The notes beneath the pieces are model-generated. The model saw nothing but the letters and a program-made list of their open reading frames with translations, ran no database searches and was not told where the DNA came from. The translations under genes were made by a program, and so were the position numbers. Positions 1 to 64,000 of a stretch of 64,000 nucleotides of DNA are shown here, piece by piece (positions within the stretch are counted from its first letter, which is position 1; the number at the start of each line of letters is the position of its first letter). The DNA comes from Sphingomonas sp. SUN019 (lineage in GTDB: Bacteria; Pseudomonadota; Alphaproteobacteria; Sphingomonadales; Sphingomonadaceae). Location of the stretch: NCBI RefSeq assembly GCF_024758705.1, contig NZ_CP096971.1, positions 2,757,501 through 2,821,500 of the forward strand, written 5' to 3'.

Positions 1-29
1 TCTTTTTGCGCGCCGCCCGTCGACATACG

Positions 30-395
30 CTATTTGTGATGATGGCCGGTTGCCCGCGGGTCGCATCCGCAATTCTGGTGGTAGCCGTTCTCATCGAAGC
101 GGACGATCGTCGTCTGCGCGGTCACGCCCGCCAGCTCCAGCTCGCGTTTCTTCATCGGGCGCACGAGATGCTCGCGACGATCCAGATCGGTCGTCTCCAT
201 CATGATCTCGTCGTCGCCCAGATCGAAATGGTTATGAATCAGCGCGATTCCGAATCGATCAAGACAACCGTGTTTCTCAAGGACGGCGCGAACGTCATCC
301 AGACACGGCGCATCGATATCGTCGATCGGCTTCACATCGGCAATATGCTCCAGGGTCTTCCACTGAATCGCGGATACATGAACAGTCATAGTCAT
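30..395 (-). CDS. Unrecognised small soluble protein
   Basis: A 121-residue protein I do not recognise. It has no signal peptide or membrane segment, is rich in acidic residues and His, and ends in a Cys/His cluster (HQNCGC followed by a His-rich tail), which might bind a metal; that is inference only. A GGAG Shine-Dalgarno sequence lies a few bases before the ATG; a second ATG two codons later is also possible. It lies downstream of the MFS and TauE genes on the same strand, with a 122-base gap, so co-transcription is possible but not shown. A longer open frame on the other strand over the same bases has low-complexity composition and was not chosen. Confidence 0.6.
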   Translation of the reverse strand: MTMTVHVSAIQWKTLEHIADVKPIDDIDAPCLDDVRAVLEKHGCLDRFGIALIHNHFDLGDDEIMMETTDLDRREHLVRPMKKRELELAGVTAQTTIVRFDENGYHQNCGCDPRATGHHHK

Positions 396-517
396 CTCCG
401 TCGCTTAGAGTTTGTGGAACGCACGCGACATACGCGCGGGATGACGCCCGAAACATCCAACCTGAGTGGATCAGATCGCCCGCATCACGGCAAGGTCACC
501 CTGTCGGCGCATATGGG

Positions 518-1276
518 TCAGGCGTAAGCACGCCAGAAGAACACGGCGGTCGTCGCCGCGGTCACCAGCAGCGTCCAGATGCGCACCGCGGGGGCGGGTA
601 GGCGTTTTCCCGCATGCGCTCCGAGCCAGCCGCCGAGCAGGCCACCGACCAGCATCGCGGCGCATAGCCCCCACACGATCAGTCCGGCCCAGATGAAGAC
701 GATCGCCGCGGCGGCATTGGCCACCGCCAGCATCAGCGTGCGCGGGGCGAATAACGCGCGGGGCGTGATCCCGGCGAGCAGGCCGTAGAGCGCGGTCGTC
801 ATCAGCCCGACGCCGCCGCCGAAATAGCCGCCGTAGATGCCGAGCAGGGTCTGCATGACGACCAATGTCCGCGCGCCGATCGTGACGCGCTGCGCCAGCC
901 AATCGGCGGCGGTTTTCCCCAACAACATCGCGACGAAAGCGAACAGCAGGAGCCACGGGATAATGAGGTCGAACGCGCGGGTCGGGGTCATCACCAGCAG
1001 GGCCGATCCGGCCAGCCCGGCGACAAAGGTGATCCCGGCGAGCACGCGCACGTCGATCCCCGCGACGGGGCCGAGTTCGTCGCGAAACGCCCACGCGCTG
1101 GTCGCCGCGCCGGGGAGCAGTGCTACATTGCTGGTCGCGTTGGCGGTGTTGGCGGGCAGGCCGAGCGCGATGAGTACGGGAAGCGTCGCGAAGGTGCCGC
1201 CGCCTGCGAGCGCGTTCATCGCCCCGCCGATCAGGCCTGCACCGGCGGCGAGAGCGATAGCGGCGAGTTCGATCAT
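518..1276 (-). CDS. TauE/SafE (TSUP) family membrane permease
   Basis: Inner-membrane permease of 252 residues with about eight hydrophobic helices, the usual size for this family. Two inverted-repeat-like halves are visible: an N-terminal glycine motif (GGAMNALAGGGT, about residues 17-28) and a second one in the middle (GGYFGGGVGLM). The family moves small anions such as sulfite, sulfoacetate or other organic acids across the inner membrane; the substrate here cannot be read from the sequence. It follows the MFS transporter gene after 41 bases on the same strand, so the two are probably one transcription unit. The short C-terminus ending FFWRAYA is normal for the family. Confidence 0.85.
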   Translation of the reverse strand: MIELAAIALAAGAGLIGGAMNALAGGGTFATLPVLIALGLPANTANATSNVALLPGAATSAWAFRDELGPVAGIDVRVLAGITFVAGLAGSALLVMTPTRAFDLIIPWLLLFAFVAMLLGKTAADWLAQRVTIGARTLVVMQTLLGIYGGYFGGGVGLMTTALYGLLAGITPRALFAPRTLMLAVANAAAAIVFIWAGLIVWGLCAAMLVGGLLGGWLGAHAGKRLPAPAVRIWTLLVTAATTAVFFWRAYA

Positions 1277-1317
1277 CGCAGCGCCTATAGGGACCGATCC
1301 GCGGCCCCGTCATGCGC

Positions 1318-2601
1318 TTAATCGAAGATTCGTTCCCCCGTCCCCCACGCGAACCAGACCGCCGCGCCGACCACGTTCACGCCCGCGGCGACGATGAAGG
1401 TCGCGGTATAGCCGCCGGTCAGGTCGAGCAGCAGCCCGGTCGCGGCGACGCCGATGATGCCCGGCAGCGTGCCGGCGGTATTGGTGATGCCCCACAGGAC
1501 ATCGGCATGGCGCGGCGCGATATCGAGATGGTTGGTCGCGAACCCCGCGAAGCTGAGCGCGCCGACGCCCAGCGCACCACACATGCACAGCAACGCGACG
1601 CCGGGCGTGGCGGCCTGCGATGCGGCGAGGAAGAACGTCGCGCTGCCGAGCAGACCGACGCACTGCATGAAGCGGCGTACGCGCGTGATGTCCGCACCGC
1701 GCGCGATCAGCCGGTCGGCGACCACGGCCGCTGCATTGCCGACGACGAATTGCGACACCCACGGCCCGATCGCGAACAGCCCCGACCCGGCGACCGACAG
1801 CCCCTGCACATCGCGAAAGTAGCTCGGGAGCCATGCGAGCATCAGGTAGAGCGTCCAGTTGGAGCAGAAATGGTTGATGATGAGCGCCCAGACCGCGGGG
1901 TGCGACAACAGGCGTCGCCACGGGATCGGCAGTGATGCCGCGCCCGTGCTTGCCTCCAGCGGGGCGAGCAGGTCGCGTTCGGCCGCGCTAATCGTCGGAT
2001 GCGTCGCGGGGCGTTGGTGGATCAGACGGAACCACAACAGCGCGAAGACGATGCCGAGGCTGCCGAACGCGTAGAATACGCTCGGCCAGCCATAGGTCGC
2101 GATCAGCCAGCCGGTGGTCGACAGCGCGAAGATCGTGCCGATCGGAATGCCGGTCAGGTTGATCGCGGCGGCGCGCGATTTCTCGGTGGTGGGCACCCAG
2201 CGCGCGAGGAGATTGTAGACCGAGGGGAAGCTGGCGGCTTCGCCGATCCCCATCAGGATGCGCGTGGCGATCAGCGCGGCGAAGGACAGGCCGGCGGCGA
2301 TCGGGGTCAGGAAGGTGAAGAGCGACCACGCGAGAAGCGCGATCCCCAGCAGGCGGCGTCCGCCGTAGCGGTTGGCGAGCCAGCCGGTCGGGATCATCGC
2401 CGCCATGTAACCGATGAAGAACGACGACAGGACGAAGCCCTTGGTCGTCCCCGACCAGCCATATTGTTCGGCCATCGGGATGATCGCGACCGAGATGTTG
2501 ACCCGGTCGATGTAGCAGATGAACGTCGCGATCGCGCACATCGCGACCAGGATGTGGCGCTTGGCCAGACGGCCGCTCATCGTGTTGGCGGCGGTCGCCA
2601 T
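1318..2601 (-). CDS. MFS transporter, anion:cation symporter-like
   Basis: A 427-residue major facilitator superfamily transporter with twelve predicted helices. The loop between helices 2 and 3 carries a degenerate MFS motif (GWLANRYGGRRLLG), and the N-terminal CYIDRVNISVA stretch is typical of the ACS family, which imports carboxylates such as sugar acids or phthalate-like compounds with protons. I chose the ATG at 2601 because GGAGGGGACAGG lies just upstream of it; an in-frame extension to 2658 lacks such a site and adds a non-hydrophobic tail. It heads a probable unit with the TauE-like gene. The substrate is unknown. Confidence 0.88.
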   Translation of the reverse strand: MATAANTMSGRLAKRHILVAMCAIATFICYIDRVNISVAIIPMAEQYGWSGTTKGFVLSSFFIGYMAAMIPTGWLANRYGGRRLLGIALLAWSLFTFLTPIAAGLSFAALIATRILMGIGEAASFPSVYNLLARWVPTTEKSRAAAINLTGIPIGTIFALSTTGWLIATYGWPSVFYAFGSLGIVFALLWFRLIHQRPATHPTISAAERDLLAPLEASTGAASLPIPWRRLLSHPAVWALIINHFCSNWTLYLMLAWLPSYFRDVQGLSVAGSGLFAIGPWVSQFVVGNAAAVVADRLIARGADITRVRRFMQCVGLLGSATFFLAASQAATPGVALLCMCGALGVGALSFAGFATNHLDIAPRHADVLWGITNTAGTLPGIIGVAATGLLLDLTGGYTATFIVAAGVNVVGAAVWFAWGTGERIFD

Positions 2602-2674
2602 GCCTGTCCCCTCCCGTTGTTTGAGGGAGGGTAGAACGCACCGCACGTGCCTGTGCAAGCGCGGATCGCGAAGT

Positions 2675-3895
2675 CTAGCCGAGCGCGGCGAGCTTTTCCT
2701 CGGCCTGACGATCGAGTTCGGCGCGCGACTTCTTTTCGCTCGCGGTCTTCAGCTGGCCGCATGCCGCATCGATGTCGCGGCCTCTTGGCGTGCGGACCGG
2801 GGCGCTGATGCCGGCTTCGAAGATGATGCTGCTGAACGACTTGATCCGGTCCGGCGTCGAGCATTCGTAGGGCGCGCCCGGCCACGGATTGAACGGGATC
2901 AGGTTCACCTTGGCGGGCAATTTATAATGGCGGATCAGGCGGACGAGTTCGCGGGCGTCGTCATCGCTGTCGTTCTTATCGCGCAGCATCACATATTCGA
3001 AGGTGATGCGGCGCGCGTTGTTGGCGCCGGGGTAATCGGCGCAGGCCTGCAGCAATTCCTCGATGCCGTATTTGCGGTTCAGGGGCACGATCTCGTCGCG
3101 TACCTCCTTCGTCACCGCGTGGAGCGACACGGCGAGGTTGACGCCGATCTCCTCACCAGCGCGCGCCATCATCGGGACGACGCCCGAGGTGCTGAGCGTG
3201 ATGCGGCGCTTGCTGAGCGCGAGGCCGTCGCCGTCCATCACCAGTTTCAGCGCATCGCGGACGTTGTCGAAATTGTAGAGCGGTTCGCCCATGCCCATCA
3301 TCACGATGTTCGTCAGCATCCGGCCTTCGGGCTGGCTGGGCCATTCGCCGAGGCCGTCGCGCGCGAGCATGACCTGGCCGACGATCTCGGCCGGATTCAG
3401 GTTGCGGACCAGCCGCATCGTGCCGGTGTGGCAGAAGCGGCAGTTGAGCGTGCAGCCGACCTGACTGGAGACGCACAATGTCCCGCGATCAGCGTCGGGG
3501 ATGAAGACCATTTCATAGTCCTGGCCGTCATCGCTGCGCAGGAGCCATTTGCGTGTGCCGTCGGTCGACACCTGCGCCTCCACCACCTGCGGGCGGCTGA
3601 TGACGAAGCGTTGTGCGAGCCACGGCTGCATCGTCTTGGCGATGTCGGTCATCAGCGAGAAATCGGTGACGCCGCGGTTGTAGATCCAGTGGAACAGCTG
3701 TTTCGCACGCAGCTTCGCCTGTTTCGGTTCGAGCTGCGACGTCTCCAGCGCCATGCGCAGATCGTCCTTCGACAGGCCGAGCAGGTCGATGCGACCGTCG
3801 CTGCGCGGGGCGAACGAACGCGCCACGGGCACGGGATCGAAGTGCCCCGGAATGGGCATGTTGGCGGCCGCTGCTGTATGCATTCGCGGGCACAT
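2675..3895 (-). CDS. rlmN: 23S rRNA (adenine-2503-C2)-methyltransferase RlmN
   Basis: Radical SAM enzyme that methylates C2 of A2503 in 23S rRNA and A37 of some tRNAs. With the start used here the radical SAM motif C-x3-C-x2-C is Cys148, Cys152 and Cys155 (CTLNCRFC); the two methyl-transfer cysteines are Cys141 and Cys379 (DAACGQL), all conserved in the family. Length (406 aa) is normal. The start is uncertain: ATGs at 3895, 3883 and 3859 are in frame and none has a clear ribosome-binding site; the 3859 start (MPIPGHFD) matches the N-terminus I recall for sphingomonad RlmN. Its stop lies 73 bases from the MFS start. Confidence 0.95.
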
Positions 3896-3978
3896 AGGCG
3901 ATTTCGCGGCGATTTTCCACGGGGGTGATTGCGTTGGATTGTGTTCGTGATATGTTCCTTCTTGAGAGGAGCGGGCAG

Positions 3979-4380
3979 ATGATTCGGGGAAGTTGCCTGT
4001 GCGGCGCGGTGCGGCTGGAGATATCGGGGACGCCGCGGTCGCTAAGCTATTGCCATTGCAGCCGCTGCCGCAAGGCGGAGGGCGTGTTCGCGGCGGTGCT
4101 GATCGGCGCGGCGGACGATCTGCGGATCGTCAGCGGGGAGGATCGTATCCGCCGGATCGAGCCGGAGCCGCCGTGGACGCATCGCCGCGCGTTCTGCGAC
4201 GGGTGCGGATCGGCGCTGGGGGAGTTGCAGTCGGGCGCGATGTACGTCGTCGCGGCGTCGGTGCTGGACGACGATCCGGGTATTCGGCCGACCGCGCATC
4301 TGAACGTGGAGTCGAAGCCGGACTGGTATGCGATCGACGACGATCTAAAGAAGTTTCCGGGGAATTATGTGGCGGGGTAA
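3979..4380 (+). CDS. GFA (glutathione-dependent formaldehyde-activating) family protein
   Basis: A 133-residue zinc-binding protein of the GFA/CENP-V fold. The metal ligands are visible: CLC (Cys6, Cys8), CHCSRC (Cys25, Cys27, Cys30) and CDGC in the second half. Founding members catalyse S-hydroxymethylglutathione formation from formaldehyde and glutathione, but many family members have other or unknown substrates, so the specific reaction is not claimed. The ATG at 3979 is preceded by GAGAGGA and gives the usual N-terminus (GSCLCGAV); a longer frame starting at 3925 has no such support. It is divergent from rlmN with under 100 bases between them. Confidence 0.85.
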
Positions 4381-4414
4381 GACGGTGGTCTCGCGCGGGT
4401 CGAATTTACTCATA

Positions 4415-4531
4415 CCGTTCGTCCTGAGTAGGGACTGAGCGCAGGCGAAGGCCCGTATCGAAGGATACGCCGCGGCACGTGTCCTTCGATACGCGTCTTC
4501 GACAAGCTCAGCCGCTACTCAGGATGAACGG
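4415..4531. repeat. Intergenic inverted repeat, REP-like
   Basis: The outer arms (CCGTTCGTCCTGAGTAG at the left and CTACTCAGGATGAACGGG at the right) are reverse complements with one mismatch, and an inner pair built on GTATCGAAGGATACG and GTCCTTCGATACG is nested inside. The CTTCGACAAGCTCAG element within it belongs to a dispersed intergenic repeat often seen in sphingomonads and other GC-rich bacteria (from memory). It lies between the convergent ends of the GFA gene and the outer-membrane protein gene and could form a long RNA hairpin that stops transcription in both directions, although no T-tract is present. Confidence 0.75.
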
Positions 4532-4553
4532 GGAGGGGGATTATTTACCGCCT

Positions 4554-5342
4554 CTAGAACCGCCGTGACAGGCCGACGAAGGCCATCACGTCGTCGGCGG
4601 CGTCGGTCAGGCCGAGGTTGAGGCCGGTGTCGAGTTGGAGCTCGTCGGTCAGTTTGTAGGTGATCCCGGCGTCGCCGGTGACGTTCCAGGCCGCGCCCTT
4701 TTCGGTGAATATCTCGGTGTAGAGGCCAAGCTTGTCGGTAAGCGAAAAGCCGAGCGTGGCGGAGTTGACGAAATTGATGCGGTGGCCGCGGGCGTCGTCG
4801 TCCGCCACCACGTCGATTTCGGTCATCACGCCGAGGTCGACTGCGTCCGACAGCTTGATCGCGAGCGGGGCGATCAGGCCGAATTCGACCTTGCCCGTGC
4901 CGACGCCGTTGGTGCTGGTCGGCAGCGTGACATAGGGCATCAGGCCGAAGGCGGTTGTGCCGTCGTCATTGCCCCACAGATTCTGTTTCAGGCGGAGCGT
5001 GATGTCGCCGAAGCCGCCGGTCTTCGTTCGCGCGCCGCTCTGCAGATCGGTAGCGATCTGATGGATATAGGGTGCGACGATGAGCTGAACATCGGTGTTC
5101 CGCGCGAGGCCGAGTTTCAGGTTCACGGGCGTGACGCCGATCGTCTCAAGACGGAAACCGTCGCTGCGATCGCGGGTATAGGTGGCGACATCGAGTTCGA
5201 CCTGCACGCGCCCGGCGGGGACGGTATAAGGCGATTCGGTCTTGTCCGGGCGGTCGGTGACCATCTCGCGATCCTGTGCGAGCGCGGGGAGCGGGAGGAC
5301 TAGCAGCAACGCGGCCAGTAGGAAGACGGGGTGCATGCGCAT
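4554..5342 (-). CDS. Outer-membrane channel-like protein (phenol-MetA-pathway family)
   Basis: A 262-residue exported beta-barrel-type protein. It starts with a clear signal peptide ([19 protein letters not shown], cleavage after ALA-Q), then alternating amphipathic strands, and ends in Phe (LSRRF), the usual barrel end signature. It resembles the family annotated 'putative MetA-pathway of phenol degradation', which are outer-membrane transporters with poorly known substrates. Its ATG overlaps the mntH stop in a TGATG arrangement, so translation is coupled to mntH and the two proteins probably act together, for example as outer- and inner-membrane steps of metal uptake; that role is inference. 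Confidence 0.8.
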   Translation of the reverse strand: MRMHPVFLLAALLLVLPLPALAQDREMVTDRPDKTESPYTVPAGRVQVELDVATYTRDRSDGFRLETIGVTPVNLKLGLARNTDVQLIVAPYIHQIATDLQSGARTKTGGFGDITLRLKQNLWGNDDGTTAFGLMPYVTLPTSTNGVGTGKVEFGLIAPLAIKLSDAVDLGVMTEIDVVADDDARGHRINFVNSATLGFSLTDKLGLYTEIFTEKGAAWNVTGDAGITYKLTDELQLDTGLNLGLTDAADDVMAFVGLSRRF

Positions 5343-6670
5343 CAGCCGATGCCGACGAAGGCGAGCAGCAGCTTCACGTTCAGGCCGACGATGACCGCCG
5401 CGATCAGCCATGCGCCCCATTTGAGCCACGCGGGGTTGACGAACTTGCCCATCTTCGCGCGGTTGCTGGTGAAGGCGACGAGGGGGATCACCGCGAAGGG
5501 AAGCTGCATTGACAAAACCACCTGACTCAGGACGAGAAGATTGGCGGTGCCGCTTTCGCCGTAGAGCGCCGCGACCGTCACCGCGGGGATGATCGCGAGC
5601 AGGCGGGTGATGAGGCGGCGTTGCCAGGGGGGGAGGCGGATGTTGAGGAAGCCCTCCATCACGATCTGGCCCGCGAGCGTGGCGGTGATCGTGGAGTTTT
5701 GCCCGGAAGCCAGGAGGGCGACCGCGAACAGGGTGCTGGCGATGCCGACGCCAAGCATCGGGGCGAGCAGTTGGTAGGCGTCCTGGATCTCCGCCACGTC
5801 GGTGCGGCCCGCGACGTGGAAGGTCGAGGCGGCCAGGATCAAAATTGCGGCGTTGATGAACAGCGCCAGCATCAGAGCGATCGTGCTGTCGAGCGTGGCG
5901 TATTTGATCGCTTCGCGCTTGCCCGCGTCGTCGCGTTCGAAGGCGCGGGTCTGGACGATCGCGGAGTGGAGGTAGAGGTTGTGCGGCATCACCGTCGCGC
6001 CCAAAATGCCGATCGCGATGTAGAGCATCGCGGGGTTGGTGACGACCTGCGTTGTCGGGATGAACCCGGTCAGCACGTCGCCGATCGCGGGTTGGGAGAG
6101 CGCGAGTTCCACCGCGAAGCAGAGCGCGATGATGATGAGGAGCGCGATGACGAACGCCTCCAGTTTCCGGAAGCCGCGCTGCTGGAGGAGCAGGATCAGC
6201 AGCACGTCGAGCGCGGTGAGGCAGACGCCCCAGACGAGCGGAAGGCCGAACAGCAATTGCAGCGCGATCGCGGTGCCGATCACCTCGGCCAGGTCGCAGG
6301 CGACGATCGCCAGTTCGCACGCGACCCAGAGCATGAAGCCGACCGGGCGGCTGTAGTGATCGCTGCACGCCTGTGCGAGATCGCGGCCGGTGACGATGCC
6401 GAGCTTCGCCGACAGCGCCTGCAGCAGGATCGCCATGACGTTGGAGAGCAGGATGACCGAGAGGAGCGTGTAGCCGAACTGCGATCCGCCGGCGAGATCG
6501 GTGGCCCAGTTGCCGGGGTCCATGTAACCGACCGCGACAAGGTAGCCGGGGCCGGAGAACGCGCCGAGCTTGGTCCAGAAGCGCGCGTTCGCGGGTACGC
6601 CGATGGAGCGGAATACTTCCGGCAAACTGTCACCCGATCGGGTGCGCCACGCGGGTGAGTCTTCGGCCAT
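5342..6670 (-). CDS. mntH: NRAMP-family divalent metal (Mn2+) transporter
   Basis: Proton-coupled inner-membrane importer of Mn2+ (and Fe2+), 442 residues, eleven hydrophobic segments. The two metal-binding motifs of the NRAMP fold are present: DPGNW in helix 1 and MPHNLYLHS in helix 6. The ATG at 6670 gives the N-terminus MAEDSPAW; a TTG three codons upstream is the other option, and neither has a close ribosome-binding site. It is divergent from mntR across a short region carrying a perfect TAGC-N4-GCTA palindrome, the core of MntR operators, so repression by Mn-loaded MntR is likely. Downstream it is coupled by overlap to an outer-membrane protein gene. Confidence 0.95.
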
Positions 6671-6698
6671 GATGCGCAATAAGCACGCGTCTCCCGGA

Positions 6699-6712
6699 TT
6701 AGCCAGTGCTAA
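6699..6712. promoter_or_regulatory. Candidate MntR operator
   Basis: A perfect palindrome TTAGC-CAGT-GCTAA in the 83-base space between mntH (minus) and mntR (plus). The core TAGC-N4-GCTA is the same as that of the E. coli MntR box (ATAGC-N4-GCTAT). Position between the divergent genes fits control of both mntH and mntR. Binding is inferred from sequence only. Confidence 0.6.
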
Positions 6713-6753
6713 GATTTGTGCCCCGGGCTGTCATGTGCGAAAGGTGAGGTTTG

Positions 6754-7209
6754 ATGGGAGCCGAATGCGTGTCGTTGCCGGATGCACAAGAACAGGCGGC
6801 GCGGTTCGCCCGCGTGCGCACCGCGCACCGCACCGAAACGCAGGAGGACTATGTCGAGCTGATCGCGGACCTTATCGCGGATGCCGGCGAGGCGCGCGCG
6901 ACCGACCTGGCCGAGCGGCTGGGGGTGACCCCGGCGACCGTCGCGAACACGCTGAACCGGCTGAAGCGCGACGGGCTGGTCGAGATGCGGCCGTACCGTT
7001 CGATCTTCCTGACCCCCGTCGGAACCGAAATGGCGGCGAAGGCGAAGGCGCGGCACGAACTGGTCGTGGCGTTCCTGCGCGCGCTGGGGGTGTCGGAAGC
7101 GGTGGCGGAAATGGACGCCGAGGGGCTGGAACACCATCTGAGCGAGGAGACGCTGGCGGCGATGCGGGGGTTCGCTGGCGGGGGTTATTGCGCGCGTGCG
7201 CGACGCTGA
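6754..7209 (+). CDS. mntR: Manganese-responsive transcriptional regulator MntR
   Basis: A 151-residue DtxR/MntR-family regulator that binds Mn2+ and represses metal uptake. The winged helix-turn-helix is at about residues 45-85 (DLAERLGVTPATVANTLNRL) and the dimerisation/metal domain follows, with acidic and His ligands in the EGLEHHLSEE segment. The short length without an SH3 domain fits proteobacterial MntR. The ATG at 6754 has AGGTGAGG five bases upstream; a TTG immediately before it is less likely. It is divergent from mntH and shares the candidate operator at 6699-6712. Confidence 0.93.
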   Translation: MGAECVSLPDAQEQAARFARVRTAHRTETQEDYVELIADLIADAGEARATDLAERLGVTPATVANTLNRLKRDGLVEMRPYRSIFLTPVGTEMAAKAKARHELVVAFLRALGVSEAVAEMDAEGLEHHLSEETLAAMRGFAGGGYCARARR

Positions 7210-7266
7210 TTGTGTGGTCGCATCGGCCGACAGGTGTTATGTTTTCCGCGTTGATCGGGAGCAGGC

Positions 7267-7473
7267 ATGAAAATCAGCGCACGTAATCAATTGCCCGGCC
7301 ACGTGACCAAGATTACGCCCGGCGCAGTCAACGGCACTGTGAAGGTCGATATCGGCGGCGGGATGATCGTCACCGCGAGCATCACCGAGGAAGCGATCGC
7401 TGATCTCGGGCTTACCGAGGGCGATCAGGTGACGGTGATCGTGAAGGCGAGCGACGTGCTGATCGGCAAATAG
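7267..7473 (+). CDS. mop: Molbindin (Mop), TOBE-domain molybdate-binding protein
   Basis: A 68-residue single TOBE domain. The start MKISARNQLPGHV, the central VNGTVKVDIGGG and the end VIVKASDVLIGK are characteristic of molbindins, small cytoplasmic proteins that assemble into hexamers and bind molybdate or tungstate between subunits, giving storage or homeostasis. Length is normal. Only one base separates its stop from the next gene, a ModE-like regulator that lacks its own molybdate-binding domain, so the pair may act as a split ModE; that is inference. Confidence 0.92.
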   Translation: MKISARNQLPGHVTKITPGAVNGTVKVDIGGGMIVTASITEEAIADLGLTEGDQVTVIVKASDVLIGK

Positions 7474-7474
7474 G

Positions 7475-7867
7475 ATGCGGGTCGGCGCGCTGAAGCTGAA
7501 GCTGCAACTGGTGTGCGGCGATGCGTTTGCGATGGGGCCGGGCAAGGCGGACCTGTTGGCGGCGATCGCGCGCGCGGGATCGATTTCGGCGGCGGCGCGC
7601 GCGCTGGGCATGAGCTATCGCCGTGCCTGGCTGCTGGTCGACGAGATGAACCGCTGTTTTCGCGAACGGCTGGTTGCGGCGCACCCAGGCGGCGGGCGTG
7701 AGCGCGGCGCGCAGCTAACCGACAACGGACGCGCGGTGCTGGCCGCCTATCGCGCGCTGGAGGAACGATCGACGGTGATCACTGAAAGCGACGCGTATCG
7801 CGCGCTGACTGGCATGGTGCGTGAGACGCCGCTGGCTGCGACGGCGGAAATCGACCCGAAGCGATGA
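7475..7867 (+). CDS. ModE-like winged-helix DNA-binding protein (no TOBE domain)
   Basis: A 130-residue protein matching the N-terminal DNA-binding half of ModE. The helix-turn-helix reads LLAAIARAGSISAAARALGM followed by SYRRAWLLVDEMN, the classic ModE/LysR-type element (about residues 28-60), and a wing with GGG...GAQLTDNGRAVL. ModE proper continues into two TOBE domains that bind molybdate; here the chain stops after about 35 more residues, and the TOBE function is encoded one base upstream as mop. A palindrome with TATAT-containing arms follows the gene and precedes a TonB-dependent receptor, its most obvious target. Whether Mop and this protein interact is unknown. Confidence 0.85.
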   Translation: MRVGALKLKLQLVCGDAFAMGPGKADLLAAIARAGSISAAARALGMSYRRAWLLVDEMNRCFRERLVAAHPGGGRERGAQLTDNGRAVLAAYRALEERSTVITESDAYRALTGMVRETPLAATAEIDPKR

Positions 7868-7910
7868 GATAGCGAAAGGCGGACGTCGCCGCTTTCATCG
7901 CGTGCGACCT

Positions 7911-7932
7911 GCTATATACGGCCGGATATAGC
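7911..7932. promoter_or_regulatory. Candidate ModE-type operator before the TonB receptor
   Basis: A 22-base palindrome with a single mismatched pair: arms GCTATAT and ATATAGC around a CGGCCG centre. ModE boxes are inverted repeats with CGnTATAT-type half sites, and the right arm extends to ATATAGCG, matching that pattern. It lies 38 bases before the receptor ATG and 43 bases after the ModE-like gene, where it could control the receptor promoter. Confidence 0.5.
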
Positions 7933-7969
7933 GAGTCGCCGTTGGAGTGCGCCGCAAAGAGGGGGCATC

Positions 7970-10411
7970 ATGCGGAATTTTCAGGCGTCGAGCGCACTGG
8001 CGTTGCTGATGGCGACTGGTGCGGTGCCGGCCGGTGCGCAGGCGTTGTCGGCCGACGAGGCGTCGACGACGGATGCAGCGCTGCGCACCGAAACTCTAGA
8101 TCGGGCGGAACCTTTGGGCGGAGAAGTGACCGTCACAGCGCGGCGGCGGGCGGAAGATGCGCAGCGCATTCCGGGATCGCTTTCGGTAGTCGGGGGCGAC
8201 CTGCTCGACCGGTCGTACACCGTGAACACCCAGCAATTGGCGCAACTGGTCCCCGCGCTGAACTACAGCTCCGCCAATCCGCGCAACACCGCGTTCACGA
8301 TCCGCGGCTTAGGTAGCAGTGTGGTGGCCGTCAGCCAGGCGAACGACGGACTGGAGCCGGGCGTCGGCTTTTACGTCGATCAGGTCTATCATGCGCGTCC
8401 TGCGACCGCGGCGTTCGACTTCAGCGACATCGCGCAGGTCGAGGTGTTGCGCGGGCCGCAGGGGACGTTGTTCGGCAAGAACAGCACCGCGGGCGCGATC
8501 AACATCACGACGCGCGCGCCCAGCTTTACGCCAGAGGCCAGCCAGGAGTTTTCGGTCGGGAGTTTCAATTTCGTCCAGGCGCGGGTAGCAGCCTCGGGGC
8601 CGTTGTCGGGCGATACGCTGGCCGGGCGAATTTCCGCGGTAGTGACGCGGCGCGACGGCGTGATCGACAATGTGAATACCGGACGCGCTCACAACCAGAT
8701 CGGCAATCAGGCGGTGCGCGGGCAGTTGCTGTTCAAGCCGAGCGACGCCGTGCAGGTGAAGCTGAGCGCCGATTTCACCAATTTCCAGAGCAATTGCTGC
8801 ACACAGGTGTTCTACCGCGTGGCGGGGCGCGATGTGCCGCGCACCGCGACGCGGCAATATGGCGGGCCGACTGGTCTGGCCGCGCAATTCGGTTATGCCC
8901 CGCCGAGCACCAACCCGTACGATCGTCTGACCGATATCGACGCGCCGCTCGGCGTCGACACCAACGAGGGCGGCGTCGGCGGGATCGTCGACTGGAATCT
9001 GGGCGGCGCTACGCTCACCTCCGTCACCGCGTGGCGCTTCTGGAACTGGGATGCGGCGAACGACCGCGATTACACCGGCATACCGATCCAGCTGGAACAG
9101 CATATTCCGTCGCGGCAGGATCAATACAGCCAGGAACTGCGGCTGGCGTCCAACGGCGACGGCCCCGTCAGCTATGTCGGCGGGCTGTAGTTCTTTCGTC
9201 AGCGTGTGATCGGACGGCCGATCTCGATCTATGGCCCCGCCGCCGCGCGCTATCTGATCGGCACCAGCGTCACCACCGGGACCGCGCCCAACCAAATCGT
9301 GACCCCCGTGCCGGGCAATCTGCTCGACGGGTACGGGACCGACGGGCGGACCGATTTCCGGTCGGACAGCTACGCCGCGTTCGGCGAGGTCAATTGGCGC
9401 CCGATCGACCGCCTGACGCTGACCGGGGGGTTGCGTTATACCTATGAGGAGAAGGAAGGAACGTACGATACGTTCGTGTTCGGCGGGCGGGCGACCACCA
9501 ACACCGCGCTGATGAACGCGAAGCTGTCGATCCTGCGGCCGCAGACCTATGCCGCCAGTGACAAGGACGGCGACGTGACCGGACGCGCGAACGTCTCGTA
9601 CCAAATCACCGACGATATCCTCGGCTACGCCAGCTTTGCGCGGGGCGCGAAGTCGGGCGGGATCAACATGTCGGGGCTGCCGCTGAACGACCAGAATCAG
9701 CCTGCGATCGGCACCGCCGTGGTGCGCCCGGAACAGAACACCGCCTATGAGATCGGGCTCAAGACGCGATTGTTCGACAACCGGCTGATCTTCAACATCG
9801 ATGGCTTCTATACCCGCGTCACCGATTTCCAGACCAACGTCAGCGACACGCGCGCGGCGGCGGCGCTGCGCACCTATCTGGCCAACATCCCGCGCGTCAC
9901 GGTGAAGGGGTTCGAGGCGGATGCGATCGCGATGCTCACGCGCGATTTGTCGCTGCGCGCATCGGTGGCCTATGCCGACGGTGAATATGCAGATTATCCG
10001 AGCGGCCCGTGTCCGATCGAGCGGATCGGCAATACCGCCGCGGCATGCGACCTGAGCGGGGTGGGCCTGCCCGGCCTGCCCAAATGGTCGCTGACCGCGG
10101 GCGGCGATTACGCGCTACCGCTGTCGGGGCCTGGCGGAGAGGTACTGCTTCATGCCGACGCGGTCGCGAAGACGCGGCAACTGGGCGACCCGACCGGATC
10201 ACGCTTCACGACGATCGGCAGCTATGCGCTGGTCAACGGCAGCATCGGTTTTCGCAGTGCACAAGGATGGGAACTGGCGGTATTCGCGCGCAACCTATTC
10301 GACCGCGACTATATCCAGAATGTGACGATCCAGGCGGGCAATTCGGGGCTGATCCTGGCGACCCCCAGCGACCCGCAGACAATCGGCGTGACATTCCGCG
10401 CGCGACAGTAA
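7970..10411 (+). pseudogene. TonB-dependent receptor interrupted by an amber codon
   Basis: A TonB-dependent outer-membrane receptor of 814 codons including its final stop, split by an in-frame TAG at 9188-9190. Before it: signal peptide (about residues 1-24), a TonB-box-like EVTVTA, a plug domain with QVEVLRGPQGTLFGKNSTAG, and the first barrel strands. After it the same frame continues without another stop through the barrel (SYAAFGEVNWRPIDRLTL, LGYASFARGAKSGG) to the natural end. Reading through gives YVGGL-x-FFRQ, where homologues usually have Tyr, so TAG probably arose from TAT or TAC by one base change. A GAGGGGG site precedes the ATG. Gene context (Mop, ModE-like protein, operator) suggests a molybdenum-related substrate. 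Loss of function, a sequencing error or amber suppression all remain possible. Confidence 0.9.
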
Positions 10412-10456
10412 TTGCGCTCTTCCCAGTCTCGTACGAACCAATACGGTTATTTTTGC

Positions 10457-10493
10457 TTGACAGCGCGACGCTATTCCGGTACATAACAGGAAT
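10457..10493 (+). promoter_or_regulatory. Sigma-70-type promoter with overlapping LexA-like box
   Basis: TTGACA (10457-10462), a 17-base spacer and TACATA (10480-10485) form a strong consensus promoter pointing at the GTA remnant genes. Overlapping the -10 is GTAC-N7-GAAT (10479-10493), which differs by two bases from the alphaproteobacterial LexA box GAAC-N7-GAAC. An ATTCC/GGAAT inverted repeat (10473-10493) frames the same region. The promoter call is firm on spacing; regulation by LexA is inference. Confidence 0.6.
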
Positions 10494-10546
10494 GCTGAAG
10501 AATTGCGGGTCGGTGGCGGCGCGGGTTTGGCGGGGCGGGGGGCGAG

Positions 10547-11086
10547 ATGGGAGAGACGATCACCGGGCTGATCACCGGACCTGCCGGGCGGCGGAAGATG
10601 CGGACGCCGGGGCCTTTGCATTTCACGCTGAAGCGCCGGCAGGCGTTTCTGGATGCGCTGGCGCTTACCTGCAACGTGCGCAAGTCGGCCGATTTCGCCG
10701 GGATCAAGGATTCGACGATCTACCGCACGCGGCGTGACGATCCGGTATTTGCCGCGCAGTGGCAGGCGGCGCTGGAGATGGGGTACGACCGGCTGGAGGC
10801 GCTCGCGCTGGAGCATGGCGGGGCGGCGATGCCGATCGAGCCCGACGCGGACCGCGCGGTGGAAGCGGGGGCCGATCCCGCGCCGTTCGATTTCGACAAG
10901 GCGTTGCGGCTGCTGACCTTTCACCGCGCGGCGCGGCAGGGTCAGCGCGCGACGCCGAGGGGCGGCGCGCCGTTGAAGAACATGACGCGCGAGGAAACGA
11001 ACCAGCTGCTGCTGAAGGCGTTGGCGGCGGCGAAGAAGCGCGTCGAAAAGGCGCAGGTCAGGGAGCAGAGGGCGCGTGGCGAGTAG
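10547..11086 (+). CDS. Small-terminase-like helix-turn-helix protein of the GTA locus
   Basis: A 179-residue protein with an N-terminal helix-turn-helix (FLDALALTCNVRKSADFAGI then DSTIYRTRRDDPVFAAQW, about residues 33-72), the arrangement of phage and GTA small terminase subunits that start DNA packaging. The rest is a charged, partly helical segment ending in a Lys/Arg/Glu-rich tail (KALAAAKKRVEKAQ). It sits directly before the large-terminase start, the usual place of GTA gene 1, and overlaps it by 11 bases. Since the large terminase is destroyed here, it can no longer package DNA in its original way; it could still bind DNA. An alternative is a generic phage-type DNA-binding protein. Confidence 0.6.
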   Translation: MGETITGLITGPAGRRKMRTPGPLHFTLKRRQAFLDALALTCNVRKSADFAGIKDSTIYRTRRDDPVFAAQWQAALEMGYDRLEALALEHGGAAMPIEPDADRAVEAGADPAPFDFDKALRLLTFHRAARQGQRATPRGGAPLKNMTREETNQLLLKALAAAKKRVEKAQVREQRARGE

Positions 11087-11297
11087 GCGGGCGCGGGGCG
11101 GCTCCGACCGGCAGATACTGGACGCGTTCATCGCGCTGCCGCCGGCCGAGCAGGTGCGCGTCATGGAAACGTTGCCCGCGAGCGGCTTGCGCGAACTCTA
11201 CAAACGCTGGCCGTGGTGGGCGCATGACCGAGGGCTGCGACAAGAGCGTCGCGACGTGTGCGGGGCGTTTTGCGAATGTCGCCAACTTTCGTGGTGA
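11076..11297 (+). pseudogene. N-terminal remnant of GTA large terminase (gp2)
   Basis: The first about 50 codons match the start of sphingomonad GTA terminases: LPPAEQVRVMETLPASGLRE followed by LYKRWPWWAHD, which in intact genes leads into a GRGFGKT Walker A region. Here the similarity ends at about 11223, and the frame then runs through unrelated out-of-frame codons (Cys/Arg-rich) to a TGA at 11295. All ATPase and nuclease motifs are missing. The GTG start at 11076 overlaps the preceding gene by 11 bases, the normal phage-type arrangement. The 73-residue open frame is therefore a broken gene, not a new small protein. Confidence 0.75.
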
Positions 11298-11346
11298 GCC
11301 GTATCTGCCGGGGATCGACCTGCTGACGCGGTATCCGGGCGCGTGA
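11224..11346 (+). pseudogene. C-terminal remnant of GTA gp13 (DUF2163 / BR0599 family)
   Basis: In a different frame from the terminase remnant, the 40 codons from 11224 read TEGCDKSVATCAGRF and then ANVANFRGEPYLPG to LLTRYPGA before TGA. This is the characteristic Cys-rich end of DUF2163 proteins (GCDK..ATC..RFAN..NFRGEPHLPG..LLTRYPGA), the gene that precedes gp14 in GTA clusters. Only the tail survives; everything between the terminase start and this point, normally about ten head and tail genes, is absent. The stop overlaps the next ATG (TGATG), the original arrangement, so the right side of the deletion is otherwise undisturbed. Confidence 0.75.
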
Positions 11347-11747
11347 TGCGGGAGGAACGCGTTGTCGCGGCGGCGCGGGGCGTGGTCGGGGTGCGGTTCC
11401 GGCTGCAGGGGCGCGATCCTGCGTATGGGCTGGATTGCGTCGGGGTCGCGGCGGTGGCGCTGCGGGCGGGGGGTTATTCGGGGCCGGTTCCCGAGGGCTA
11501 TGCGCTGCGGACCGGGGCGTTCGATGACGAGGTGTGCGGATTGGCCGCGTGCAACGGCGATCGGGCTGGCGATCTGCTGCTGTGCCGGGCTGGGCCGGGG
11601 CAGTTGCATCTGGTGGTGCTGACCGGCGCGGGCTTCGTCCATGCCGATGCAGGGTTGCGGCGGGTGGTCGAGCGGCCGGGGGTCGTGCCGTGGCCCGTGA
11701 TGCGGGCGTGGCGGATCGATGAAGGGGACGATTTATGGCGACGCTGA
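11346..11747 (+). CDS. GTA gp14-type NlpC/P60 cell-wall peptidase
   Basis: A 133-residue NlpC/P60 cysteine peptidase of the phage/GTA tail type, which opens peptidoglycan during DNA entry. The catalytic Cys is in YGLDCVGV (about residue 33) and the His in GQLHLVVL. The N-terminus (VVAAARGVVGVRFRLQGRDP) fits gp14 proteins. It starts by TGATG overlap with the gp13 remnant and overlaps gp15 by 13 bases. The reading frame and active site look intact even though the structural genes upstream are deleted, so it is either a recent orphan or kept for another use. Confidence 0.8.
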   Translation: MREERVVAAARGVVGVRFRLQGRDPAYGLDCVGVAAVALRAGGYSGPVPEGYALRTGAFDDEVCGLAACNGDRAGDLLLCRAGPGQLHLVVLTGAGFVHADAGLRRVVERPGVVPWPVMRAWRIDEGDDLWRR

Positions 11748-13873
11748 TCCTGACGACCGTGGGGGGCGTGCTTGGCGGGCCGATCGGCGCGGCGATCGGG
11801 GGGCTGCTGGGCGTTGCGGCCGATGGGCGATTGCTGAAGCCGAAGGGGCGGCAAGGGCCGCGGTTGACCGAACTGGCGGTGCAGACATCGTCCTATGGAT
11901 CGCCGATCGCGAAGATCTTCGGGACGATGCGCGTGGCGGGGACGGTGATCTGGGCGACCGACCTGATCGAGACGCGCGAAAAGCGCAGCGGTGGGAAGGG
12001 GCAGCCTTCGACGACGACATATAATTATGCGGCGTCGTTCGCGGTCGCTTTGTCCGGGCGGCCGGTGCGGTCGGTCGGGCGGATCTGGGCAGAGGGGAAA
12101 TTGCTGCGCGGGGCGGCGGGGGACTGGAAGGCGACGACCGGGTTCCGGCTGCACTCCGGCGGTGAGGATCAGGCGGTCGATCCGCTGATCGCGAGCGCGG
12201 AGGGGATTGGCCTCGCCCCGGCGCATCGCGGCATCGCCTATGTGGTGTTCGAGAATCTGGCGTTGGCGGATTTCGGCAACCGCATTCCGTCGCTGACGTT
12301 TGAGGTGGTGGCGGACGATGCGCCGGTGGCGATCGGGCGCATTGCGCGCGAAATTGGCGACGGGGTTGTGACCGGCGAGGGGCCGGGCGCGAGGGTCGAC
12401 GGCTTTTCGGCGTATGGCGATGGTGTGCGAGGGGTGCTGGAGACGCTGGCGGAGGCGTCGGGGGCGTGGTTCGCGCCGGTCGGCGATACGCTGGCGATGC
12501 GGAGCGATGTGGGCGCGACCGTTGCGGTGGAAGATGCCGGGACCGGTGGTGCGCGGCGGATGCGGACGATCGCACCGCTGGAGACCGTGCCGTTGAGCGT
12601 GTCGGTGGCGCATTACGATCCGGCGCGCGACTATCAGGCCGGGGTGCAGCGCGCGCGACGGCCGGGTACGGGAATGCGCGCCGAAGCGGTCGAGATGCCC
12701 GCGGCGCTGTCTGCCGATGCGGCGAAGACAATGGCCGAGGCGATGCTGGCGCGGGCCGAGGCTGTGCGGGTGCGGCGGCGCGTGACGACCGACGTGTCGG
12801 CGCTGGGCATCGGTCCGGGCGACGGGGTGACGATCACCGGGGAAAGCGGCGTGTGGCGGGTGCGCGAGGCGACGCTGGAGAAGATGGCGGTGACGCTGGA
12901 ACTGACGCCGGTCGTTGCGGCGACGCTGCCTGCGACAGCGAGCGGCGGGCGGGTGCTGGGTGCGCCGGATGCGGCGATCGGGACGACGATCGTCCATGCG
13001 TTCGAGACGCCTGCGCTGGGTGACACCCTTCTGACCGTGCCGCGACTGACGATCGTCGCGGCGGGGAGCGAGCCAGGCTGGCGGCGTGCGGCGTTGCTCT
13101 ACAGCCTGGATGACGGCGTGACGTGGATCGCCGCTGGCGGAACCGCGGCGGCGGGGACGATCGGGATCGTCGTGTCACCGCCGGGCAGTGGATCGGCGAC
13201 ACTGGTCGACCGCTTTAACACGATCGAAGTCGAGCTGGCGCATGAGGCGATGACGCTGGAAAGCGCCGATCCGCCCGCGATCGACCGCGGCGCGAACCTG
13301 GCGCTGGTCGGCGACGAATTGCTGCAGTTCGAGCTTGCGGAGCCGATCGGCGCGCGGCGTTGGCGGCTGTCCGGCCTGTGGCGCGCGCGGCGCGGGATGG
13401 CGGGCGCGCCGCCGGGCGCTGGTGCACGGTTCGTACTGATCGAGGCGGACAGTTCGCTCACCTTGCCGGTGGACGTGACGCCGGGTGCGACGATCCGCGT
13501 GATGGCGAGCGGGGCGGGCGATACCGGCGGCGCGGCGGAAACGATGGCGGTGATGACCGGCGCGTCGATCCTGCCGCCCGCGCCGGTCGGGCTGACCGCG
13601 CTGCCGACCGCGGACGGCGGCGCAATGCTGCGCTGGGCGCGGCGCAGCCGGATCGGCTGGCGCTGGAGCGACGCGGTCGACGCGCCGCTGGGCGAGGAGC
13701 GCGAGGCTTACCGCGTGACGATCGCGCCGGCGGCTGGCGCTGCGCGGACGATCGAGACGGTCCTGCCCGAGACGATGCTGACCGCCGGCGAGCGAGCGGG
13801 CGGACCGGTTGCGATCACCGTCCGGCAGCTCGGGACCAACGGGGAATCGCCTGCGTTGAGCGCGGCGATATAA
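11735..13873 (+). CDS. GTA gp15-type phage tail hub/fibre protein
   Basis: A 712-residue tail protein. The N-terminus (TVGGVLGGPIGAAIGGLLGV, residues 9-28) followed by RLTELAVQTSSYGSPI and KIFGTMRVAGTVIWATDL is the hallmark of GTA gp15 and phage baseplate hub proteins. Later segments contain the phage-tail hub domain (about 230-400) and fibronectin-like strands near the end. Rhodobacter gp15 is much longer because it carries a TIM-barrel glycosidase domain; none is seen here, and as I recall sphingomonad versions are shorter. The frame is open throughout. GGGGA lies before the ATG. With head genes deleted it cannot serve a DNA-filled particle. Confidence 0.82.
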   Translation: MATLILTTVGGVLGGPIGAAIGGLLGVAADGRLLKPKGRQGPRLTELAVQTSSYGSPIAKIFGTMRVAGTVIWATDLIETREKRSGGKGQPSTTTYNYAASFAVALSGRPVRSVGRIWAEGKLLRGAAGDWKATTGFRLHSGGEDQAVDPLIASAEGIGLAPAHRGIAYVVFENLALADFGNRIPSLTFEVVADDAPVAIGRIAREIGDGVVTGEGPGARVDGFSAYGDGVRGVLETLAEASGAWFAPVGDTLAMRSDVGATVAVEDAGTGGARRMRTIAPLETVPLSVSVAHYDPARDYQAGVQRARRPGTGMRAEAVEMPAALSADAAKTMAEAMLARAEAVRVRRRVTTDVSALGIGPGDGVTITGESGVWRVREATLEKMAVTLELTPVVAATLPATASGGRVLGAPDAAIGTTIVHAFETPALGDTLLTVPRLTIVAAGSEPGWRRAALLYSLDDGVTWIAAGGTAAAGTIGIVVSPPGSGSATLVDRFNTIEVELAHEAMTLESADPPAIDRGANLALVGDELLQFELAEPIGARRWRLSGLWRARRGMAGAPPGAGARFVLIEADSSLTLPVDVTPGATIRVMASGAGDTGGAAETMAVMTGASILPPAPVGLTALPTADGGAMLRWARRSRIGWRWSDAVDAPLGEEREAYRVTIAPAAGAARTIETVLPETMLTAGERAGGPVAITVRQLGTNGESPALSAAI

Positions 13874-13886
13874 AGGAGACACCACG

Positions 13887-14390
13887 ATGAGCGACGACCG
13901 ATCGGCACGGCTGGACCTGCCGCAGCTTCATGCGGGACAAGCGCAGAAGGAGACGACGCATAACGAGGCGCTCGCGCTGATCGATCTGGCGGTGCAGGCG
14001 GCGGTGGTGGCGGTGGGCGTCGATACGCCGCCGTCCGGCCCCGCGCCCGGCGATTGCTGGATCGTGGGACCGGGGCCGGTCGGGGCGTGGGCCGGGCGCG
14101 CCAGCGCGATCGCGGGGTGGACGGCGGGCGGCTGGCGCTTCGTCGCGGCGCGGGAGGGGATGCGCGCGTGGAGCGTCGCCGATGGCGTGGACGTGCGGTT
14201 TGCCGCAGGCGCATGGCGTGCCGGCGACGTTCCGGTGGCGCGGTTGCTGGTCGACGGCGTGCAGGTTGTCGGTGCGCAACAGCCCGCCGTTCCGCCTCCG
14301 ACCGGCGGCGCAACCGTGGACGCCGAAGCGCGTGCTGCAGTCGCCCTGATGCTCACCGCATTGATCGAACATGGATTGCTGGCGTCCTGA
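13887..14390 (+). CDS. DUF2793 protein of the GTA tail locus
   Basis: A 167-residue DUF2793 protein. The N-terminal LDLPQLHAGQAQKETTHNEA is the family signature, followed by PAPGDCWIVG and WTAGGWRFVAAREG. Such proteins lie at the end of GTA and prophage tail modules and are thought to form spikes or fibres that touch the host surface. An AAGGAG site stands before the ATG, 13 bases after gp15. The last 40 residues form a low-complexity stretch (PPPTGG) and a short helix. It is the last gene of the remnant; a 115-base gap separates it from ompA. Confidence 0.8.
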   Translation: MSDDRSARLDLPQLHAGQAQKETTHNEALALIDLAVQAAVVAVGVDTPPSGPAPGDCWIVGPGPVGAWAGRASAIAGWTAGGWRFVAAREGMRAWSVADGVDVRFAAGAWRAGDVPVARLLVDGVQVVGAQQPAVPPPTGGATVDAEARAAVALMLTALIEHGLLAS

Positions 14391-14505
14391 CCCCCGAAAA
14401 CGTGCTATTTCAGCAACACCCCGGCCATTTGTTCGCTTGCGTGGAAACCAAGCTTTGGGTAGTGAGTTTGCGCTGTCCGAGTGACACACTGGAAAGGGGA
14501 TTACG

Positions 14506-15627
14506 ATGCGGAAGCTTGCCGTAGTTATGGCGCTTGCGTCCACCGCACTGGCTTCGCCCGCCTTGGCGCGCGATAATGCTTGGTACGTTGGTGCAGAATT
14601 CGGCGGTATGATCGTCGAAGATATCGATTACGACATTGCGGGCACGACTGCCGCGACGTCGGGTCAGGGAATTCTGAACAGCGATTACGGCTATGATGCC
14701 GATGGCGTGATCGGATATGATTTCGGCGGGTTCCGCATGGAAGCCGAAGTCGCCTATAAGTCGGCTGATGTCGATGGTTATGCGTCGTCGACCGTGACGC
14801 CGTTCAACACCGGCACCACGACGCAGAATGCGCCGGCCGGCACGTACAATCAGGCTGGCGGCCGTTCGACCGCGCTGAGCTTCATGGTCAATGCCATGCT
14901 CGACTTCGGCGATGACGACGGCATTCAGGGCTTCATCGGCGGCGGCGCCGGTGTGGCGCGGGTCAAGACCCGCATCGCGCTCAACCAGCGCGGAAGCTTC
15001 CTGAACGATTCGGACACCGTGTTCGCATATCAGGGCATCGCCGGCGTTCGCGCTCCGATCACCGACAACATCGACGTCTCGCTGAAGTATCGCTTCTTCA
15101 ATGCGCAGGACGTGAAGCTGGTCGACTTCCTGAACCGCTCGTTCGAGTCGCGGTTCCGGTCGCACAGCATCCTGGGTGGCGTGACCTACAACTTCGGCGA
15201 ACCGGAAGCTCCGCCTCCGCCGCCGCCGCCGCCGCCTCCTCCGCCCCCGCCGCCGCCGCCTCCGCCCGAGGTGGTCTGCTCGCCGGGTCCGTTCATCGTG
15301 TTCTTCGAGTGGGACAAGTCGGACATCACCCCGGAAGCGGCGTCGATTCTCGACAACGCGGTCACGCAGTACCAGTCGTGCGGCAACGCGCAGGTCATGC
15401 TGGCCGGCCACGCCGACCGTTCGGGTGCGGCATCCTACAACGTGGGTCTCTCGCAGCGTCGTGCCGACGCGGTGAAGGCGTACCTCACGTCGAAGGCCAT
15501 CCCGGATGGCGTGATCTCGACCGAAGCGTTCGGCGAAAGCCGTCCGCGCGTCGATACCGCCGATGGTGTGCGCGAAGTACAGAACCGTCGCGTGGAAGTC
15601 ACTTACGGTCCGGGTTCGGGCCAGTAA
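14506..15627 (+). CDS. OmpA-family outer-membrane protein with long proline hinge
   Basis: A 373-residue OmpA-type protein linking outer membrane and peptidoglycan. Signal peptide MRKLAVVMALASTALASPALA (shown in part: residues 1-20, cleavage before RDNAWYVG), an eight-stranded barrel to about residue 233 ending GVTYNFGEPE, a hinge of 19 consecutive prolines (236-254), then a peptidoglycan-binding OmpA domain with the motif VMLAGHADRSGAASYNVGLS and a QNRRVEV end. The barrel holds surface loops rich in Ala/Thr. GAAAGGGGA precedes the ATG and a strong hairpin terminator follows, so it is probably transcribed alone and highly. The proline tract is coded by mixed CCG/CCT/CCC codons. Confidence 0.93.
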   Translation: MRKLAVVMALASTALASPALARDNAWYVGAEFGGMIVEDIDYDIAGTTAATSGQGILNSDYGYDADGVIGYDFGGFRMEAEVAYKSADVDGYASSTVTPFNTGTTTQNAPAGTYNQAGGRSTALSFMVNAMLDFGDDDGIQGFIGGGAGVARVKTRIALNQRGSFLNDSDTVFAYQGIAGVRAPITDNIDVSLKYRFFNAQDVKLVDFLNRSFESRFRSHSILGGVTYNFGEPEAPPPPPPPPPPPPPPPPPPPEVVCSPGPFIVFFEWDKSDITPEAASILDNAVTQYQSCGNAQVMLAGHADRSGAASYNVGLSQRRADAVKAYLTSKAIPDGVISTEAFGESRPRVDTADGVREVQNRRVEVTYGPGSGQ

Positions 15628-15655
15628 GACCGGCTTGCCAGACGGCAAAGAATTG

Positions 15656-15690
15656 GGGAGGTCGGCTGATGCCGGCCTCCCTTTTTCTTT
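15656..15690 (+). terminator. Rho-independent terminator after ompA
   Basis: GGGAGG-T-CGGC, loop TGAT, GCCG-G-CCTCCC, followed directly by TTTTTCTTT. It lies 29 bases after the ompA stop and is the clearest intrinsic terminator in the window. Confidence 0.92.
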
Positions 15691-15806
15691 GTATCGAAAA
15701 TCCAGCGCGACCCGCCTAGACTTCGGCTGGCGCTTCACCCTGTACTTCCGCTAAAGACCGCGCGTCGCGGCGCGGGGGGCGCGCGTGACGGCACAGGGGG
15801 CCAGCG

Positions 15807-17108
15807 ATGCGCATTTCCATGATCGGTTCTGGCTACGTCGGTCTCGTGTCGGGGGCGTGCTTCGCCGATTTCGGCCACGACGTGACCTGCGTCGACAAAG
15901 ACGCGGGAAAGATCGACGCGCTGCTCGCCGGGCGGATGCCGATCTACGAACCCGGCCTCGACCAGCTCGTCGCGACCAATGTCGCGGCCGGTCGGCTGAG
16001 CTTCACGACCGATATCGCCGCTGGGGTGGCGGACGCCGATGCGGTGTTCATCGCGGTCGGCACGCCGTCACGGCGGGGCGATGGCCACGCCGATCTGTCG
16101 TACGTCTATGCCGCCGCCGAGGAAATCGCGCAGGCGGCCACCGGTCCGCTGGTGGTGGTCAACAAATCCACCGTGCCGGTCGGTACGGGCGACCGGGTCG
16201 AAACCATTTTGCGCGACACGCGCGGCGACGTGGCGTTCGCGGTCGTGTCCAATCCCGAGTTCCTGCGCGAAGGCGCGGCGATCGGCGATTTCAAACGGCC
16301 CGACCGGATCGTGCTGGGCACCGACGACGCGCGTGCGATGGACGTGATGCGCGAGGTGTATCGCCCGCTCTACCTGAACGAAAGCCCGATCATGTTCACC
16401 GGGCGGCGCACCGCCGAACTGATCAAATATGCCGCGAATGCGTTCCTGGCGACCAAGATCACCTTCATCAACGAGATGGCCGATCTGTGCGAGGCGGTCG
16501 GCGCGGACGTACAGGACGTGGCGCGCGGGATCGGGCTGGACAACCGTATCGGCCGGAAGTTCCTGCACGCGGGGCCGGGCTATGGCGGTTCGTGTTTCCC
16601 GAAGGATACGCTGGCGCTGTTGAAGACAGCGGAGGATTATGATGCGCCGGTGCGCATCGTCGAGGCGGTGGTGAAGGCCAACGACAGCCGCAAGCGCGCG
16701 ATGGGCCGCAAGGTGATCGCCGCGATGGGCGGCGAAGCGCGCGGCAAGACGGTTGCGGTGCTGGGGCTGACCTTCAAACCCAATACCGACGACATGCGCG
16801 ACGCGCCCGCGATCTCGATCGTGCAGGCGCTGACCGATGCGGGCGTGACGGTGCGCGCGTTCGATCCCGAAGGGATGGAGGCGGCGCGCGGGCTGATGCC
16901 CGACATCACCTATTGCAGCGACGCTTATGATGCCGCGGCGGGCGCGGATGCGGTGGTGATCGTCACTGAATGGGACGCGTTCCGGGCGCTCGACCTCAGC
17001 CGTCTGGCGGCGGCGGTGGCGGTTCCGGTGCTGGTCGACCTGCGCAACGTCTATGATCGCGCGGAGGCGGAGAAGGCGGGCTTCGCCTATTCGTCGATCG
17101 GGCGGTGA
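15807..17108 (+). CDS. ugd: UDP-glucose 6-dehydrogenase
   Basis: Cytoplasmic NAD-dependent enzyme that oxidises UDP-glucose to UDP-glucuronate, a precursor for acidic polysaccharides. The 433 residues show the N-terminal Rossmann motif MIGSGYVGLVSG, the NPEFLREG segment, the catalytic Cys263 in GYGGSCFPKDT, and the C-terminal NAD/UDP domain (VAVLGLTFKPNTDDMRDAPA). A GGGGGCC site precedes the ATG. The stop overlaps the next gene (GTGA). It probably serves the exopolysaccharide locus at 47-64 kb although it is not adjacent to it. Confidence 0.95.
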   Translation: MRISMIGSGYVGLVSGACFADFGHDVTCVDKDAGKIDALLAGRMPIYEPGLDQLVATNVAAGRLSFTTDIAAGVADADAVFIAVGTPSRRGDGHADLSYVYAAAEEIAQAATGPLVVVNKSTVPVGTGDRVETILRDTRGDVAFAVVSNPEFLREGAAIGDFKRPDRIVLGTDDARAMDVMREVYRPLYLNESPIMFTGRRTAELIKYAANAFLATKITFINEMADLCEAVGADVQDVARGIGLDNRIGRKFLHAGPGYGGSCFPKDTLALLKTAEDYDAPVRIVEAVVKANDSRKRAMGRKVIAAMGGEARGKTVAVLGLTFKPNTDDMRDAPAISIVQALTDAGVTVRAFDPEGMEAARGLMPDITYCSDAYDAAAGADAVVIVTEWDAFRALDLSRLAAAVAVPVLVDLRNVYDRAEAEKAGFAYSSIGR

Positions 17109-17536
17109 GCGCACCGCCGATCGCGGGGTTGCTGGAGACGGCGCTGTATGTCGACGACATGGCGCGGTCGGCCGGGTTCTTTCGCGACGTGATCGGGCTG
17201 ACGGTGATGCTGGAGACCGGCCGACTGACGGCGTTCGACGCCGGGCATGGCGGGGTGCTGCTGGTGTTCGCGCGCGGCGAATCCACTGCCGACATGGTGT
17301 CGGATCGCGGGACGGTGGCTGGGCATGATGGGCGTGGGCCGCTGCACATGGCGTTCGCGATCGCCGAGCAGGACTATGATGCGTGGCGCGCGCATCTGAC
17401 CGCCGCGGACGTGCCGCTGCGGGGCGAGATGCGCTGGCCGGCGGGCGGTCGGAGCCTGTACTTCGAGGATCCCGACGGCCATGTGCTGGAGGTGGCGACG
17501 CCGGGCCTGTGGGCGAACGACGGCGATCGGCCCTGA
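17105..17536 (+). CDS. VOC-superfamily (glyoxalase/dioxygenase fold) protein
   Basis: A 143-residue vicinal-oxygen-chelate protein made of two beta-alpha-beta-beta-beta modules. The N-terminal LETALYVDDMARSAGFFRDV, HMAFAI in the middle and YFEDPDGHVLEVATPGLW at the end are typical, with a metal-binding Glu in the last motif and His in HMAF. Function within the superfamily (glyoxalase, dioxygenase, antibiotic-binding) cannot be set from this. The GTG start overlaps the ugd stop by four bases (GTGA), so it is translationally coupled to ugd. No membrane or signal sequence. Confidence 0.82.
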   Translation: MSAPPIAGLLETALYVDDMARSAGFFRDVIGLTVMLETGRLTAFDAGHGGVLLVFARGESTADMVSDRGTVAGHDGRGPLHMAFAIAEQDYDAWRAHLTAADVPLRGEMRWPAGGRSLYFEDPDGHVLEVATPGLWANDGDRP

Positions 17537-17575
17537 CGCTTGCCGCCTGGCAGTAGCCGTCGCATAGCCGAGCGC

Positions 17576-18172
17576 ATGATCGCGCATCTCAAAGGCCGCC
17601 TGGATTCGACCGACATCGACCATGCGGTGATCGATGTCGGCGGGGTCGGTTATCTGGTCGGCGCGTCGTCGCGGACGCTGGCGAGCATCGGCCCGGTGGG
17701 CGAGGCGACGACCTTGTTCACCGAGATGCTGGTGGGCGAGGACTTCATCCGGCTGGTGGGTTTCGCGCGCGCGGAAGAACGCGACTGGTTCCGGTTGCTG
17801 ACCAGCGTGCAGGGGGTCGGCGCGCGGGTGGCGCTGGCGATCCTGTCGGCGTTCGAGCCGGTCGACCTGAGCCGCGCGATCGCGAGCCAGGACAAGGCGA
17901 TGGTGGCGCGCGCGAACGGCGTGGGACCGAAACTGGCCGAGCGGATCGTGCGCGAATTGAAGGACAAGGTTGGCGGCATCGCCGCGACGCTCGGGCCGGC
18001 CGCGGTGAACGCGCCGGCCGGGGCGGGCGCAGACGCGGTGTCGGCGCTGCTCAATCTGGGCTTTCGTCCGGCCGAAGCGGCGGCGGCGGTGGCGGCCGCG
18101 GAGGCCGAGCTTGACGCTGACGCGACGCTGGATGCGCTGGTTCGGCTGGCATTGCGCAAGGCAGCGAAGTGA
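17576..18172 (+). CDS. ruvA: Holliday junction branch migration protein RuvA
   Basis: DNA-binding subunit of the RuvAB complex that moves Holliday junctions during recombinational repair. The 198-residue chain starts [11 protein letters not shown], has the OB-fold domain to about residue 65, two helix-hairpin-helix motifs ([17 protein letters not shown] and [18 protein letters not shown]), and the C-terminal RuvB-binding domain ([20 protein letters not shown]). The ATG at 17576 gives the standard N-terminus; a longer TTG-initiated frame from 17540 was rejected. ruvB follows, but an unrelated RcnB-like gene sits between them, and ruvC is not in the window. Confidence 0.95.
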
Positions 18173-18273
18173 CCTCGGTCACCACGCATCATGTCGACCG
18201 CTGAAGCAGCGCGGATATGGGGCAAGCTGGAGCGTCTGAGGGGCGGCTTGCTCCGTCTGTTGAAGCGTTCTAG

Positions 18274-18295
18274 CCTGCCTCTGCACAGAGACAGG
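18274..18295 (+). promoter_or_regulatory. Hairpin abutting the ribosome-binding site of the RcnB-like gene
   Basis: CCTG-C-CTCTG, loop CA, CAGAG-A-CAGG: arms pair fully apart from one C/A mismatch. The right arm runs into the AGGAG Shine-Dalgarno site (18293-18297), six bases before the ATG at 18304. It could modulate translation; no T-tract follows, so it is not a terminator. Confidence 0.4.
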
Positions 18296-18303
18296 AGACG
18301 GTG

Positions 18304-18849
18304 ATGAAGCGGCTTCTTCTGATGACGACGGGCGTACTGCTGGTAATTTCCGACATAGCGATCGCGCAACAGACGACGCGCCCCGCGCCGCCCGAGCGCC
18401 CGCAGGTTCAGCCGCCCAGACCGGGCGGGCCGCAAATTCGACCACCGAGACCCGGCGGCCCGCAGGTCCAGCCGCCGCGTCCCGGCCGACCTGAAGTCCA
18501 GCCGCCTCGTCCTGGTAGACCCGAGATTCAGCCGCCACGGCCTGGCCGTCCCGAGGTGCGTCCGCCGCGGCCGCCGCATCGGCCCGGCGCGGGACGTCCG
18601 CCCAATTTCCGCCCGATCAACTATCCCGGCTGGAATTATCCGCGTGGCTATCGTTATCGTCGCTGGGCGATCGGCGTCATCCTGCCGCGGCTGTTCCTGG
18701 CCGATCGTTATTACTTCAACGATTATGGACGGTTGGGCATTGGTCCGCCGCCGCGCGGCTATCGCTGGGTGCGCTATGGGCCCGACCTGCTGCTGGTCGG
18801 CACACGGACGGGACGGATCTACGACGTGATCCGCGACGCATTCTACTGA
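18304..18849 (+). CDS. Exported RcnB-like protein with proline-arginine repeats
   Basis: A 181-residue exported protein. Signal peptide to about residue 21 (ISDIAIA-Q), then six ten-residue repeats of the form PQVQPPRPGG/PEVQPPRPGR (18400-18573), then a C-terminal domain with RRWAIGVILPRLFLADRYYF and GPPPRGYRWVRYGPDLLL, typical of the RcnB family (periplasmic proteins linked to Ni/Co homeostasis in E. coli, but mostly of unknown role in sphingomonads). The ATG at 18304 was preferred over the GTG at 18301 because it lies at normal distance from AGGAG. It sits between ruvA and ruvB without an obvious functional link. Confidence 0.75.
   Translation: MKRLLLMTTGVLLVISDIAIAQQTTRPAPPERPQVQPPRPGGPQIRPPRPGGPQVQPPRPGRPEVQPPRPGRPEIQPPRPGRPEVRPPRPPHRPGAGRPPNFRPINYPGWNYPRGYRYRRWAIGVILPRLFLADRYYFNDYGRLGIGPPPRGYRWVRYGPDLLLVGTRTGRIYDVIRDAFY
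18400..18573 (+). repeat. In-frame 30-base tandem repeats in the RcnB-like gene
   Basis: Six copies of a 30-base unit coding PxVQPPRPGx, the last one truncated at eight codons. Units differ by a few bases, mainly in the Q/R, G/R and Q/E codons. Copy-number change would keep the reading frame. Confidence 0.85.
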
Positions 18850-18909
18850 ACGACGCGCGATAACCTCGCTCGACACGCGGACGGGCGAACGGGTAGGGAA
18901 CGGCGGACG

Positions 18910-19932
18910 ATGACCGACGCCGATCGCCTCCTTACCCCCGCCCGCCGGTCCGAAGACGTCGATGCCGCCCTGCGCCCGAAGAGCCTCGACGATTTCGTCG
19001 GGCAGCAGGCGGCGCGCGAGAATTTGCGGGTGTTCATCGCGGCGGCGAAGGCACGCGGCGATGCGCTGGACCATGTGTTGTTTTTCGGGCCGCCGGGGCT
19101 GGGCAAGACGACGCTGGCGCAGATCGTCGCGCGCGAGATGGGGGTGGGGTTTCGCGCCACGTCCGGGCCGGTGATCGCGAAGTCGGGCGATCTGGCGGCG
19201 TTGCTGACGAATCTCGAGGACGGCGACGTGCTGTTCATCGACGAAATTCACCGGTTGCAGCCCGCGGTCGAGGAAATTCTGTATCCGGCGATGGAGGATC
19301 GCGCGCTGGACCTGATGATCGGCGAAGGGCCGTCCGCGCGCAGCGTGCGGATCGATCTGCCGCGATTCACGCTGGTCGGGGCGACGACGCGGCAGGGATT
19401 GCTGACCACGCCGCTGCGCGACCGGTTCGGGATTCCGGTGCGGCTGCAATTCTATACCGTCGAGGAACTGACGCGGGTGGTGACGCGCGCGGCTGGATTG
19501 CTCGACCTGCATGTCGCGCCCGACGGTGCGGTGGAGATCGCGCGGCGCGCGCGCGGCACGCCCCGCATCGCCGGACGCCTGCTGCGGCGGGTGCGTGATT
19601 TCGCCAATGTGGCGGGGACGCTGACCGTCGATGCGGTGGCGGCGGACCGCGCGCTGAACCGGCTGGAGGTCGATGCGCTGGGCCTGGATGCGATGGACCG
19701 GCGGTATCTGACGATGATCGCGGACGTCTATCGCGGCGGGCCGGTGGGGGTGGAGACGCTGGCCGCGGGCCTGAGCGAGCCGCGCGATACGGTGGAGGAA
19801 GTGATCGAGCCCTATCTGATCCAGCTCGGCCTGATCGCACGGACGGCGCGCGGGCGGTGCCTGAATGCGGGCGGGTGGAAGCACCTTGGACTAAGTCCGC
19901 CGCCGGGCAGTCAAGACGGACTGTTCGACTAA
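18910..19932 (+). CDS. ruvB: Holliday junction branch migration helicase RuvB
   Basis: AAA+ motor of the RuvAB branch-migration complex, 340 residues. Walker [15 protein letters not shown] (about residues 57-70), Walker [11 protein letters not shown], sensor 1 [12 protein letters not shown], arginine finger in [11 protein letters not shown], and the C-terminal winged helix ([35 protein letters not shown]). Start ATG with GGGAACGG upstream. The N-terminal [12 protein letters not shown] is standard. It lies downstream of ruvA, separated by the RcnB-like gene. Confidence 0.97.
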
Positions 19933-19991
19933 CAGGATTACCCGAGCCGAAGGTCTTGGCATCTGCGCGGCCTCTAGTTCATCTTGCTGCG

Positions 19992-20426
19992 ATGCTGGAT
20001 TCGATCCTTTACATCAGCGAAAATCGTCTCAGGCGGCAGTCCGATGAAGATCAGTTGGCGCACATCCAGTACGTGTCGGTTTCGCGCAACAGTCTGTACG
20101 ACATTACCGGCGTCCTGATCGCGACCCCCGATCATTTCGCGCAGTTCATGGAAGGCGACGTGCGCGGGCTGGATGCGGTGATGAACAGCATCCGGGCCGA
20201 TCCGCGCCATACCCGCATCGTGATGGCGGACACCCCGCCATCGCGCGAACGGCTGTTTCCGAATTGGCGAATGGCGCGCTTCGGGCCTGGCGCGTTCGTC
20301 AATGATCACGTCCGGCCGCTGGTGGAACGGCGCAAGGGACGGTTGACGCCAAACGGCGCGCGCGAATTGATCACGCTGATGCGGCGAATGGTTTCGGATT
20401 TTCGCGTCCGGCCGCCGTGGTTGTGA
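19992..20426 (+). CDS. Stand-alone BLUF blue-light photoreceptor
   Basis: A 144-residue single-domain BLUF protein, which binds FAD and senses blue light. The photocycle residues are all present: Tyr7 (ILYISEN), Asn33 (RNSLYDITG), Gln51 (FAQFMEG), Trp92 and Met94 (FPNWRMARF). About 45 residues follow the domain, enough for the two C-terminal helices of short BLUF proteins such as PixD or BlrB, but no output domain. Short BLUF proteins act by binding a partner. The ATG at 19992 gives the canonical N-terminus; an upstream in-frame extension overlaps ruvB and lacks similarity. It lies between ruvB and ptsP, neither an obvious partner. Confidence 0.9.
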   Translation: MLDSILYISENRLRRQSDEDQLAHIQYVSVSRNSLYDITGVLIATPDHFAQFMEGDVRGLDAVMNSIRADPRHTRIVMADTPPSRERLFPNWRMARFGPGAFVNDHVRPLVERRKGRLTPNGARELITLMRRMVSDFRVRPPWL

Positions 20427-20497
20427 TCGGTCGGCTTTCCAGCGACGAAACAAATCCTGTCGTGGTACCGCGGGCGACGACCTGCTAGCCACGGTTC

Positions 20498-22771
20498 ATG
20501 CCGCTTTCCGCCGCCGCCTCCGCCCGCGAGATACTGGTCAATCTGCATGACGTGATGGCGGCGCGGTCGAATGCGCAGGCCAAGCTGAACAGCGTCGTCA
20601 ACATCATCGGCGAGGCGCTGGATAGCGAGGTCTGTTCGATCTATCTGTTGCGCGAAGGCGTGCTGGAACTGTTCGCGACCCGCGGGCTGGCGCAGGAAGC
20701 GGTGCACGTCACCAAGCTGGCGATGGGCGAGGGTCTGGTCGGCACGATCGCCGAAGGAGGCGAGGTGCTGAACCTCGACGAGGCGGCGAGCCATCCCGAT
20801 TTCGCGTACAAGCCCGAGACGGGCGAGGATCGCTATCACAGCTTTGCGGGCGTGCCGATCATCCGGCGCGAACGATCGGTCGGTGTGCTGGCGGTGCAGC
20901 ATACTGAGTCGCGCAAATATGCCGATGTCGAGATCGAAGCGCTGCAGACGGTCGCGATGGTGCTGTCCGAGCTGATCGCCAACGCGGGGCTGATCGACCA
21001 GGCGACGGGGCCGGGCGAGCGCGCGCAATCGACCGCCGCGATCCGGCTGCAGGGACAGAAGCTGGTCGACGGGATGGGTGCTGGCGCTGCGGTCTATCAT
21101 CAGCCGCGGATCACGATCGAACATACCGTGGCGGAGGATACCGATGCCGAGCGGCACCGTGTCTATGCCGCGTTCGACAAGATGCGCGAACAGATCGACC
21201 GCATCACGCGCGAGGCCGAATTCGGCGTGGGCGGCGAGCATGACGAGGTGCTCGCGACGTACAAGATGTTCGCGTACGATGAGGGCTGGTCTCGCCGCAT
21301 CAACGAGGCGATCGACAGCGGCCTGACTGCGGAGGCGGCGATCGAGCGCGTCCAACAGCGCACGCGCCAGCGGATGCGGCAGATCGACGATCCGTTGCTG
21401 GCCGACCGGATGCACGATCTGGAGGATCTGTCGAACCGGCTGCTGCGGATCGTATCGGGGCAGATGGGCACCGCGGCGCAGATGGGCCTGCGGCAGGATA
21501 CCATCCTGATCGCGCGCAATCTGGGGCCGGCCGAACTGCTGGAATATGACAAGCGCCGGTTGAAGGGCGTGATCCTGGAGGAAGGATCGCTGACCGCGCA
21601 CGTCACGATCGTCGCACGCGCGATGGGCGTGCCGGTGCTGGGCCGTGTGCGCGATGTGCGGCGGACGATCGCCGAGGGCGACATGTTGTTGCTCGACGTG
21701 ACCGAGGGCAACGTGTTCGTCCGTCCCTCTGCATCGATGGAGGAGGCGTTCGACGCGCGGCTGGCGCTGCGGCAGAAGCGAAAGGCGGCCTATGCCGCGC
21801 TGCGCGACGTCGCGCCCGAGACGAAGGACGGCCACCGGGTGACGGTGATGGTTAACGCCGGGCTCCGCGACGATGTCGCGGCGCTGGATTTGACCGGGGC
21901 GGATGGAATCGGGCTGTTCCGCACCGAGTTTCAGTTCCTGGTGTCGGCGACCTTGCCGCAGCGCGAACGTCAGCAGCGGCTGTACAAGGAAGTGCTCGAC
22001 GCGGCGGGCGAACGTCCGGTCATCTTCCGCACGGTCGACATCGGCGGCGACAAGGCCTTGCCGTATCTGACGCACGACAATGGCGACGAGGAAAACCCCG
22101 CGATGGGGTGGCGCGCGCTCAGGCTCGCGCTCGAACGAGACGGGCTGATGAAGGCGCAGGCGCGCGCGCTGCTGGAGGCGGCGGCGGGGCGGACGCTGTC
22201 GGTGATGTTCCCGATGGTCAGCGAGGCGTGGGAGTTCGACGAGGCGAAGGCGTTGTTCGAGGCGCAGCGCGACTGGATGAACAAGCGCGGGCGCAAATTG
22301 CCCGACAGGATTCGCTATGGCGCGATGCTGGAGGTGCCGAGCCTCGCGTATCAGCTCGACCTGCTGCTGCCGAACGTCGATTTCGTCTCGATCGGCACCA
22401 ACGACTTGACGCAATTCCTGTTCGCAGCGGACCGCGCCAACCCCAAGCTGGCCGAGCGCTATGACTGGCTGTCGACCTCCATCCTGCGTTTCCTGAAGCA
22501 GGTCGTCGGCCCGACGCGCGATGCGGGCGTCGCGCTGGCGGTATGCGGCGAGATGGGCGGACGGCCGCTGGAGGCGATGGCGCTGATCGGTCTGGGGATC
22601 GACCGGCTGTCGATCACGCCGGCGGCGGTGGGGCCGATCAAGGCGATGGTGCGCAGTCTGGACCGTGCCGCAATTTCCGATGAAATGGACCGGTTGCTGG
22701 CGACGCCGCCGCGCGACATGCGGGCGGCGCTTTCCGAATGGGCGGAGCGGCATAGTGTCGAACTTGCCTGA
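20498..22771 (+). CDS. ptsP: Enzyme I of the nitrogen PTS, EI-Ntr
   Basis: Phosphoenolpyruvate-protein phosphotransferase of the regulatory PTS-Ntr pathway, 757 residues, passing phosphate to NPr and EIIA-Ntr. Order of domains: N-terminal GAF (about 17-160; ILVNLHDVMAARSNAQAKLN), the EI N-terminal helical and swivelling domains with the phosphorylated His368 in GSLTAHVTIVARAMG, and the PEP-binding TIM barrel with GLFRTEFQFL, VIFRTVDIGGDK and the active Cys in ALAVCGEMGG. The GAF domain distinguishes it from sugar-PTS EI; in Ntr systems it senses nitrogen metabolites. No other PTS gene lies in the window. Confidence 0.95.
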   Translation: MPLSAAASAREILVNLHDVMAARSNAQAKLNSVVNIIGEALDSEVCSIYLLREGVLELFATRGLAQEAVHVTKLAMGEGLVGTIAEGGEVLNLDEAASHPDFAYKPETGEDRYHSFAGVPIIRRERSVGVLAVQHTESRKYADVEIEALQTVAMVLSELIANAGLIDQATGPGERAQSTAAIRLQGQKLVDGMGAGAAVYHQPRITIEHTVAEDTDAERHRVYAAFDKMREQIDRITREAEFGVGGEHDEVLATYKMFAYDEGWSRRINEAIDSGLTAEAAIERVQQRTRQRMRQIDDPLLADRMHDLEDLSNRLLRIVSGQMGTAAQMGLRQDTILIARNLGPAELLEYDKRRLKGVILEEGSLTAHVTIVARAMGVPVLGRVRDVRRTIAEGDMLLLDVTEGNVFVRPSASMEEAFDARLALRQKRKAAYAALRDVAPETKDGHRVTVMVNAGLRDDVAALDLTGADGIGLFRTEFQFLVSATLPQRERQQRLYKEVLDAAGERPVIFRTVDIGGDKALPYLTHDNGDEENPAMGWRALRLALERDGLMKAQARALLEAAAGRTLSVMFPMVSEAWEFDEAKALFEAQRDWMNKRGRKLPDRIRYGAMLEVPSLAYQLDLLLPNVDFVSIGTNDLTQFLFAADRANPKLAERYDWLSTSILRFLKQVVGPTRDAGVALAVCGEMGGRPLEAMALIGLGIDRLSITPAAVGPIKAMVRSLDRAAISDEMDRLLATPPRDMRAALSEWAERHSVELA

Positions 22772-22909
22772 CGAGACGGGCGCGGCGTCGAACGGGCGCG
22801 ATGATTCGATCAACGGCTGCGGCGCTCGATTGACAGCCCGGCTGCCCTCTGTGAGACGTGCGCCGCGGAGGCGGTCATCGTCAGGCCATCGCCCCGAGCG
22901 GAGATCCGA

Positions 22910-23899
22910 ATGACCGAAGCCGAGCGCGGCGACGATGCGACGCGCCTCACCAGAACCGTCGGTGAACGCCTGCGCGCGAAGCGTGAGGCGCTAGGCCTGT
23001 CGCTGGCCGAAGTGGCGGCGCGCACGCGCGTGCCGCTGCGTCATCTGGAGGCGATCGAGGCGGCGGATTTCGCTGGACTGCCGTCTGCTACCTATGCGGT
23101 CGGTTTCGTGCGCGCCTATGCGCGCGCGGTCGACGAGGACGAGATCGTGCTGGCGCGCGACGTTCGCGCCGAGGTGGCGCGGGTGCAGCGGCCAACCCCG
23201 CGTTATGAGCCGTATGAGATCGCCGATCCGTCGCGCGTGCCGTCGCGCGGGCTGATGATCGTGGCGGCCGGAATCGCGATCGCGGTGCTGGTGCTGGCGG
23301 GTCTGTGGTTGGCCACGGGCTTTGGCCGCGACGGGCAGAACGCGGGGACGGCGGTTGTTGCGATCCCGGTTCCGGCGGCCCCTGCGCCGGTCGCCAGCCC
23401 GACCCCCGCCGGCGGCGGGCAGGTTGCGCTGACCGCGACCGACGAATTGTGGATGGAAGTCTATGAATCGGACGGCAAGCGGCTGTTCACGGGGACGATG
23501 AGGGCAGGCCAGACGTTCGACGTACCGCCGGATGCGAAAGATCCGATGATCAATATCGGGCGTCCGGACAAATTGTCGGTGACGTTGAACGGATCGAAGG
23601 TCGCGCCGCTCGGCACCGGCGAGCGCGCGATCAAGGATGTGCGGATCGGGGCTGCGGCGCTGACCGCGCGTGCGTCGGGGACCAGCGCACCCGTGGCGGA
23701 ACCGTCGCCGATCGCGACCAGTGGGGCGACTCGCAGCCGCGACGTGCCCCCGGCCTTCGCGCAGCGCCCCCGCCCGCGCGCGACGCCCAGCCGCGCACCC
23801 GCGTCGCGGGCGACCGGGCGGCCCCGGCCGCGCGCTTCGCCGAGCCGCGAGGGACCGGAAAACCTGCTGCCGAGCGGGTTCGCGACGGATCGGCCGTAA
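22910..23899 (+). CDS. RodZ-like helix-turn-helix membrane protein
   Basis: A 329-residue membrane-anchored protein of RodZ architecture. N-terminal HTH of the HTH_25 type (LSLAEVAARTRVPLRHLEAI, about residues 24-45), one transmembrane helix (GLMIVAAGIAIAVLVLAGLW, about 114-133), then a periplasmic DUF4115 domain (ELWMEVYESDGKRLFTGTM). RodZ links MreB to the cell envelope and helps keep rod shape. The C-terminal about 80 residues are an Arg/Ala/Pro-rich disordered tail. It lies upstream of ybgF with 78 bases between, possibly one unit. A consensus-like TTGACA is present in the upstream gap but no clear -10. Confidence 0.85.
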   Translation: MTEAERGDDATRLTRTVGERLRAKREALGLSLAEVAARTRVPLRHLEAIEAADFAGLPSATYAVGFVRAYARAVDEDEIVLARDVRAEVARVQRPTPRYEPYEIADPSRVPSRGLMIVAAGIAIAVLVLAGLWLATGFGRDGQNAGTAVVAIPVPAAPAPVASPTPAGGGQVALTATDELWMEVYESDGKRLFTGTMRAGQTFDVPPDAKDPMINIGRPDKLSVTLNGSKVAPLGTGERAIKDVRIGAAALTARASGTSAPVAEPSPIATSGATRSRDVPPAFAQRPRPRATPSRAPASRATGRPRPRASPSREGPENLLPSGFATDRP

Positions 23900-23977
23900 T
23901 CGCCGCTCGTAAAGGCTGGCGACAGGGTTCGAACTGTAGCAATGGTGTGATGGTGAACGGTCACCGGGGGGTAACCC

Positions 23978-24883
23978 ATGCGTAAGTTGTTGATGATCGC
24001 GCTGTTGTCGGGCGGCGTGTGGAGCGCGCCGGCGCTCGCCCAGGCCAATCTGGATGGCCGTGTCGGCAAGCTGGAAAGTGAAATGCGCGCGGTGCAGCGC
24101 AAGGTCTTTCCGGGTGGTGCGGGCACGTTCATCGAACCGCAGATCAACCCGACGCAGGCCGCGCCGCGCGACGTCGGATCGCCCGCGTCCAGCGCGGTCG
24201 ACGATCTGACGCAGCGCGTGTCGTCGCTCGAAGGGCAGATGGCGACGATGACCGGGCAGATCGAACAGGCGCAATACCGCCTGCGCCAGTTGGAGGAATC
24301 CTTCGCCGCCTATCGCAAGACGACTGACGCGAAGCTGGCCACGGGCGTCACGACGCCGCCGCCGACGGCGGGCGGGTTCGGGAATGGCGCAGCGGTGACG
24401 CCGCCGGCGGTCCGCCCCGCGGCGCAGGCGCCGGTGGTGCAGGATCCGGCGCGCGGCGCGCAGGTCGCGACCGTCGCGCGGTCGACGACCGGCGATGCGC
24501 CGGAGGACGAATATCTCTATGGCTATCGCCTGTGGGCGGCGAAACTGTATCCCGAAGCCGCGACGCAGCTGAAGAAGGTCGTCGCCGATTTTCCCAAGCA
24601 CCGTCGCGCGAGCTATGCGCAGAATTTGCTCGGGCGGTCGTATCTGGATGACGGCAAGCCGAGCCTCGCGTCGATCGCTTTCTATGACAATTACAAGAAG
24701 ATGCCCGACGGCGAACGCGCGCCCGAAAGCCTGTTCTATCTCGGGCAGTCGCTGGTGAAGCTGAACAAGCCTGCGGACGCGTGCAAGGTCTATGGCGAAC
24801 TGACCGACGTTTATGCGGGCAAGATCGCGGCCTCGATGCAGGCCGATATCACCCGCGCGCGGACCGCGGCGAAGTGCAAGTGA
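23978..24883 (+). CDS. cpoB: Tol-Pal system protein YbgF / CpoB
   Basis: Periplasmic protein of 301 residues that coordinates peptidoglycan synthesis with Tol-Pal outer-membrane constriction at division. Signal peptide with cleavage after ALAQ (about 23), an N-terminal coiled coil (NLDGRVGKLESEMRAVQRKV and SSLEGQMATMTGQIEQAQYR), a Pro/Ala-rich linker, and C-terminal TPR repeats (EYLYGYRLWAAKLYPEAATQ, RASYAQNLLGRSYLDDGKPS, RAPESLFYLGQSLVKLNKPA). GGGGGGTAA precedes the ATG. The tol genes themselves are not here, but ybgF-tilS-ftsH is a common order in alphaproteobacteria. Confidence 0.92.
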   Translation: MRKLLMIALLSGGVWSAPALAQANLDGRVGKLESEMRAVQRKVFPGGAGTFIEPQINPTQAAPRDVGSPASSAVDDLTQRVSSLEGQMATMTGQIEQAQYRLRQLEESFAAYRKTTDAKLATGVTTPPPTAGGFGNGAAVTPPAVRPAAQAPVVQDPARGAQVATVARSTTGDAPEDEYLYGYRLWAAKLYPEAATQLKKVVADFPKHRRASYAQNLLGRSYLDDGKPSLASIAFYDNYKKMPDGERAPESLFYLGQSLVKLNKPADACKVYGELTDVYAGKIAASMQADITRARTAAKCK

Positions 24884-24906
24884 GCGCCGTCTGACGGAAG
24901 TGCGCG

Positions 24907-25914
24907 ATGCGAACGGCTAGGCCAGCGGAAACTGTCGGCGACGAGCGCGCGCGGTTCCTGACCGATCTGGCTCGCGTAGCAGGGGGGCCTGCGATCCCGC
25001 TTGCGCTGGCGGTGTCGGGCGGGCCGGACAGCATGGCGCTGCTGACGCTGGCGGCGGGCGCGTTGCCCGGCGCGGTCGTCGCTGCGACGGTGGACCACGG
25101 ACTGCGCGACGGTAGCGCGGACGAATCCGCGATGGTCGCGCGGCATTGTGCCGCACTGGGCGTTCCGCACACGATCCTGACTCTCGACGTTCGAATCGAA
25201 GGGTCAAGCCTGCAGGCGCGGGCGCGCGAGGCGCGTTACGCGGTGCTCGCGCGCTGGGTCGGAGAGGTAAGGGCGGCGGCGCTGGCGACCGCGCACCATG
25301 CCGACGATCAGGCCGAGACGTTTCTGATGCGCGCGGCGCGAGGATCGGGCCTTGCGGGACTGGCCGGGATCAGGCCTTGCGCGACGATCGCGGGCGTTAC
25401 CGTGGTCAGGCCTTTGCTCGGCTGGCGGCGCGCCGAACTGCGCGCGATCGTCAGGCGTGCGGGTGCGCCGTTCGTCGATGATCCTGCGAACGCCGATCCG
25501 CGCCACGACCGTACCCGTTTCCGCAACCTGCTGAACGCGAATGAATGGCTCGACCCGCCCAATCTGGCGCGCGCCGCGGCGGCATTGGCGGAGGCGGAAA
25601 GCGGGATGAGCGCGCTGATTGCGTTGCTGTGGACCGAGCGCGCCGAGATGCTGGCGGACCGCGTACGGCTGCAGACCGACGGCATCCCGCGTGACGCGCT
25701 CCGGCGGCTGGCGCGCCGCGCGATCGGCGTCGTCCGCGACCAGCGTGGGATCGTCCAGCCCGACTGGTCGGATGCGGTCAATATCGAGCCCTTGCTCGAC
25801 GCCCTGGCCGCGGGGCGTCGCGCGACTCAGGCCGGGGTGCTGATCAGTCCGAAGGACGGCATCTGGACCTTTCGCCCGGCCCCGCCGCGCCGCCAGCACG
25901 GATCGGCATGCTGA
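24907..25914 (+). CDS. tilS: tRNA(Ile)-lysidine synthetase
   Basis: ATP-dependent enzyme that converts C34 to lysidine in tRNA-Ile(CAU), changing its codon from AUG to AUA. The 335-residue chain has the PP-loop SGGPDS (residues 37-42), the conserved TAHHADDQAETFLMRAARGS and RPLLGWRRAELR segments, and RHDRTRFRNLLN. It is of the shorter form without a full C-terminal tRNA-binding domain, as is common in this group. It begins 23 bases after ybgF and is followed by ftsH. Confidence 0.93.
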   Translation: MRTARPAETVGDERARFLTDLARVAGGPAIPLALAVSGGPDSMALLTLAAGALPGAVVAATVDHGLRDGSADESAMVARHCAALGVPHTILTLDVRIEGSSLQARAREARYAVLARWVGEVRAAALATAHHADDQAETFLMRAARGSGLAGLAGIRPCATIAGVTVVRPLLGWRRAELRAIVRRAGAPFVDDPANADPRHDRTRFRNLLNANEWLDPPNLARAAAALAEAESGMSALIALLWTERAEMLADRVRLQTDGIPRDALRRLARRAIGVVRDQRGIVQPDWSDAVNIEPLLDALAAGRRATQAGVLISPKDGIWTFRPAPPRRQHGSAC

Positions 25915-25939
25915 CCGACGAAACTGCGTGCGCATTCCA

Positions 25940-25967
25940 TTGCCATTAATCCCGGCTGCCCTACATT
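25940..25967 (+). promoter_or_regulatory. Candidate ftsH promoter
   Basis: TTGCCA (25940-25945), a 16-base spacer and TACATT (25962-25967), ending 20 bases before the ftsH ATG. A short GCCCT/AGGGGC-type hairpin overlaps the -10. Moderate match to a housekeeping promoter. Confidence 0.35.
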
Positions 25968-25987
25968 GCAGGGGCGAAAGGTAGTCC

Positions 25988-27967
25988 ATGAACGACAACG
26001 ACAAGCAGCAGGGCAACAACGGTTCCGGCGGCGGCGGCGCGGGCGGTCCGAACCCGTGGATGAAAAGCCTGCTGATCTGGGTCGGCATCCTGATGGCGCT
26101 GGCCGTCGTGGTCACCATGTTTGACGGCCGCAGCACCGCGGCGCAGGGCAATACGCTCGCCTATTCCACCTTCCTCGACCGCGTCGACAGCGGCGGCGTG
26201 AAGGACGTGAATATCAGCCGCGAGCTGATCACCGGCACGCTGGAGAATGGCGACAAGTTCCGCACCTATCCGGTCCAGGACGCGACGCTGGTCGAGAAGC
26301 TGCGCAAGGCGGGCGTGCAGGTCGCGGGCAAGCCCGAGGATGGTCCGTCGATCTGGATGGTTCTGCTGTATCAGTCTTTGCCGTTCCTGCTGTTCCTGGG
26401 CATCGCGTTCTTCGTGCTGCGCCAGATGCAAAAGGGCGGCGGCGCGGGCGGCGCGATGGGCTTCGGCAAGAGCCGCGCGAAGATGCTAACGCAGAAGGAA
26501 GGAAAGGTCACTTTCCAGGACGTCGCTGGCATCGACGAAGCGCGCGAAGAACTGGAGGAGATCGTCGAGTTCCTGAAGGATCCGACGAAATTCGCGCGTT
26601 TGGGCGGCAAGATTCCGAAGGGCGCGCTGCTGGTCGGTTCGCCCGGCACCGGCAAGACGCTACTCGCCCGCGCGATCGCGGGTGAGGCGGGCGTGCCGTT
26701 CTTCACCATTTCGGGGTCGGACTTCGTCGAGATGTTCGTCGGCGTCGGTGCGAGTCGCGTGCGTGACATGTTCGAGCAGGCGAAGAAGTCCGCGCCGTGC
26801 ATCGTCTTCATCGACGAAATCGACGCGGTCGGCCGTCATCGCGGCGCAGGCCTCGGCAACGGCAATGACGAGCGCGAGCAGACGCTGAACCAGTTGCTGG
26901 TCGAGATGGACGGCTTCGAGGCGAACGAAGGCATCATCATCATCGCCGCGACGAACCGTCCCGACGTGCTGGATCCAGCACTACTGCGTCCGGGCCGCTT
27001 CGATCGTCAGGTGATCGTCCCTCGGCCGGATATCGATGGCCGCGTGAAGATTCTCGAAGTCCATATGAAGAAAACCCCGCTCGCGCCCGACGTCGATGCG
27101 CGGGTCATCGCGCGCGGCACGCCGGGTTTCTCGGGCGCGGACCTGGCCAATTTGGTCAACGAGGCGGCGCTGACCGCGGCGCGCAAGGGCAAGCGGCTCG
27201 TCGCGATGGCCGAGTTTGAGGAGGCCAAGGACAAGGTCATGATGGGCGCGGAACGGCGTTCGATGGTCATGACCGAGGACGAGAAGCGGATGACCGCCTA
27301 TCACGAGGCGGGGCACGCGATCGTTTCGATCCACGAACAGGCGAGCGATCCGATACACAAGGCGACGATCATTCCGCGCGGCCGTGCGCTGGGCATGGTC
27401 ATGCGGCTGCCCGAGCGCGATTCGTACAGCTATCACCGCGACAAGATGTACGCGAACCTGGCCGTCGCGATGGGCGGACGCGTCGCCGAGGAAGTCATCT
27501 TCGGCTATGACAAGGTGTCGTCGGGCGCGTCTTCCGACATCCAGTACGCCACGGGTCTGGCGCGCGACATGGTCACCAAATGGGGTATGTCGGACAAGGT
27601 CGGACCGGTCGAATATGCGCAGCCCGAGGGCGAATCGTTCCTGGGCTATTCCAGTTCGCAACCCGTGCGGATGAGCAATTCGACCGCGCAGTTGATCGAC
27701 GACGAGATCAAGACGATCGTCGAGGGCGGATTGAACCGCGCCAAGGATCTGCTGACCAAGCATCTCGACCAGTTGCACCTGCTGGCGGGCGCATTGCTCG
27801 AGTATGAGACGCTGTCGGGCGACGAGATCAAGCGTCTGATCGCGGGTGAGCATATCGACCGCGGCGACAGCGGCGCGAAGACGCCGCACATCACCGTCGG
27901 TACATCGATCCCCAAGACGCGGCGTCCGTCGGGGCCGTTCGGCAATCCCTCTCCCGCAGGCGCGTAG
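25988..27967 (+). CDS. ftsH: ATP-dependent zinc metalloprotease FtsH
   Basis: Membrane-bound AAA+ protease (659 residues) that degrades misfolded membrane proteins and regulators. Two membrane helices (about 25-44 and 121-146) flank a periplasmic domain; Walker A GSPGTGKT at 217-224; Walker [17 protein letters not shown]; second region of homology [19 protein letters not shown]; zinc site HEAGH at 439-443. The N-terminus has a Gly/Asn-rich stretch ([11 protein letters not shown]). AAAGGTAG lies before the ATG. Its C-terminus is a short Pro-rich tail. It follows tilS by 73 bases with its own candidate promoter. Confidence 0.97.
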
Positions 27968-28001
27968 TCGCTCAGGCGCGGTTCACGTCGTCGCGCGCTT
28001 G

Positions 28002-28046
28002 GTGGACGGACGGTTAGTCGCTAGGGTATTGCGACTTTCCGTCCAC
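28002..28046 (+). promoter_or_regulatory. Nested inverted repeat before the S41 protease gene
   Basis: Outer arms GTGGACGGA (28002-28010) and TCCGTCCAC (28038-28046) are perfect reverse complements; inner arms AGTCGC (28016-28021) and GCGACT (28031-28036) are too, around a nine-base loop. The structure ends 14 bases before the ATG. No T-tract follows. TTGGTG and TAGGGT with 17-base spacing overlap it, so it could be an operator or a leader hairpin. Confidence 0.5.
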
Positions 28047-28060
28047 GGGATTGCTTGGCC

Positions 28061-29398
28061 ATGAAGTTCAAATTCCTGTCCGCCACCGCGCTGGTCGCGA
28101 CGATCGCGCTGGTTCCGGTCGCCACCGGTGCGATGGCGGCGGTCGACACCAACGCCTATCGGTCGATGGACAAGTTCCTCGACGTGTATAATCGCGTGAA
28201 GGCGGATTACGTCGACAAGGTCACCGACGACCAGCTGATCAAGGGCGCGATCGACGGGATGCTTGCCGCGCTCGACCCGCATTCGTCTTACGTCGATGCA
28301 AGTGATTTCGAGAATCTGCGTATCCAGACCGAGGGCAATTACGGCGGCCTGGGCCTGTCGGTGTCGATGGAGGACGGCGCGGTGAAGGTCATCGCGCCAC
28401 AGGAGGATACGCCCGCGTTCAAGGCCGGGATCAAGCCCGGCGACTATATCACGCACATCGACGGGAAGCTGATCTACGGCGGGACGCTCGACGAGGCGGT
28501 GGCGCAGATGCGGGGGAAACCCGGCTCCAAGCTGGCGCTGACGATCGTCCGTCCCGGTCGCGACAAGCCGATGGAAATCTCACTCGTCCGCGAGGTCATC
28601 GTCCAGCGTCCCGTGAAATGGGAGTTGAAGGGCGATGTCGGCTATATCAACATCAACACCTTCTCCGAGAATACGGGTGCGGACACGCGCGCCGCGATCA
28701 TGGCGATCGACAAGGCGTTGGGTAAGAAGCCGCTGGGCTATGTCGTGGACCTTCGCTCGAACGGTGGCGGGTTGCTGACGCAGGCGATCGAGGTCAGCGA
28801 CGCGTTCCTGGAGCGCGGCGAGATCGTGTCGCAGCGTGGACGCGAAAAGACCGATATCGATCGTTATTATGCGAAGCCCGGCGACGATGCGCATGGCCTG
28901 CCGGTCGTCGTGCTGACCGATCCGGGAACGGCGAGCGCGAGCGAGATCGTCGCGGGCGCGCTGCAGGACCATCACCGTGCGATCGTGATGGGCGAGCGCA
29001 CCTTCGGAAAGGGATCGGTCCAGACGCTGCTGCAGGTCGGCCCGACGACCGCGTTGCGGCTGACGACGGCACGCTACTATACCCCGTCGGGCCGGTCGGT
29101 GCAGGAGGGCGGAATCGAACCCGATATCGCCGTCCCGCAGCTGTCCGATCCCGATTACAAAACGCGGCCGGTGTTCCGCGAAGCCGATCTGCGGCGGCAT
29201 TTGATCAACGAGATCAAGACCGACAATGCCGCGCTGGAGGAGGATACGAAGGACGATCCGCGCTTCACCGCGACGCCCGAGGGGCTGAAGAAGCAGGGCA
29301 TCGAGGATTTCCAGCTCTGGTACGCGCTGAAGACGGTGGCGCGGCTGGGCGGACCGACGCAGGTCGCGGCGGTGACGAGCGCGATGGGCAAGAAATGA
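28061..29398 (+). CDS. S41-family C-terminal processing peptidase
   Basis: Exported serine protease of the CtpA/Prc type, 445 residues, cutting proteins at their C-termini in the periplasm. Signal peptide cleaved near GAMAA (about residue 27), an N-terminal helical segment (FLDVYNRVKADYVDKV), a PDZ domain (GGLGLSVSMEDGAVKVIAPQ, to residue about 170), and the catalytic core with Ser in DPGTASASEIVAG and Lys in ERTFGKGSVQT. The ATG at 28061 was chosen; a TTG two codons earlier only adds two residues. A nested inverted repeat sits just upstream. dsbB follows after 10 bases. Confidence 0.92.
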   Translation: MKFKFLSATALVATIALVPVATGAMAAVDTNAYRSMDKFLDVYNRVKADYVDKVTDDQLIKGAIDGMLAALDPHSSYVDASDFENLRIQTEGNYGGLGLSVSMEDGAVKVIAPQEDTPAFKAGIKPGDYITHIDGKLIYGGTLDEAVAQMRGKPGSKLALTIVRPGRDKPMEISLVREVIVQRPVKWELKGDVGYININTFSENTGADTRAAIMAIDKALGKKPLGYVVDLRSNGGGLLTQAIEVSDAFLERGEIVSQRGREKTDIDRYYAKPGDDAHGLPVVVLTDPGTASASEIVAGALQDHHRAIVMGERTFGKGSVQTLLQVGPTTALRLTTARYYTPSGRSVQEGGIEPDIAVPQLSDPDYKTRPVFREADLRRHLINEIKTDNAALEEDTKDDPRFTATPEGLKKQGIEDFQLWYALKTVARLGGPTQVAAVTSAMGKK

Positions 29399-29408
29399 GC
29401 GTGACTGT

Positions 29409-29891
29409 TTGACCGAAGCTCAATTTCGCGCGCGCCTGATCGCTTTGTTTCTGCCACTCGCCCTGCTCGCCGGGGCGTGGGGATCGCAACTGATCGGCGG
29501 ACTGTATCCGTGCGAGATGTGCCATTGGCAACGCTGGCCGCATTATGCCGCGGTGGTGATCGCCGGCTTGGCGTTCGTCGTGCCGGGGCGTTCGACGCGC
29601 GTGACGCTGATCGCGGGCGCGGCGGCGATGATCGCGCTGTCGGGGCTGATCGGGGTGTTCCACGCGGGCGTCGAATATCATTGGTGGAACGGCATCACCG
29701 CCTGTTCGGTGATGGCGGGGGGAGAGGGCGTCTCGACCGACCAGATGCTCCGCAATATCCTCGCCGCACCCGTCATCCGTTGTGATGCGGCGCAGTGGCG
29801 GCTGATCGGGATTTCGCTTGCCGGGTGGAATGCGATATTCTCGCTCGGCGGCGCGGGGTTGATCGCGCTGCTGATCAGGAGGCCCGCATGA
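29409..29891 (+). CDS. dsbB: Disulfide bond formation protein DsbB
   Basis: Four-helix inner-membrane protein (160 residues) that reoxidises DsbA using quinone. The first redox pair is CEMC in YPCEMCHWQRWPH and the second pair is formed by the Cys of ITACSVM and that of VIRCD, in the periplasmic loop. No ATG or GTG is available between the previous stop and the first helix, so the TTG at 29409 must be the start. Its stop overlaps the coq7 ATG (ATGA). Likely partners, two DsbA-like proteins, are encoded at 41.9-43.4 kb. Being next to the quinone-making coq7 gene may be meaningful, as DsbB needs ubiquinone. Confidence 0.88.
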   Translation: MTEAQFRARLIALFLPLALLAGAWGSQLIGGLYPCEMCHWQRWPHYAAVVIAGLAFVVPGRSTRVTLIAGAAAMIALSGLIGVFHAGVEYHWWNGITACSVMAGGEGVSTDQMLRNILAAPVIRCDAAQWRLIGISLAGWNAIFSLGGAGLIALLIRRPA

Positions 29892-30421
29892 CGTGGAAAC
29901 CGGGTGATCGGACGCGCGCGACCGATTCGATGATCCGCGTCGATCAGGCGGGCGAATATGGTGCGACGCGCATCTATGCCGGGCAATTGGCGATCATGGG
30001 GCATCGCTCGCCTGCGGCGCGGTCGATCGCGGGCATGGCGTTGCAGGAGGAACGCCACCGGCAGTTCTTCGACCGTATGATCGCCGAACGCGGCGTGCGG
30101 CCGACGCTTCTGCAACCGATCTGGAACGTGGCGGGCTTTGCACTGGGTGCGGTGACCGCGGCGATCGGTCCGAAGGCGGCGATGGCGTGCACGGCGGCGG
30201 TCGAAACCGAAATCGACAAGCATTACGCCGATCAATTGGTCGAACTGGGCGACAGCGACCCGGAATTGTCGGCCGCGGTCGTCGATTTCCAGGCCGAGGA
30301 ACTGGAGCATAAGGAAATCGCGCTGGCCAGCGGTGCGGAGGATGCGCCGGCCTATCCATTGATGTCGGCGGTGATCCGCGCCGGCTGTCGCGTGGCGATC
30401 GCCGCGGCCAAGCGTATCTGA
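29888..30421 (+). CDS. coq7: Demethoxyubiquinone hydroxylase Coq7
   Basis: Di-iron monooxygenase (177 residues) that makes the last hydroxylation in ubiquinone synthesis. Iron ligands are visible in two repeated units: VDQAGEYGATRIYAGQ, LQEERHRQFF, and later VETEIDKHYADQL, FQAEELEHKEIAL (E..E..H and E..E..H). The protein is soluble with amphipathic surfaces for the membrane. The ATG at 29888 overlaps the dsbB stop by four bases, so the two are coupled. The chain length and N-terminus (KPGDRTRATDSMIRVD) fit alphaproteobacterial Coq7. Confidence 0.94.
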   Translation: MTWKPGDRTRATDSMIRVDQAGEYGATRIYAGQLAIMGHRSPAARSIAGMALQEERHRQFFDRMIAERGVRPTLLQPIWNVAGFALGAVTAAIGPKAAMACTAAVETEIDKHYADQLVELGDSDPELSAAVVDFQAEELEHKEIALASGAEDAPAYPLMSAVIRAGCRVAIAAAKRI

Positions 30422-30430
30422 CGGGAGAGT

Positions 30431-30931
30431 ATGATGTTTCGTCGACCTGTTGCCGCCTTGTTGTTGCTGGCTAGCGCGCCCGCGTGGGCGCAGACGGTGG
30501 AAACGCCGGCGCCCGATACTTCCAGCGCCATCGCTGCCCCGGCGCTGCCCGGCGCGCCGCGCGCGAGCCGGACCAGCGCAAGCACGGGAACATCGCGCAA
30601 CGCGCCGATCAACGGCGTGCTGACGCTCTATGGCAACGAACGCTGCCCGACCAATCAGGACGGCGCGGAGGTCGTCGTCTGCGTCCGCCGCGGCGCGGAG
30701 GAGCAATTCCGCATCCCGAAGGAATTGCGCAACTTCGAGGTGACGCCCGAGAACGAAAGCTGGGCGGCGCGCGAAAAGGCCAATAACGACGTCGGGAACA
30801 CTGGCATCGGCAGTTGCACCACGGTCGGCCCCGGCGGCGGCACCGGCTGTTTCGTGCAGAATGCGCGCCGTTCCAAGAAGGACGTGCAGTCGCGCGAAAA
30901 GGCCGCGACGCCGGACCTCGATCCTTATTGA
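30431..30931 (+). CDS. Exported protein of unknown function
   Basis: A 166-residue protein with a signal peptide (MMFRRPVAALLLLASAPAWA, cleavage before QTVE), a Ser/Thr/Ala/Pro-rich linker, and a core with NGVLTLYGNERCPTNQDG and EVVVCVRRGAEEQFRIPKEL. Four Cys (two in the CPTN..VVC segment, two in GSCTTVGPGGGTGC) could form disulfides. I recall the core as a sphingomonad-specific family without known role. GGGAGAG lies before the ATG and the gene follows coq7 by nine bases, so it probably belongs to the same transcript. Confidence 0.75.
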   Translation: MMFRRPVAALLLLASAPAWAQTVETPAPDTSSAIAAPALPGAPRASRTSASTGTSRNAPINGVLTLYGNERCPTNQDGAEVVVCVRRGAEEQFRIPKELRNFEVTPENESWAAREKANNDVGNTGIGSCTTVGPGGGTGCFVQNARRSKKDVQSREKAATPDLDPY

Positions 30932-30977
30932 TCGCTGTCGCACGCTCACCCATGATCGGGGCTGGGGGGCGTGATCC

Positions 30978-31481
30978 ATGGCGACGACAGCAGCGGACGC
31001 GCGAAGGGCGAAGGGCCTGGGCGTCGACCTTTATGAGAAGATCCTCTCGGTAGCGGCGACGATCTTGTTAGTCGCGGCGTGTACCGCAATTCTGCGCGGA
31101 CAGAGCGAATGGTTGCGTGTTCCGGCGCTGATATGGGCGCATCTGGCGACCGTACTGATCGCGACGGGCCTGACGCCGGTGATGTTGCTGCGGCGTCGCG
31201 GCGATGCCCGGCACCGGCTGCTCGGCACGGTCTGGGTCGTGGCGATGCTCGCCACCGTCTTGCTGTCGCTCGGCGTGCGGACCGGGGGAGGGTTCAGCGT
31301 CATTCACATCCTGTCGCTGTGGACATTGGTGCAGGTGCCGATCATCTGGTGGAGCGCGCGGACGCACAACGTCGTGCGGCATCGGCGCGCGGTGCGCGGC
31401 ATGGTGACCGGCGCGCTGGTCGTCGCGGGATTTTTCACCTTCCCGTTCGACCGGCTTCTCGGACACTGGCTTTTCGGCTAG
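30978..31481 (+). CDS. DUF2306-like integral membrane protein
   Basis: A 167-residue membrane protein with four hydrophobic helices. The pattern WAHLATVLIATGLTPVMLL then RRRGDARHRLLGTVWVVAML and HILSLWTLVQVPIIWWSART resembles DUF2306 proteins: His residues at the ends of helices and an HRLLG loop. Such proteins have no proven role; the His pairs have led to guesses of haem or quinone binding. The N-terminus has about 25 soluble residues. It follows the unknown exported protein by 46 bases. Function is not assigned. Confidence 0.65.
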   Translation: MATTAADARRAKGLGVDLYEKILSVAATILLVAACTAILRGQSEWLRVPALIWAHLATVLIATGLTPVMLLRRRGDARHRLLGTVWVVAMLATVLLSLGVRTGGGFSVIHILSLWTLVQVPIIWWSARTHNVVRHRRAVRGMVTGALVVAGFFTFPFDRLLGHWLFG

Positions 31482-31585
31482 AAAAAGTATCGTTCGCGTG
31501 ACTGGCGCATTCGTGGAGCACCACGGGGGAGCGCGGACCTGATCTGCCGCGCGCCTGGGCATCCTCGAATGTGAAGGACGCGCCC

Positions 31586-32273
31586 ATGACCGATCGTCTC
31601 ACCATCGCCTTCCTGCTGTTCCCGAACGTGACCCAGCTCGACCTGACCGGGCCGGCGCAGGTGCTGTCTCGGCAATGCGCGGCTGGAACTCGTGTGGAAA
31701 ACGCTTGATCCGGTGATGACCGATGCGGGATTCGCGATCGTTCCGACCGCGACGTTTGAGGATGTTCCGGCCGCCGATATCCTGTGTGTCCCCGGCGGTT
31801 TCGGCATCAACGGCGTGATTGCCGATGACGTGGCGATGGCGTGGGTGCGATCGGTCGGTGAACGGGCGACGTGGGTGACGAGCGTGTGCACCGGATCGCT
31901 GATCCTCGGTGCGGCGGGGTTGCTGGAGGGGTATCGCGCAGGGTGCCACTGGGGACAGCGCGAGATGCTGCGGCTGTTCAAGGCCGAGCCGGTCGATGCG
32001 CGCACGGTGATCGATCGCAACCGCGTGACCGGCGGGGGCGTCACCGCGGGGATTGATTTCGCGCTGACGCTGACCGCGCTTGTCCGGGGTGAGGACCACG
32101 CCCGCGCGGTGCAACTCGCGCTCGAATATGATCCCGCGCCGCCGTTCGACAGCGGTTCGCCCGAGCGCGCCGGTCCGGCGCTGGTGGAAACGTATCGCGC
32201 GCGGGTGCGGAAACTGGCCCCGACGCGCGATGACGACCTTCGCGCGCTGGCGGCGAAGCGCGGTTATTCCTGA
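31586..32273 (+). pseudogene. DJ-1/PfpI family gene with a frameshift
   Basis: The frame from ATG 31586 reads MTDRLTIAFLLFPNVTQLDL, TGPAQVLSR and then goes out of frame; the rest of the protein continues in another frame from about 31667 (GNARLELVWKTLDPVMTDAG) to the stop at 32273. The catalytic nucleophile Cys lies in WVTSVCTGSLILGAAG, and the ending resembles isonitrile hydratase-like DJ-1 proteins. Adding back five bases (a second CTCGG after TCTCGG at about 31661-31668) restores the expected LSRLGNARLEL, so the lesion looks like loss of one copy of a 5-base direct repeat. The downstream part from a GTG at 31692 lacks the first strand and is unlikely to work alone. Its last codons overlap dedA. 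Confidence 0.8.
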
Positions 32274-32902
32274 GGCGTTTTCTTCAGGCCGCGGATGCGG
32301 TGCCAGATGAAGAAGACGCCCGCCGCGATGATCGCGACCGCGATGAAGATTTCGAGTTGGTGGTAGATCGCCTTGACCTTCGGATCGCTGTTCCACGCCG
32401 CGCCCAGCTTCATGCCGATCCACGCGAGCAGAAAGCACCACGGCCACGATCCGAGGAACGTGTAGACATGGAACGGGATCAGCTTCATGCGCGCGACGCC
32501 CGCCGGAAAGGCGATGAAGGTGCGGATGATCGGCAGCAGCCGCCCGACGAACACCGCCGCCGCGCCCCAGCGATTGAAGAAGCGGTCCGCCGCGTCGAGC
32601 TCGCCCGGGCCGATCAGCACCCATTTGCCCCATTTTTCCGCCAGCGGCCGTCCACCGCGCCGTCCGACTTCATAGGCGACGATCGATCCCAGATTGCACC
32701 CGATCGCCCCCGCCGTCGCCGCCCAGTACAGGTTCAGCTCGCCGGTCGAGACGAGATAGCCCGCAAACGGCATGATGATTTCCGACGGCAGCGGAATGCA
32801 CGCCGATTCGATCGCCATCAGCAATGCGATTCCCCAATATCCACCGGCCGAGATGACCGCGATGGTGAACGTGGCGAGATAGGCGATGAGCTTTTCGAGC
32901 AT
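32264..32902 (-). CDS. DedA-family membrane protein
   Basis: A 212-residue inner-membrane protein of the DedA/VTT family, involved in lipid carrier (undecaprenyl phosphate) or phospholipid translocation. The family motifs are present: an early ESACIPLPSEIIMPFAGYL re-entrant segment, the GxxxG-rich GAIGCNLGSIVAYEVGRRGG, and the second re-entrant FVGRLLPIIRTFIAFPAGV with the conserved Arg pair. A C-terminal helix ends in a basic tail. It is convergent with the broken DJ-1 gene, overlapping by ten bases. Upstream is a small membrane protein gene on the same strand. Confidence 0.9.
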   Translation of the reverse strand: MLEKLIAYLATFTIAVISAGGYWGIALLMAIESACIPLPSEIIMPFAGYLVSTGELNLYWAATAGAIGCNLGSIVAYEVGRRGGRPLAEKWGKWVLIGPGELDAADRFFNRWGAAAVFVGRLLPIIRTFIAFPAGVARMKLIPFHVYTFLGSWPWCFLLAWIGMKLGAAWNSDPKVKAIYHQLEIFIAVAIIAAGVFFIWHRIRGLKKTPQE

Positions 32903-32951
32903 GGCTAGCGCCGATGCGGCAAGCGGGGTGCGAAGGGAAGGGGCTTTCGCA

Positions 32952-33212
32952 TCAGCCCGAGATCAGCCGGTGGAGCAGCCCGAGTCCGGCGAGCAGAAGG
33001 ACCAGGATCGCCAGGATGATCAGAAATACCACATAAAGCGTCGACCATGTGCCGGTATCGCCGTCATGCCGCACCGCGACCGCGACGGTCCATGCGACGA
33101 ACAGCAGAACCGCCAGCCGCGGGCTGACGACCGCGATCAACGCGATCCCCGCCAGCAATCCGGCGAGCAGCGGGCTTGCCGAACGGGCGAGACGCTTTAG
33201 TCGATCGATCAT
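32952..33212 (-). CDS. Small integral membrane protein of unknown function
   Basis: An 86-residue protein with a short basic start (MIDRLKRLARSAS), a pair of hydrophobic segments (LLAGLLAGIALIAVVSPRLA and AVLLFVAWTVAVAV), a charged turn (RHDGDTGT) and a final helix (LYVVFLIILAILVLLLAGLG). I do not recognise the family. The ATG at 33212 was chosen because upstream in-frame codons are antisense to the aldo/keto reductase gene and not hydrophobic. It lies 50 bases upstream of dedA in the same orientation and may be co-transcribed with it; the aldo/keto reductase is divergent. Confidence 0.55.
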   Translation of the reverse strand: MIDRLKRLARSASPLLAGLLAGIALIAVVSPRLAVLLFVAWTVAVAVRHDGDTGTWSTLYVVFLIILAILVLLLAGLGLLHRLISG

Positions 33213-33267
33213 GGTGGCCCCCGTGCCGTCCGATCTTGCCGCGTCCGGCCGAGCAGGGTCAAACGCC

Positions 33268-34101
33268 ATGACGGAACCGACGCGCGCGGGCGCGGTTCGT
33301 GCGGCCATGACCAGCATGACCCTCAACGACGGCCGGACGATGCCGCAGCTCGGCATGGGAACGTACCTGATCCCCGATTCGCAGGCCGCCAGCGTCATGC
33401 GCGCCGGAATCGACCTGGGATTCGCGATGGTCGATACCGCGGCGATCTATCACAACGAACGCGGCGTGGGCGATGGACTGCGCGGCGGCGAGATCTGGAT
33501 CACGACGAAGCTGTGGAACGATCGCCATGCCGATGCGGCGGCGGCGCTCGACGAGAGCCTGGCGCTGCTCGGGCGCGATTCGGTCGATCTGTATCTGATC
33601 CACTGGCCGCACCCGTCGGGCGGAGAATATGTCGCGGCGTGGAAAGGGCTGATCGCGGCGCATGAGGCGGGGAAGGCAAAATCGATCGGCGTGTCGAATT
33701 TCCTGCCCGAGCATATCGACGCGATCGTCGCCGCGACCGGCGTAACGCCTGCGGTCAACCAGATCGAACTCCATCCGCGGTTTCAGCAACGCGAGCAGCG
33801 CGCCTATCACGACGCGCACGGCATCGTGACGCAGAGCTGGAGTCCGCTGGGGCAGGGCGAGGTGCTGGGCGAAGCGGTCGTAACGACGATCGCCGCGCGG
33901 TTGGGCGCGACGGCAGCGCAGGTGGTGATCGCGTGGCATCTTTCGCACGGTCTGTCGGTCATCCCGAAAGCGGCGGATGCGGGACATCTGGCGGACAATC
34001 ACGGTGCGCTGGCGGTGGAACTGTCGGACGCGGATGTGGCGGCGATCGACGCGCTGGATGATGCGGGCGGGCGGATCGGGCCGGAACCGGGCGCGATGTA
34101 G
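33268..34101 (+). CDS. Aldo/keto reductase
   Basis: NADPH-dependent (beta/alpha)8-barrel oxidoreductase of 277 residues, reducing aldehydes or ketones; the AKR5/2,5-diketo-gluconate reductase-like branch is suggested by size. The catalytic tetrad is visible: Asp and Tyr in FAMVDTAAIYHNERGVG, Lys in WITTKLWND, His in YLIHWPHPSG. Cofactor segments SIGVSNFLPEHI and SWSPLGQGE follow, then VIPKAADAGHLADN. AGGG precedes the ATG at 33268; an internal ATG at 33307 (MTSMTLNDG) gives the shorter N-terminus common in the family and is a real alternative. Confidence 0.88.
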   Translation: MTEPTRAGAVRAAMTSMTLNDGRTMPQLGMGTYLIPDSQAASVMRAGIDLGFAMVDTAAIYHNERGVGDGLRGGEIWITTKLWNDRHADAAAALDESLALLGRDSVDLYLIHWPHPSGGEYVAAWKGLIAAHEAGKAKSIGVSNFLPEHIDAIVAATGVTPAVNQIELHPRFQQREQRAYHDAHGIVTQSWSPLGQGEVLGEAVVTTIAARLGATAAQVVIAWHLSHGLSVIPKAADAGHLADNHGALAVELSDADVAAIDALDDAGGRIGPEPGAM

Positions 34102-34116
34102 AACCATCCGGCGGGA

Positions 34117-35505
34117 CTATGCCGCCGCCGCGTTCGCCAGCCGTAAATCCTCCACGAACCGCTCAAACTCCTCCTCTGCCTGGGCCTTGTCGGGCAGTCG
34201 CAGCAGATAACTCGGGTGCACGGTGATCCACGCTTCGCTGCCACCATCCGGCAGTCGCAGCGCGCGGCCGCGTTCGCGCGAGATGGTCATTACCTTCCCG
34301 AACAGCGACCGTGCCGCGGTGGCGCCCAGCGCAACCGTCACTCTCGGGCGCAGCAGCATCCGTTCCTGTTCGATCCACCAGCGGCATGCCTCGATCTCGC
34401 CCGCGTCGGGCTTGGCGTGGATGCGGCGTTTGGCGCGCTGTTCGAACTTGAAATGCTTCACCGCGTTGGTGACATAGGCGTCGGCGCGGTCGATCCCGGC
34501 CTGCGCCAGAGCGCGGTCGAACACCTGACCCGCGGGGCCGACGAAGGGATGCCCCGCCAGATCCTCCTGATCGCCGGGCTGCTCGCCGACGAACATCAGC
34601 GATGCGGTGACGGGGCCTTCGCCGAACACCGTCTGCGTCGCGTGGCGGTGCAGGTGGCAGCGCGTGCAACCCATCGCCTCCTCGCGCAGCGCCTCCCACG
34701 CGATCTGCGCGTTGCCGCCGATCGCTCCTCGGGCTTTTTCGATCATGCCGCTCTCCCGCGCTTGCGCCGCCGCCAGCAAGCCCGGAACGAGCGCGGTTTC
34801 GGGCATATTCTTCCAGTACTTGCGCGGCATTTCCTTCAGCATCGCGCCGACCTTCACGCGCGCGGGATTGAAGATGCTGGCGTAATAGGTCTTCCAGACC
34901 TCCTCGACCGGATCGCCGTCCGGGGCGTCGGCCTTCGCCGCACCGGGGCCTTCGCTCAGCGCCGCGCCGTCCCAGTGGAGCGAAACCTCCGGCGTCAGGA
35001 TCGACCAGCTCATCGATGCGAAGCGATTGACGAAGAACGCGGCGTTGGCGCGGACGATATGGTGGTCGGGCTCAAACCACGCGACATAGCGCGTCGCGTC
35101 GTCCTCGGGCATTTCGCGAAAGCGCAGGAACGCGCGCATCTTGTGGATGTCGCGGCGGACGTTCTTCGCGAGGCCATCGAGGCGGCGGACGAGCGGATCG
35201 GCGCGGTCCTCCAGCAGTTTCGGCTGGCTCCGCAATCGCGCCAGCAGTGCATAGAGCAGCGCGAACCGCTCAGGGTCAGAATGCAGGATCGCATTGCGCG
35301 CGAGATCAAGGAAGGCGCGCGGAACAGACATCGCGCCGGGGGCGGGGGCTGGGACCGGATCGGCGGTGGCGGCGAACAGGTCGGTCGATTCCGCGCCGAC
35401 CTGCCACACCACATCCTCGGCCGGCACGTCGTCCGCGACCAGCCCGCGCGCCGCATCGCGCCACGCGTCGAAATCGTCCGGCGCGGGCAGCGTTACGACG
35501 CGCAT
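34117..35505 (-). CDS. DUF4130-UdgX fusion, uracil-DNA-binding glycosylase
   Basis: A 462-residue fusion. Residues 1-240 are the DUF4130 domain that partners radical SAM repair-type proteins (VVWQVGAESTDLFA, WFEPDHHIVRANAAFFVNRF, KYWKNMPE). Residues 270-462 are a family-4-like uracil-DNA glycosylase of the UdgX type: CxxC at Cys280/283 and Cys374 for the iron-sulfur cluster, GEQPGDQED at 307-315, and KRRIH at 359-363. In UdgX the His of this loop forms a covalent bond with the uracil site in DNA. I could not place a fourth cluster Cys. It is followed upstream by a hemerythrin gene and the matching radical SAM gene. Confidence 0.92.
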   Translation of the reverse strand: MRVVTLPAPDDFDAWRDAARGLVADDVPAEDVVWQVGAESTDLFAATADPVPAPAPGAMSVPRAFLDLARNAILHSDPERFALLYALLARLRSQPKLLEDRADPLVRRLDGLAKNVRRDIHKMRAFLRFREMPEDDATRYVAWFEPDHHIVRANAAFFVNRFASMSWSILTPEVSLHWDGAALSEGPGAAKADAPDGDPVEEVWKTYYASIFNPARVKVGAMLKEMPRKYWKNMPETALVPGLLAAAQARESGMIEKARGAIGGNAQIAWEALREEAMGCTRCHLHRHATQTVFGEGPVTASLMFVGEQPGDQEDLAGHPFVGPAGQVFDRALAQAGIDRADAYVTNAVKHFKFEQRAKRRIHAKPDAGEIEACRWWIEQERMLLRPRVTVALGATAARSLFGKVMTISRERGRALRLPDGGSEAWITVHPSYLLRLPDKAQAEEEFERFVEDLRLANAAAA

Positions 35506-35511
35506 CTGCGA

Positions 35512-35997
35512 TCAATCGCGCTCATCTGCCTCGGGTGGATTCGCCTCGGCGCGCTCCAGTTCCTTCGGCTTGCGGTCTTCGAACACCTTGGCGAGCTTCG
35601 CTTCCTCCGCATCGGACAGGCCATCGGCGGCGGCGGGGAACATCTCTTCCTCCTCCTCGTCGATATGATGTTCGTAACGGTGACGCATATCCTTGAACTT
35701 CGTCAGCCACGCGCCGGTCCCCATGTCGATCTCGGACAGCTCGCCGAGGAAATCGCCGATTTCCTTGTGCTCGCTGACCGAATGGACCGCGTCCTCACGC
35801 AGATCGGGTTTGCCCAGCATCGTCGCGTAGAGCGATTCCTCCTCCGCGGCGGCGTGCGCGGTCACTTCGGTGCGAAATTCGTCGAACAACGCGCGGCGAT
35901 CCGCGCTGTCGCCGGTCGTCTCGGCGAGTTTGGCGAGCAGATCGCGGTGGCGGTCGTGATCGGCCTTGAGGTCGGCGAAAATCCTGGCGTCGGCCAT
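35512..35997 (-). CDS. Hemerythrin-domain (HHE) protein
   Basis: A 161-residue four-helix-bundle protein of the HHE hemerythrin family, binding a di-iron centre and oxygen, nitric oxide or iron. Metal-ligand type residues: DLKADHDRHRDLLAKL, VTAHAAAEEESLYAT, SVSEHKEIGDFL and MRHRYEHHIDEEEEEMFP. The C-terminus is a charged tail. The ATG at 35997 has GGGAGAG upstream; an in-frame extension to 36027 does not. It lies six bases upstream of the UdgX fusion on the same strand and downstream of the radical SAM gene, so it may handle iron or oxidants for these Fe-S proteins; that is inference. Confidence 0.88.
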   Translation of the reverse strand: MADARIFADLKADHDRHRDLLAKLAETTGDSADRRALFDEFRTEVTAHAAAEEESLYATMLGKPDLREDAVHSVSEHKEIGDFLGELSEIDMGTGAWLTKFKDMRHRYEHHIDEEEEEMFPAAADGLSDAEEAKLAKVFEDRKPKELERAEANPPEADERD

Positions 35998-36065
35998 CGT
36001 GTCTCTCCCTGAATGTCCCACGCACAACCGGCCAATCGCCGCCTCGTTTCATCCGCGAATCATTC

Positions 36066-37313
36066 TCAGGCCGCAAACAGTTCGAGTTGCTGCTTCTTTG
36101 GAGTAACAAGCGGTTTCAGCTCGGCGCGATCGGACAGCGTGATCGGCCGCCAATCCGCGGCCACGATGAACGGCCGAACCTTCGCAACCGAAACGGTCAG
36201 CCGCGCGACATCCTCGAGCCGCAACCGCCGCCACCGGCGCGAGGCGATGATGTTGGCAACCGCTTTCACCCCCAGCCCCGGCACGCGCAGCAGCAGTTCG
36301 CGCGGCGCGCGGTTTACGTCGACCGGGAAGGACGCACGAAACTTCAACGCCCAAGCCAACTTTGGATCGATGTCGAGCGGAAGCATCCCCGTGGCGTCAT
36401 CGGCGGCGGCGACCACCTCGTGCGGCTGAAATTCATAGAAGCGCATCAGCCAATCGGATTGATACAGGCGATGTTCGCGCATCAGCGGCGGGCGTTGCAG
36501 CGGCAGGACGGCGGACGCGTCGGGGATCGGACTGAACGCGGAATAATAGACCCGGCGCAAGCCGAACTTGCCGTACAGCGACGACGCTTTCCGGACGATA
36601 TCGCCGTCGGTCGCTGCGTCCGCGCCGACGATCATCTGCGTCGACTGTCCCGCGGGCGCGAAGCGTGGCGCGGACTTGAAGCGTTTGCGCGCGTCGCCCG
36701 TATCGACGATCGCAGTCTTCATTTCCTTCATCGCAGTCTCGATCCGGCCCGCGGATTTCTCGGGCGCGAGCCGCGTCAGTCCCTGTTCGGTCGGCAGCTC
36801 GACATTGATCGACACGCGGTCAGCAAACATTCCGGCCTGATGGACCAGTTCGGGGTCGGCGTCCGGGATCGTCTTCAGATGAATGTAGCCGCGGAAATGA
36901 TGATCCTCGCGCAGCGACCGCGCGACCTCGACGATCTGCTCCATCGTATAATTCGACGATCCGATGATCCCCGACGACAGGAACAGTCCCTCGATATAAT
37001 TGCGTTTGTAGAAGGCGATCGTCAAATCGACGACTTCCTTCGCGGTGAACCGCGCGCGGCGAACGTTCGATGACTTGCGGTTGATGCAGTAATGGCAGTC
37101 GAAGATGCAGCTGTTCGTCAGCAATATCTTCAGCAGGCTGATGCAGCGGCCATCGGGGGCATAGGCGTGGCAGATGCCCATTCCCTCGGTCGAGCCCAGC
37201 CCCTTTCCGTCGCGGCTGTTGCGCTTGGCGGTGCCCGACGACGCGCACGACGCATCGTATTTCGCGGCGTCGGCGAGGATTTCCAGCTTTTGTCGGACAT
37301 CGAGCTGCGCCAT
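36066..37313 (-). CDS. Putative DNA modification/repair radical SAM protein
   Basis: A 415-residue radical SAM enzyme of the family that co-occurs with UdgX/DUF4130. The cluster motif C-x3-C-x2-C is Cys69-Cys73-Cys76 (CIFDCHYC), after a conserved ICHAYAPDGRCISLLKIL. The barrel continues with GLFLSSGIIGSS and RVSINVELPTEQGL; the C-terminus holds a helix-hairpin-helix (LLLRVPGLGVKAVANII) that would bind DNA. The reaction is unknown. The ATG at 37313 gives the normal N-terminus (MAQLDVRQKLEILADAAKYD); upstream in-frame codons are antisense to the next gene. It heads the three-gene group running to the UdgX fusion. Confidence 0.92.
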   Translation of the reverse strand: MAQLDVRQKLEILADAAKYDASCASSGTAKRNSRDGKGLGSTEGMGICHAYAPDGRCISLLKILLTNSCIFDCHYCINRKSSNVRRARFTAKEVVDLTIAFYKRNYIEGLFLSSGIIGSSNYTMEQIVEVARSLREDHHFRGYIHLKTIPDADPELVHQAGMFADRVSINVELPTEQGLTRLAPEKSAGRIETAMKEMKTAIVDTGDARKRFKSAPRFAPAGQSTQMIVGADAATDGDIVRKASSLYGKFGLRRVYYSAFSPIPDASAVLPLQRPPLMREHRLYQSDWLMRFYEFQPHEVVAAADDATGMLPLDIDPKLAWALKFRASFPVDVNRAPRELLLRVPGLGVKAVANIIASRRWRRLRLEDVARLTVSVAKVRPFIVAADWRPITLSDRAELKPLVTPKKQQLELFAA

Positions 37314-37379
37314 CCGTTTGCTATATGTTCTAATCCGCGCGCTGTCGACGCTGTCATTTTCCCGCGCTAACCCAAGGCA

Positions 37380-38603
37380 ATGCGAAACCTGATCGCCGCG
37401 CGCGCCGGACCGTACATTCTGCTCGCGCTCACCTGCGCGCTTGGCTGGGCGTTCAAGGCGCATTGCGGGGCGTCCTGGACCGCGTCGATCCAATACACGA
37501 CTGGCTGCTACAGTGACGCGGTGCCGTTCTGGGGTCTGCGTGGCGTGGCGGCGGGGCAGGTGCCATATCTCCAGGCGCGGATGGAATATCCGGTGCTGAC
37601 GGGCGCGCTGATCTGGATCGAGGGATTCGTCGCGCGGACGATCGGCGGGGAAAATGCCGATGCGCTCGATTTCCTGAGCGTCGTTGCGGCGGTGAACGCG
37701 GCGCTGGCGTTCGTCGTGTTGTGGATGTTCGAGCGCGCCGGGGTCGATCGGGCGCGGCTGTATGCGTGGGCGGGCGCGCCGGCGCTGGTCCTGTATTTGG
37801 GACATAACTGGGATATGCTGGCGGTGGCTTTCGCGGTCGCGGCGTTGCTGGCGGCGAAGCGTGACCAAGCGGTACGCGCAACCGCGCTTGCGGCGCTAGG
37901 GGCGGCGGCGAAGCTGTTCCCGGTGTTGATGCTGCCGCTCCTCGGCCTTGGCGCGTTGTTCCGCAGGGGCGGGGTCATATGCGCGGCGACGCTGGTTTCT
38001 GTCGCGATCGTCGCATGGGGCGCGGTGAACCTGCCGATCGCGCTGGCGGCGTTCGAGAATTGGCGCGAGTTCTATGTGTTTTCGCAAGGCCGCAGCGGCA
38101 CCGCGGCGTCGGTGTGGGAGATCATGGGCGTGCGCAGCTGGTGGATCACCGACGTGCCGACACGCAATTTCTGGTCGTTTGCGATCTTCGCGGGAGGAGC
38201 GGCGGCGATCGTCGCGGGCGGATGGCTACGGCATGGAGCGCGGCCGTGGCTGCTGTTCACCCCGGTGCTGGCGTGGTTCCTGCTGACCAATAAGGTCTAT
38301 TCGCCGCAATTCGACCTGTGGCTGTTTCCGTTCCTGCTGCTGACCAGTCGGCGGCTGTGGCCGGTCGCATGGTTCGCGATCGGCGACATCGCCGCCTATT
38401 TCGCCGAGTTCTGGATGTTTGCAGGGATGGAGGGCGCGTGGCCCGCCGCTACGCCGGCGCATATCGCGATCGCCGCGGCGTTCCGGGGCGCCGCGATGCT
38501 GTGGATCACCGGATCGGCCATGTTCGAGTCCGCGCCCGACTGGCTCACTCCGCCGCCAGCAACCGTTCCGCCCCGCCAAGATCGACCGATACCAGCCGAC
38601 TGA
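37380..38603 (+). CDS. GT87-like polyprenyl-sugar glycosyltransferase, multi-pass membrane
   Basis: A 407-residue membrane protein with about ten hydrophobic helices. The motif RMEYPVLTGALIWIEG and the later LLTNKVYSPQFDLWLFPFLL are typical of glycosyltransferase family 87 (DUF2029), which use polyprenyl-phosphate mannose or arabinose donors on the periplasmic side. A specific sugar is not claimed. The gene is divergent from the radical SAM gene (66 bases between) and convergent with smc; its last 59 bases overlap the end of smc. The Pro-rich C-terminal tail lies in that overlap. Confidence 0.65.
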   Translation: MRNLIAARAGPYILLALTCALGWAFKAHCGASWTASIQYTTGCYSDAVPFWGLRGVAAGQVPYLQARMEYPVLTGALIWIEGFVARTIGGENADALDFLSVVAAVNAALAFVVLWMFERAGVDRARLYAWAGAPALVLYLGHNWDMLAVAFAVAALLAAKRDQAVRATALAALGAAAKLFPVLMLPLLGLGALFRRGGVICAATLVSVAIVAWGAVNLPIALAAFENWREFYVFSQGRSGTAASVWEIMGVRSWWITDVPTRNFWSFAIFAGGAAAIVAGGWLRHGARPWLLFTPVLAWFLLTNKVYSPQFDLWLFPFLLLTSRRLWPVAWFAIGDIAAYFAEFWMFAGMEGAWPAATPAHIAIAAAFRGAAMLWITGSAMFESAPDWLTPPPATVPPRQDRPIPAD

Positions 38604-41600
38604 CGCCCTTCTCGATCATCGTGACGCCGAACAGCCGATGCATCCGGCTCATCGTCACGGCATTGTGCGTGACGATCAGATAGCGCGTCTGCGTTTCCTC
38701 GGTCATCCGGTCGAGCAGGTCGCAGAAGCGTTCGATGTTGGCGTCGTCCAGCGGCGCATCGACCTCGTCCAGCACGCAGATCGGCGCGGGGTTGGTCAGG
38801 AATAGCCCGAAGATCAGCGCGACCGCGGTCAGCGCCTGTTCGCCGCCGGACAACAGAGTCAGCGATTGCAACCTTTTGCCCGGCGGCTGCGCCATGATTT
38901 CCAGCCCCGCCTCCAGCGGGTCATCCGAATCGATCAGTTCCAAATGCGCCTGCCCGCCGTCGAACAGCGTCGTGAACAGGCGCCGGAAATGCCCGTCGAC
39001 CGCCTGAAACGCGGCGAGCAGACGCTGACGACCCTCGCGATTGAGCGTCCCGATCGAGCCGCGCAGGCGGTTCACGGCCTGTCCCAGTTCGTCGCGCTCG
39101 GCGGCGTTGCCGAGGCTGGCGGCGTCGAGTTCGGCCAGTTCCTGTTCGGCGACCAGATTCACCGGCCCGATGCGGTCACGGTCGAGCGAGAGTCTCTCGT
39201 GCGCGGATGATTCTTCCTGCGGAGTCCGGATCGTCTCGACGGTAAAGCCGATCTTTTCGGGCAGCACCGGGGCGGGACATTCGAAGCGTTCGCCCGAGAC
39301 GCGGCCCATCTCGACCCGGCGCAATTCCTGGTTCTCCGCGCGCGCGACCGCTCCGGCGCGCGCCTCCCGCGCTGCGGCGAGCGTTTCGCCGGTTGCGCGT
39401 GCGGTGTCCTCGGTGTGGCGCAACGCCGCTTCGGCCGCGCGCTCGGCAGCCGCCAGCGTGTCGGCGGAGGCACGTGCGGAGTTGTGATCCACCGACAGCG
39501 TCGCAATTTCCTCATCAAGCGCAGCGGGACGATCGCTGAGCGCGTCGCGATCGCGCGCGATCTCCGCCTCGCGCTTCGCCATGTCGGCGATCCGTCGCGC
39601 CGCATCGCCTGCGCGGGTGCGCCAGCCCTTGGTTTCGGCCTGCGCCGCTGCGAGCCGCTGGCGCGCGTCGCTGTCGGCGCGATCGGCCGCCGCGCGTGCC
39701 GCGCGTGCATCGCCGACCGCTGCGCGCGCCGCTGCGGCATCGTGTTGCAGCGTGGCGACCAGCCCCGCGGTGGCGCTGGTGTCGGGCAGCGCGGCCATCG
39801 CGCGCTCGGCCTGGGCGAAGTCGGCGGCAGCCTCTTCGCGCTCGGCGGCGGTGCGCGCCGCGCGGGCGTCTAAATCGGCGCGCTGTCCTGTCAGCCGTTC
39901 GATCTGTGCTGCGGCACGGTCGGCGCGAGCGCGGGCGTCTCGCGCTGTTGTTTCGGCGCGGGACAGCGACTCGCGGGCTGCGCGGGCATCGGCGCGCGCC
40001 GCGGTTATCGCCTGTTCGGCGGTGCCCAGCGTATCGTCCGCATCGGCTGCCGCGCCGCGTGCCGCGGGGAGTGCTGCCTCGATCGCTGTCAGGCGGTTGA
40101 GCCGTTCCAGCCGCTCGGCCGCTGCAGCGCCACTGCTTTTGGCGATCAGCCCGTCCCACCGGCGCAGATAGCCCGTGCGGGTGACGAGACGCTGGCCGGG
40201 GATGAGCGCGCGGTCGTCGTCGGTATCGACGACGATGATGTGGGCGAGGCGCGCGGCGAGCAGGTCCGGGGCGGTTACGTGAGAGGCGAGAGAATCTGCG
40301 CGCCCCGGCGTCGTCGTCGCGCTTGTCTTGCTCCAATGGCTCTCGGCAGCCGGGTCCAGCCCCACCTCCAGATCGTCCCCCAGCGCCGCGGCGAGCGCGC
40401 GTTCGTAGCCGGGCGCGGCGCGGACGTGATCGAGCAGCCGGTCGCGGCCGGTGCGTTGCGTCGCGCGGGTCAGCGCGGCGGCTTCGCTATCGAGTGCGGC
40501 GAGGTCTGCGCGCGCGGTGGCGCGCTTTGCCTGCGCGGCGTCACGCGCGACGATCGCGTCGCGTTCGGCCGCTTCGGCGCTGGTTTGCGCGGTTCGTGCG
40601 GCTTCACCCTCCGCGGTCGCCGCTGCCAAAGTGGCGGTGGCGTCCGCGCGCGCGGCCTCCAGCGGTGCGGCGTCGCCCAGCGCCGCCGCCTGTGCCGCGA
40701 CCGCGGCCACGTCGCGCGCCGCCCGGTCGAGTCGTGCGCGCGCCGCGGATAAAGCAGCGTGCGCGACGCGGGCGTCGGCCGACTCGCTGGCCTGCCGTGA
40801 CAGCCCCTGCGCCAGCGCGACCTCGGCATCGCGCGCGCTGCGTTCCGCATCCGCCAACGCGGCGTCGAGCGATGGCAGACGGGCGGCGGTCTCGGTCAGC
40901 GACGCCTCCAGCGCCCTTGCCTCCGCCGCCAGTCGCGCCAGCGCCTCGGCCGCGTCATGGGCCAGCGCGCCTTCGCGGTCGCGATCGGCGACGATCCGCG
41001 CGGCCTGTTCGCCAAGATCGGCCAGCCGCCGTTCGGCCGCAACCTTTTCGCTGCGCAGTCCGGCCAGCCGGTGCCCCGCCTCGCTCGCCCGGTCGCGCGC
41101 GGCCTGCGCCGCGGCGCGCGCCTCGGCCAGCGTTTCGGTCGCCTGCGCCTGATACGCCGCCGCGGCGCGCTGCGCCTCCGCCGCGGCCGCTACCGCGGTC
41201 TCCGCCGCCGCCGCCTCGGCCTTTGCGACATCCGCCGCCGCCGCGGCATCGCGCCAGCGCGCGAAGATCATCCGCGCCTCGGCCGTGCGGATCTCGCCCG
41301 ACAACAGCCGATAGCGTTCGGCCTGCCGCGCCTGCCGCTTCAACGCCGCGGCGCGCGCCTGCTGGTCGGCGATCACCTCGTCGAGCCGTAGCAAATTCGC
41401 CTCGGTCGCGCGCAGTTTCTGCTCGGCGTCCTTGCGGCGGACGTGGAGCCCAGCGATTCCCGCCGCTTCCTCCAGCATCGCGCGGCGGTCGGCGGGCTTG
41501 GCGGCGATCACCGCGCTGATCCGGCCCTGACTGACCAGCGCCGGGCTATGCGCGCCGGTCGCGGCGTCGGCGAACAGCAATGCGACGTCCTTCGCACGCA

Positions 41601-41934
41601 CGTCGCGCCCGTCGATCCGGTAGGCCGATCCCGCACCGCGCTCGATCCGGCGCACGACTTCCGATTCCTCGCCGTCGATCTCGGCCAGCATCGACACTTC
41701 GGCGAAATCGCGCGCCGGCCGCGTCGCGGTGCCGGCGAAGATCACGTCCTCCATTCCCGCGCCGCGCAGCGACTTCGCGCTGTTCTCGCCCATCGTCCAG
41801 CGCAGCGCCTCGAGCAGGTTCGATTTGCCGCAGCCGTTCGGCCCGACGACGCCGGTCAGGCCCGGTTCGATCCGCAGATCGGCCGGGTCGACGAAGCTCT
41901 TGAACCCCGTAAGCCGGAGCCGCTTGATCTGCAT
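38545..41934 (-). CDS. smc: Chromosome segregation protein SMC
   Basis: ABC-type ATPase of 1129 residues that compacts and segregates chromosomes with ScpA/ScpB. Walker A VVGPNGCGKSNLLEALRW near the N-terminus, two very Ala-rich coiled-coil arms, the hinge at about residues 480-590 (RAAPGYERALAAALGDDLEV, HIIVVDTDDDRALIPGQRL), the signature LTLLSGGEQALTAVALIF and Walker B PICVLDEVDAPLDDANIERF. It is the last gene of a minus-strand operon with a DUF721 protein and two Dsb proteins; 28 bases separate it from the Dsb lipoprotein. Its end overlaps the convergent GT87-like gene. Confidence 0.97.
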   Translation of the reverse strand: MQIKRLRLTGFKSFVDPADLRIEPGLTGVVGPNGCGKSNLLEALRWTMGENSAKSLRGAGMEDVIFAGTATRPARDFAEVSMLAEIDGEESEVVRRIERGAGSAYRIDGRDVRAKDVALLFADAATGAHSPALVSQGRISAVIAAKPADRRAMLEEAAGIAGLHVRRKDAEQKLRATEANLLRLDEVIADQQARAAALKRQARQAERYRLLSGEIRTAEARMIFARWRDAAAAADVAKAEAAAAETAVAAAAEAQRAAAAYQAQATETLAEARAAAQAARDRASEAGHRLAGLRSEKVAAERRLADLGEQAARIVADRDREGALAHDAAEALARLAAEARALEASLTETAARLPSLDAALADAERSARDAEVALAQGLSRQASESADARVAHAALSAARARLDRAARDVAAVAAQAAALGDAAPLEAARADATATLAAATAEGEAARTAQTSAEAAERDAIVARDAAQAKRATARADLAALDSEAAALTRATQRTGRDRLLDHVRAAPGYERALAAALGDDLEVGLDPAAESHWSKTSATTTPGRADSLASHVTAPDLLAARLAHIIVVDTDDDRALIPGQRLVTRTGYLRRWDGLIAKSSGAAAAERLERLNRLTAIEAALPAARGAAADADDTLGTAEQAITAARADARAARESLSRAETTARDARARADRAAAQIERLTGQRADLDARAARTAAEREEAAADFAQAERAMAALPDTSATAGLVATLQHDAAAARAAVGDARAARAAADRADSDARQRLAAAQAETKGWRTRAGDAARRIADMAKREAEIARDRDALSDRPAALDEEIATLSVDHNSARASADTLAAAERAAEAALRHTEDTARATGETLAAAREARAGAVARAENQELRRVEMGRVSGERFECPAPVLPEKIGFTVETIRTPQEESSAHERLSLDRDRIGPVNLVAEQELAELDAASLGNAAERDELGQAVNRLRGSIGTLNREGRQRLLAAFQAVDGHFRRLFTTLFDGGQAHLELIDSDDPLEAGLEIMAQPPGKRLQSLTLLSGGEQALTAVALIFGLFLTNPAPICVLDEVDAPLDDANIERFCDLLDRMTEETQTRYLIVTHNAVTMSRMHRLFGVTMIEKGVSRLVSVDLGGAERLLAAE

Positions 41935-41962
41935 CGCGCGCCCCCCGACGCCCGACCTGCCG

Positions 41963-42694
41963 TCAGGCGCCCGCGTTCTTCAGCGCGGACTCCACCTGCG
42001 GCCACGTCGCCACGTCCAGCTTCTTGCCGTTCAGGATGAAGGTCGGCGTGCCGGTCACGTCCTTTTCCTTCATCGCGACCTCGCTGACCTTCGCCAGCGC
42101 CTCGATCTTCTTCGGGTCGGTCAGGCACTGCCGCGCCTGCGCCTCGGTCAGCCCGCGCTGCTTCACGAAATCCACATAGCCGAGATAATCGACCCAGGCA
42201 GTCGCCTGTTGCGCCGGAGTCAGCGACTGCAGCCGCTGCTGGAAATCGTTCGGCACGGTCTCCAGCTTGGTCAGGAATTGCGGCTGTTCAACGAACATCT
42301 GTTCCAGAATGCCGAAGAATGGCCCTTCGCCCGCGCATTGTCCGAGCAGCGCGACGCCGAGGTCCGGCGCGTGGACCAGGAAATCGCGGAATTCGTACGA
42401 AACCTTGCCGCTCTTGATGTAATTCTCCTCCAGCGGCCGCGTCGCATTCTGGCCGAACGCGCCGCAGGTGGGGCAGGTGCGCGATCCGTATTCGACCAGC
42501 TTCAGCGATGCGTTCGGGTTGCCCATCACATACCCGCCATCCGCCGTCTTCGACACCGTCTGCGTCCAATCCTGCCCGGCGGGCGCGGCGACTGCGGCGA
42601 CCGAACCGGCGGGCGCGCTGGTGTTGCCCGCGCCATCGCCACACGCGGTGAGTGCGGCGAGAGCGAGAAGCGGGGCGGCGAAACGGAACGTCAT
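41963..42694 (-). CDS. DsbA-family thioredoxin-fold lipoprotein
   Basis: A 243-residue periplasmic thiol oxidoreductase. Lipobox LTAC with Cys18 as lipid anchor, a flexible Ala/Gly linker, then a DsbA/DsbG-type thioredoxin domain with the redox pair CPTC (Cys74, Cys77) in EYGSRTCPTCGAF, a helical insertion, and the cis-Pro loop GTPTFILNG. It could oxidise or isomerise disulfides at the inner membrane surface. It is the paralogue of the gene 22 bases upstream, which has CPHC instead, so the two may differ in redox role. Both probably depend on DsbB at 29.4 kb. Confidence 0.88.
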   Translation of the reverse strand: MTFRFAAPLLALAALTACGDGAGNTSAPAGSVAAVAAPAGQDWTQTVSKTADGGYVMGNPNASLKLVEYGSRTCPTCGAFGQNATRPLEENYIKSGKVSYEFRDFLVHAPDLGVALLGQCAGEGPFFGILEQMFVEQPQFLTKLETVPNDFQQRLQSLTPAQQATAWVDYLGYVDFVKQRGLTEAQARQCLTDPKKIEALAKVSEVAMKEKDVTGTPTFILNGKKLDVATWPQVESALKNAGA

Positions 42695-42716
42695 ACTGTT
42701 ACTCCAGGGGACAGGA

Positions 42717-43388
42717 TTATTTGGCGCCGGCAGCGCGCAGCATCGGTTCGAGCTTCGCCCAGTCGGTGTTCTCGATCAGCTTTCCGTCCAGTTCGAACGA
42801 CGGCGTGCCCTTGATCTTGCCGCTCATCGCCTGCGCCACGTCCAGCGTTTTCTGGACCGTCGCCGGGTTGGCGAGGCACGCGCGGACCCCCGCATCGGTC
42901 ATGCCCGACGCCTTGGCGATATCGCTGAGGCCCGCGCCATCGGCCAGCGCGCGATACTGGTCGGCGACCGGATAGGTCGAAATCCGCTGCGCATTGGCAG
43001 AGTCGAAATTCACCGCGCGATCGAGCCAGGTCGATTGCTGGGCGAAAAATGCGTCGTGCAGCTTCGGAAAGACAGCGGATCCCGAACAGCGCGCGAGCGT
43101 CGCGGCGACGAGGTCGTATTTATCGTGGACAGAGCTACGGATCTCGACGCTGGTCGAACCCGAGGCGACGAACTTGCCCTTCAGCGTGGCGGCCGAGTCG
43201 GCGGCGAAATGGCCGCAATGCGGGCAGGTGTAGCTGACGTATTCGATCAGTTTCACGCGCGCCTTTGGGTTGCCGATGACGTAGCTGCCCTGCGGCGCTG
43301 GCGTGGCGACGCTTGTCCACGGCCGCGGCGTCGCGGCGGCGAGCGGGATGGCGATGGCGAGGGATACGGCCGCGAGGAGACGCTTCAT
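42717..43388 (-). CDS. DsbA-family thiol oxidoreductase
   Basis: A 223-residue periplasmic DsbA-like protein. Signal peptide MKRLLAAVSLAIAIPLAAAT (about residues 1-20), thioredoxin domain with the DsbA-type redox pair CPHC (Cys55, Cys58) in EYVSYTCPHCGHF, the helical insertion (ARCSGSAVFPKLHDAFFAQQ), and the cis-Pro loop KGTPSFELDG. The ATG overlaps the stop of the DUF721 gene by four bases (ATGA). The CPHC dipeptide suggests a strong oxidant, in contrast to CPTC in the downstream paralogue. Confidence 0.9.
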   Translation of the reverse strand: MKRLLAAVSLAIAIPLAAATPRPWTSVATPAPQGSYVIGNPKARVKLIEYVSYTCPHCGHFAADSAATLKGKFVASGSTSVEIRSSVHDKYDLVAATLARCSGSAVFPKLHDAFFAQQSTWLDRAVNFDSANAQRISTYPVADQYRALADGAGLSDIAKASGMTDAGVRACLANPATVQKTLDVAQAMSGKIKGTPSFELDGKLIENTDWAKLEPMLRAAGAK

Positions 43389-43891
43389 TTGACTACCGGT
43401 AATAAGGGTTGGTTGCCGATCCCCGCGGCCAGCGCCTCTAGCACCGCCTTGAGTTCAGGATCGGCGATGGTCTTCAGGCTCGCGCCCAGTTCGGCAGGGA
43501 CGGCCTTGATCGACGGCGGTGCGCGGCGTTCGGCACGGGGTGCGACCTCGCCCTGCCGGATCGTCACGCGCGCGACCGCGGCATAGCCGAAGAAGCGGTT
43601 CACCCGCTCCATGATCTCGGGCGTGATGTGGCTCATCATCGCGGCGTGCGCGCCGCGCACGGTTAGCGTCAGGACGCCGTCCTGTTTCTTGCCGTGCGGA
43701 AAGCGGATCGATTCGGGCGCGCTGACCTTCGCCAGCCGATCGCCGACGATCTCGGGCCAGCGCGTGACGATCGACGATTGCACGAAGCCGAAGCGCCGGA
43801 ACGCCGCGCCGCCGACCGCGGGCAGCAGTTCGGCGACCTGCCGCGACCGGTTCGATCGTTCGGGTTCGGGGGCGCGGATGCGCTTGCTCAT
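43385..43891 (-). CDS. DUF721 / DciA-like protein
   Basis: A 168-residue cytoplasmic protein with an N-terminal DUF721 domain: RQVAELLPAVGGAAFRRFGF, VQSSIVTRWPEIVGDRLAKV, SAPESIRFPHG and LTVRGAHAAMMSHITPEIM. DciA proteins of this family load the replicative helicase in many bacteria; whether this one does so is inference, as some alphaproteobacterial DUF721 proteins are poorly studied. The ATG at 43891 has GGAAG five bases upstream; an ATG at 43903 is less well placed. It heads the operon to the two Dsb genes and smc, and is divergent from mutY with only about 27 bases between the starts. Confidence 0.8.
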   Translation of the reverse strand: MSKRIRAPEPERSNRSRQVAELLPAVGGAAFRRFGFVQSSIVTRWPEIVGDRLAKVSAPESIRFPHGKKQDGVLTLTVRGAHAAMMSHITPEIMERVNRFFGYAAVARVTIRQGEVAPRAERRAPPSIKAVPAELGASLKTIADPELKAVLEALAAGIGNQPLLPVVK

Positions 43892-43917
43892 GTGCGCTTC
43901 CATGCCATAGCCGGGGC

Positions 43918-44958
43918 GTGGACGCCAAGTGCTCGATATCCGGCAAATTGCTCGACTGGTACGACGCTCATGCGCGCGATCTGCCGTGGCGCGCGAAGAC
44001 GGGCGAGCGCGCCGATCCGTACCGCGTGTGGTTGTCGGAGGTGATGCTCCAGCAGACGACAGTCACCACCGTGCGGCCGCGGTTCCAGGCGTGGGTGGCG
44101 CGCTGGCCCGACATCGCCAGCCTGGCGGCGGCGGACGAGGCGGAGGTGATGGCGGCGTGGGCGGGGCTTGGTTATTACGCCCGCGCGCGCAATCTGGTGC
44201 GGACCGCGCGGGTGGTCGCGGACGCTCATGACGGGCGGTTGCCCGATACCGAGGCGGCGCTGCGCTCGCTGCCGGGGCTGGGCGACTATACCGCCGCGGC
44301 GGTGGCGGCGATCGCGTTCGGCAGGCGGGCGGTGGTGATCGACGCCAATGTCGAACGCGTCGTCGCGCGGCTGTTCGCGATTGGCGATCCGCTGCCGGGC
44401 GCGAGAAAAGCGATCCGCGCGGCAGCGGACGATGTGTTTCCGGAATCTCGCGCGGGCGATTTCGCGCAAGGATTGATGGACCTTGGGTCGGGCATCTGTA
44501 CGCCACGTTCGCCCAAATGCCTGCTCTGCCCGCTACGCGAGGATTGCGCGGGATTGGCGAGCGGCGAGCCGGACCGCTTCCCCGCAAAAGCGGCGAAGGC
44601 GGCGCGACCGCAACGCTTCGGCACTGTCTTTTGGCTGGAGTGGGACGAAGAAGTCCTGCTCGTCCGTCGTCCAGACAAGGGCCTGCTCGGCGGGATGCGC
44701 GCACTGCCGACCGGGCCGTGGATAGATGCGCCGCCTGCGCTCGCCGACGCGCCCGCCGCGGTTGACTGGCGTATTCTGCCCGAGACAATCTCTCACGGCT
44801 TCACGCACTTCACGCTCGATCTTGCGCTTGCGGTGGGGCGAGCGGACGCGCAGACAGCGCACGTAGTGGGTGAATATTGGGCAGCCGACCGGCTGAAATC
44901 GGCGGGTTTGCCCACGGTCTTCGCCAAGGCGGCGGATGCGATACGGAGGATGCGGTGA
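43918..44958 (+). CDS. mutY: Adenine DNA glycosylase MutY
   Basis: Removes adenine mispaired with 8-oxoguanine, 346 residues. Catalytic Glu41 in SEVMLQQTTV, helix-hairpin-helix LPGLGDYTAAAVAAIAFG with the catalytic Asp142 in VIDANVERV, and the [4Fe-4S] ligands Cys194, Cys201, Cys204, Cys210 (C-x6-C-x2-C-x5-C). The C-terminal NUDIX-like domain that recognises 8-oxoG follows (VLLVRRPDKGLLGGMRALPT, HGFTHFTLDL). Start is a GTG at 43918; no in-frame ATG precedes the conserved LLDWYDAHARDLPW. Its stop overlaps the next gene (GTGA). Confidence 0.96.
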   Translation: MDAKCSISGKLLDWYDAHARDLPWRAKTGERADPYRVWLSEVMLQQTTVTTVRPRFQAWVARWPDIASLAAADEAEVMAAWAGLGYYARARNLVRTARVVADAHDGRLPDTEAALRSLPGLGDYTAAAVAAIAFGRRAVVIDANVERVVARLFAIGDPLPGARKAIRAAADDVFPESRAGDFAQGLMDLGSGICTPRSPKCLLCPLREDCAGLASGEPDRFPAKAAKAARPQRFGTVFWLEWDEEVLLVRRPDKGLLGGMRALPTGPWIDAPPALADAPAAVDWRILPETISHGFTHFTLDLALAVGRADAQTAHVVGEYWAADRLKSAGLPTVFAKAADAIRRMR

Positions 44959-46322
44959 AGCCAGGCTATTTCGTGGGTGCGGTAGGTGTGTTGGCCCTGG
45001 CGGCGGCAGGTGCGGGGTTCGCGCGCCAAGCGCAACCTCAACCTCAACCTCAGGCGCAGCCACAGCCACAGCGCGTAGCCGCTCCACTGCCTTCGCGCTC
45101 GATCCTCGCCAATACGCAGGCGTTATTCGACGGCTATGTCTCCAGCAACAAGATGCCCGGGATCGTCGGGGCGTTCGGCGTCGGCGACGCGCCGACCGTC
45201 TTCGTCAGCGCGGGGAAGATCGCCGACGACGTGGGCGCGCCGGCGGCCGGCCCCGATTCGCTGTGGCGGGTCTATTCGATGACCAAGCCCGTCACGGGCA
45301 TGGCGGCGATGATGCTGGTCGAGGAGGGCAAGCTGTCGCTCGACGATCCGCTCAGCAAGTATTTCCCGGCGTTTGCGAAGATGCGCGTGCTGACCAGCCC
45401 GGACACTTCGATGGACAGCGTGCCCGCGAAGAACCCGATCCTGATCCGTCACCTGCTGACGCACAGCGCCGGGCTCAGCTACAATATCAGCGCAAAGGGT
45501 CCGTTGCTGAAAGAGTACGAACGGCTCGGGTTGCTGCCCGGCACGGTCAACGCCGCGATCGAGGCGCAGGCGCGGCGGGCGCGTCCGACGACGCTGGCCG
45601 AATTCGCCAACCGCGTCGCGACCGTTCCGCTGATCGCCGAACCGGGGACGAAATGGAGCTATTCGATCGGCCTCGACCTGATGGGGGCGGTGATCGAGAA
45701 GGCGAGCGGGATGCCGTTCGACCGGTTCGTGCAGACGAAGTTGTTCGACCCGCTGCAGATGCGGTCGACCTATTGGACCGTCCCGGCAAGCGAGGCGAAG
45801 CGGCTTTCCACCAACTACGCCTTCGTCGGCGATGCACGCACGCCGCTCGATCCCGGCGCCACCTCTGTGTGGCTCACGCCGCCGAGCTTCCCCTACGGCG
45901 GGGCGGGGCTGGTGTCGTCCGCGCGCGACTACGATCGCTTCCTGCATATGCTCCAGGACGGCGGGACGCTGGACGGCGTGCGCGTGATGAAGCCGCAGAC
46001 GGTCGCGCTTGCGATGTCGAACCTGTTGCCCCCCGGCGTCACCTTCGGCGGGATCGGCGGCGGCACGGGCGGCGCGATGTCGGCGCAGATGGGGTTCGGC
46101 GCGGGTGGGTCGGTGTATCTCGCCGACATGCCGGGCGGCGCGTCGAAGGGCACCTATGGCTGGGGCGGGGCTGCGGGCACGATCGCGTTCGTCGATCCGG
46201 TGAAGAAATTCCGCGGCACGATCATGGTGCAATATTTCCCGGCCGAGAAATGGCCGCTGCGGCAGGAAATCCTGCCCGCGCTGATGCGTGATGCGCAGCG
46301 CCTGCACGGCGGCCGTCCATGA
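44955..46322 (+). CDS. Exported serine hydrolase, class-C beta-lactamase fold
   Basis: A 455-residue serine beta-lactamase-family protein (esterase, peptidase or penicillin-binding type). Signal/anchor helix at 4-22, a Gln-Pro repeat linker (QPQPQPQAQPQPQ), and the catalytic S-x-x-K as Ser108-Lys111 in YSMTKPVTGMAAMML; later KWSYSIGLDLMGAVIEKASG and, near the end, GWGGAAGT in the place of the KTG-like motif. Substrate is unknown; EstB-type esterases share this pattern. GGAGGA sits four bases before the GTG at 44955, which overlaps the mutY stop, so it is coupled to mutY. Confidence 0.85.
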   Translation: MKPGYFVGAVGVLALAAAGAGFARQAQPQPQPQAQPQPQRVAAPLPSRSILANTQALFDGYVSSNKMPGIVGAFGVGDAPTVFVSAGKIADDVGAPAAGPDSLWRVYSMTKPVTGMAAMMLVEEGKLSLDDPLSKYFPAFAKMRVLTSPDTSMDSVPAKNPILIRHLLTHSAGLSYNISAKGPLLKEYERLGLLPGTVNAAIEAQARRARPTTLAEFANRVATVPLIAEPGTKWSYSIGLDLMGAVIEKASGMPFDRFVQTKLFDPLQMRSTYWTVPASEAKRLSTNYAFVGDARTPLDPGATSVWLTPPSFPYGGAGLVSSARDYDRFLHMLQDGGTLDGVRVMKPQTVALAMSNLLPPGVTFGGIGGGTGGAMSAQMGFGAGGSVYLADMPGGASKGTYGWGGAAGTIAFVDPVKKFRGTIMVQYFPAEKWPLRQEILPALMRDAQRLHGGRP

Positions 46323-47191
46323 CGGGTCTCGTGCCCGGCTTCACCGGCGGGTTGCTCGATCGCGCCGATCATTTGCGGCATGACGAGGCGGCGGTGTCGG
46401 CGGCGATGGGCAATTGGCAGGCGCGGCTGCTGAAACTGCACGCGTGGGAGCCGGAGGTGACCGACGACGGCCGCCTCGGCTGGACGATGCTGACCGAGGC
46501 CCCCGACGAGGCCGAATTCGTATTGCTCGGGCTGGAGGACGGCAAGCCGCGCTTCGCCGCCTTCACGCCGGGCGAGCCCGCGCCGCCGCCGTTCCGTTCG
46601 CCCAATCTGTTCGCCACGCTGGATCAGCTGCGGCCGGGTGAGGCGGCGACGTTCGCCGCTGCGCGCAGCGTGCTCGACTGGCACGCGCGGCATGGCTTCT
46701 GCGCCAATTGCGGCACGCCGACGCGGCTGTTCCGTGCTGGCTGGGGCCGCAAGTGCGACCAGTGCGGTGCGGAGCATTTCCCTCGCGTCGATCCCGTGGT
46801 CATCATGATCGCCGAACACGATGGGCGTGCCCTGCTGGGCCGTCAGGCGAGCTGGCCCGCGCGCCGCTATTCGGCGCTCGCCGGTTTCCTCGAGCCCGGC
46901 GAATCGATCGAGGAGGCCGTCGCGCGCGAAATCCATGAGGAAGCAGGTGTGCGCGTCACCGGCGTACGCTATATCTCCAGCCAGCCGTGGCCGTTCCCGT
47001 CGCAGCTGATGATCGCGTGCGTCGGCATCGCCGAGGACGACGCAATCACGCTCGACGACAATGAGCTGGAGGACGCGATCTGGGTTTCGCGTGAGGAAGT
47101 GCGCAGCGTGCTGTCGGGCGGGGAGGGCGCGTTCCTCGCGCCGCCGCCCTACGCCATCGCGCACACGCTGCTGTCGATCTGGGCGGGGTAG
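46319..47191 (+). CDS. nudC: NAD(+) diphosphatase / NAD-decapping Nudix hydrolase
   Basis: Nudix enzyme of 290 residues that splits NADH into NMNH and AMP and removes NAD caps from RNA. The zinc ribbon FCANCGTPTRLFRAGWGRKC-type four-Cys site (shown in part) lies at about 127-148, followed by the NADH pyrophosphatase SQPWPFPSQLM signature and the Nudix box GFLEPGESIEEAVAREIHEE. The N-terminal domain is present and full length. The ATG overlaps the stop of the hydrolase gene by four bases. It is convergent with the exopolysaccharide operon, 13 bases away. Confidence 0.94.
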   Translation: MTGLVPGFTGGLLDRADHLRHDEAAVSAAMGNWQARLLKLHAWEPEVTDDGRLGWTMLTEAPDEAEFVLLGLEDGKPRFAAFTPGEPAPPPFRSPNLFATLDQLRPGEAATFAAARSVLDWHARHGFCANCGTPTRLFRAGWGRKCDQCGAEHFPRVDPVVIMIAEHDGRALLGRQASWPARRYSALAGFLEPGESIEEAVAREIHEEAGVRVTGVRYISSQPWPFPSQLMIACVGIAEDDAITLDDNELEDAIWVSREEVRSVLSGGEGAFLAPPPYAIAHTLLSIWAG

Positions 47192-47204
47192 AGCGGTCGC
47201 GCGT

Positions 47205-48248
47205 CTATAGCTGCGCTGGGGGAATCAGCTGGAGGAGCCAAGGCAGTGTCGTGCGCCATGCCGTGACGGCGCGCTGGCGCGGCATCATGCCCTGCGACAG
47301 CGTTGCGATGTCGCTGCGCGACAGGCCGGATCGTTCGCAGAAGAACGGGTGCCGCGGCGTTCGGGCGAAATAACTGTAGAACAGCGCCTTGCGGTCGCGC
47401 GTGACGGCGGGTTTGCCGCGGTGGAAATACCGCGCGGTGTCGGTGAACACGACGGTGCCCTTCGGCCCTTCGCAGCTCACGATGTCCTTGCGGAACCCCT
47501 CGCCCAGCACGGCGCCAAGTTCCTCGTCGGAGGCCAGCTCGTAGCGATAGCCGTTCGCGTCGTCCTGCGCGATGTGGTGACGCCCGACCACCTGTAACGG
47601 CCCGCCCTGATCGTCGACGTCGTTCAGATAGACCGCGATCTTCAGCATCTTGCGATCTTCCCAGTCGCGATGCCATTTGCGCGTCGACACTTCGCGCCCG
47701 TCCGCGACGGTGTAATTGATGCTGACGCCGTCATAAGCGACCGGCAGTTCGAGATAGGCTTCGGCGATATCGAGCAGGCGATCGTGCAGCCCCCAGCGGA
47801 ACACCTCGGGCGTCGCGACCAAAGGTCCCGGCGGGACGACGTTGAAATCAATGCCCGCACGGACCCGGCGACGCGCCTCGGCGGCGAAATCGTCGGCCAT
47901 CGCGTCTGCCAGATCGACGATCCCGGCCGATCCGGGAAGCGACAGCGCCTCCAGCGACGTGATGAACACGCCGTCCCGCAACAGCGCGGATACGATCTGC
48001 GCGTCGATCCCGGTCAGCGTCGGCAGGTTTGCGCGATGACGCTCGATCGCGGCCTGATATTTCGCGCCCAGAATGCGCCGCAGCGGGGCGGTGTTGGCGG
48101 CGCGCAAGGCGGTTCGCGCCGGAACGTCGCGCAATCCCGCGATGCGCTTGCGCTGCGTCTCGATCAGCCGCGCGACGACCCCGCGGCGTCGGGCCGCCGA
48201 TCCGGCCGACGGCTCTACGAACGAGGAAACGGTCGGCTGTGCTTCCAT
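47205..48248 (-). CDS. PhyH-like 2OG-Fe(II) oxygenase in the exopolysaccharide operon
   Basis: A 347-residue protein with features of phytanoyl-CoA-hydroxylase-type oxygenases: the iron-binding H-x-D in TRKWHRDWEDRKMLKIAVYL, the strand VDDQGGPLQVVGRHH, and the distal His and 2-oxoglutarate Arg in YFHRGKPAVTRDRKALFYSYF. An N-terminal helical region (about 100 residues) precedes the core. The substrate is unknown; its place as last gene of a polysaccharide export operon suggests hydroxylation of a sugar, lipid or amino-acid substituent. The ATG at 48248 was chosen because GGGGGAG lies upstream; an ATG 15 codons earlier is in frame but less well placed. Confidence 0.75.
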   Translation of the reverse strand: MEAQPTVSSFVEPSAGSAARRRGVVARLIETQRKRIAGLRDVPARTALRAANTAPLRRILGAKYQAAIERHRANLPTLTGIDAQIVSALLRDGVFITSLEALSLPGSAGIVDLADAMADDFAAEARRRVRAGIDFNVVPPGPLVATPEVFRWGLHDRLLDIAEAYLELPVAYDGVSINYTVADGREVSTRKWHRDWEDRKMLKIAVYLNDVDDQGGPLQVVGRHHIAQDDANGYRYELASDEELGAVLGEGFRKDIVSCEGPKGTVVFTDTARYFHRGKPAVTRDRKALFYSYFARTPRHPFFCERSGLSRSDIATLSQGMMPRQRAVTAWRTTLPWLLQLIPPAQL

Positions 48249-48282
48249 GGACAAGCTCCCCCGGGCGGATTTCAGACGCGGA

Positions 48283-48301
48283 CCGGCCGACACACGGCCG
48301 G
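48283..48301 (-). other. Strong hairpin between the CpsD-type gene and the PhyH-like gene
   Basis: CCGGCCG, loop ACACA, CGGCCGG: seven perfect G/C pairs in the 63-base gap inside the operon. No T-tract follows on the minus strand, so it is more likely an mRNA stability or attenuation element than a terminator. Confidence 0.4.
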
Positions 48302-48311
48302 CGTCGGCCAG

Positions 48312-49112
48312 CTATGGCGCATCGTAATAATGTTCGTAGCCGTCCCTGCGTCCCTTGGCGGTCAGCGACTTGTTCAGGATCGATCCGACGATCGGCGTCG
48401 GGCTGAGCAGACGCAGCGCATCGCGGATGTCGGCGCTTTTGGTCCGTCCTTCCTCGACGATCATCAGGACGCCGTCGACCTTTTCGGCGATCAGCATGAT
48501 GTCGTCGAGCGCGAGGATCGGCGGCGTGTCGACGATGCAGATCGGCGCGCCCGGCAGCGCGCGGATTGCGTCCAGCATCAGTCCCAGGCGTTCGGATGCG
48601 AGCAGGGCGGCGGAATCCGGACGCGGTTCGCGCACGCCGTATATGGTCAGGTCGGTGTCGGCGATCCTGCTGCCCGTACTCTCCCACGATACGTCACCGG
48701 CAAGATAGTCGTCGACTCCGTGGCCGGGCGTCAGGCCGAACCGGCGCGCGAGCGTCGGGCGTCGCAGGTCCAGGTCGATCAGCACGGTCGGATGGATGCG
48801 GCTGAGCGCGGCGGCCGCATTGGCGGCGACATAGGTCTTGCCATTGCCCGGCTGCGTCGACGTCACCGCCAGCACCCGGCCGCCCGGCCGATGGAATCGG
48901 TTGAGCAATTGCGACCGCAGCAGCACGAAGCTGCGTGCGCGGACATCGAGATGTTCGAACCCGAAGATGCCGTTAGCGATCAGCATCGCGCGGTCCAGAG
49001 GAACGCGGCCGACGCGTGCATCGTCCAATTGGCGCGGTTCGCGTTCGGTGCGCAGCCGGTGAATTTCACCAGGCGTCACGAAGTCCGCTGCGGTCGCGTT
49101 GGCGATCGTCAT
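48312..49112 (-). CDS. CpsD/Wzc-type ATPase (bacterial tyrosine kinase domain)
   Basis: Cytoplasmic ATPase of 266 residues that works with a Wzz-type membrane partner to control polysaccharide length. P-loop VTSTQPGNGKTYVAANAAAA, Walker A' VLIDLDLRRPTLARRFGL, Walker B ICIVDTPPILALDD. The C-terminus ends GYEHYYDAP, a short Tyr cluster that could be the autophosphorylation site. The ATG at 49112 overlaps the stop of the GumC-type gene (ATGA); an ATG four codons upstream is the alternative. Separate kinase and Wzz genes, as in GelE/GelC of sphingan producers, contrast with the fused Wzc of enterobacteria. Confidence 0.88.
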   Translation of the reverse strand: MTIANATAADFVTPGEIHRLRTEREPRQLDDARVGRVPLDRAMLIANGIFGFEHLDVRARSFVLLRSQLLNRFHRPGGRVLAVTSTQPGNGKTYVAANAAAALSRIHPTVLIDLDLRRPTLARRFGLTPGHGVDDYLAGDVSWESTGSRIADTDLTIYGVREPRPDSAALLASERLGLMLDAIRALPGAPICIVDTPPILALDDIMLIAEKVDGVLMIVEEGRTKSADIRDALRLLSPTPIVGSILNKSLTAKGRRDGYEHYYDAP

Positions 49113-50593
49113 GTCTGTCCCCACATCGGCGCGCCTCTATGTCCGGGCAAGCGCAGCAGCCGGGACAGGCGTTGCAACAGGCCCGCGTCGTCCCCGGTCT
49201 GCAACACCGGCACCACCACGAGCGGCGGCGCGCCCATGATCCGCGCCACGCCCCCTTCGCCGTGAACCGCGCCCGCGATCATTTCCCACAGAACCAGCAG
49301 CGCAAGGCCGGCGCCCAGTCCGCCCGCAATGCCCATCCCCAGGATCTTCGCGCGGCCCGACCCGGTGGGTTCGAGCGGCAGACTGGGCGCATCGACGACC
49401 GAGAAGCGTTCGCCCTTGTCCTCGGTCTGCAGATTGGCGGCGACCTGCGCTTCCATCTGTTTTTCGCGGATGCCCTGATACTGGATGCGGACATTCTCAT
49501 ATTCGCGTTCGAGGTTGTTCAGCTCGTACGTCGCCTGCGGGGCCAGCGACGCCATCCGGTCCATGTTCGAAATCGATCCGACCAGCCCGGCGCGGCGCTC
49601 CGCCAGCGTGGCGATCCGCGCTCTTCCCGCGGACACCTCGGCGTAGATCGCACCGGTTCCGGCGTTCGGCGTCGCATCCCGGCGCAGCGCCGCGCGCTGG
49701 CGGGCGACCACGTCGCGCGCCGCGACCACGTCGGGGAAATCGTCCGAATAGACCGTGCTCAGCAGGTTCAGCCGTTCCTCCGCGCGGCGCAGCGCCTCCG
49801 CGCCCGCACCGGGCGTCGCCGCGATTTCCTGGCTGCGCGCCGCCAGCAGGCTGTTCTGCTGCATCAGGCCCTGCGTCTCGGCGTCGATCCGCGACACTTC
49901 GGCGCGCAGGGCCGATCCGGATTGCGCGCTGACCGCCACCTGTTCGGGCAGCGCGCCGGCATAGCGCGCCTCGATCGCGCGGCGCTTTTCCCCGATCGCG
50001 GTCAATTGATCGCGCAGTTCGATCGCGCGACGGCCGAGGAAGGCGGCGGTGCCGGACGCCTGTTCGGTCCGCAGGCGTTTGTCCTCGGTGATGAACATCG
50101 CAGTCAACCGCTCGGTCACCGCCTGCGCCACTCTCGCGTCGCGGTAGTTGAACGACAGGGTGAAGGCGATCGTGCTGCCCGCTGGTCCATGTTGCTGATT
50201 GGCGCTGGTCCCGACCAGATCGACCCCGATCGCATCGCGCATGATGCCCAGAACCTCATCCTGCGGCAGGCGCGCGCGTTCCTTCGCATACAGATTGTGC
50301 GTGGCGATCAGCCCGGTCAGGTTTTCCCGGCTCATGATCCGTTGACGGATCTTGGCGATCCGTTCGTCGGCATAATTGGTCAACGGCGACGCGACGACCG
50401 TCGTCGGTATCTGCTGCGAGGTGATCAGCAACGTCGCGGACGAGCGATAGATCGGCACGATCACGACCATCGCGACGAGCGCGCCGAGCAGGCCGAGGAT
50501 CAGCGGTGCGATCAGCCAGTACCGGCGGCGATACAGGATCGCGACGCCTTCGAGCACGCCGAAGGAGCCGGTGGGGGCGTCGTCCTCGTTCAT
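49109..50593 (-). CDS. GumC/Wzz-type chain-length and export protein
   Basis: A 494-residue polysaccharide co-polymerase. N-terminal membrane helix (IAPLILGLLGALVAMVVIVP, about 28-47) with the Wzz domain following, a long periplasmic coiled coil (about 170-400; LRRAEERLNLLSTVYSDDFP and LNNLEREYENVRIQYQGIRE), a Pro-rich SLPLEPTGSGRAK motif and a second membrane helix (LGMGIAGGLGAGLALLVLWE), then a short cytoplasmic tail. No kinase domain. It overlaps both neighbours by four bases (ATGA), so translation of barrel, GumC-type and CpsD-type genes is coupled. Confidence 0.88.
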   Translation of the reverse strand: MNEDDAPTGSFGVLEGVAILYRRRYWLIAPLILGLLGALVAMVVIVPIYRSSATLLITSQQIPTTVVASPLTNYADERIAKIRQRIMSRENLTGLIATHNLYAKERARLPQDEVLGIMRDAIGVDLVGTSANQQHGPAGSTIAFTLSFNYRDARVAQAVTERLTAMFITEDKRLRTEQASGTAAFLGRRAIELRDQLTAIGEKRRAIEARYAGALPEQVAVSAQSGSALRAEVSRIDAETQGLMQQNSLLAARSQEIAATPGAGAEALRRAEERLNLLSTVYSDDFPDVVAARDVVARQRAALRRDATPNAGTGAIYAEVSAGRARIATLAERRAGLVGSISNMDRMASLAPQATYELNNLEREYENVRIQYQGIREKQMEAQVAANLQTEDKGERFSVVDAPSLPLEPTGSGRAKILGMGIAGGLGAGLALLVLWEMIAGAVHGEGGVARIMGAPPLVVVPVLQTGDDAGLLQRLSRLLRLPGHRGAPMWGQT

Positions 50594-51777
50594 CGCAGAC
50601 TCGGGGTGAAGGTGAGTTGCAGCCCGGCGAAGAGCGCGCCGACGCGCGTCCCCTCGATCAGGCGGCGACGCAGATATTGCAGCGTCGCGGCCACCGTCAG
50701 GTCGCTACTGAGCGATCGTTCGACCGTCGCGGTCGCGCGGATCGCGTCGAACGCGGGGAAGACCGATCCCTGCATGACGGTGCGCTGATATTCGGCGGCC
50801 AGGTCGATCGATGTGCGTTCGCCAAGCGCGGTCCGGTACGATGCGCTGCCGACCGCGCGGCGCTGCAGCCCGCCCAGCCCGCTTACCTCTGAATTCAGCG
50901 ACCCCGCCACGCAGATCACCGGACCGGGGGCCTCGCGGCACAATTCGGCCCGGCCGCTCAGCAAGGTGCGGGCGGGCTGATCGATACCGATGCCCAGCAG
51001 GTCTTCGGTGCGCGCGCTGTTGCGCTCTACGCCCAGCTCCCCGCTTGCGCGCCAGTGCGCGTCCAGCCGTTGCGCGATCGTCGCGTACAGGAACTGCGTG
51101 CTGGTGTCGGACAGCCGTTCGGTGTTGCTGAAGATCGATCCCGCCCGCACGCCCAGCGTGGTGCGTTCCGACGTCCGCCTGCGGTACGCCAGGCTGGCGG
51201 TAACCGCGCGCGTGTCGCCGAGCAGCCCGGTGCGCGTGAAGCTGAACTTCTCCGCGCTGATTTCAGGCAGAACCCAGGTATATTGGTCCGGATGCCATGT
51301 GACCGAGGCGCGCCCGACATAGGATGTGCGGATACTGGTCGGATCGGTGGCGGATTCGACGCTGCTGGTGAGCAGGTCGACCGCCAGTTCGCGCGCAAAC
51401 CCGGCCGACGCGCCGATCGAGAGGTATTCGCTGTCGCGGTAATTGGCGGCCGCATCGACGCTGCCGGTCACGAAATTCCCGTAGCGCCGGCTGTACCGGC
51501 GATTGCTGATCTCGGCCCCAAGGTCGAAGGTCGATCCGGTCGGCGTCGTGAACGTCACGCCGGGACGCGCCGACACCTCCACCAGCGCCGCGCCGCGGTC
51601 CGATCCGGTTACAAGCAGCGGATTTTCCGAGGCGAGGGCGCGGATGTCCACCTCCAGCCGCGGCACGGGCTGCGCCGGCGCGGGCGCGCTCACGACCAGC
51701 CCCAGGACAGACAGCGACCCGGCAATGCGGCGCACCTGCGGCGTGACGCGCGGCGCGTCACGGGATGACCAGGACAT
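50590..51777 (-). CDS. Outer-membrane beta-barrel protein of the exopolysaccharide operon
   Basis: A 395-residue exported protein with a signal peptide (to about residue 34, APAPAQ) and alternating amphipathic strands throughout, such as TFDLGAEISNRRYSRRY and RASGELGVERNSARTEDLL, ending LTFTPSLR. It is likely a barrel of 14 or more strands. Similar genes sit between export genes in sphingan and related clusters and may form an alternative outer-membrane exit channel or a secretion aid; I do not assign a name. Its ATG lies inside the end of the export-protein gene (20-base overlap), and its stop overlaps the GumC-type start. Confidence 0.7.
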   Translation of the reverse strand: MSWSSRDAPRVTPQVRRIAGSLSVLGLVVSAPAPAQPVPRLEVDIRALASENPLLVTGSDRGAALVEVSARPGVTFTTPTGSTFDLGAEISNRRYSRRYGNFVTGSVDAAANYRDSEYLSIGASAGFARELAVDLLTSSVESATDPTSIRTSYVGRASVTWHPDQYTWVLPEISAEKFSFTRTGLLGDTRAVTASLAYRRRTSERTTLGVRAGSIFSNTERLSDTSTQFLYATIAQRLDAHWRASGELGVERNSARTEDLLGIGIDQPARTLLSGRAELCREAPGPVICVAGSLNSEVSGLGGLQRRAVGSASYRTALGERTSIDLAAEYQRTVMQGSVFPAFDAIRATATVERSLSSDLTVAATLQYLRRRLIEGTRVGALFAGLQLTFTPSLR

Positions 51778-52408
51778 CGCCGCTCCGCAAGATGGGAAGC
51801 GGCTGGGTCAGGGCGCCCGCCTCGAGCCGCCGCTGCCCTTTCAGAACCCTGGCGAGCTTGACCGGTTCGACGACCTGTCCGTTCGGCGTCTGACGCAGGA
51901 TCACCGCATTGTTCACGTCGGCGAATTCGGCGAGCCCCCCGGCCATGCTCAGCGCCTGCACCACGTTGATCGGGCGGCCGGTGGCGTAGGTGCCGGGCGT
52001 GCGCACCTTCCCCACCACATAGAAGCTCATGTCGGCCGCCGCCCGCACGCCGACCGTGACGTCGGGCACGCTAGTGCGATAGTTCCCCGCAATCCGCTCG
52101 CGGATGGTGCCGGACACGTCCTTCACCGTCCGGTTGGCGGCGACGATCGTTCCGGCCAGCGGAAATGCGAAGGTGCCGTCGGACAGGACGCGCACCGTGC
52201 GCTGCATCCGCTCCTCGCCCCACACCGATATGTCGAGCTCGTCGCCGGGATTGATGCGATATTCGCCCAGCAGGTTCGCGCCGACGGCCGGCGCGGCGGC
52301 GGCGGCGGTCGACTGCGCGTGCGCTGGTGCGACCAGCATCGCGGCCGCCAGAACGCAAAAGGTGAGCGCACTGCCGCCCTTGCGCCATTCATGAAAGTCG
52401 TTCGCCAT
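51758..52408 (-). CDS. Polysaccharide export protein, Wza/GumB type
   Basis: A 216-residue periplasmic/outer-membrane export protein. Signal peptide cleaved at AHAQ (about residue 23), a Poly_export domain (GEYRINPGDELDISVWGEER, RTVRVLSDGTFAFPLAGTIV, IRERIAGNYRTSVPDVTVGV) and an SLBB domain (FYVVGKVRTPGTYATGRPIN, VVQALSMAGGLAEFADVNNA). No lipobox Cys is seen and the C-terminal helix of full Wza is missing, as in GumB-like short forms. It is the first gene of the minus-strand export operon; a 261-base divergent region separates it from the WecG-type gene. Confidence 0.9.
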   Translation of the reverse strand: MANDFHEWRKGGSALTFCVLAAAMLVAPAHAQSTAAAAAPAVGANLLGEYRINPGDELDISVWGEERMQRTVRVLSDGTFAFPLAGTIVAANRTVKDVSGTIRERIAGNYRTSVPDVTVGVRAAADMSFYVVGKVRTPGTYATGRPINVVQALSMAGGLAEFADVNNAVILRQTPNGQVVEPVKLARVLKGQRRLEAGALTQPLPILRSGDVLVIP

Positions 52409-52669
52409 GCGATCGACGTGTCCCCACACGCACATCGGTCAATTCCTTCCGACCCAGCCTCGCACCCTAAACCCGTGATTCGTGGACGACAGTCAGCCGT
52501 TCACCCGCCGTTTCTTGCGTGCGGAAAAATCGGAAGGCGGCGGGCGCGATCTCCTCCCGCATTTTCCCCGCGTACAAAGGCCAACGCTGTTTGGGCCAAT
52601 GCGATCGCAGGATTTCATGCCGGCGGCGCAACGGTTCTAATCGCCCGCGATACCTGGGGAGGGAATGCC

Positions 52670-53467
52670 GTGCTGTATGATCCCAACGTCGCGGAGACGG
52701 CGACCGTCAGCCGCACCGCACCGGCGACGGCGTTCGGAACCATCGATTTCCTGGGCCTTCATTTCCGGCGCGGGGAGCAGAAGGACATCCTCGACCACAT
52801 CGGCGGCCGGCAGCAGTCCGAGACGTTTTCCTATGTCCTGACGCCCAACGTCGATCATGTGGTCCGGCTGCAGCACAGCCGGTCCGATCTGTGGCCGGTC
52901 TATCGCCGCGCCTGGCTCACCTTGTGCGACAGCCGCATCCTCGCCCGGCTGGCGCGAAATTCGGGGCTGCAACTGCCGATCGTGACCGGCAGCGATCTGA
53001 CCGCGGCGTTGTTCCGCGATGTGATCCGCAGCGACGACCGCGTCGCCATCCTGGGTGGATCGGAAGAAGCGGTGGAGCAGCTCCGCCGAACGTACGGGCT
53101 GACCGATGTCGTCCATCACAATCCGCCGATGGGGTTCATCGCCGATGACGCCGCGCTGAGCCATGCGACCGAATTCCTGATCGATGCGAAGGCGCGCTAC
53201 AGCTTCCTGGCGGTCGGCTCTCCTCAGCAGGAAATCCTCGCCTGCCGCGTCGAACGCAGCGGCAAGGCGACCGGGATCGGCCTGTGCGTCGGCGCGAGCC
53301 TGGAATTTCTGACCGGCGGACAGGTCCGCGCGCCGCGCTTCGTGCAGCGCCTGTCGCTCGAATGGCTGTTCCGCCTGCTGTCGCAACCCGGCCGGTTGTG
53401 GCGGCGCTATCTGGTCGACGGGCCGATGATCTTCCAGATCTATCGCAATTGGGGACGGGCGGCGTGA
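52670..53467 (+). CDS. WecG/TagA/CpsF-family glycosyltransferase
   Basis: A 265-residue GT26 glycosyltransferase that adds a sugar (typically ManNAc, ManNAcA or a hexose) to a lipid-linked sugar on the inner-membrane face. The conserved VLTPNVDHVVRLQHS, WLTLCDSRILARL, VAILGGSEEAVEQL, FLAVGSPQQEILA and GLCVGASLEFLTGG are all present; the C-terminus APRFVQRLSLEWLFRLLSQP is typical. The GTG at 52670 has GGGGAGGGA six bases upstream; an out-of-frame ATG lies between. It opens the plus-strand side of the exopolysaccharide locus, divergent from the export operon. Confidence 0.9.
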   Translation: MLYDPNVAETATVSRTAPATAFGTIDFLGLHFRRGEQKDILDHIGGRQQSETFSYVLTPNVDHVVRLQHSRSDLWPVYRRAWLTLCDSRILARLARNSGLQLPIVTGSDLTAALFRDVIRSDDRVAILGGSEEAVEQLRRTYGLTDVVHHNPPMGFIADDAALSHATEFLIDAKARYSFLAVGSPQQEILACRVERSGKATGIGLCVGASLEFLTGGQVRAPRFVQRLSLEWLFRLLSQPGRLWRRYLVDGPMIFQIYRNWGRAA

Positions 53468-53471
53468 GGTT

Positions 53472-54575
53472 ATGTTTCGCGGTCGTGACGCGGGGCTCGC
53501 GATCGGCCTGTCGTTCGCGGCGATCTTCGCCCTGCTGACCGGCCCGGCCAGCACGGCGAACGACGGCGACGACGCGGTAAACGCCGAGACCGATCGGCGT
53601 GTTGGTGCGCCCGAACGCATCCTGATTTCGGGCCACAGCCTGACCGCCGCTCCTTTTCCGGCGCATCTGGCCGCGATCGGGCTAAGCGCGGGCCATCCGA
53701 CCCGCTGGAGCGCGCACAATCCGGCGGGATCGAATTTGCGCGATCGCGCACCGCTCGGCCTGCCGGGCGCGGACGGCGCGCCGCATGACGCGCTGATCGT
53801 GACCGAACAACATAGCTTGCTCGGCAATATCGTCTGGAACGACACGATCCGTCACCTGCGTCAGGCGCACGATCGATCGGTCGTTGCGAACCCGCACGCG
53901 CGCACGATGCTGTTCTCGTCGTGGCTGGCCGTTTCGGACCTGGCCGATCCGGCGCGCTGGATCGCCTATGAACGCGCCGCCGCGCCGCTGTGGGAATGCG
54001 CCGCGCACCGCGTGAACCGGTCGCTGGCGGGGGAGGGGCGTCGCGACCGGGTGCGCGTCGTTCCGACCGCGCTGGCGCTGGCGACGCTGGTCGAACGGGC
54101 CACCGCCGGAACGCCGGTGCCGGGCCTGACCGGGGCCAGCACCGCTGCTACGCTGAAAGCGATCTTTCGCGACGACGTCCATCTGACATCGGCCGGAACC
54201 TATTACACCGCGCTCGTCACCCACGCCTACCTGCGCGGGCATCGGGCCGAGGCCACATGGTCGCCCGACGGCGTGGAAACCGCGACCGCCGCGTCGCTGC
54301 GATCGATCGCGCGGCGTTTCGTCCACGAAGACGCCGCGCGGCTGCGCCCCAGGACGCTGGCCGGATGCCGGCGCTATGTCGCGCGCTTCGTGCCCGTCTA
54401 TCTCGCCTACCAACGCGACACGGCTTGGCGCGACTCAGGTTTCGTGCGCGCGAACCTGAAATGGGCGCGGCACCGGATCGGCTGGCCGGTCCTGTTCGCG
54501 CGCCGCAGCGCGGCGAACCCGTTCTATTACGACGCCGCTTCCGATCGCGATTATTGGCTGCCCATCACGCGATAG
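53472..54575 (+). CDS. SGNH-hydrolase-like exported protein
   Basis: A 367-residue protein with an N-terminal signal or anchor helix (LAIGLSFAAIFALLTGPAST). It resembles SGNH hydrolases: a first block ILISGHSLTAAPFP with Ser56 as possible nucleophile (GHS in place of GDS), and a last block DDVHLTSAGTYYTALVTHAY with the Asp234-His237 pair. A clear Gly and Asn block is not obvious, so activity is uncertain. Such enzymes add or remove acetyl groups on polysaccharides. It lies four bases after the WecG-type gene and is convergent with a 2OG oxygenase. I do not know a close family. Confidence 0.5.
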   Translation: MFRGRDAGLAIGLSFAAIFALLTGPASTANDGDDAVNAETDRRVGAPERILISGHSLTAAPFPAHLAAIGLSAGHPTRWSAHNPAGSNLRDRAPLGLPGADGAPHDALIVTEQHSLLGNIVWNDTIRHLRQAHDRSVVANPHARTMLFSSWLAVSDLADPARWIAYERAAAPLWECAAHRVNRSLAGEGRRDRVRVVPTALALATLVERATAGTPVPGLTGASTAATLKAIFRDDVHLTSAGTYYTALVTHAYLRGHRAEATWSPDGVETATAASLRSIARRFVHEDAARLRPRTLAGCRRYVARFVPVYLAYQRDTAWRDSGFVRANLKWARHRIGWPVLFARRSAANPFYYDAASDRDYWLPITR

Positions 54576-54582
54576 TCCCGGG

Positions 54583-55407
54583 CTAAACCCGCAACCGGCG
54601 GCGCAGGACGGGCGGGGCCCAGTCGTTCGCCAGATGGTGCAGCGCCACGCGCCAGTCGCGCTTGTCGCTGGAGCCGGGGCGTTTGCGGAAGTTCGTCGTG
54701 CGATCCACGTCGAACACGACATCGCGCGGGGCGGTGTAATAATAGGTCGCGATCGACCGGCGCGTACGGCCCGGCGGGCATTGCAGCGGATCGGGATGCC
54801 CGTGATAGCTGTCGAGATCGGTCGCGAAGACCACCGCCCGCGCCATGTGCGGAAATGTCTGAACCCGGCATTCCCTCATCTGCCGGTCCCACAGCTCCAG
54901 CGCACCGCCATAGGAATCGTCCCAGTCGTCGTTCAGATAGATCAGCAGGTTCAGCCGCCGCTCGACATTCATCACGTCGTGGCGGTTGAAGTCCGCATGG
55001 ATACCCAGATGCCCGCCACGGCGCGTTTCGTGCAGTCCAGCACCGGCGAAATACGGATCCGCGATCAACCCCTTCATGCCGGTCATTTCCTCTAGGAAAC
55101 CGAGGAACGCCTGAGAATTGAGTTCGGCGAAGATGTTGCGCGTCGTCAGGCCGCTGCATTGTTGCGGATGGAATTGCTGCTTGAACCGTTCCTGGTCGCG
55201 ATCGAACGGGCGCGCGCCTGCCTCTCCGCCTGGAAAGTGGCGCACCACGTCGCGTAGCATGGCGATGTCGATGAAGTCGTCGACCACGATATGGGGGAAG
55301 GGGTCCGCCGACCGGTATCGATCGGCCAGCCCCTGTCCCGCCGCGCGGCACTGCGCCTCGTCGAAGCTGCGGTAACCGCCCCGGTCGCCCATATCCAGCA
55401 ATGCCAT
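54583..55407 (-). CDS. 2OG-Fe(II) oxygenase (prolyl-4-hydroxylase type)
   Basis: A 274-residue 2-oxoglutarate/iron oxygenase. The core begins PFPHIVVDDFIDIAMLRDVV, with the iron-binding H-x-D in GGHLGIHADFNRHDVMN, LIYLNDDWDDSYGGALELWD, and the distal His in DLDSYHGHPD followed by RRSIATYYYT, the 2OG-binding Arg. This is the pattern of P4H-like enzymes that hydroxylate small molecules or glycans. The ATG at 55407 has GGGGAGG upstream. The C-terminus has basic residues. It is the second such enzyme in the locus and is not closely similar to the one at 47.2 kb. It is divergent from the GT4 gene. Confidence 0.82.
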   Translation of the reverse strand: MALLDMGDRGGYRSFDEAQCRAAGQGLADRYRSADPFPHIVVDDFIDIAMLRDVVRHFPGGEAGARPFDRDQERFKQQFHPQQCSGLTTRNIFAELNSQAFLGFLEEMTGMKGLIADPYFAGAGLHETRRGGHLGIHADFNRHDVMNVERRLNLLIYLNDDWDDSYGGALELWDRQMRECRVQTFPHMARAVVFATDLDSYHGHPDPLQCPPGRTRRSIATYYYTAPRDVVFDVDRTTNFRKRPGSSDKRDWRVALHHLANDWAPPVLRRRLRV

Positions 55408-55588
55408 CTGCGCCTCCCCAGGGCATCGATGCCGGCACGCGCGGCATATCGAACCGCGATTAGACAGGCCGCGGTCGCGCGCGTCTAGTTCATGGTCTTC
55501 CCTACCGATTATCCCCCATCGACACCGCTTCACGCCCGGCCGATGCTGTCGGCGCGATGCGGTTGCGTCGGCGCGGGGGAAGTCGATC

Positions 55589-56797
55589 ATGCACGTTGCC
55601 TATTACTCGCCGGCCTGGCCCCCGGCAGGCGCGGCCAATGGCATCGTCACCTACGTGTATGAGATGCGCCGCCACCTGCTGGGCGAGGGGCACGACGTAT
55701 CCGTGCTGGCGGGCGGAAAACTCTACACTGGCGACGGGCGCGAACATGATCTGACCGAGGCCGGGGTCGGACCGCTGGACTTGTGGCGAAGGGTGAAGCG
55801 CCGGGTCGACCATGTGCGCGGCGACCTTCCCTTCACCGCCGTGGCGCTCGCCAGGCAATTGTCGGCGGCGCGCCGGATCGCGCGGTTCGACCTGGTCGAG
55901 ATGGAGGAGAGTTTCGGCTGGTCCTACGCCGCGCAACGGCGGCTCGACGTGCCGGTCCTGACGCGTCTGCATTGTCCCGAATTCCGCCGCTGCGATCGTT
56001 ACCGGAACGCGACCCAGCGGCGGCAGTCGCGCGAACGCATGGCGGCCGAGGGGCGCGCGATCCGCACCGCGCGCGCGGTGTCCGCGCCGACAAAGGCCAC
56101 GCTGCAGGCGACCCGCGACCATTACCGGCAAACGCTGCCATCGTCGCGGGTGATCCCCAATCCGGTCCAGCCGCGCAGCGACGATCAGCGCTGGCAGCCC
56201 GACAGGACCAACACCATCCTGTTCGTCGGACGTTTCGATCACCTGAAGGGCGCCGACACGATGCTGGACGCCTTTGGCCTGCTGGCGGCGCGGCGGCGCG
56301 ATGTACGACTGGTGATGGTCGGCCCCGATTCCGGCGTGCGCATCGCCGACGACCGTCAGCTGGGTTTCGACGATTATATGGTCAGGCACGTCGATCCGTC
56401 GGTGCGGTCGCGCGTCGAATTCACCGGCGTCCTTCCCCCCGATCGCATCGCGCAACTGCGGCAGCGTGCGGCTTTGACGGTGGTGGCGTCGCGCAGCGAG
56501 ACCTTTTCCTATACCGCGGTGGAGGCGATGGCGATCGGCTGCCCGTTGATCTCCACCGACTGGGTGGGAAGCAACGAAGTGATCGAGGATGGCGAGACCG
56601 GCTGGCTGACGCCGGTCGGATGCGCGGAACGGCTCGCCGAACGGATCGACTGGCTGCTCGACCATCCCGACGAGGCCGCGCGCACCGGCGCCGCGGCATG
56701 GCGGCGCTGCCGCGACGTCTACGCGCCGGACAAGGTCGGGCGGCAGTCGATGGCCTTTTACGGCGATATCCTTGCGCAGCATGACGCCCGTTCCTGA
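55589..56797 (+). CDS. GT4-family glycosyltransferase
   Basis: A 402-residue retaining glycosyltransferase of GT-B fold, using a nucleotide sugar to extend a polysaccharide repeat on the cytoplasmic face. N-terminal MHVAYYSPAWPPAGAANGIV, the domain linker VIPNPVQPRS, nucleotide-sugar binding ILFVGRFDHLKGADTMLDAF and the E-x7-E motif in SRSETFSYTAVEAMAIGCPL. GGGGAAG lies upstream of the ATG. Its end overlaps the flippase start by 17 bases, so both are translated together. Confidence 0.9.
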   Translation: MHVAYYSPAWPPAGAANGIVTYVYEMRRHLLGEGHDVSVLAGGKLYTGDGREHDLTEAGVGPLDLWRRVKRRVDHVRGDLPFTAVALARQLSAARRIARFDLVEMEESFGWSYAAQRRLDVPVLTRLHCPEFRRCDRYRNATQRRQSRERMAAEGRAIRTARAVSAPTKATLQATRDHYRQTLPSSRVIPNPVQPRSDDQRWQPDRTNTILFVGRFDHLKGADTMLDAFGLLAARRRDVRLVMVGPDSGVRIADDRQLGFDDYMVRHVDPSVRSRVEFTGVLPPDRIAQLRQRAALTVVASRSETFSYTAVEAMAIGCPLISTDWVGSNEVIEDGETGWLTPVGCAERLAERIDWLLDHPDEAARTGAAAWRRCRDVYAPDKVGRQSMAFYGDILAQHDARS

Positions 56798-58166
56798 TAT
56801 CGCGCCCGATCCCTGTTACGGATTCCTGATCCGCAGCGCCGGATCGCTGATCGACCTGCTGCGCCGCGATACGGTCGTCGTCGCGGGCACCGTGGTGGCG
56901 CTGAACCTGCTCCGCGTCGTCAGCACGATCATCCTGACCCGGCTGCTGGCGCCAGAGGCGTTCGGCGTGGTCGGGATCATCATGTCGGTGATCTTCGTCC
57001 TGCTGATGATTTCCGACCTGGGATTCCAGGCGTTCGTGGTCCGCCACGAACAGGGCGACGAGCCGGTTTTTCTCGACGCGATCTGGACGGTGCGACTGGT
57101 GCGTGGGTGCGCGCTCACGCTTATCCTGTTCGTCCTGGCGGAACCGATCGCAGCCGCGTTGCACAAGGGTCAGCTAAGCCCGCTGATCGCGGCGTCCTCT
57201 GCGATATTCGTGATCGAAGGGCTGTCGTCGCTGTCGTTGATCACCGCGTTGCGCGACCGGCTGTTGCTGCGCTTGAGTGCGCTTGAGCTGGTGGTGGGAG
57301 TCGTCCAGTTGCTTGCGTCGATCGCGCTGGCGATCGTGTGGCGAAACGCGTGGGCGATCCTGATCGCATTGCTGTTCGGCAGCTTCGTGAAGTCGTGGCT
57401 GAGCTACGCTATGTTTCCGGGGTCGCGGCGGCGCTGGCGGTGGGACCGGCGGCACAATGCGCAATTGTGGTCGTTCGCACGATTCGTCACCGGATCGAGC
57501 ATCATAACCATGCTGCTGATGCAGGCGGACAAGGTGATCCTGTCGCTCGTGCTGTCGCTCGATACGCTTGGCCTGTACATTCTGGCGGGCAATCTCGCGC
57601 TCGCGCCGATCGCCTTCACCACGGCCTACGCCAGTCGCGTGCTCTATCCGCTGTACGCGCGGGTCTGGCGCGAGCGGCCGGGCGATCTGGCGGCGGTCTA
57701 TTATGCCGCGCGACGGCGCGGTTCGCTGCTGTACATGATCGCGGCGGGCGGCCTGATCGGCGTTGCGCCGCTGCTGATCGCGATCCTGTACGACCATCGC
57801 TACGCCGGGGCGGCGGATTATTTGCGCCTGCTGGCGATCACGCCGTTGCTGGCGCTGGGCGTCGCCGCCGGGAATGAGGGGCTGACCGCATCCGGCCGGG
57901 TGCAGGCGACATTTCACGCCAGTGTGGCCAAGCTTTGCTGGCTCGTCGCCGCCGGACCCGCCGCGTTCTGGTGGTTCGGGCCGCTGGGGTTGGTAGCGGT
58001 CGTCGGGGCGATCGAGCTTCCGGCGCTGATCTACAGCTGGCTTGCGCTCTACCGCGCCGGATTGTTCAGGGCGGGCGAGGAACTGCTGTTGCTGGGCGCA
58101 GGCGGCGCCGGGATCGGCATCGGGCTGATCGCGAACGCCGCGCTGCTGCCCTTCTTCTCCCATTGA
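56781..58166 (+). CDS. Oligosaccharide flippase (Wzx-type)
   Basis: A 461-residue membrane protein with about twelve to fourteen helices, of the polysaccharide-biosynthesis MOP superfamily that flips lipid-linked oligosaccharides to the periplasm. Helix starts TVVVAGTVVALNLLRVVSTI and ILTRLLAPEAFGVVGIIMSV are characteristic, as is the mid-protein DKVILSLVLSLDTLGLYILA. The ATG at 56781 was chosen over a TTG at 56772. The last 118 bases overlap the convergent O-antigen ligase-like gene; its last helix lies in the overlap, so the frame there is real. Confidence 0.88.
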   Translation: MTPVPDIAPDPCYGFLIRSAGSLIDLLRRDTVVVAGTVVALNLLRVVSTIILTRLLAPEAFGVVGIIMSVIFVLLMISDLGFQAFVVRHEQGDEPVFLDAIWTVRLVRGCALTLILFVLAEPIAAALHKGQLSPLIAASSAIFVIEGLSSLSLITALRDRLLLRLSALELVVGVVQLLASIALAIVWRNAWAILIALLFGSFVKSWLSYAMFPGSRRRWRWDRRHNAQLWSFARFVTGSSIITMLLMQADKVILSLVLSLDTLGLYILAGNLALAPIAFTTAYASRVLYPLYARVWRERPGDLAAVYYAARRRGSLLYMIAAGGLIGVAPLLIAILYDHRYAGAADYLRLLAITPLLALGVAAGNEGLTASGRVQATFHASVAKLCWLVAAGPAAFWWFGPLGLVAVVGAIELPALIYSWLALYRAGLFRAGEELLLLGAGGAGIGIGLIANAALLPFFSH

Positions 58167-59668
58167 ACGCCGCCGACCTTCCCGATCCTCAGCACCGCAG
58201 CGGCGAGCGCGAAGAAGACGATCAGGAACACCTGTGTCCGTCCGCCCAGCGAGGTGAAGAACAGCATCTCCATCGGCGTTCCGAGCCCTGCGAACGCAAA
58301 GGCGGCCGCCCCGGCCTGCGCCGGCCCGCCACGCCGCCACCTGCCGCGCCGCCGCCATAGCTGGACCAGGTAGAACACGAACGTCCCGTTGAAGATCATC
58401 AGCCCGACGACCCCCGATGCCAGCGCGATGAAGACATAGGTGTTGACGAAATCGACGATTCCCTCGCCCTGCCGCAGGTCGCTCAACCGGGCCAGAATCT
58501 CGGGGTTGGAATAGCCGAGCAGCGGGCTGTGCCAGAATTCCTCGATCCCGCGCTCCAGCAGCCGTTCGCGATAGTCGGCGGATTCGACCGATGCGCCCGA
58601 CAGCCCGACCGATTCCGACAGGTCGCGGCTGTTCTGCGCCAGCGTCATCAGTCCGACGCCCGCCAACCCGATCAACACGACGCGCGCCGCCGCCTGCGTG
58701 ACCCGCGCGCGGTACAGGTCGATCAGCGTCAGCCCGGTGACCAGTCCGATCCACGCCCCGCGCGACTGCGGCGCGAGCAGCCCGACCAGCAACAACGCCA
58801 GCAGGCACCGGTGCAGCGCCCGCGACCGGAACGCATCGCGCGCCATCCACGCGGCCAGGAAACAGAACACCAGGATCATCGCGATCGACGTCGGTTCCAG
58901 GAACGGCCCGCCGGCGCGGATCATGCCGCCGCGGCTTTTCACCAGCAGCAGCATCTCCACGCCGTGCCGCCCGTACAATTCGTTGTAGATCGGCCAGGAT
59001 TTCCATACTTCCAGCAGCAGGATCAACGACAGGACCGTCGCCACCGCCGCCAGATGCAGCATGCAGTTGCGGACATCGTCCATGTTCCGGACGCTGCGGC
59101 TGATGATGTAATAGGGCAGCGCGCAATCGAGCGTCGCATTGACCATCACGCGGAAGAAATTGGTGAAGCTGGTTTCCCGCGCGGTCATCGCGATCAGCAG
59201 CACCAGCACCGCGAAGAACGGCATGTCGAACCGCGCCCCGCGCGCCGCGCGCCGGTCGGGATAGCGCAGCAACGTGATGGTCGCCCCGCAGGCGAGCGCG
59301 TCGTGCACGCCGAAATCGAACAGCTTCAGGCTGCCGATCATGATCGTCTGGTCCAGCGGCGGCAGCAGCAGCAGGCTGAACAGATAGATCGGGGCGACCT
59401 GCCCACCGCGTCGCACCATCAACGGGATCATCGCCCCCATCACCGCGTACAGCAACGTGACGCTGGGCATAAGCCACGCCGCCAGCGGCATGACGAGCGC
59501 GATCACGATCGGCTGATACCCCAATTGCCGCCGCGCAGGCGGGGTCAGGCAGTGATGGAAGATCGCCAGCCCCAACGCGGTCGCCGCGACTACGTAGATC
59601 GCCGCCTTCGCCGTCACCAGCGCCAGCAGGACCATCCCGCCGATCAGCGCCATTGCGATCGGCGGCAT
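58049..59668 (-). CDS. O-antigen ligase / polymerase-like membrane protein
   Basis: A 539-residue membrane protein with about twelve helices and a large periplasmic loop (ESVGLSGASVESADYRERLL), the build of the Wzy_C/WaaL family that ligates or polymerises lipid-linked glycan. The family motif APQSRGAWIGLVTGL with its Arg is present. In an exopolysaccharide locus it probably acts as Wzy-type polymerase; ligase activity is possible. The ATG at 59668 overlaps the stop of the upstream gene (TGATG). The last about 40 residues (Ser/Pro-rich) are antisense to the flippase end. Confidence 0.82.
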   Translation of the reverse strand: MPPIAMALIGGMVLLALVTAKAAIYVVAATALGLAIFHHCLTPPARRQLGYQPIVIALVMPLAAWLMPSVTLLYAVMGAMIPLMVRRGGQVAPIYLFSLLLLPPLDQTIMIGSLKLFDFGVHDALACGATITLLRYPDRRAARGARFDMPFFAVLVLLIAMTARETSFTNFFRVMVNATLDCALPYYIISRSVRNMDDVRNCMLHLAAVATVLSLILLLEVWKSWPIYNELYGRHGVEMLLLVKSRGGMIRAGGPFLEPTSIAMILVFCFLAAWMARDAFRSRALHRCLLALLLVGLLAPQSRGAWIGLVTGLTLIDLYRARVTQAAARVVLIGLAGVGLMTLAQNSRDLSESVGLSGASVESADYRERLLERGIEEFWHSPLLGYSNPEILARLSDLRQGEGIVDFVNTYVFIALASGVVGLMIFNGTFVFYLVQLWRRRGRWRRGGPAQAGAAAFAFAGLGTPMEMLFFTSLGGRTQVFLIVFFALAAAVLRIGKVGGVQWEKKGSSAAFAISPMPIPAPPAPSNSSSSPALNNPAR

Positions 59669-61293
59669 CAGCGCGCACCGCCTAGAAACGCGCGCACCGC
59701 GCGCAGTTTCGGCGCGTCGGCGGCGGGTTGCCCGGCATATTCGGTCAGCCCCCACGCGCCATAGTCGCCGATCGGCGCGGTCGACGCGTACAGCATCATC
59801 CGGTCGCCGATCCGATCGCGCCAGCGTTCCAGATAGCGCGTGTAGATCGCCGCCATTCGCGGATCGCGTTGGATACGGTGCGCCAGCGCCATGTCGCGCG
59901 TCACCAGATGCTGGCCGCCCTCATAGGTGATGAAGCGCTTGCCGTGCCGCGCGGCGATCGCCTTGTTGCGGGCGGCGAAATCGATCGTCTCGTCGACCGC
60001 GGCATCCAGGCGCGAATAAACCCAGTCGACGTCGCCCGCGCCGCGGCCATTCAGATCGAGCGTGATGTACGGTGCGGTCGCCAGCGCGTCGGTCCAGCGC
60101 GCGGTGTCCTCGTAATCGAACACCATCTCCGCCAGATCGGGATAGACGTTCTGGGTGGAGATCACCCGCACCAGCCGCGTCGGCCGATCGGCGAAGACCC
60201 CCGTCCAGATGCGCAGCGCGGCGCGCGATTTCTGCGCATAACGCCGCATCTGCGCGCGGAACGGATCGTCCTTCGGCGCCAATCCGGCGGCAAGTCCCTC
60301 TTCGCGCGCCTGCCGCGCGGCGGCGAACATGTCATTCCAGATTTCGTTGCCGAGTTCGACATAAGCGGTGCGCCCAGGCGCGAGGTTCGCGTGAACATAT
60401 CGGGCGAAGCGTGCGATATAATCCTCCTCCGCATTGTACGGCATGATGAACCACGGATCGACGCTCGCCTCGTTGGCCAGCGCCACCATATGCTCGACCG
60501 CGACGCCGCCCGGCCCCGCCTGCGACGACGCATCGGGCAGCGTCCGCGTCTCCCAGATGCTCACCGGATTGTCGTTGACGCGCTGCCAGTCGAGGAAGCG
60601 TACCGCGGAAAAACCGCGTAGCGACGCCACGAACGCAGGGTGGAACAGCTGGTCCTGCGGCAGTGCGCGGTCGCGGCAATCGACGTCCCGCAGCGGGTCG
60701 GCCGGGTCGGTCTGTTCGAGCTGGATCCAGCCGCCCTCGTCGGCGCGCCCTTCGGAGGTCAGCATGATATCGACCGACGACGGACGTTCCGCGACCAGCC
60801 GAGCGACGCCCCCGGCCGACAGCCGGCCACGGCCAGCGAACGTGCAGCGCACGGCCAGCGTGATGAACGGCGCGGGCGGCAGGACGAGCGGGCGCGGCGC
60901 GAACTGACCGGCCCGCAGGAAGCGGACCCAGCCGCGCGCATCGACCTGATCGTGCGGCAACGCGGTCCACCCCGCCCCTTGCGATGCGAACCATTCGCTC
61001 TGCGCGATCAGGTTGGTGAACACCTGCTGCCGATTGTACGGTGCGATACCGAATAGGTTGATGCCGATATCCGTCGGAACGGCCGGGCCGACGGGCTGTT
61101 GGGTGTCGCGGTTCAGCAGGCGCTTCCCCCCCGGCGACGCCGCGCCGATCGCTGCCGTTGCGGCTGCGACGATGCCGAGCGTGAGCAGTTTCCGGCGAGC
61201 CGGTCGCGCGCGCGGCGTCACGCCATTCGACCGGCGCGCTGCAATTTTGCGTCTCTTGCGATCACCGCCGCGTCCTGCATCCGCATCGCGCAC
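59668..61293 (-). CDS. Exported glycoside-hydrolase-like protein (clan GH-A type)
   Basis: A 541-residue protein with an Arg-rich start and one export helix (RRKLLTLGIVAAATAAIGA; a twin-Arg-like pair precedes it). The large domain looks like a (beta/alpha)8 glycosidase: FLDWQRVNDNPVSIWETR, the acid/base-type YVELGNEIWNDMF with Asn-Glu, and a nucleophile-type Glu in RFITYEGGQHLV. It could trim or release polysaccharide in the periplasm. No exact family is assigned. Start is a GTG at 61293; another GTG at 61221 would remove a 24-residue Arg-rich leader. Its stop overlaps the ligase gene. Confidence 0.65.
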   Translation of the reverse strand: MRDADAGRGGDRKRRKIAARRSNGVTPRARPARRKLLTLGIVAAATAAIGAASPGGKRLLNRDTQQPVGPAVPTDIGINLFGIAPYNRQQVFTNLIAQSEWFASQGAGWTALPHDQVDARGWVRFLRAGQFAPRPLVLPPAPFITLAVRCTFAGRGRLSAGGVARLVAERPSSVDIMLTSEGRADEGGWIQLEQTDPADPLRDVDCRDRALPQDQLFHPAFVASLRGFSAVRFLDWQRVNDNPVSIWETRTLPDASSQAGPGGVAVEHMVALANEASVDPWFIMPYNAEEDYIARFARYVHANLAPGRTAYVELGNEIWNDMFAAARQAREEGLAAGLAPKDDPFRAQMRRYAQKSRAALRIWTGVFADRPTRLVRVISTQNVYPDLAEMVFDYEDTARWTDALATAPYITLDLNGRGAGDVDWVYSRLDAAVDETIDFAARNKAIAARHGKRFITYEGGQHLVTRDMALAHRIQRDPRMAAIYTRYLERWRDRIGDRMMLYASTAPIGDYGAWGLTEYAGQPAADAPKLRAVRAFLGGAR

Positions 61294-61525
61294 CCCCGTG
61301 CCTTTTTTCCGGACCGATCAGGCCTATCCGTCGCCGCGCCCCGCCCCAATCCGGCGCAACCCGTGCGTATTCTACGGAGGGTGTTCGCACCCACGGACGA
61401 AGCCTTGGCAGAATGACGAATTACGCCCGCCCGGCGCGCAGGTCAGAACCGGCCATCGAAAATCAGCGAGGACGGGGCGGGGTGGCCACGCAATCGATCG
61501 AAACCAGCGTCTGGACCTGCGCGCG

Positions 61526-62686
61526 ATGATCGCGGTCGCCTGGGCCGCGGCCCTTTGCGCCGCGCTGCCGCTGTTGATCGTCAGCATCGAATGCCTCGCA
61601 GGCTTGCGGCCCGGCCGATCGCCGTCGCGCACCGCGGATGCGCCGCCGTTCGTCGTGCTGGTCCCTGCGCATGACGAGGCGGCGGGAATCGCCGCGACCA
61701 TCGCCGCCATCCGCCGGCAACTGCGCGCGTGCGACCGGCTGCTGGTGGTCGCCGACAACTGCGTCGATGCTACCGCCGACGTCGCATTGCGCGCAGGCGC
61801 GGCGGTGGTCCGGCGCAACGATCCCGGTCGCCGGGGCAAGGGGTATGCGCTGGCCTTCGGGCGCGACATCCTGCGCAACGATCCGCCCGCGGCCGTCATC
61901 GTGATCGACGCCGATTGCGTGCCGGAACCCGGCGCGCTGCAGGCGCTGGCGCGATCGGTCGCGCGGCGCGGCGCGAGCGTGCAGGGGCGCTATCTGCTGT
62001 CCGCCGCGCCCTCCGCCACCGCGATCGTGCGCATTTCCAGCTTCGCCTTTCTGATCAAGAATCTGGTGCGTCAACGCGGGCTGGACCGGCTGGGCGGCAT
62101 GGCCCTGCTGCAGGGCGCGGGCATGGCGTTTCCGTGGCGCATCTTCGACACCGCGCCGCTCGCCACGCCGTCGCTGGTCGAGGATCTGAAGCTGGGTCTC
62201 GATCTGGTCCTGGCGGGCGAGGATGTCCGGTTCGAGGATGATGCGCGCTTCACCAGCCGCGCGGGCGCGCAGGCCGCGACCCGCCCGCAGCGCACGCGCT
62301 GGGAACACGGCATGCTGGCCACCGCCGCAGTGTATCTGCCGCGGCTGCTGGTGGCCGGCATCCGTCGGCCGCGCCTGCTGCTGCTCGCCGCCGACCTGCT
62401 GGTGCCGCCGCTGGCGTTGCTGGTCGAGTTCGTCGCGGTGATCACCCTGGCGTTGCTGCTGTCGGCGGTGATCGCCGGCGACGGCGCGCCGCTGGCGCTG
62501 CTCCTCGCGGTCGAGCTTCTGTTCGCGGCGACGCTGGTCCTGACATGGCGCGCGCACGGGCGCGCGCTGCTGCCGCCCGCCGCCTTGCTGCGACTGCCGC
62601 ATTATATCCTGTGGAAACAGCCGATCTACGCCCGCCTGCTGGGACGGCGCGAACAGCGCTGGATCCGCACGAGCCGTGCGCCATGA
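61526..62686 (+). CDS. Membrane-bound GT2-family glycosyltransferase
   Basis: A 386-residue inverting glycosyltransferase with one N-terminal helix (VAWAAALCAALPLLIVSIEC) and C-terminal helices (LVPPLALLVEFVAVITLALL). The GT-A core has FVVLVPAHDEAAGIAATIAA, the metal-binding DADC in VIVIDADCVPEPG, an acceptor-site LLQGAGMAFP and EDLKLGL, and QRTRW matching the QxxRW motif of cellulose-synthase-like enzymes. It therefore resembles GT2 enzymes that build beta-linked glycans. The ATG at 61526 is the first in-frame ATG after the divergent region. Its stop overlaps the next gene (ATGA). Confidence 0.85.
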   Translation: MIAVAWAAALCAALPLLIVSIECLAGLRPGRSPSRTADAPPFVVLVPAHDEAAGIAATIAAIRRQLRACDRLLVVADNCVDATADVALRAGAAVVRRNDPGRRGKGYALAFGRDILRNDPPAAVIVIDADCVPEPGALQALARSVARRGASVQGRYLLSAAPSATAIVRISSFAFLIKNLVRQRGLDRLGGMALLQGAGMAFPWRIFDTAPLATPSLVEDLKLGLDLVLAGEDVRFEDDARFTSRAGAQAATRPQRTRWEHGMLATAAVYLPRLLVAGIRRPRLLLLAADLLVPPLALLVEFVAVITLALLLSAVIAGDGAPLALLLAVELLFAATLVLTWRAHGRALLPPAALLRLPHYILWKQPIYARLLGRREQRWIRTSRAP

Positions 62687-63576
62687 CCGTGGTCGGCGTC
62701 GTGGCGATCGGCCGCAACGAAGGCGCGCGGCTGGACGTGTGCCTTTCCAGCGTCCGGGCGCAGGCCGATTTGGTCGTCTATGTCGATTCCGGATCGTCCG
62801 ACGACAGCGTCGCGCGCGCGCGTCGCCACGGCGTCGACATCGTCCGGCTCGATCCGCTGGGCGGCTTCACCGCGGCGCGCGCGCGCAACGCCGGTTTCGC
62901 GCGCCTGAAACAGTCCGCGCCCGACATTTCTTTCGTTCAATTCGTCGATGGCGATTGCGAACTCGCCCCGGAATGGGTCGGATCGGCGCTCACCTTTCTT
63001 CAGGCGCGGCCCGATGCGGCGGTCGCCTGCGGCCGTCGGCGCGAGCGTCATCCCGCCGCCAGTCCCTACAATCGCCTGTGCGATTACGAATGGGACACGC
63101 CCGTTGGAGAGGCGGATACCTGTGGCGGCGACGCGCTGATCCGCGCGGAGGCGTTCGAGGCCGTAGGCGGCTTTTCGGGCGATCTGATCGCGGGCGAGGA
63201 ACCCGATCTGTGCCACCGTATCCGCGGCGCGGGCTGGACGATCCACCGGCTCGATCGCGACATGACCACGCACGACGCGGCGATGACGCGGTTCGCGCAA
63301 TGGTGGCAGCGCAACCGCCGCAGCGGCTACGCCTTTGCCGAGGGGCTGGCGCGCCGCGGCCGGGCCGACCGGCACGCGCTGCGCGACGTAACCAGCAACA
63401 TCTTGTGGGCGCTGCCGATCGCATGGCCATTGTGGCCGATCCTGTGGTTGCGCGTGCTGCGGCGGCAACGCGACGCCGTGTATGCGACATTCATCGTGCT
63501 GGGCAAAATTCCGCAATGCCACGGGCAAATGGATTATTGGATAAAACGACGAGCGCGATTGATCGAGTACAAATGA
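62683..63576 (+). CDS. GT2-family glycosyltransferase
   Basis: A 297-residue GT-A glycosyltransferase. It begins VVGVVAIGRNEGARLDVCLS, with the nucleotide-binding YVDSGSSDDSV and the metal-site VDGDCELAPEW, an acceptor region GGDALIRAEAFEAVGGF and EEPDLCHRIRGAGW with the acidic catalytic site. Hydrophobic segments near the end (LWALPIAWPLWPILWLRVLR) suggest membrane attachment. The ATG overlaps the stop of the preceding GT2 gene by four bases, so the two enzymes are made together and probably add sugars to the same repeat unit. Confidence 0.87.
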   Translation: MTVVGVVAIGRNEGARLDVCLSSVRAQADLVVYVDSGSSDDSVARARRHGVDIVRLDPLGGFTAARARNAGFARLKQSAPDISFVQFVDGDCELAPEWVGSALTFLQARPDAAVACGRRRERHPAASPYNRLCDYEWDTPVGEADTCGGDALIRAEAFEAVGGFSGDLIAGEEPDLCHRIRGAGWTIHRLDRDMTTHDAAMTRFAQWWQRNRRSGYAFAEGLARRGRADRHALRDVTSNILWALPIAWPLWPILWLRVLRRQRDAVYATFIVLGKIPQCHGQMDYWIKRRARLIEYK

Positions 63577-63695
63577 TTCCTGCGACATCGCAGAATGTCG
63601 ATGGGGGTTTCGCACCACGCAATTGACTAAATGGCCGCGATCGAAATGCGATCATAGGTTTTATCGATGGCATCGTCACCTCGGGGGGTAACGAC

Positions 63696-63992
63696 ATGAC
63701 GAACTACTGGCGAATATTACCCGTCGTCATTGGCGTTACGCTGACGACCGCGTCGAGCGGGCGGTCGGTGGCGGTCGATCAGACGTGCGCCGCGACACCC
63801 GCATCCGCAGCGTCGTCCACCGCATCCGCATCCCGCGCGGCAGGGGATTCCGCGCTCGACGATCCCGCCTGCGCCAGCGCCAACGTCATGAGCGGCACCG
63901 AAAAGGCGCTGTGCCTCATGCTCTTGGGCTGCATGGCGGTAATCGGGAATCAGGCCTCGCGGCGCAAGGCGATCAAGGCCGTCGCATCGTGA
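63696..63992 (+). CDS. Small exported or membrane protein of unknown function
   Basis: A 98-residue protein with an N-terminal hydrophobic segment (WRILPVVIGVTLTTASS), an Ala/Ser/Thr-rich middle with a few Cys, and a C-terminal hydrophobic helix (LCLMLLGCMAVIGNQ) followed by ASRRKA. A helix followed by an Arg cluster recalls membrane-sorting signals, but the PEP motif is absent. GGGGGG precedes the ATG by seven bases. It is the last gene in the window, 119 bases after the GT2 gene, and may belong to the polysaccharide locus. I do not recognise it. Confidence 0.5.
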   Translation: MTNYWRILPVVIGVTLTTASSGRSVAVDQTCAATPASAASSTASASRAAGDSALDDPACASANVMSGTEKALCLMLLGCMAVIGNQASRRKAIKAVAS

Positions 63993-64000
63993 CCGCGCCG

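Follow-up and report, generated by a model that had tools for sequence, protein, structure and literature searches.

What is left of a gene transfer agent (GTA) cluster once its middle has gone, and why do the remaining genes look intact? This question is raised by a locus of Sphingomonas sp. SUN019 within a 64,000-nucleotide stretch of contig NZ_CP096971.1 (positions 2,757,501 to 2,821,500; hereinafter the window, in which all coordinates are counted). Judging from comparison with relatives, one internal deletion has removed the entire middle of the GTA cluster at this locus. With a probability of about 0.7, the locus is the remnant of an RcGTA-like head-tail cluster after one such deletion, with leftovers that remain intact because the deletion is young, and it represents one of many GTA losses in the genus. 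The persistence of a trait that kills its producers is an open question for GTAs.

The deletion junction and the remaining genes

At 11225–11228, the start of the large-terminase gene (TerL) runs into the final ~40 codons of gp13, which are read in a different frame (Table 1). When relatives are compared by eye, the TerL homology extends up to 11228 (W-A-H-D) and the gp13 homology begins at 11225 (TGACCGAGGGCTGCGAC), with the 4 nt of the overlap, TGAC, common to TerL and gp13; this comparison puts the two ends of the deletion at codon ~51 of TerL and codon ~228 of gp13. Positions 11224–11343 match the C-terminus of PF09356 (Phage_BR0599/DUF2163; profile positions 50–80 of 80, E 3e-13) and positions 219–255 of the 266 in TIGR02218. 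The short TerL piece is not identified by Pfam or NCBIfam; its 50 residues (11076–11225) reach a best local score of 92 against the 85 reference TerL starts of full clusters, compared with a top score of 58 in 300 shuffles of the same peptide. These matches bear out the preliminary description, in which a terminase start was said to be joined to a DUF2163 end in another frame; the open reading frames and coordinates also agree with it.

A separate gp1-like gene lies upstream of TerL, in the same position as in many relatives; gp1 of the GTA cluster is presumably the small terminase.

Table 1. Features of the SUN019 locus, in window coordinates.
Feature	Position	Strand	Evidence
gp1-like gene (GTA cluster gene 1)	10547..11086	+	tblastn vs gp1 of L041, residues 18-85, 53%
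TerL N-terminal ~51 codons, remainder deleted	11076..11228	+	score 92 vs shuffled maximum 58
Deletion junction, 4-nt overlap TGAC	11225..11228	+	relatives compared by eye
gp13 last ~40 codons (baseplate hub, DUF2163/BR0599), frame differs from TerL	11225..11346	+	PF09356 E 3e-13; TIGR02218 219-255
gp14, NlpC/P60-like tail-tip peptidase, open, 134 codons	11343..11747	+	weak NLPC_P60 match, E 0.054; alignment with relatives
gp15, megatron-type baseplate protein, intact, 712 codons	11735..13873	+	GTA_megatron E 7e-110
DUF2793 gene, intact, 167 codons	13887..14390	+	PF10983 E 4e-27
OmpA-family gene, conserved right-hand neighbour of the cluster	14506..15627	+	OmpA matches in relatives

The remaining genes of the cluster show no decay, and gp14, gp15 and DUF2793 are full open frames, as previously described. 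In gp14, the LDC and H stretches common to relatives are present in the alignment. The gp15 protein matches its nearest relatives at 61–64% and scores 368 bits against the NCBIfam model GTA_megatron, under the model cut-off of 800, as does the same protein of the full relative L041 (383). The DUF2793 gene is annotated as a tail fibre in a passage of PMC10883770. The place of these three genes before the OmpA gene is conserved in the genus, with an OmpA match at 138 loci (beside L031) and at a set of 51 loci.

The missing genes

In L041, gp1, TerL, portal, capsid, tail genes, gp12, gp13, gp14, gp15, DUF2793 and OmpA follow in succession over ~14 kb, and comparison with this locus confirms that the genes between the two SUN019 pieces are absent. 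A deletion of ~10 kb (a size taken from L041) joined the two codons via the 4-nt overlap. The locus lost the remainder of TerL together with portal, protease, capsid, connectors, tail tube, tape measure and gp12, with gp1, gp14, gp15 and DUF2793 as leftovers; the cell would then be unable to package DNA or assemble a particle from this cluster.

Genome-wide searches for the head genes elsewhere, as had been suggested, were run on the SUN019 assembly, which is a single contig and 100% complete. They found no portal (the model matches in 4 of 14 control genomes), no TerL (matches in 108 of 121 genus genomes), no capsid (237 of 295), no gp12 (a search run without a control genome) and no credible tail tube (the search matched in the controls G048 and G061, the latter being the genome of the query protein); the tape measure is absent from the locus, where it was sought. 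This result, along with the undecayed state of the remaining genes, fits the recent inactivation of GTA production that the preliminary description had offered as one option. A near-complete RcGTA-like cluster comprises 14 of the 17 cluster genes according to a passage in PMC10883770; SUN019, with four open genes (gp1, gp14, gp15 and DUF2793) and pieces of TerL and gp13, falls short of this set, but its homologous genes keep both the order and the chromosomal site that are conserved for the cluster. Judged by gene content, the cluster should be incapable of yielding a GTA particle that carries cell DNA.

The same searches bear on two further explanations. With gp14 bearing a weak likeness to peptidases and gp15 being a baseplate protein, the remaining tail genes could form a tailocin or a lysis device, the latter also envisaged earlier, but a tailocin encodes its baseplate alongside a tail tube and a tape measure, whereas the SUN019 locus lacks the tail tube, the tape measure and gp12, and neither gp12 nor a credible tail tube is found in the genome; such a device is highly improbable. 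It is just as improbable that the deletion is an assembly or sequencing artefact: a single genome was found for the species of SUN019, but the assembly is one complete contig, the searched genes are nowhere else in it, and similar deletions occur in many separate assemblies.

GTA loss across the genus

Among 295 genus genomes, 191 have strong matches to both capsid and gp15, 27 have gp15 without a strong capsid match (9 of these with a weak one), 22 have capsid without a strong gp15 match, and 55 have neither (cut-offs of E 1e-140 for gp15 and E 1e-100 for capsid; tables transcribed by hand). Some of the 22 represent contig breaks or frameshifts, and 10 lack any gp15 match. These unselected counts come from genus-wide searches and not from the 136 regions that were compared; most of those regions were picked for their high-ranking gp15 matches, and the headless share among them is therefore no rate. 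In 55 of the 87 broken loci examined, an automatic rule detected a join, i.e. other internal deletions at the same locus. The deletion ends lie before gp15 and, in many genomes, within it.

The best reading of these data is that GTA has been lost many times separately in the genus and that the SUN019 deletion is one of these events, with many related species seemingly carrying similar deletions of young appearance. In the OmpA tree, SUN019 groups at a low support of 0.42 with G081, G089 and G021, three headless genomes whose junctions differ; this grouping could reflect an older loss followed by later deletions. A second strain of the species was not found, its DUF2793 protein being known as one sequence on one contig, and the youth of the deletion is accordingly inferred across the genus.

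Constraint on the remaining genes

The gp14-gp15-DUF2793 module, or DUF2793 alone, might have been recruited to a role in the cell, such as adhesion or envelope remodelling, and be selected without the particle. Consistent with this possibility, gp15 is intact in 21 of the 26 loci classed as headless (25 of these in genomes without a strong capsid match, L090 being so classed despite such a match in its genome, G347) and is constrained there. DUF2793 is matched in 269 of the 295 genomes, including 21 of the 39 without any gp15 match, and adjoins OmpA in 51 of the 51 loci examined. However, nearness to OmpA may by itself spare DUF2793. An excess of gp15 over capsid is seen when the 9 weak-capsid genomes are added (27 vs 10, p 0.008), a comparison with unequal criteria; with equal criteria, 18 genomes with gp15 and no capsid match stand against 10 with strong capsid and no gp15 match, which is not significant (p 0.18). 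Moreover, gp15 itself is cut by deletion ends in many genomes, and in the five genomes with junction C, DUF2793 is kept without its N-terminus, out of frame with a portal piece.

The dN/dS comparison proposed in the preliminary description was run across the genus for gp15 and DUF2793, with an own codon model, branch lengths scaled from the nucleotide tree and no site variation, and with deep tips saturated. At the tips, gp15 dN/dS is 0.116 (0.108–0.125) in 21 headless loci (0.115 in the 20 without L090), 0.120 (0.115–0.125) in 82 full clusters and about 0.10 in SUN019. An addition of 20 neutral changes per gene would bring gp15 to 0.128 (0.119–0.137), and one of 40 to 0.141 (0.132–0.151), where the tips compared cover about 300–3,000 neutral changes per gene. 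The 3' stumps of gp15 with a seen junction, a narrower set of 11 (0.145, 0.123–0.172) enlarged by five to 16, give 0.152 (0.132–0.176) vs 0.140 (0.133–0.149) for full copies; a first set of 19 'stumps' (0.134) had mixed in contig-cut, locus-cut and frameshifted copies. For DUF2793, dN/dS is 0.189 (0.166–0.217) in 29 genomes where gp15 is missing or reduced to a stump and 0.168 in full clusters, i.e. there is little or no relaxation without an intact gp15. Differences between groups may also have other causes, as in the OmpA control group of contig-cut loci (0.159 vs 0.115).

Because the stumps are nearly as low as the full copies, the low gp15 dN/dS does not demonstrate function and was rejected as proof of it; for the same reason, the deletions in general look young. 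Low dN/dS is also expected from retained function, but it accords no less with young deletions than with a new role for the tail tip. A new cell function is unlikely, and the earlier suggestion that the tail-tip genes are kept for another use finds no firm support. Under the favored reading, the leftovers owe their intact look to a deletion that is young relative to the age of the species; the tail-tip end of SUN019 is intact and probably idle.

Recurrent junctions

Unexpectedly, some deletion junctions are base-identical across different lineages, with little homology at their ends: portal ~121 to gp12 ~732, portal ~96 to DUF2793 ~25, and capsid ~312 to DUF2793 ~22. The SUN019 junction is not among them. 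The 47 deletion events were collated by hand from 64 joins, with sisters merged, unclear joins dropped and members of one junction group entered with the same codon numbers, and the uniform null is crude; L174 and L177 were counted separately, despite their weak independence, and one OmpA clade holds both C lineages, L183 and L179/L180/L184.

Several candidate causes were rejected. In full clusters, REP-type repeats are frequent between GTA genes, and junction L068 carries one, but REP-like cores at ≤250 bp are found in only 9 of 64 junction neighbourhoods, with none at the SUN019 junction. Ku, present in 261 of 295 genomes, is absent in 10 of the 104 genomes without the strong capsid and gp15 pair vs 24 of the 191 with it (p 0.57; counts of absence taken off the table by hand), which argues against Ku-dependent end joining. 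Direct repeats do not explain the recurrent junctions: the longest exact word is 10 nt at A (in one of five relatives, off the junction base) and 7 nt at C, and at B there is none of ≥7 nt in the stretches compared (6 relatives). Junction L085, by contrast, may be based on a 9-nt word, CTGCACGGC, found by eye in both portal and gp14. That a single deleted allele spread from species to species is contradicted by the flanks of the A junctions, which are closest to other loci, often full clusters, and not to each other (the flanking genes of L120, for example, are mostly closest to L085 and L074). An in-frame fusion as the selected feature is at odds with junction C, which is out of frame. The base-exact recurrence is a hint of some cause of breakage, one that the passages of the GTA literature searched do not name.

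A tentative generalization, possible rather than probable, is that sequence-directed internal deletions repeatedly cut Sphingomonas GTA clusters at the same bases in different lineages, with non-producers present in a large minority of the sampled species and purged before the leftover genes decay; SUN019 would be one such genotype. If so, the balance between cheating and purging in GTAs could be measured by strain counts.

Comparison with known systems

The excision of the packaging half, clean and repeated many times in the genus with the rest undecayed, makes the rate of GTA loss and the lifespan of the losers directly measurable. The repeated losses fit a conjecture put forward in a passage of PMC10883770, in which 'cheater' genotypes that produce no GTA keep arising and are short-lived. 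Pseudogenised GTA clusters, discussed there as recent cheater lineages, are likewise unable to make particles, but in SUN019 the loss consists of one internal deletion between flanking genes that are open, and the genus set includes recurrent junctions. A defective prophage similarly leaves phage-type tail genes behind, whereas the SUN019 remnant occupies a GTA site common to much of the genus and is no strain-specific insertion. The sphingomonad version of the RcGTA-like head-tail cluster has the same order of gp1 and TerL through gp13, gp14, gp15 and DUF2793 at the same chromosomal place; compared with the RcGTA-like cluster of Alphaproteobacteria, SUN019 is without everything from TerL codon ~51 to gp13 codon ~228.

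Structure of the remnant locus

The window contains a gene transfer agent (GTA) cluster that is inactivated by an internal deletion. As proposed in the preliminary description, the start of the large terminase (TerL) is joined to the end of the baseplate hub gene gp13 in another frame: the two homologies share the tetranucleotide TGAC, and their reading frames differ. The best alignment score of the TerL piece against the TerL starts of 85 full clusters is 92, compared with at most 58 in 300 shuffles; the piece is too short for Pfam and has no match there. The genes gp14, gp15 (a megatron-type baseplate protein) and DUF2793 indeed remain open, and the named matches of the proteins from this locus are chiefly from Sphingomonas. 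To the left of the remnant, a TonB-dependent-receptor-like gene (family name assigned by eye) is split by one in-frame stop.

Features of the window and of related loci (window positions unless a locus is named; TerL and gp13 pieces in codons)
Feature	Position or ends	Content or loci
Remnant GTA cluster	10547-14390	gp1-like gene, TerL first ~51 codons, gp13 last ~40 codons, open gp14, gp15, DUF2793
TGAC shared by TerL and gp13	11225-11228	
DUF2793	13887-14390	
TonB-dependent-receptor-like gene	7970-10411	in-frame stop at 9188-9190
gp12 fusion	L041:10395-12800	PF23844, PF23845
Junction A	portal ~121 to gp12 ~732	L081, L094, L108, L120
Junction B	capsid ~312 to DUF2793 ~22	seven genomes: L173, L174, L176, L177, L178, L181, L182
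Junction C	portal ~96 to DUF2793 ~25	five genomes: L179, L180, L183, L184, L188

In the full relative L041, the gene order is gp1, TerL, portal, capsid, connector, tail tube, gp10, tape measure, gp12, gp13, gp14, gp15, DUF2793, OmpA. In this locus, the only one scanned, gp12 (DUF2460) forms a fusion in which it follows a ‘non-contractile tail sheath' N-domain and a TIM barrel (PF23844, PF23845 E 4e-163), and the fusion has nearly full-length tblastn coverage in the other full loci. The genome of the window is complete (one contig, 3.81 Mb) and carries a single copy of gp15. Five of the genes reported as missing from the locus were not found elsewhere either: searches of this genome detected no portal (4 of 14 control genomes matched), TerL or capsid, no gp12 (a search run without a control genome) and no credible tail tube (best E 0.07; the positives were genome G048, with E 5e-67, and G061, the source of the query, with 6e-81). 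The genome-wide search covered these five genes.

Loss of GTA genes across the genus

Among the 295 genus genomes searched, 256 have a match to gp15, 237 to the capsid and 269 to DUF2793. Under our own cut-offs for strong matches, 191 genomes have both gp15 and capsid, 27 gp15 only (18 without any capsid match), 22 capsid only (10 without any gp15 match) and 55 neither. Because both one-sided classes occur, the clusters break from both sides; the counts do not differ significantly when like is compared with like (27 vs 22, p 0.57; 18 vs 10, p 0.18), and the comparison of 27 with 10 (p 0.008) involves unequal criteria.

The 138 loci (136 inspected regions, the window and one named record) comprise 85 full, 26 headless (lacking the head genes), 13 partial and 14 truncated at contig ends. 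The genome of one headless locus, L090, contains a strong capsid match at another site. Some headless loci, those with junction A, retain the gp13-gp15 block, and others (L118, L165, L167) have lost part of gp15. An IMG/VR contig of 10441 bases filed as viral, L224, encodes a gp15 61% identical to that of the window; on the basis of this match, it may represent a GTA cluster that was catalogued as a virus.

Recurrent deletion junctions

Of 87 loci classed as headless, partial or remnant and inspected for joins, 55 have at least one by an automatic rule. Three junctions, with little homology between their ends, recur at the same codons, often at the same base, across different Sphingomonas lineages; the junction of the window is not one of them. 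None of the three sets forms a clade in the OmpA tree, and the nearest relatives of the genes flanking junction A are other loci, not each other. The meeting point is constant within 1-2 nt for A and C, and likewise for B in L174, L176 and L177; in L182, the fourth of the seven B genomes resolved at the base level, it is off by a few bases. A set of 47 events, collated by hand and with positions entered by hand, includes 24 pairs in which both ends coincide within 6 nt; coincidences at one end number 39 and 25, compared with an expectation of 1.3 and 2.1 under uniformly distributed ends. No adequate link of the junctions to repeats, REP-like elements or Ku was found. The GTA genes of full loci are often separated by REP-like GC-rich inverted repeats, e.g. 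in the TerL-portal, capsid-gp6, TMP-gp12 and gp12-gp13 gaps; inside most of the genes, such repeats are rarer.

Selection on the leftover genes

Branch dN/dS was fitted tip by tip, with the rest of the tree held fixed. For gp15, it is 0.116 (0.108-0.125) in 21 headless loci, compared with 0.120 (0.115-0.125) in 82 full ones, and 0.10 in the window; for the conserved neighbor OmpA, the values are 0.111 in headless, 0.122 in remnant and 0.115 in full loci. When every headless gp15 is given 40 extra neutral changes, dN/dS rises to 0.141, outside the observed interval, and the length of the gp15 tips is about 0.4-4.3 neutral changes per codon, so that free drift of gp15 is limited to a small part of the branches. 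The low gp15 values in headless loci could mean either retained function or youth of the deletion. The truncated 3' stumps of gp15 have a dN/dS of 0.152 (0.132-0.176; 16 loci with a seen junction) vs 0.140 (0.133-0.149) in full clusters, which favors youth as the simpler reading; the intervals leave room for a slight rise. Of the recent inactivation initially proposed, the inactivating deletion stands; its recency is the favored reading, and function is still compatible with the low dN/dS. The data suggest that most GTA losses in the genus are young.

DUF2793 lies next to OmpA in the window and in loci L169-L219; of the 39 genus genomes without a gp15 match, 21 retain it there, with little or no relaxation of selection. 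Its dN/dS is 0.149 in 25 headless loci, 0.168 (0.155-0.181) in 83 full ones and 0.181 in 42 loci whose genomes match gp15 weakly or not at all; the 29 of these in which gp15 is absent or verified to be a stump give 0.189 (0.166-0.217). This persistence may reflect either a separate role or simply the protection given by OmpA.

Relation to known GTAs

Titles and opening lines of abstracts on GTAs of Sphingomonadales or Sphingomonas, on GTA selection, losses and remnants, and on DUF2793 yielded no report of recurrent GTA deletion junctions. Some of the genus survey may have been published before, given the 2017 paper of Viswanathan and co-workers on a sphingomonad prophage, which PMC6821227 cites and classes as GTA-like. 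According to PMC9836097, about half the members of orders including Sphingomonadales have the cluster, with a varying degree of conservation. In PMC10883770, DUF2793 is treated as a tail fiber, GTA production is viewed as a good of the population that cheaters can exploit, and pseudogenized clusters are considered possible recent cheaters; our data fit the cheater view as presented there.
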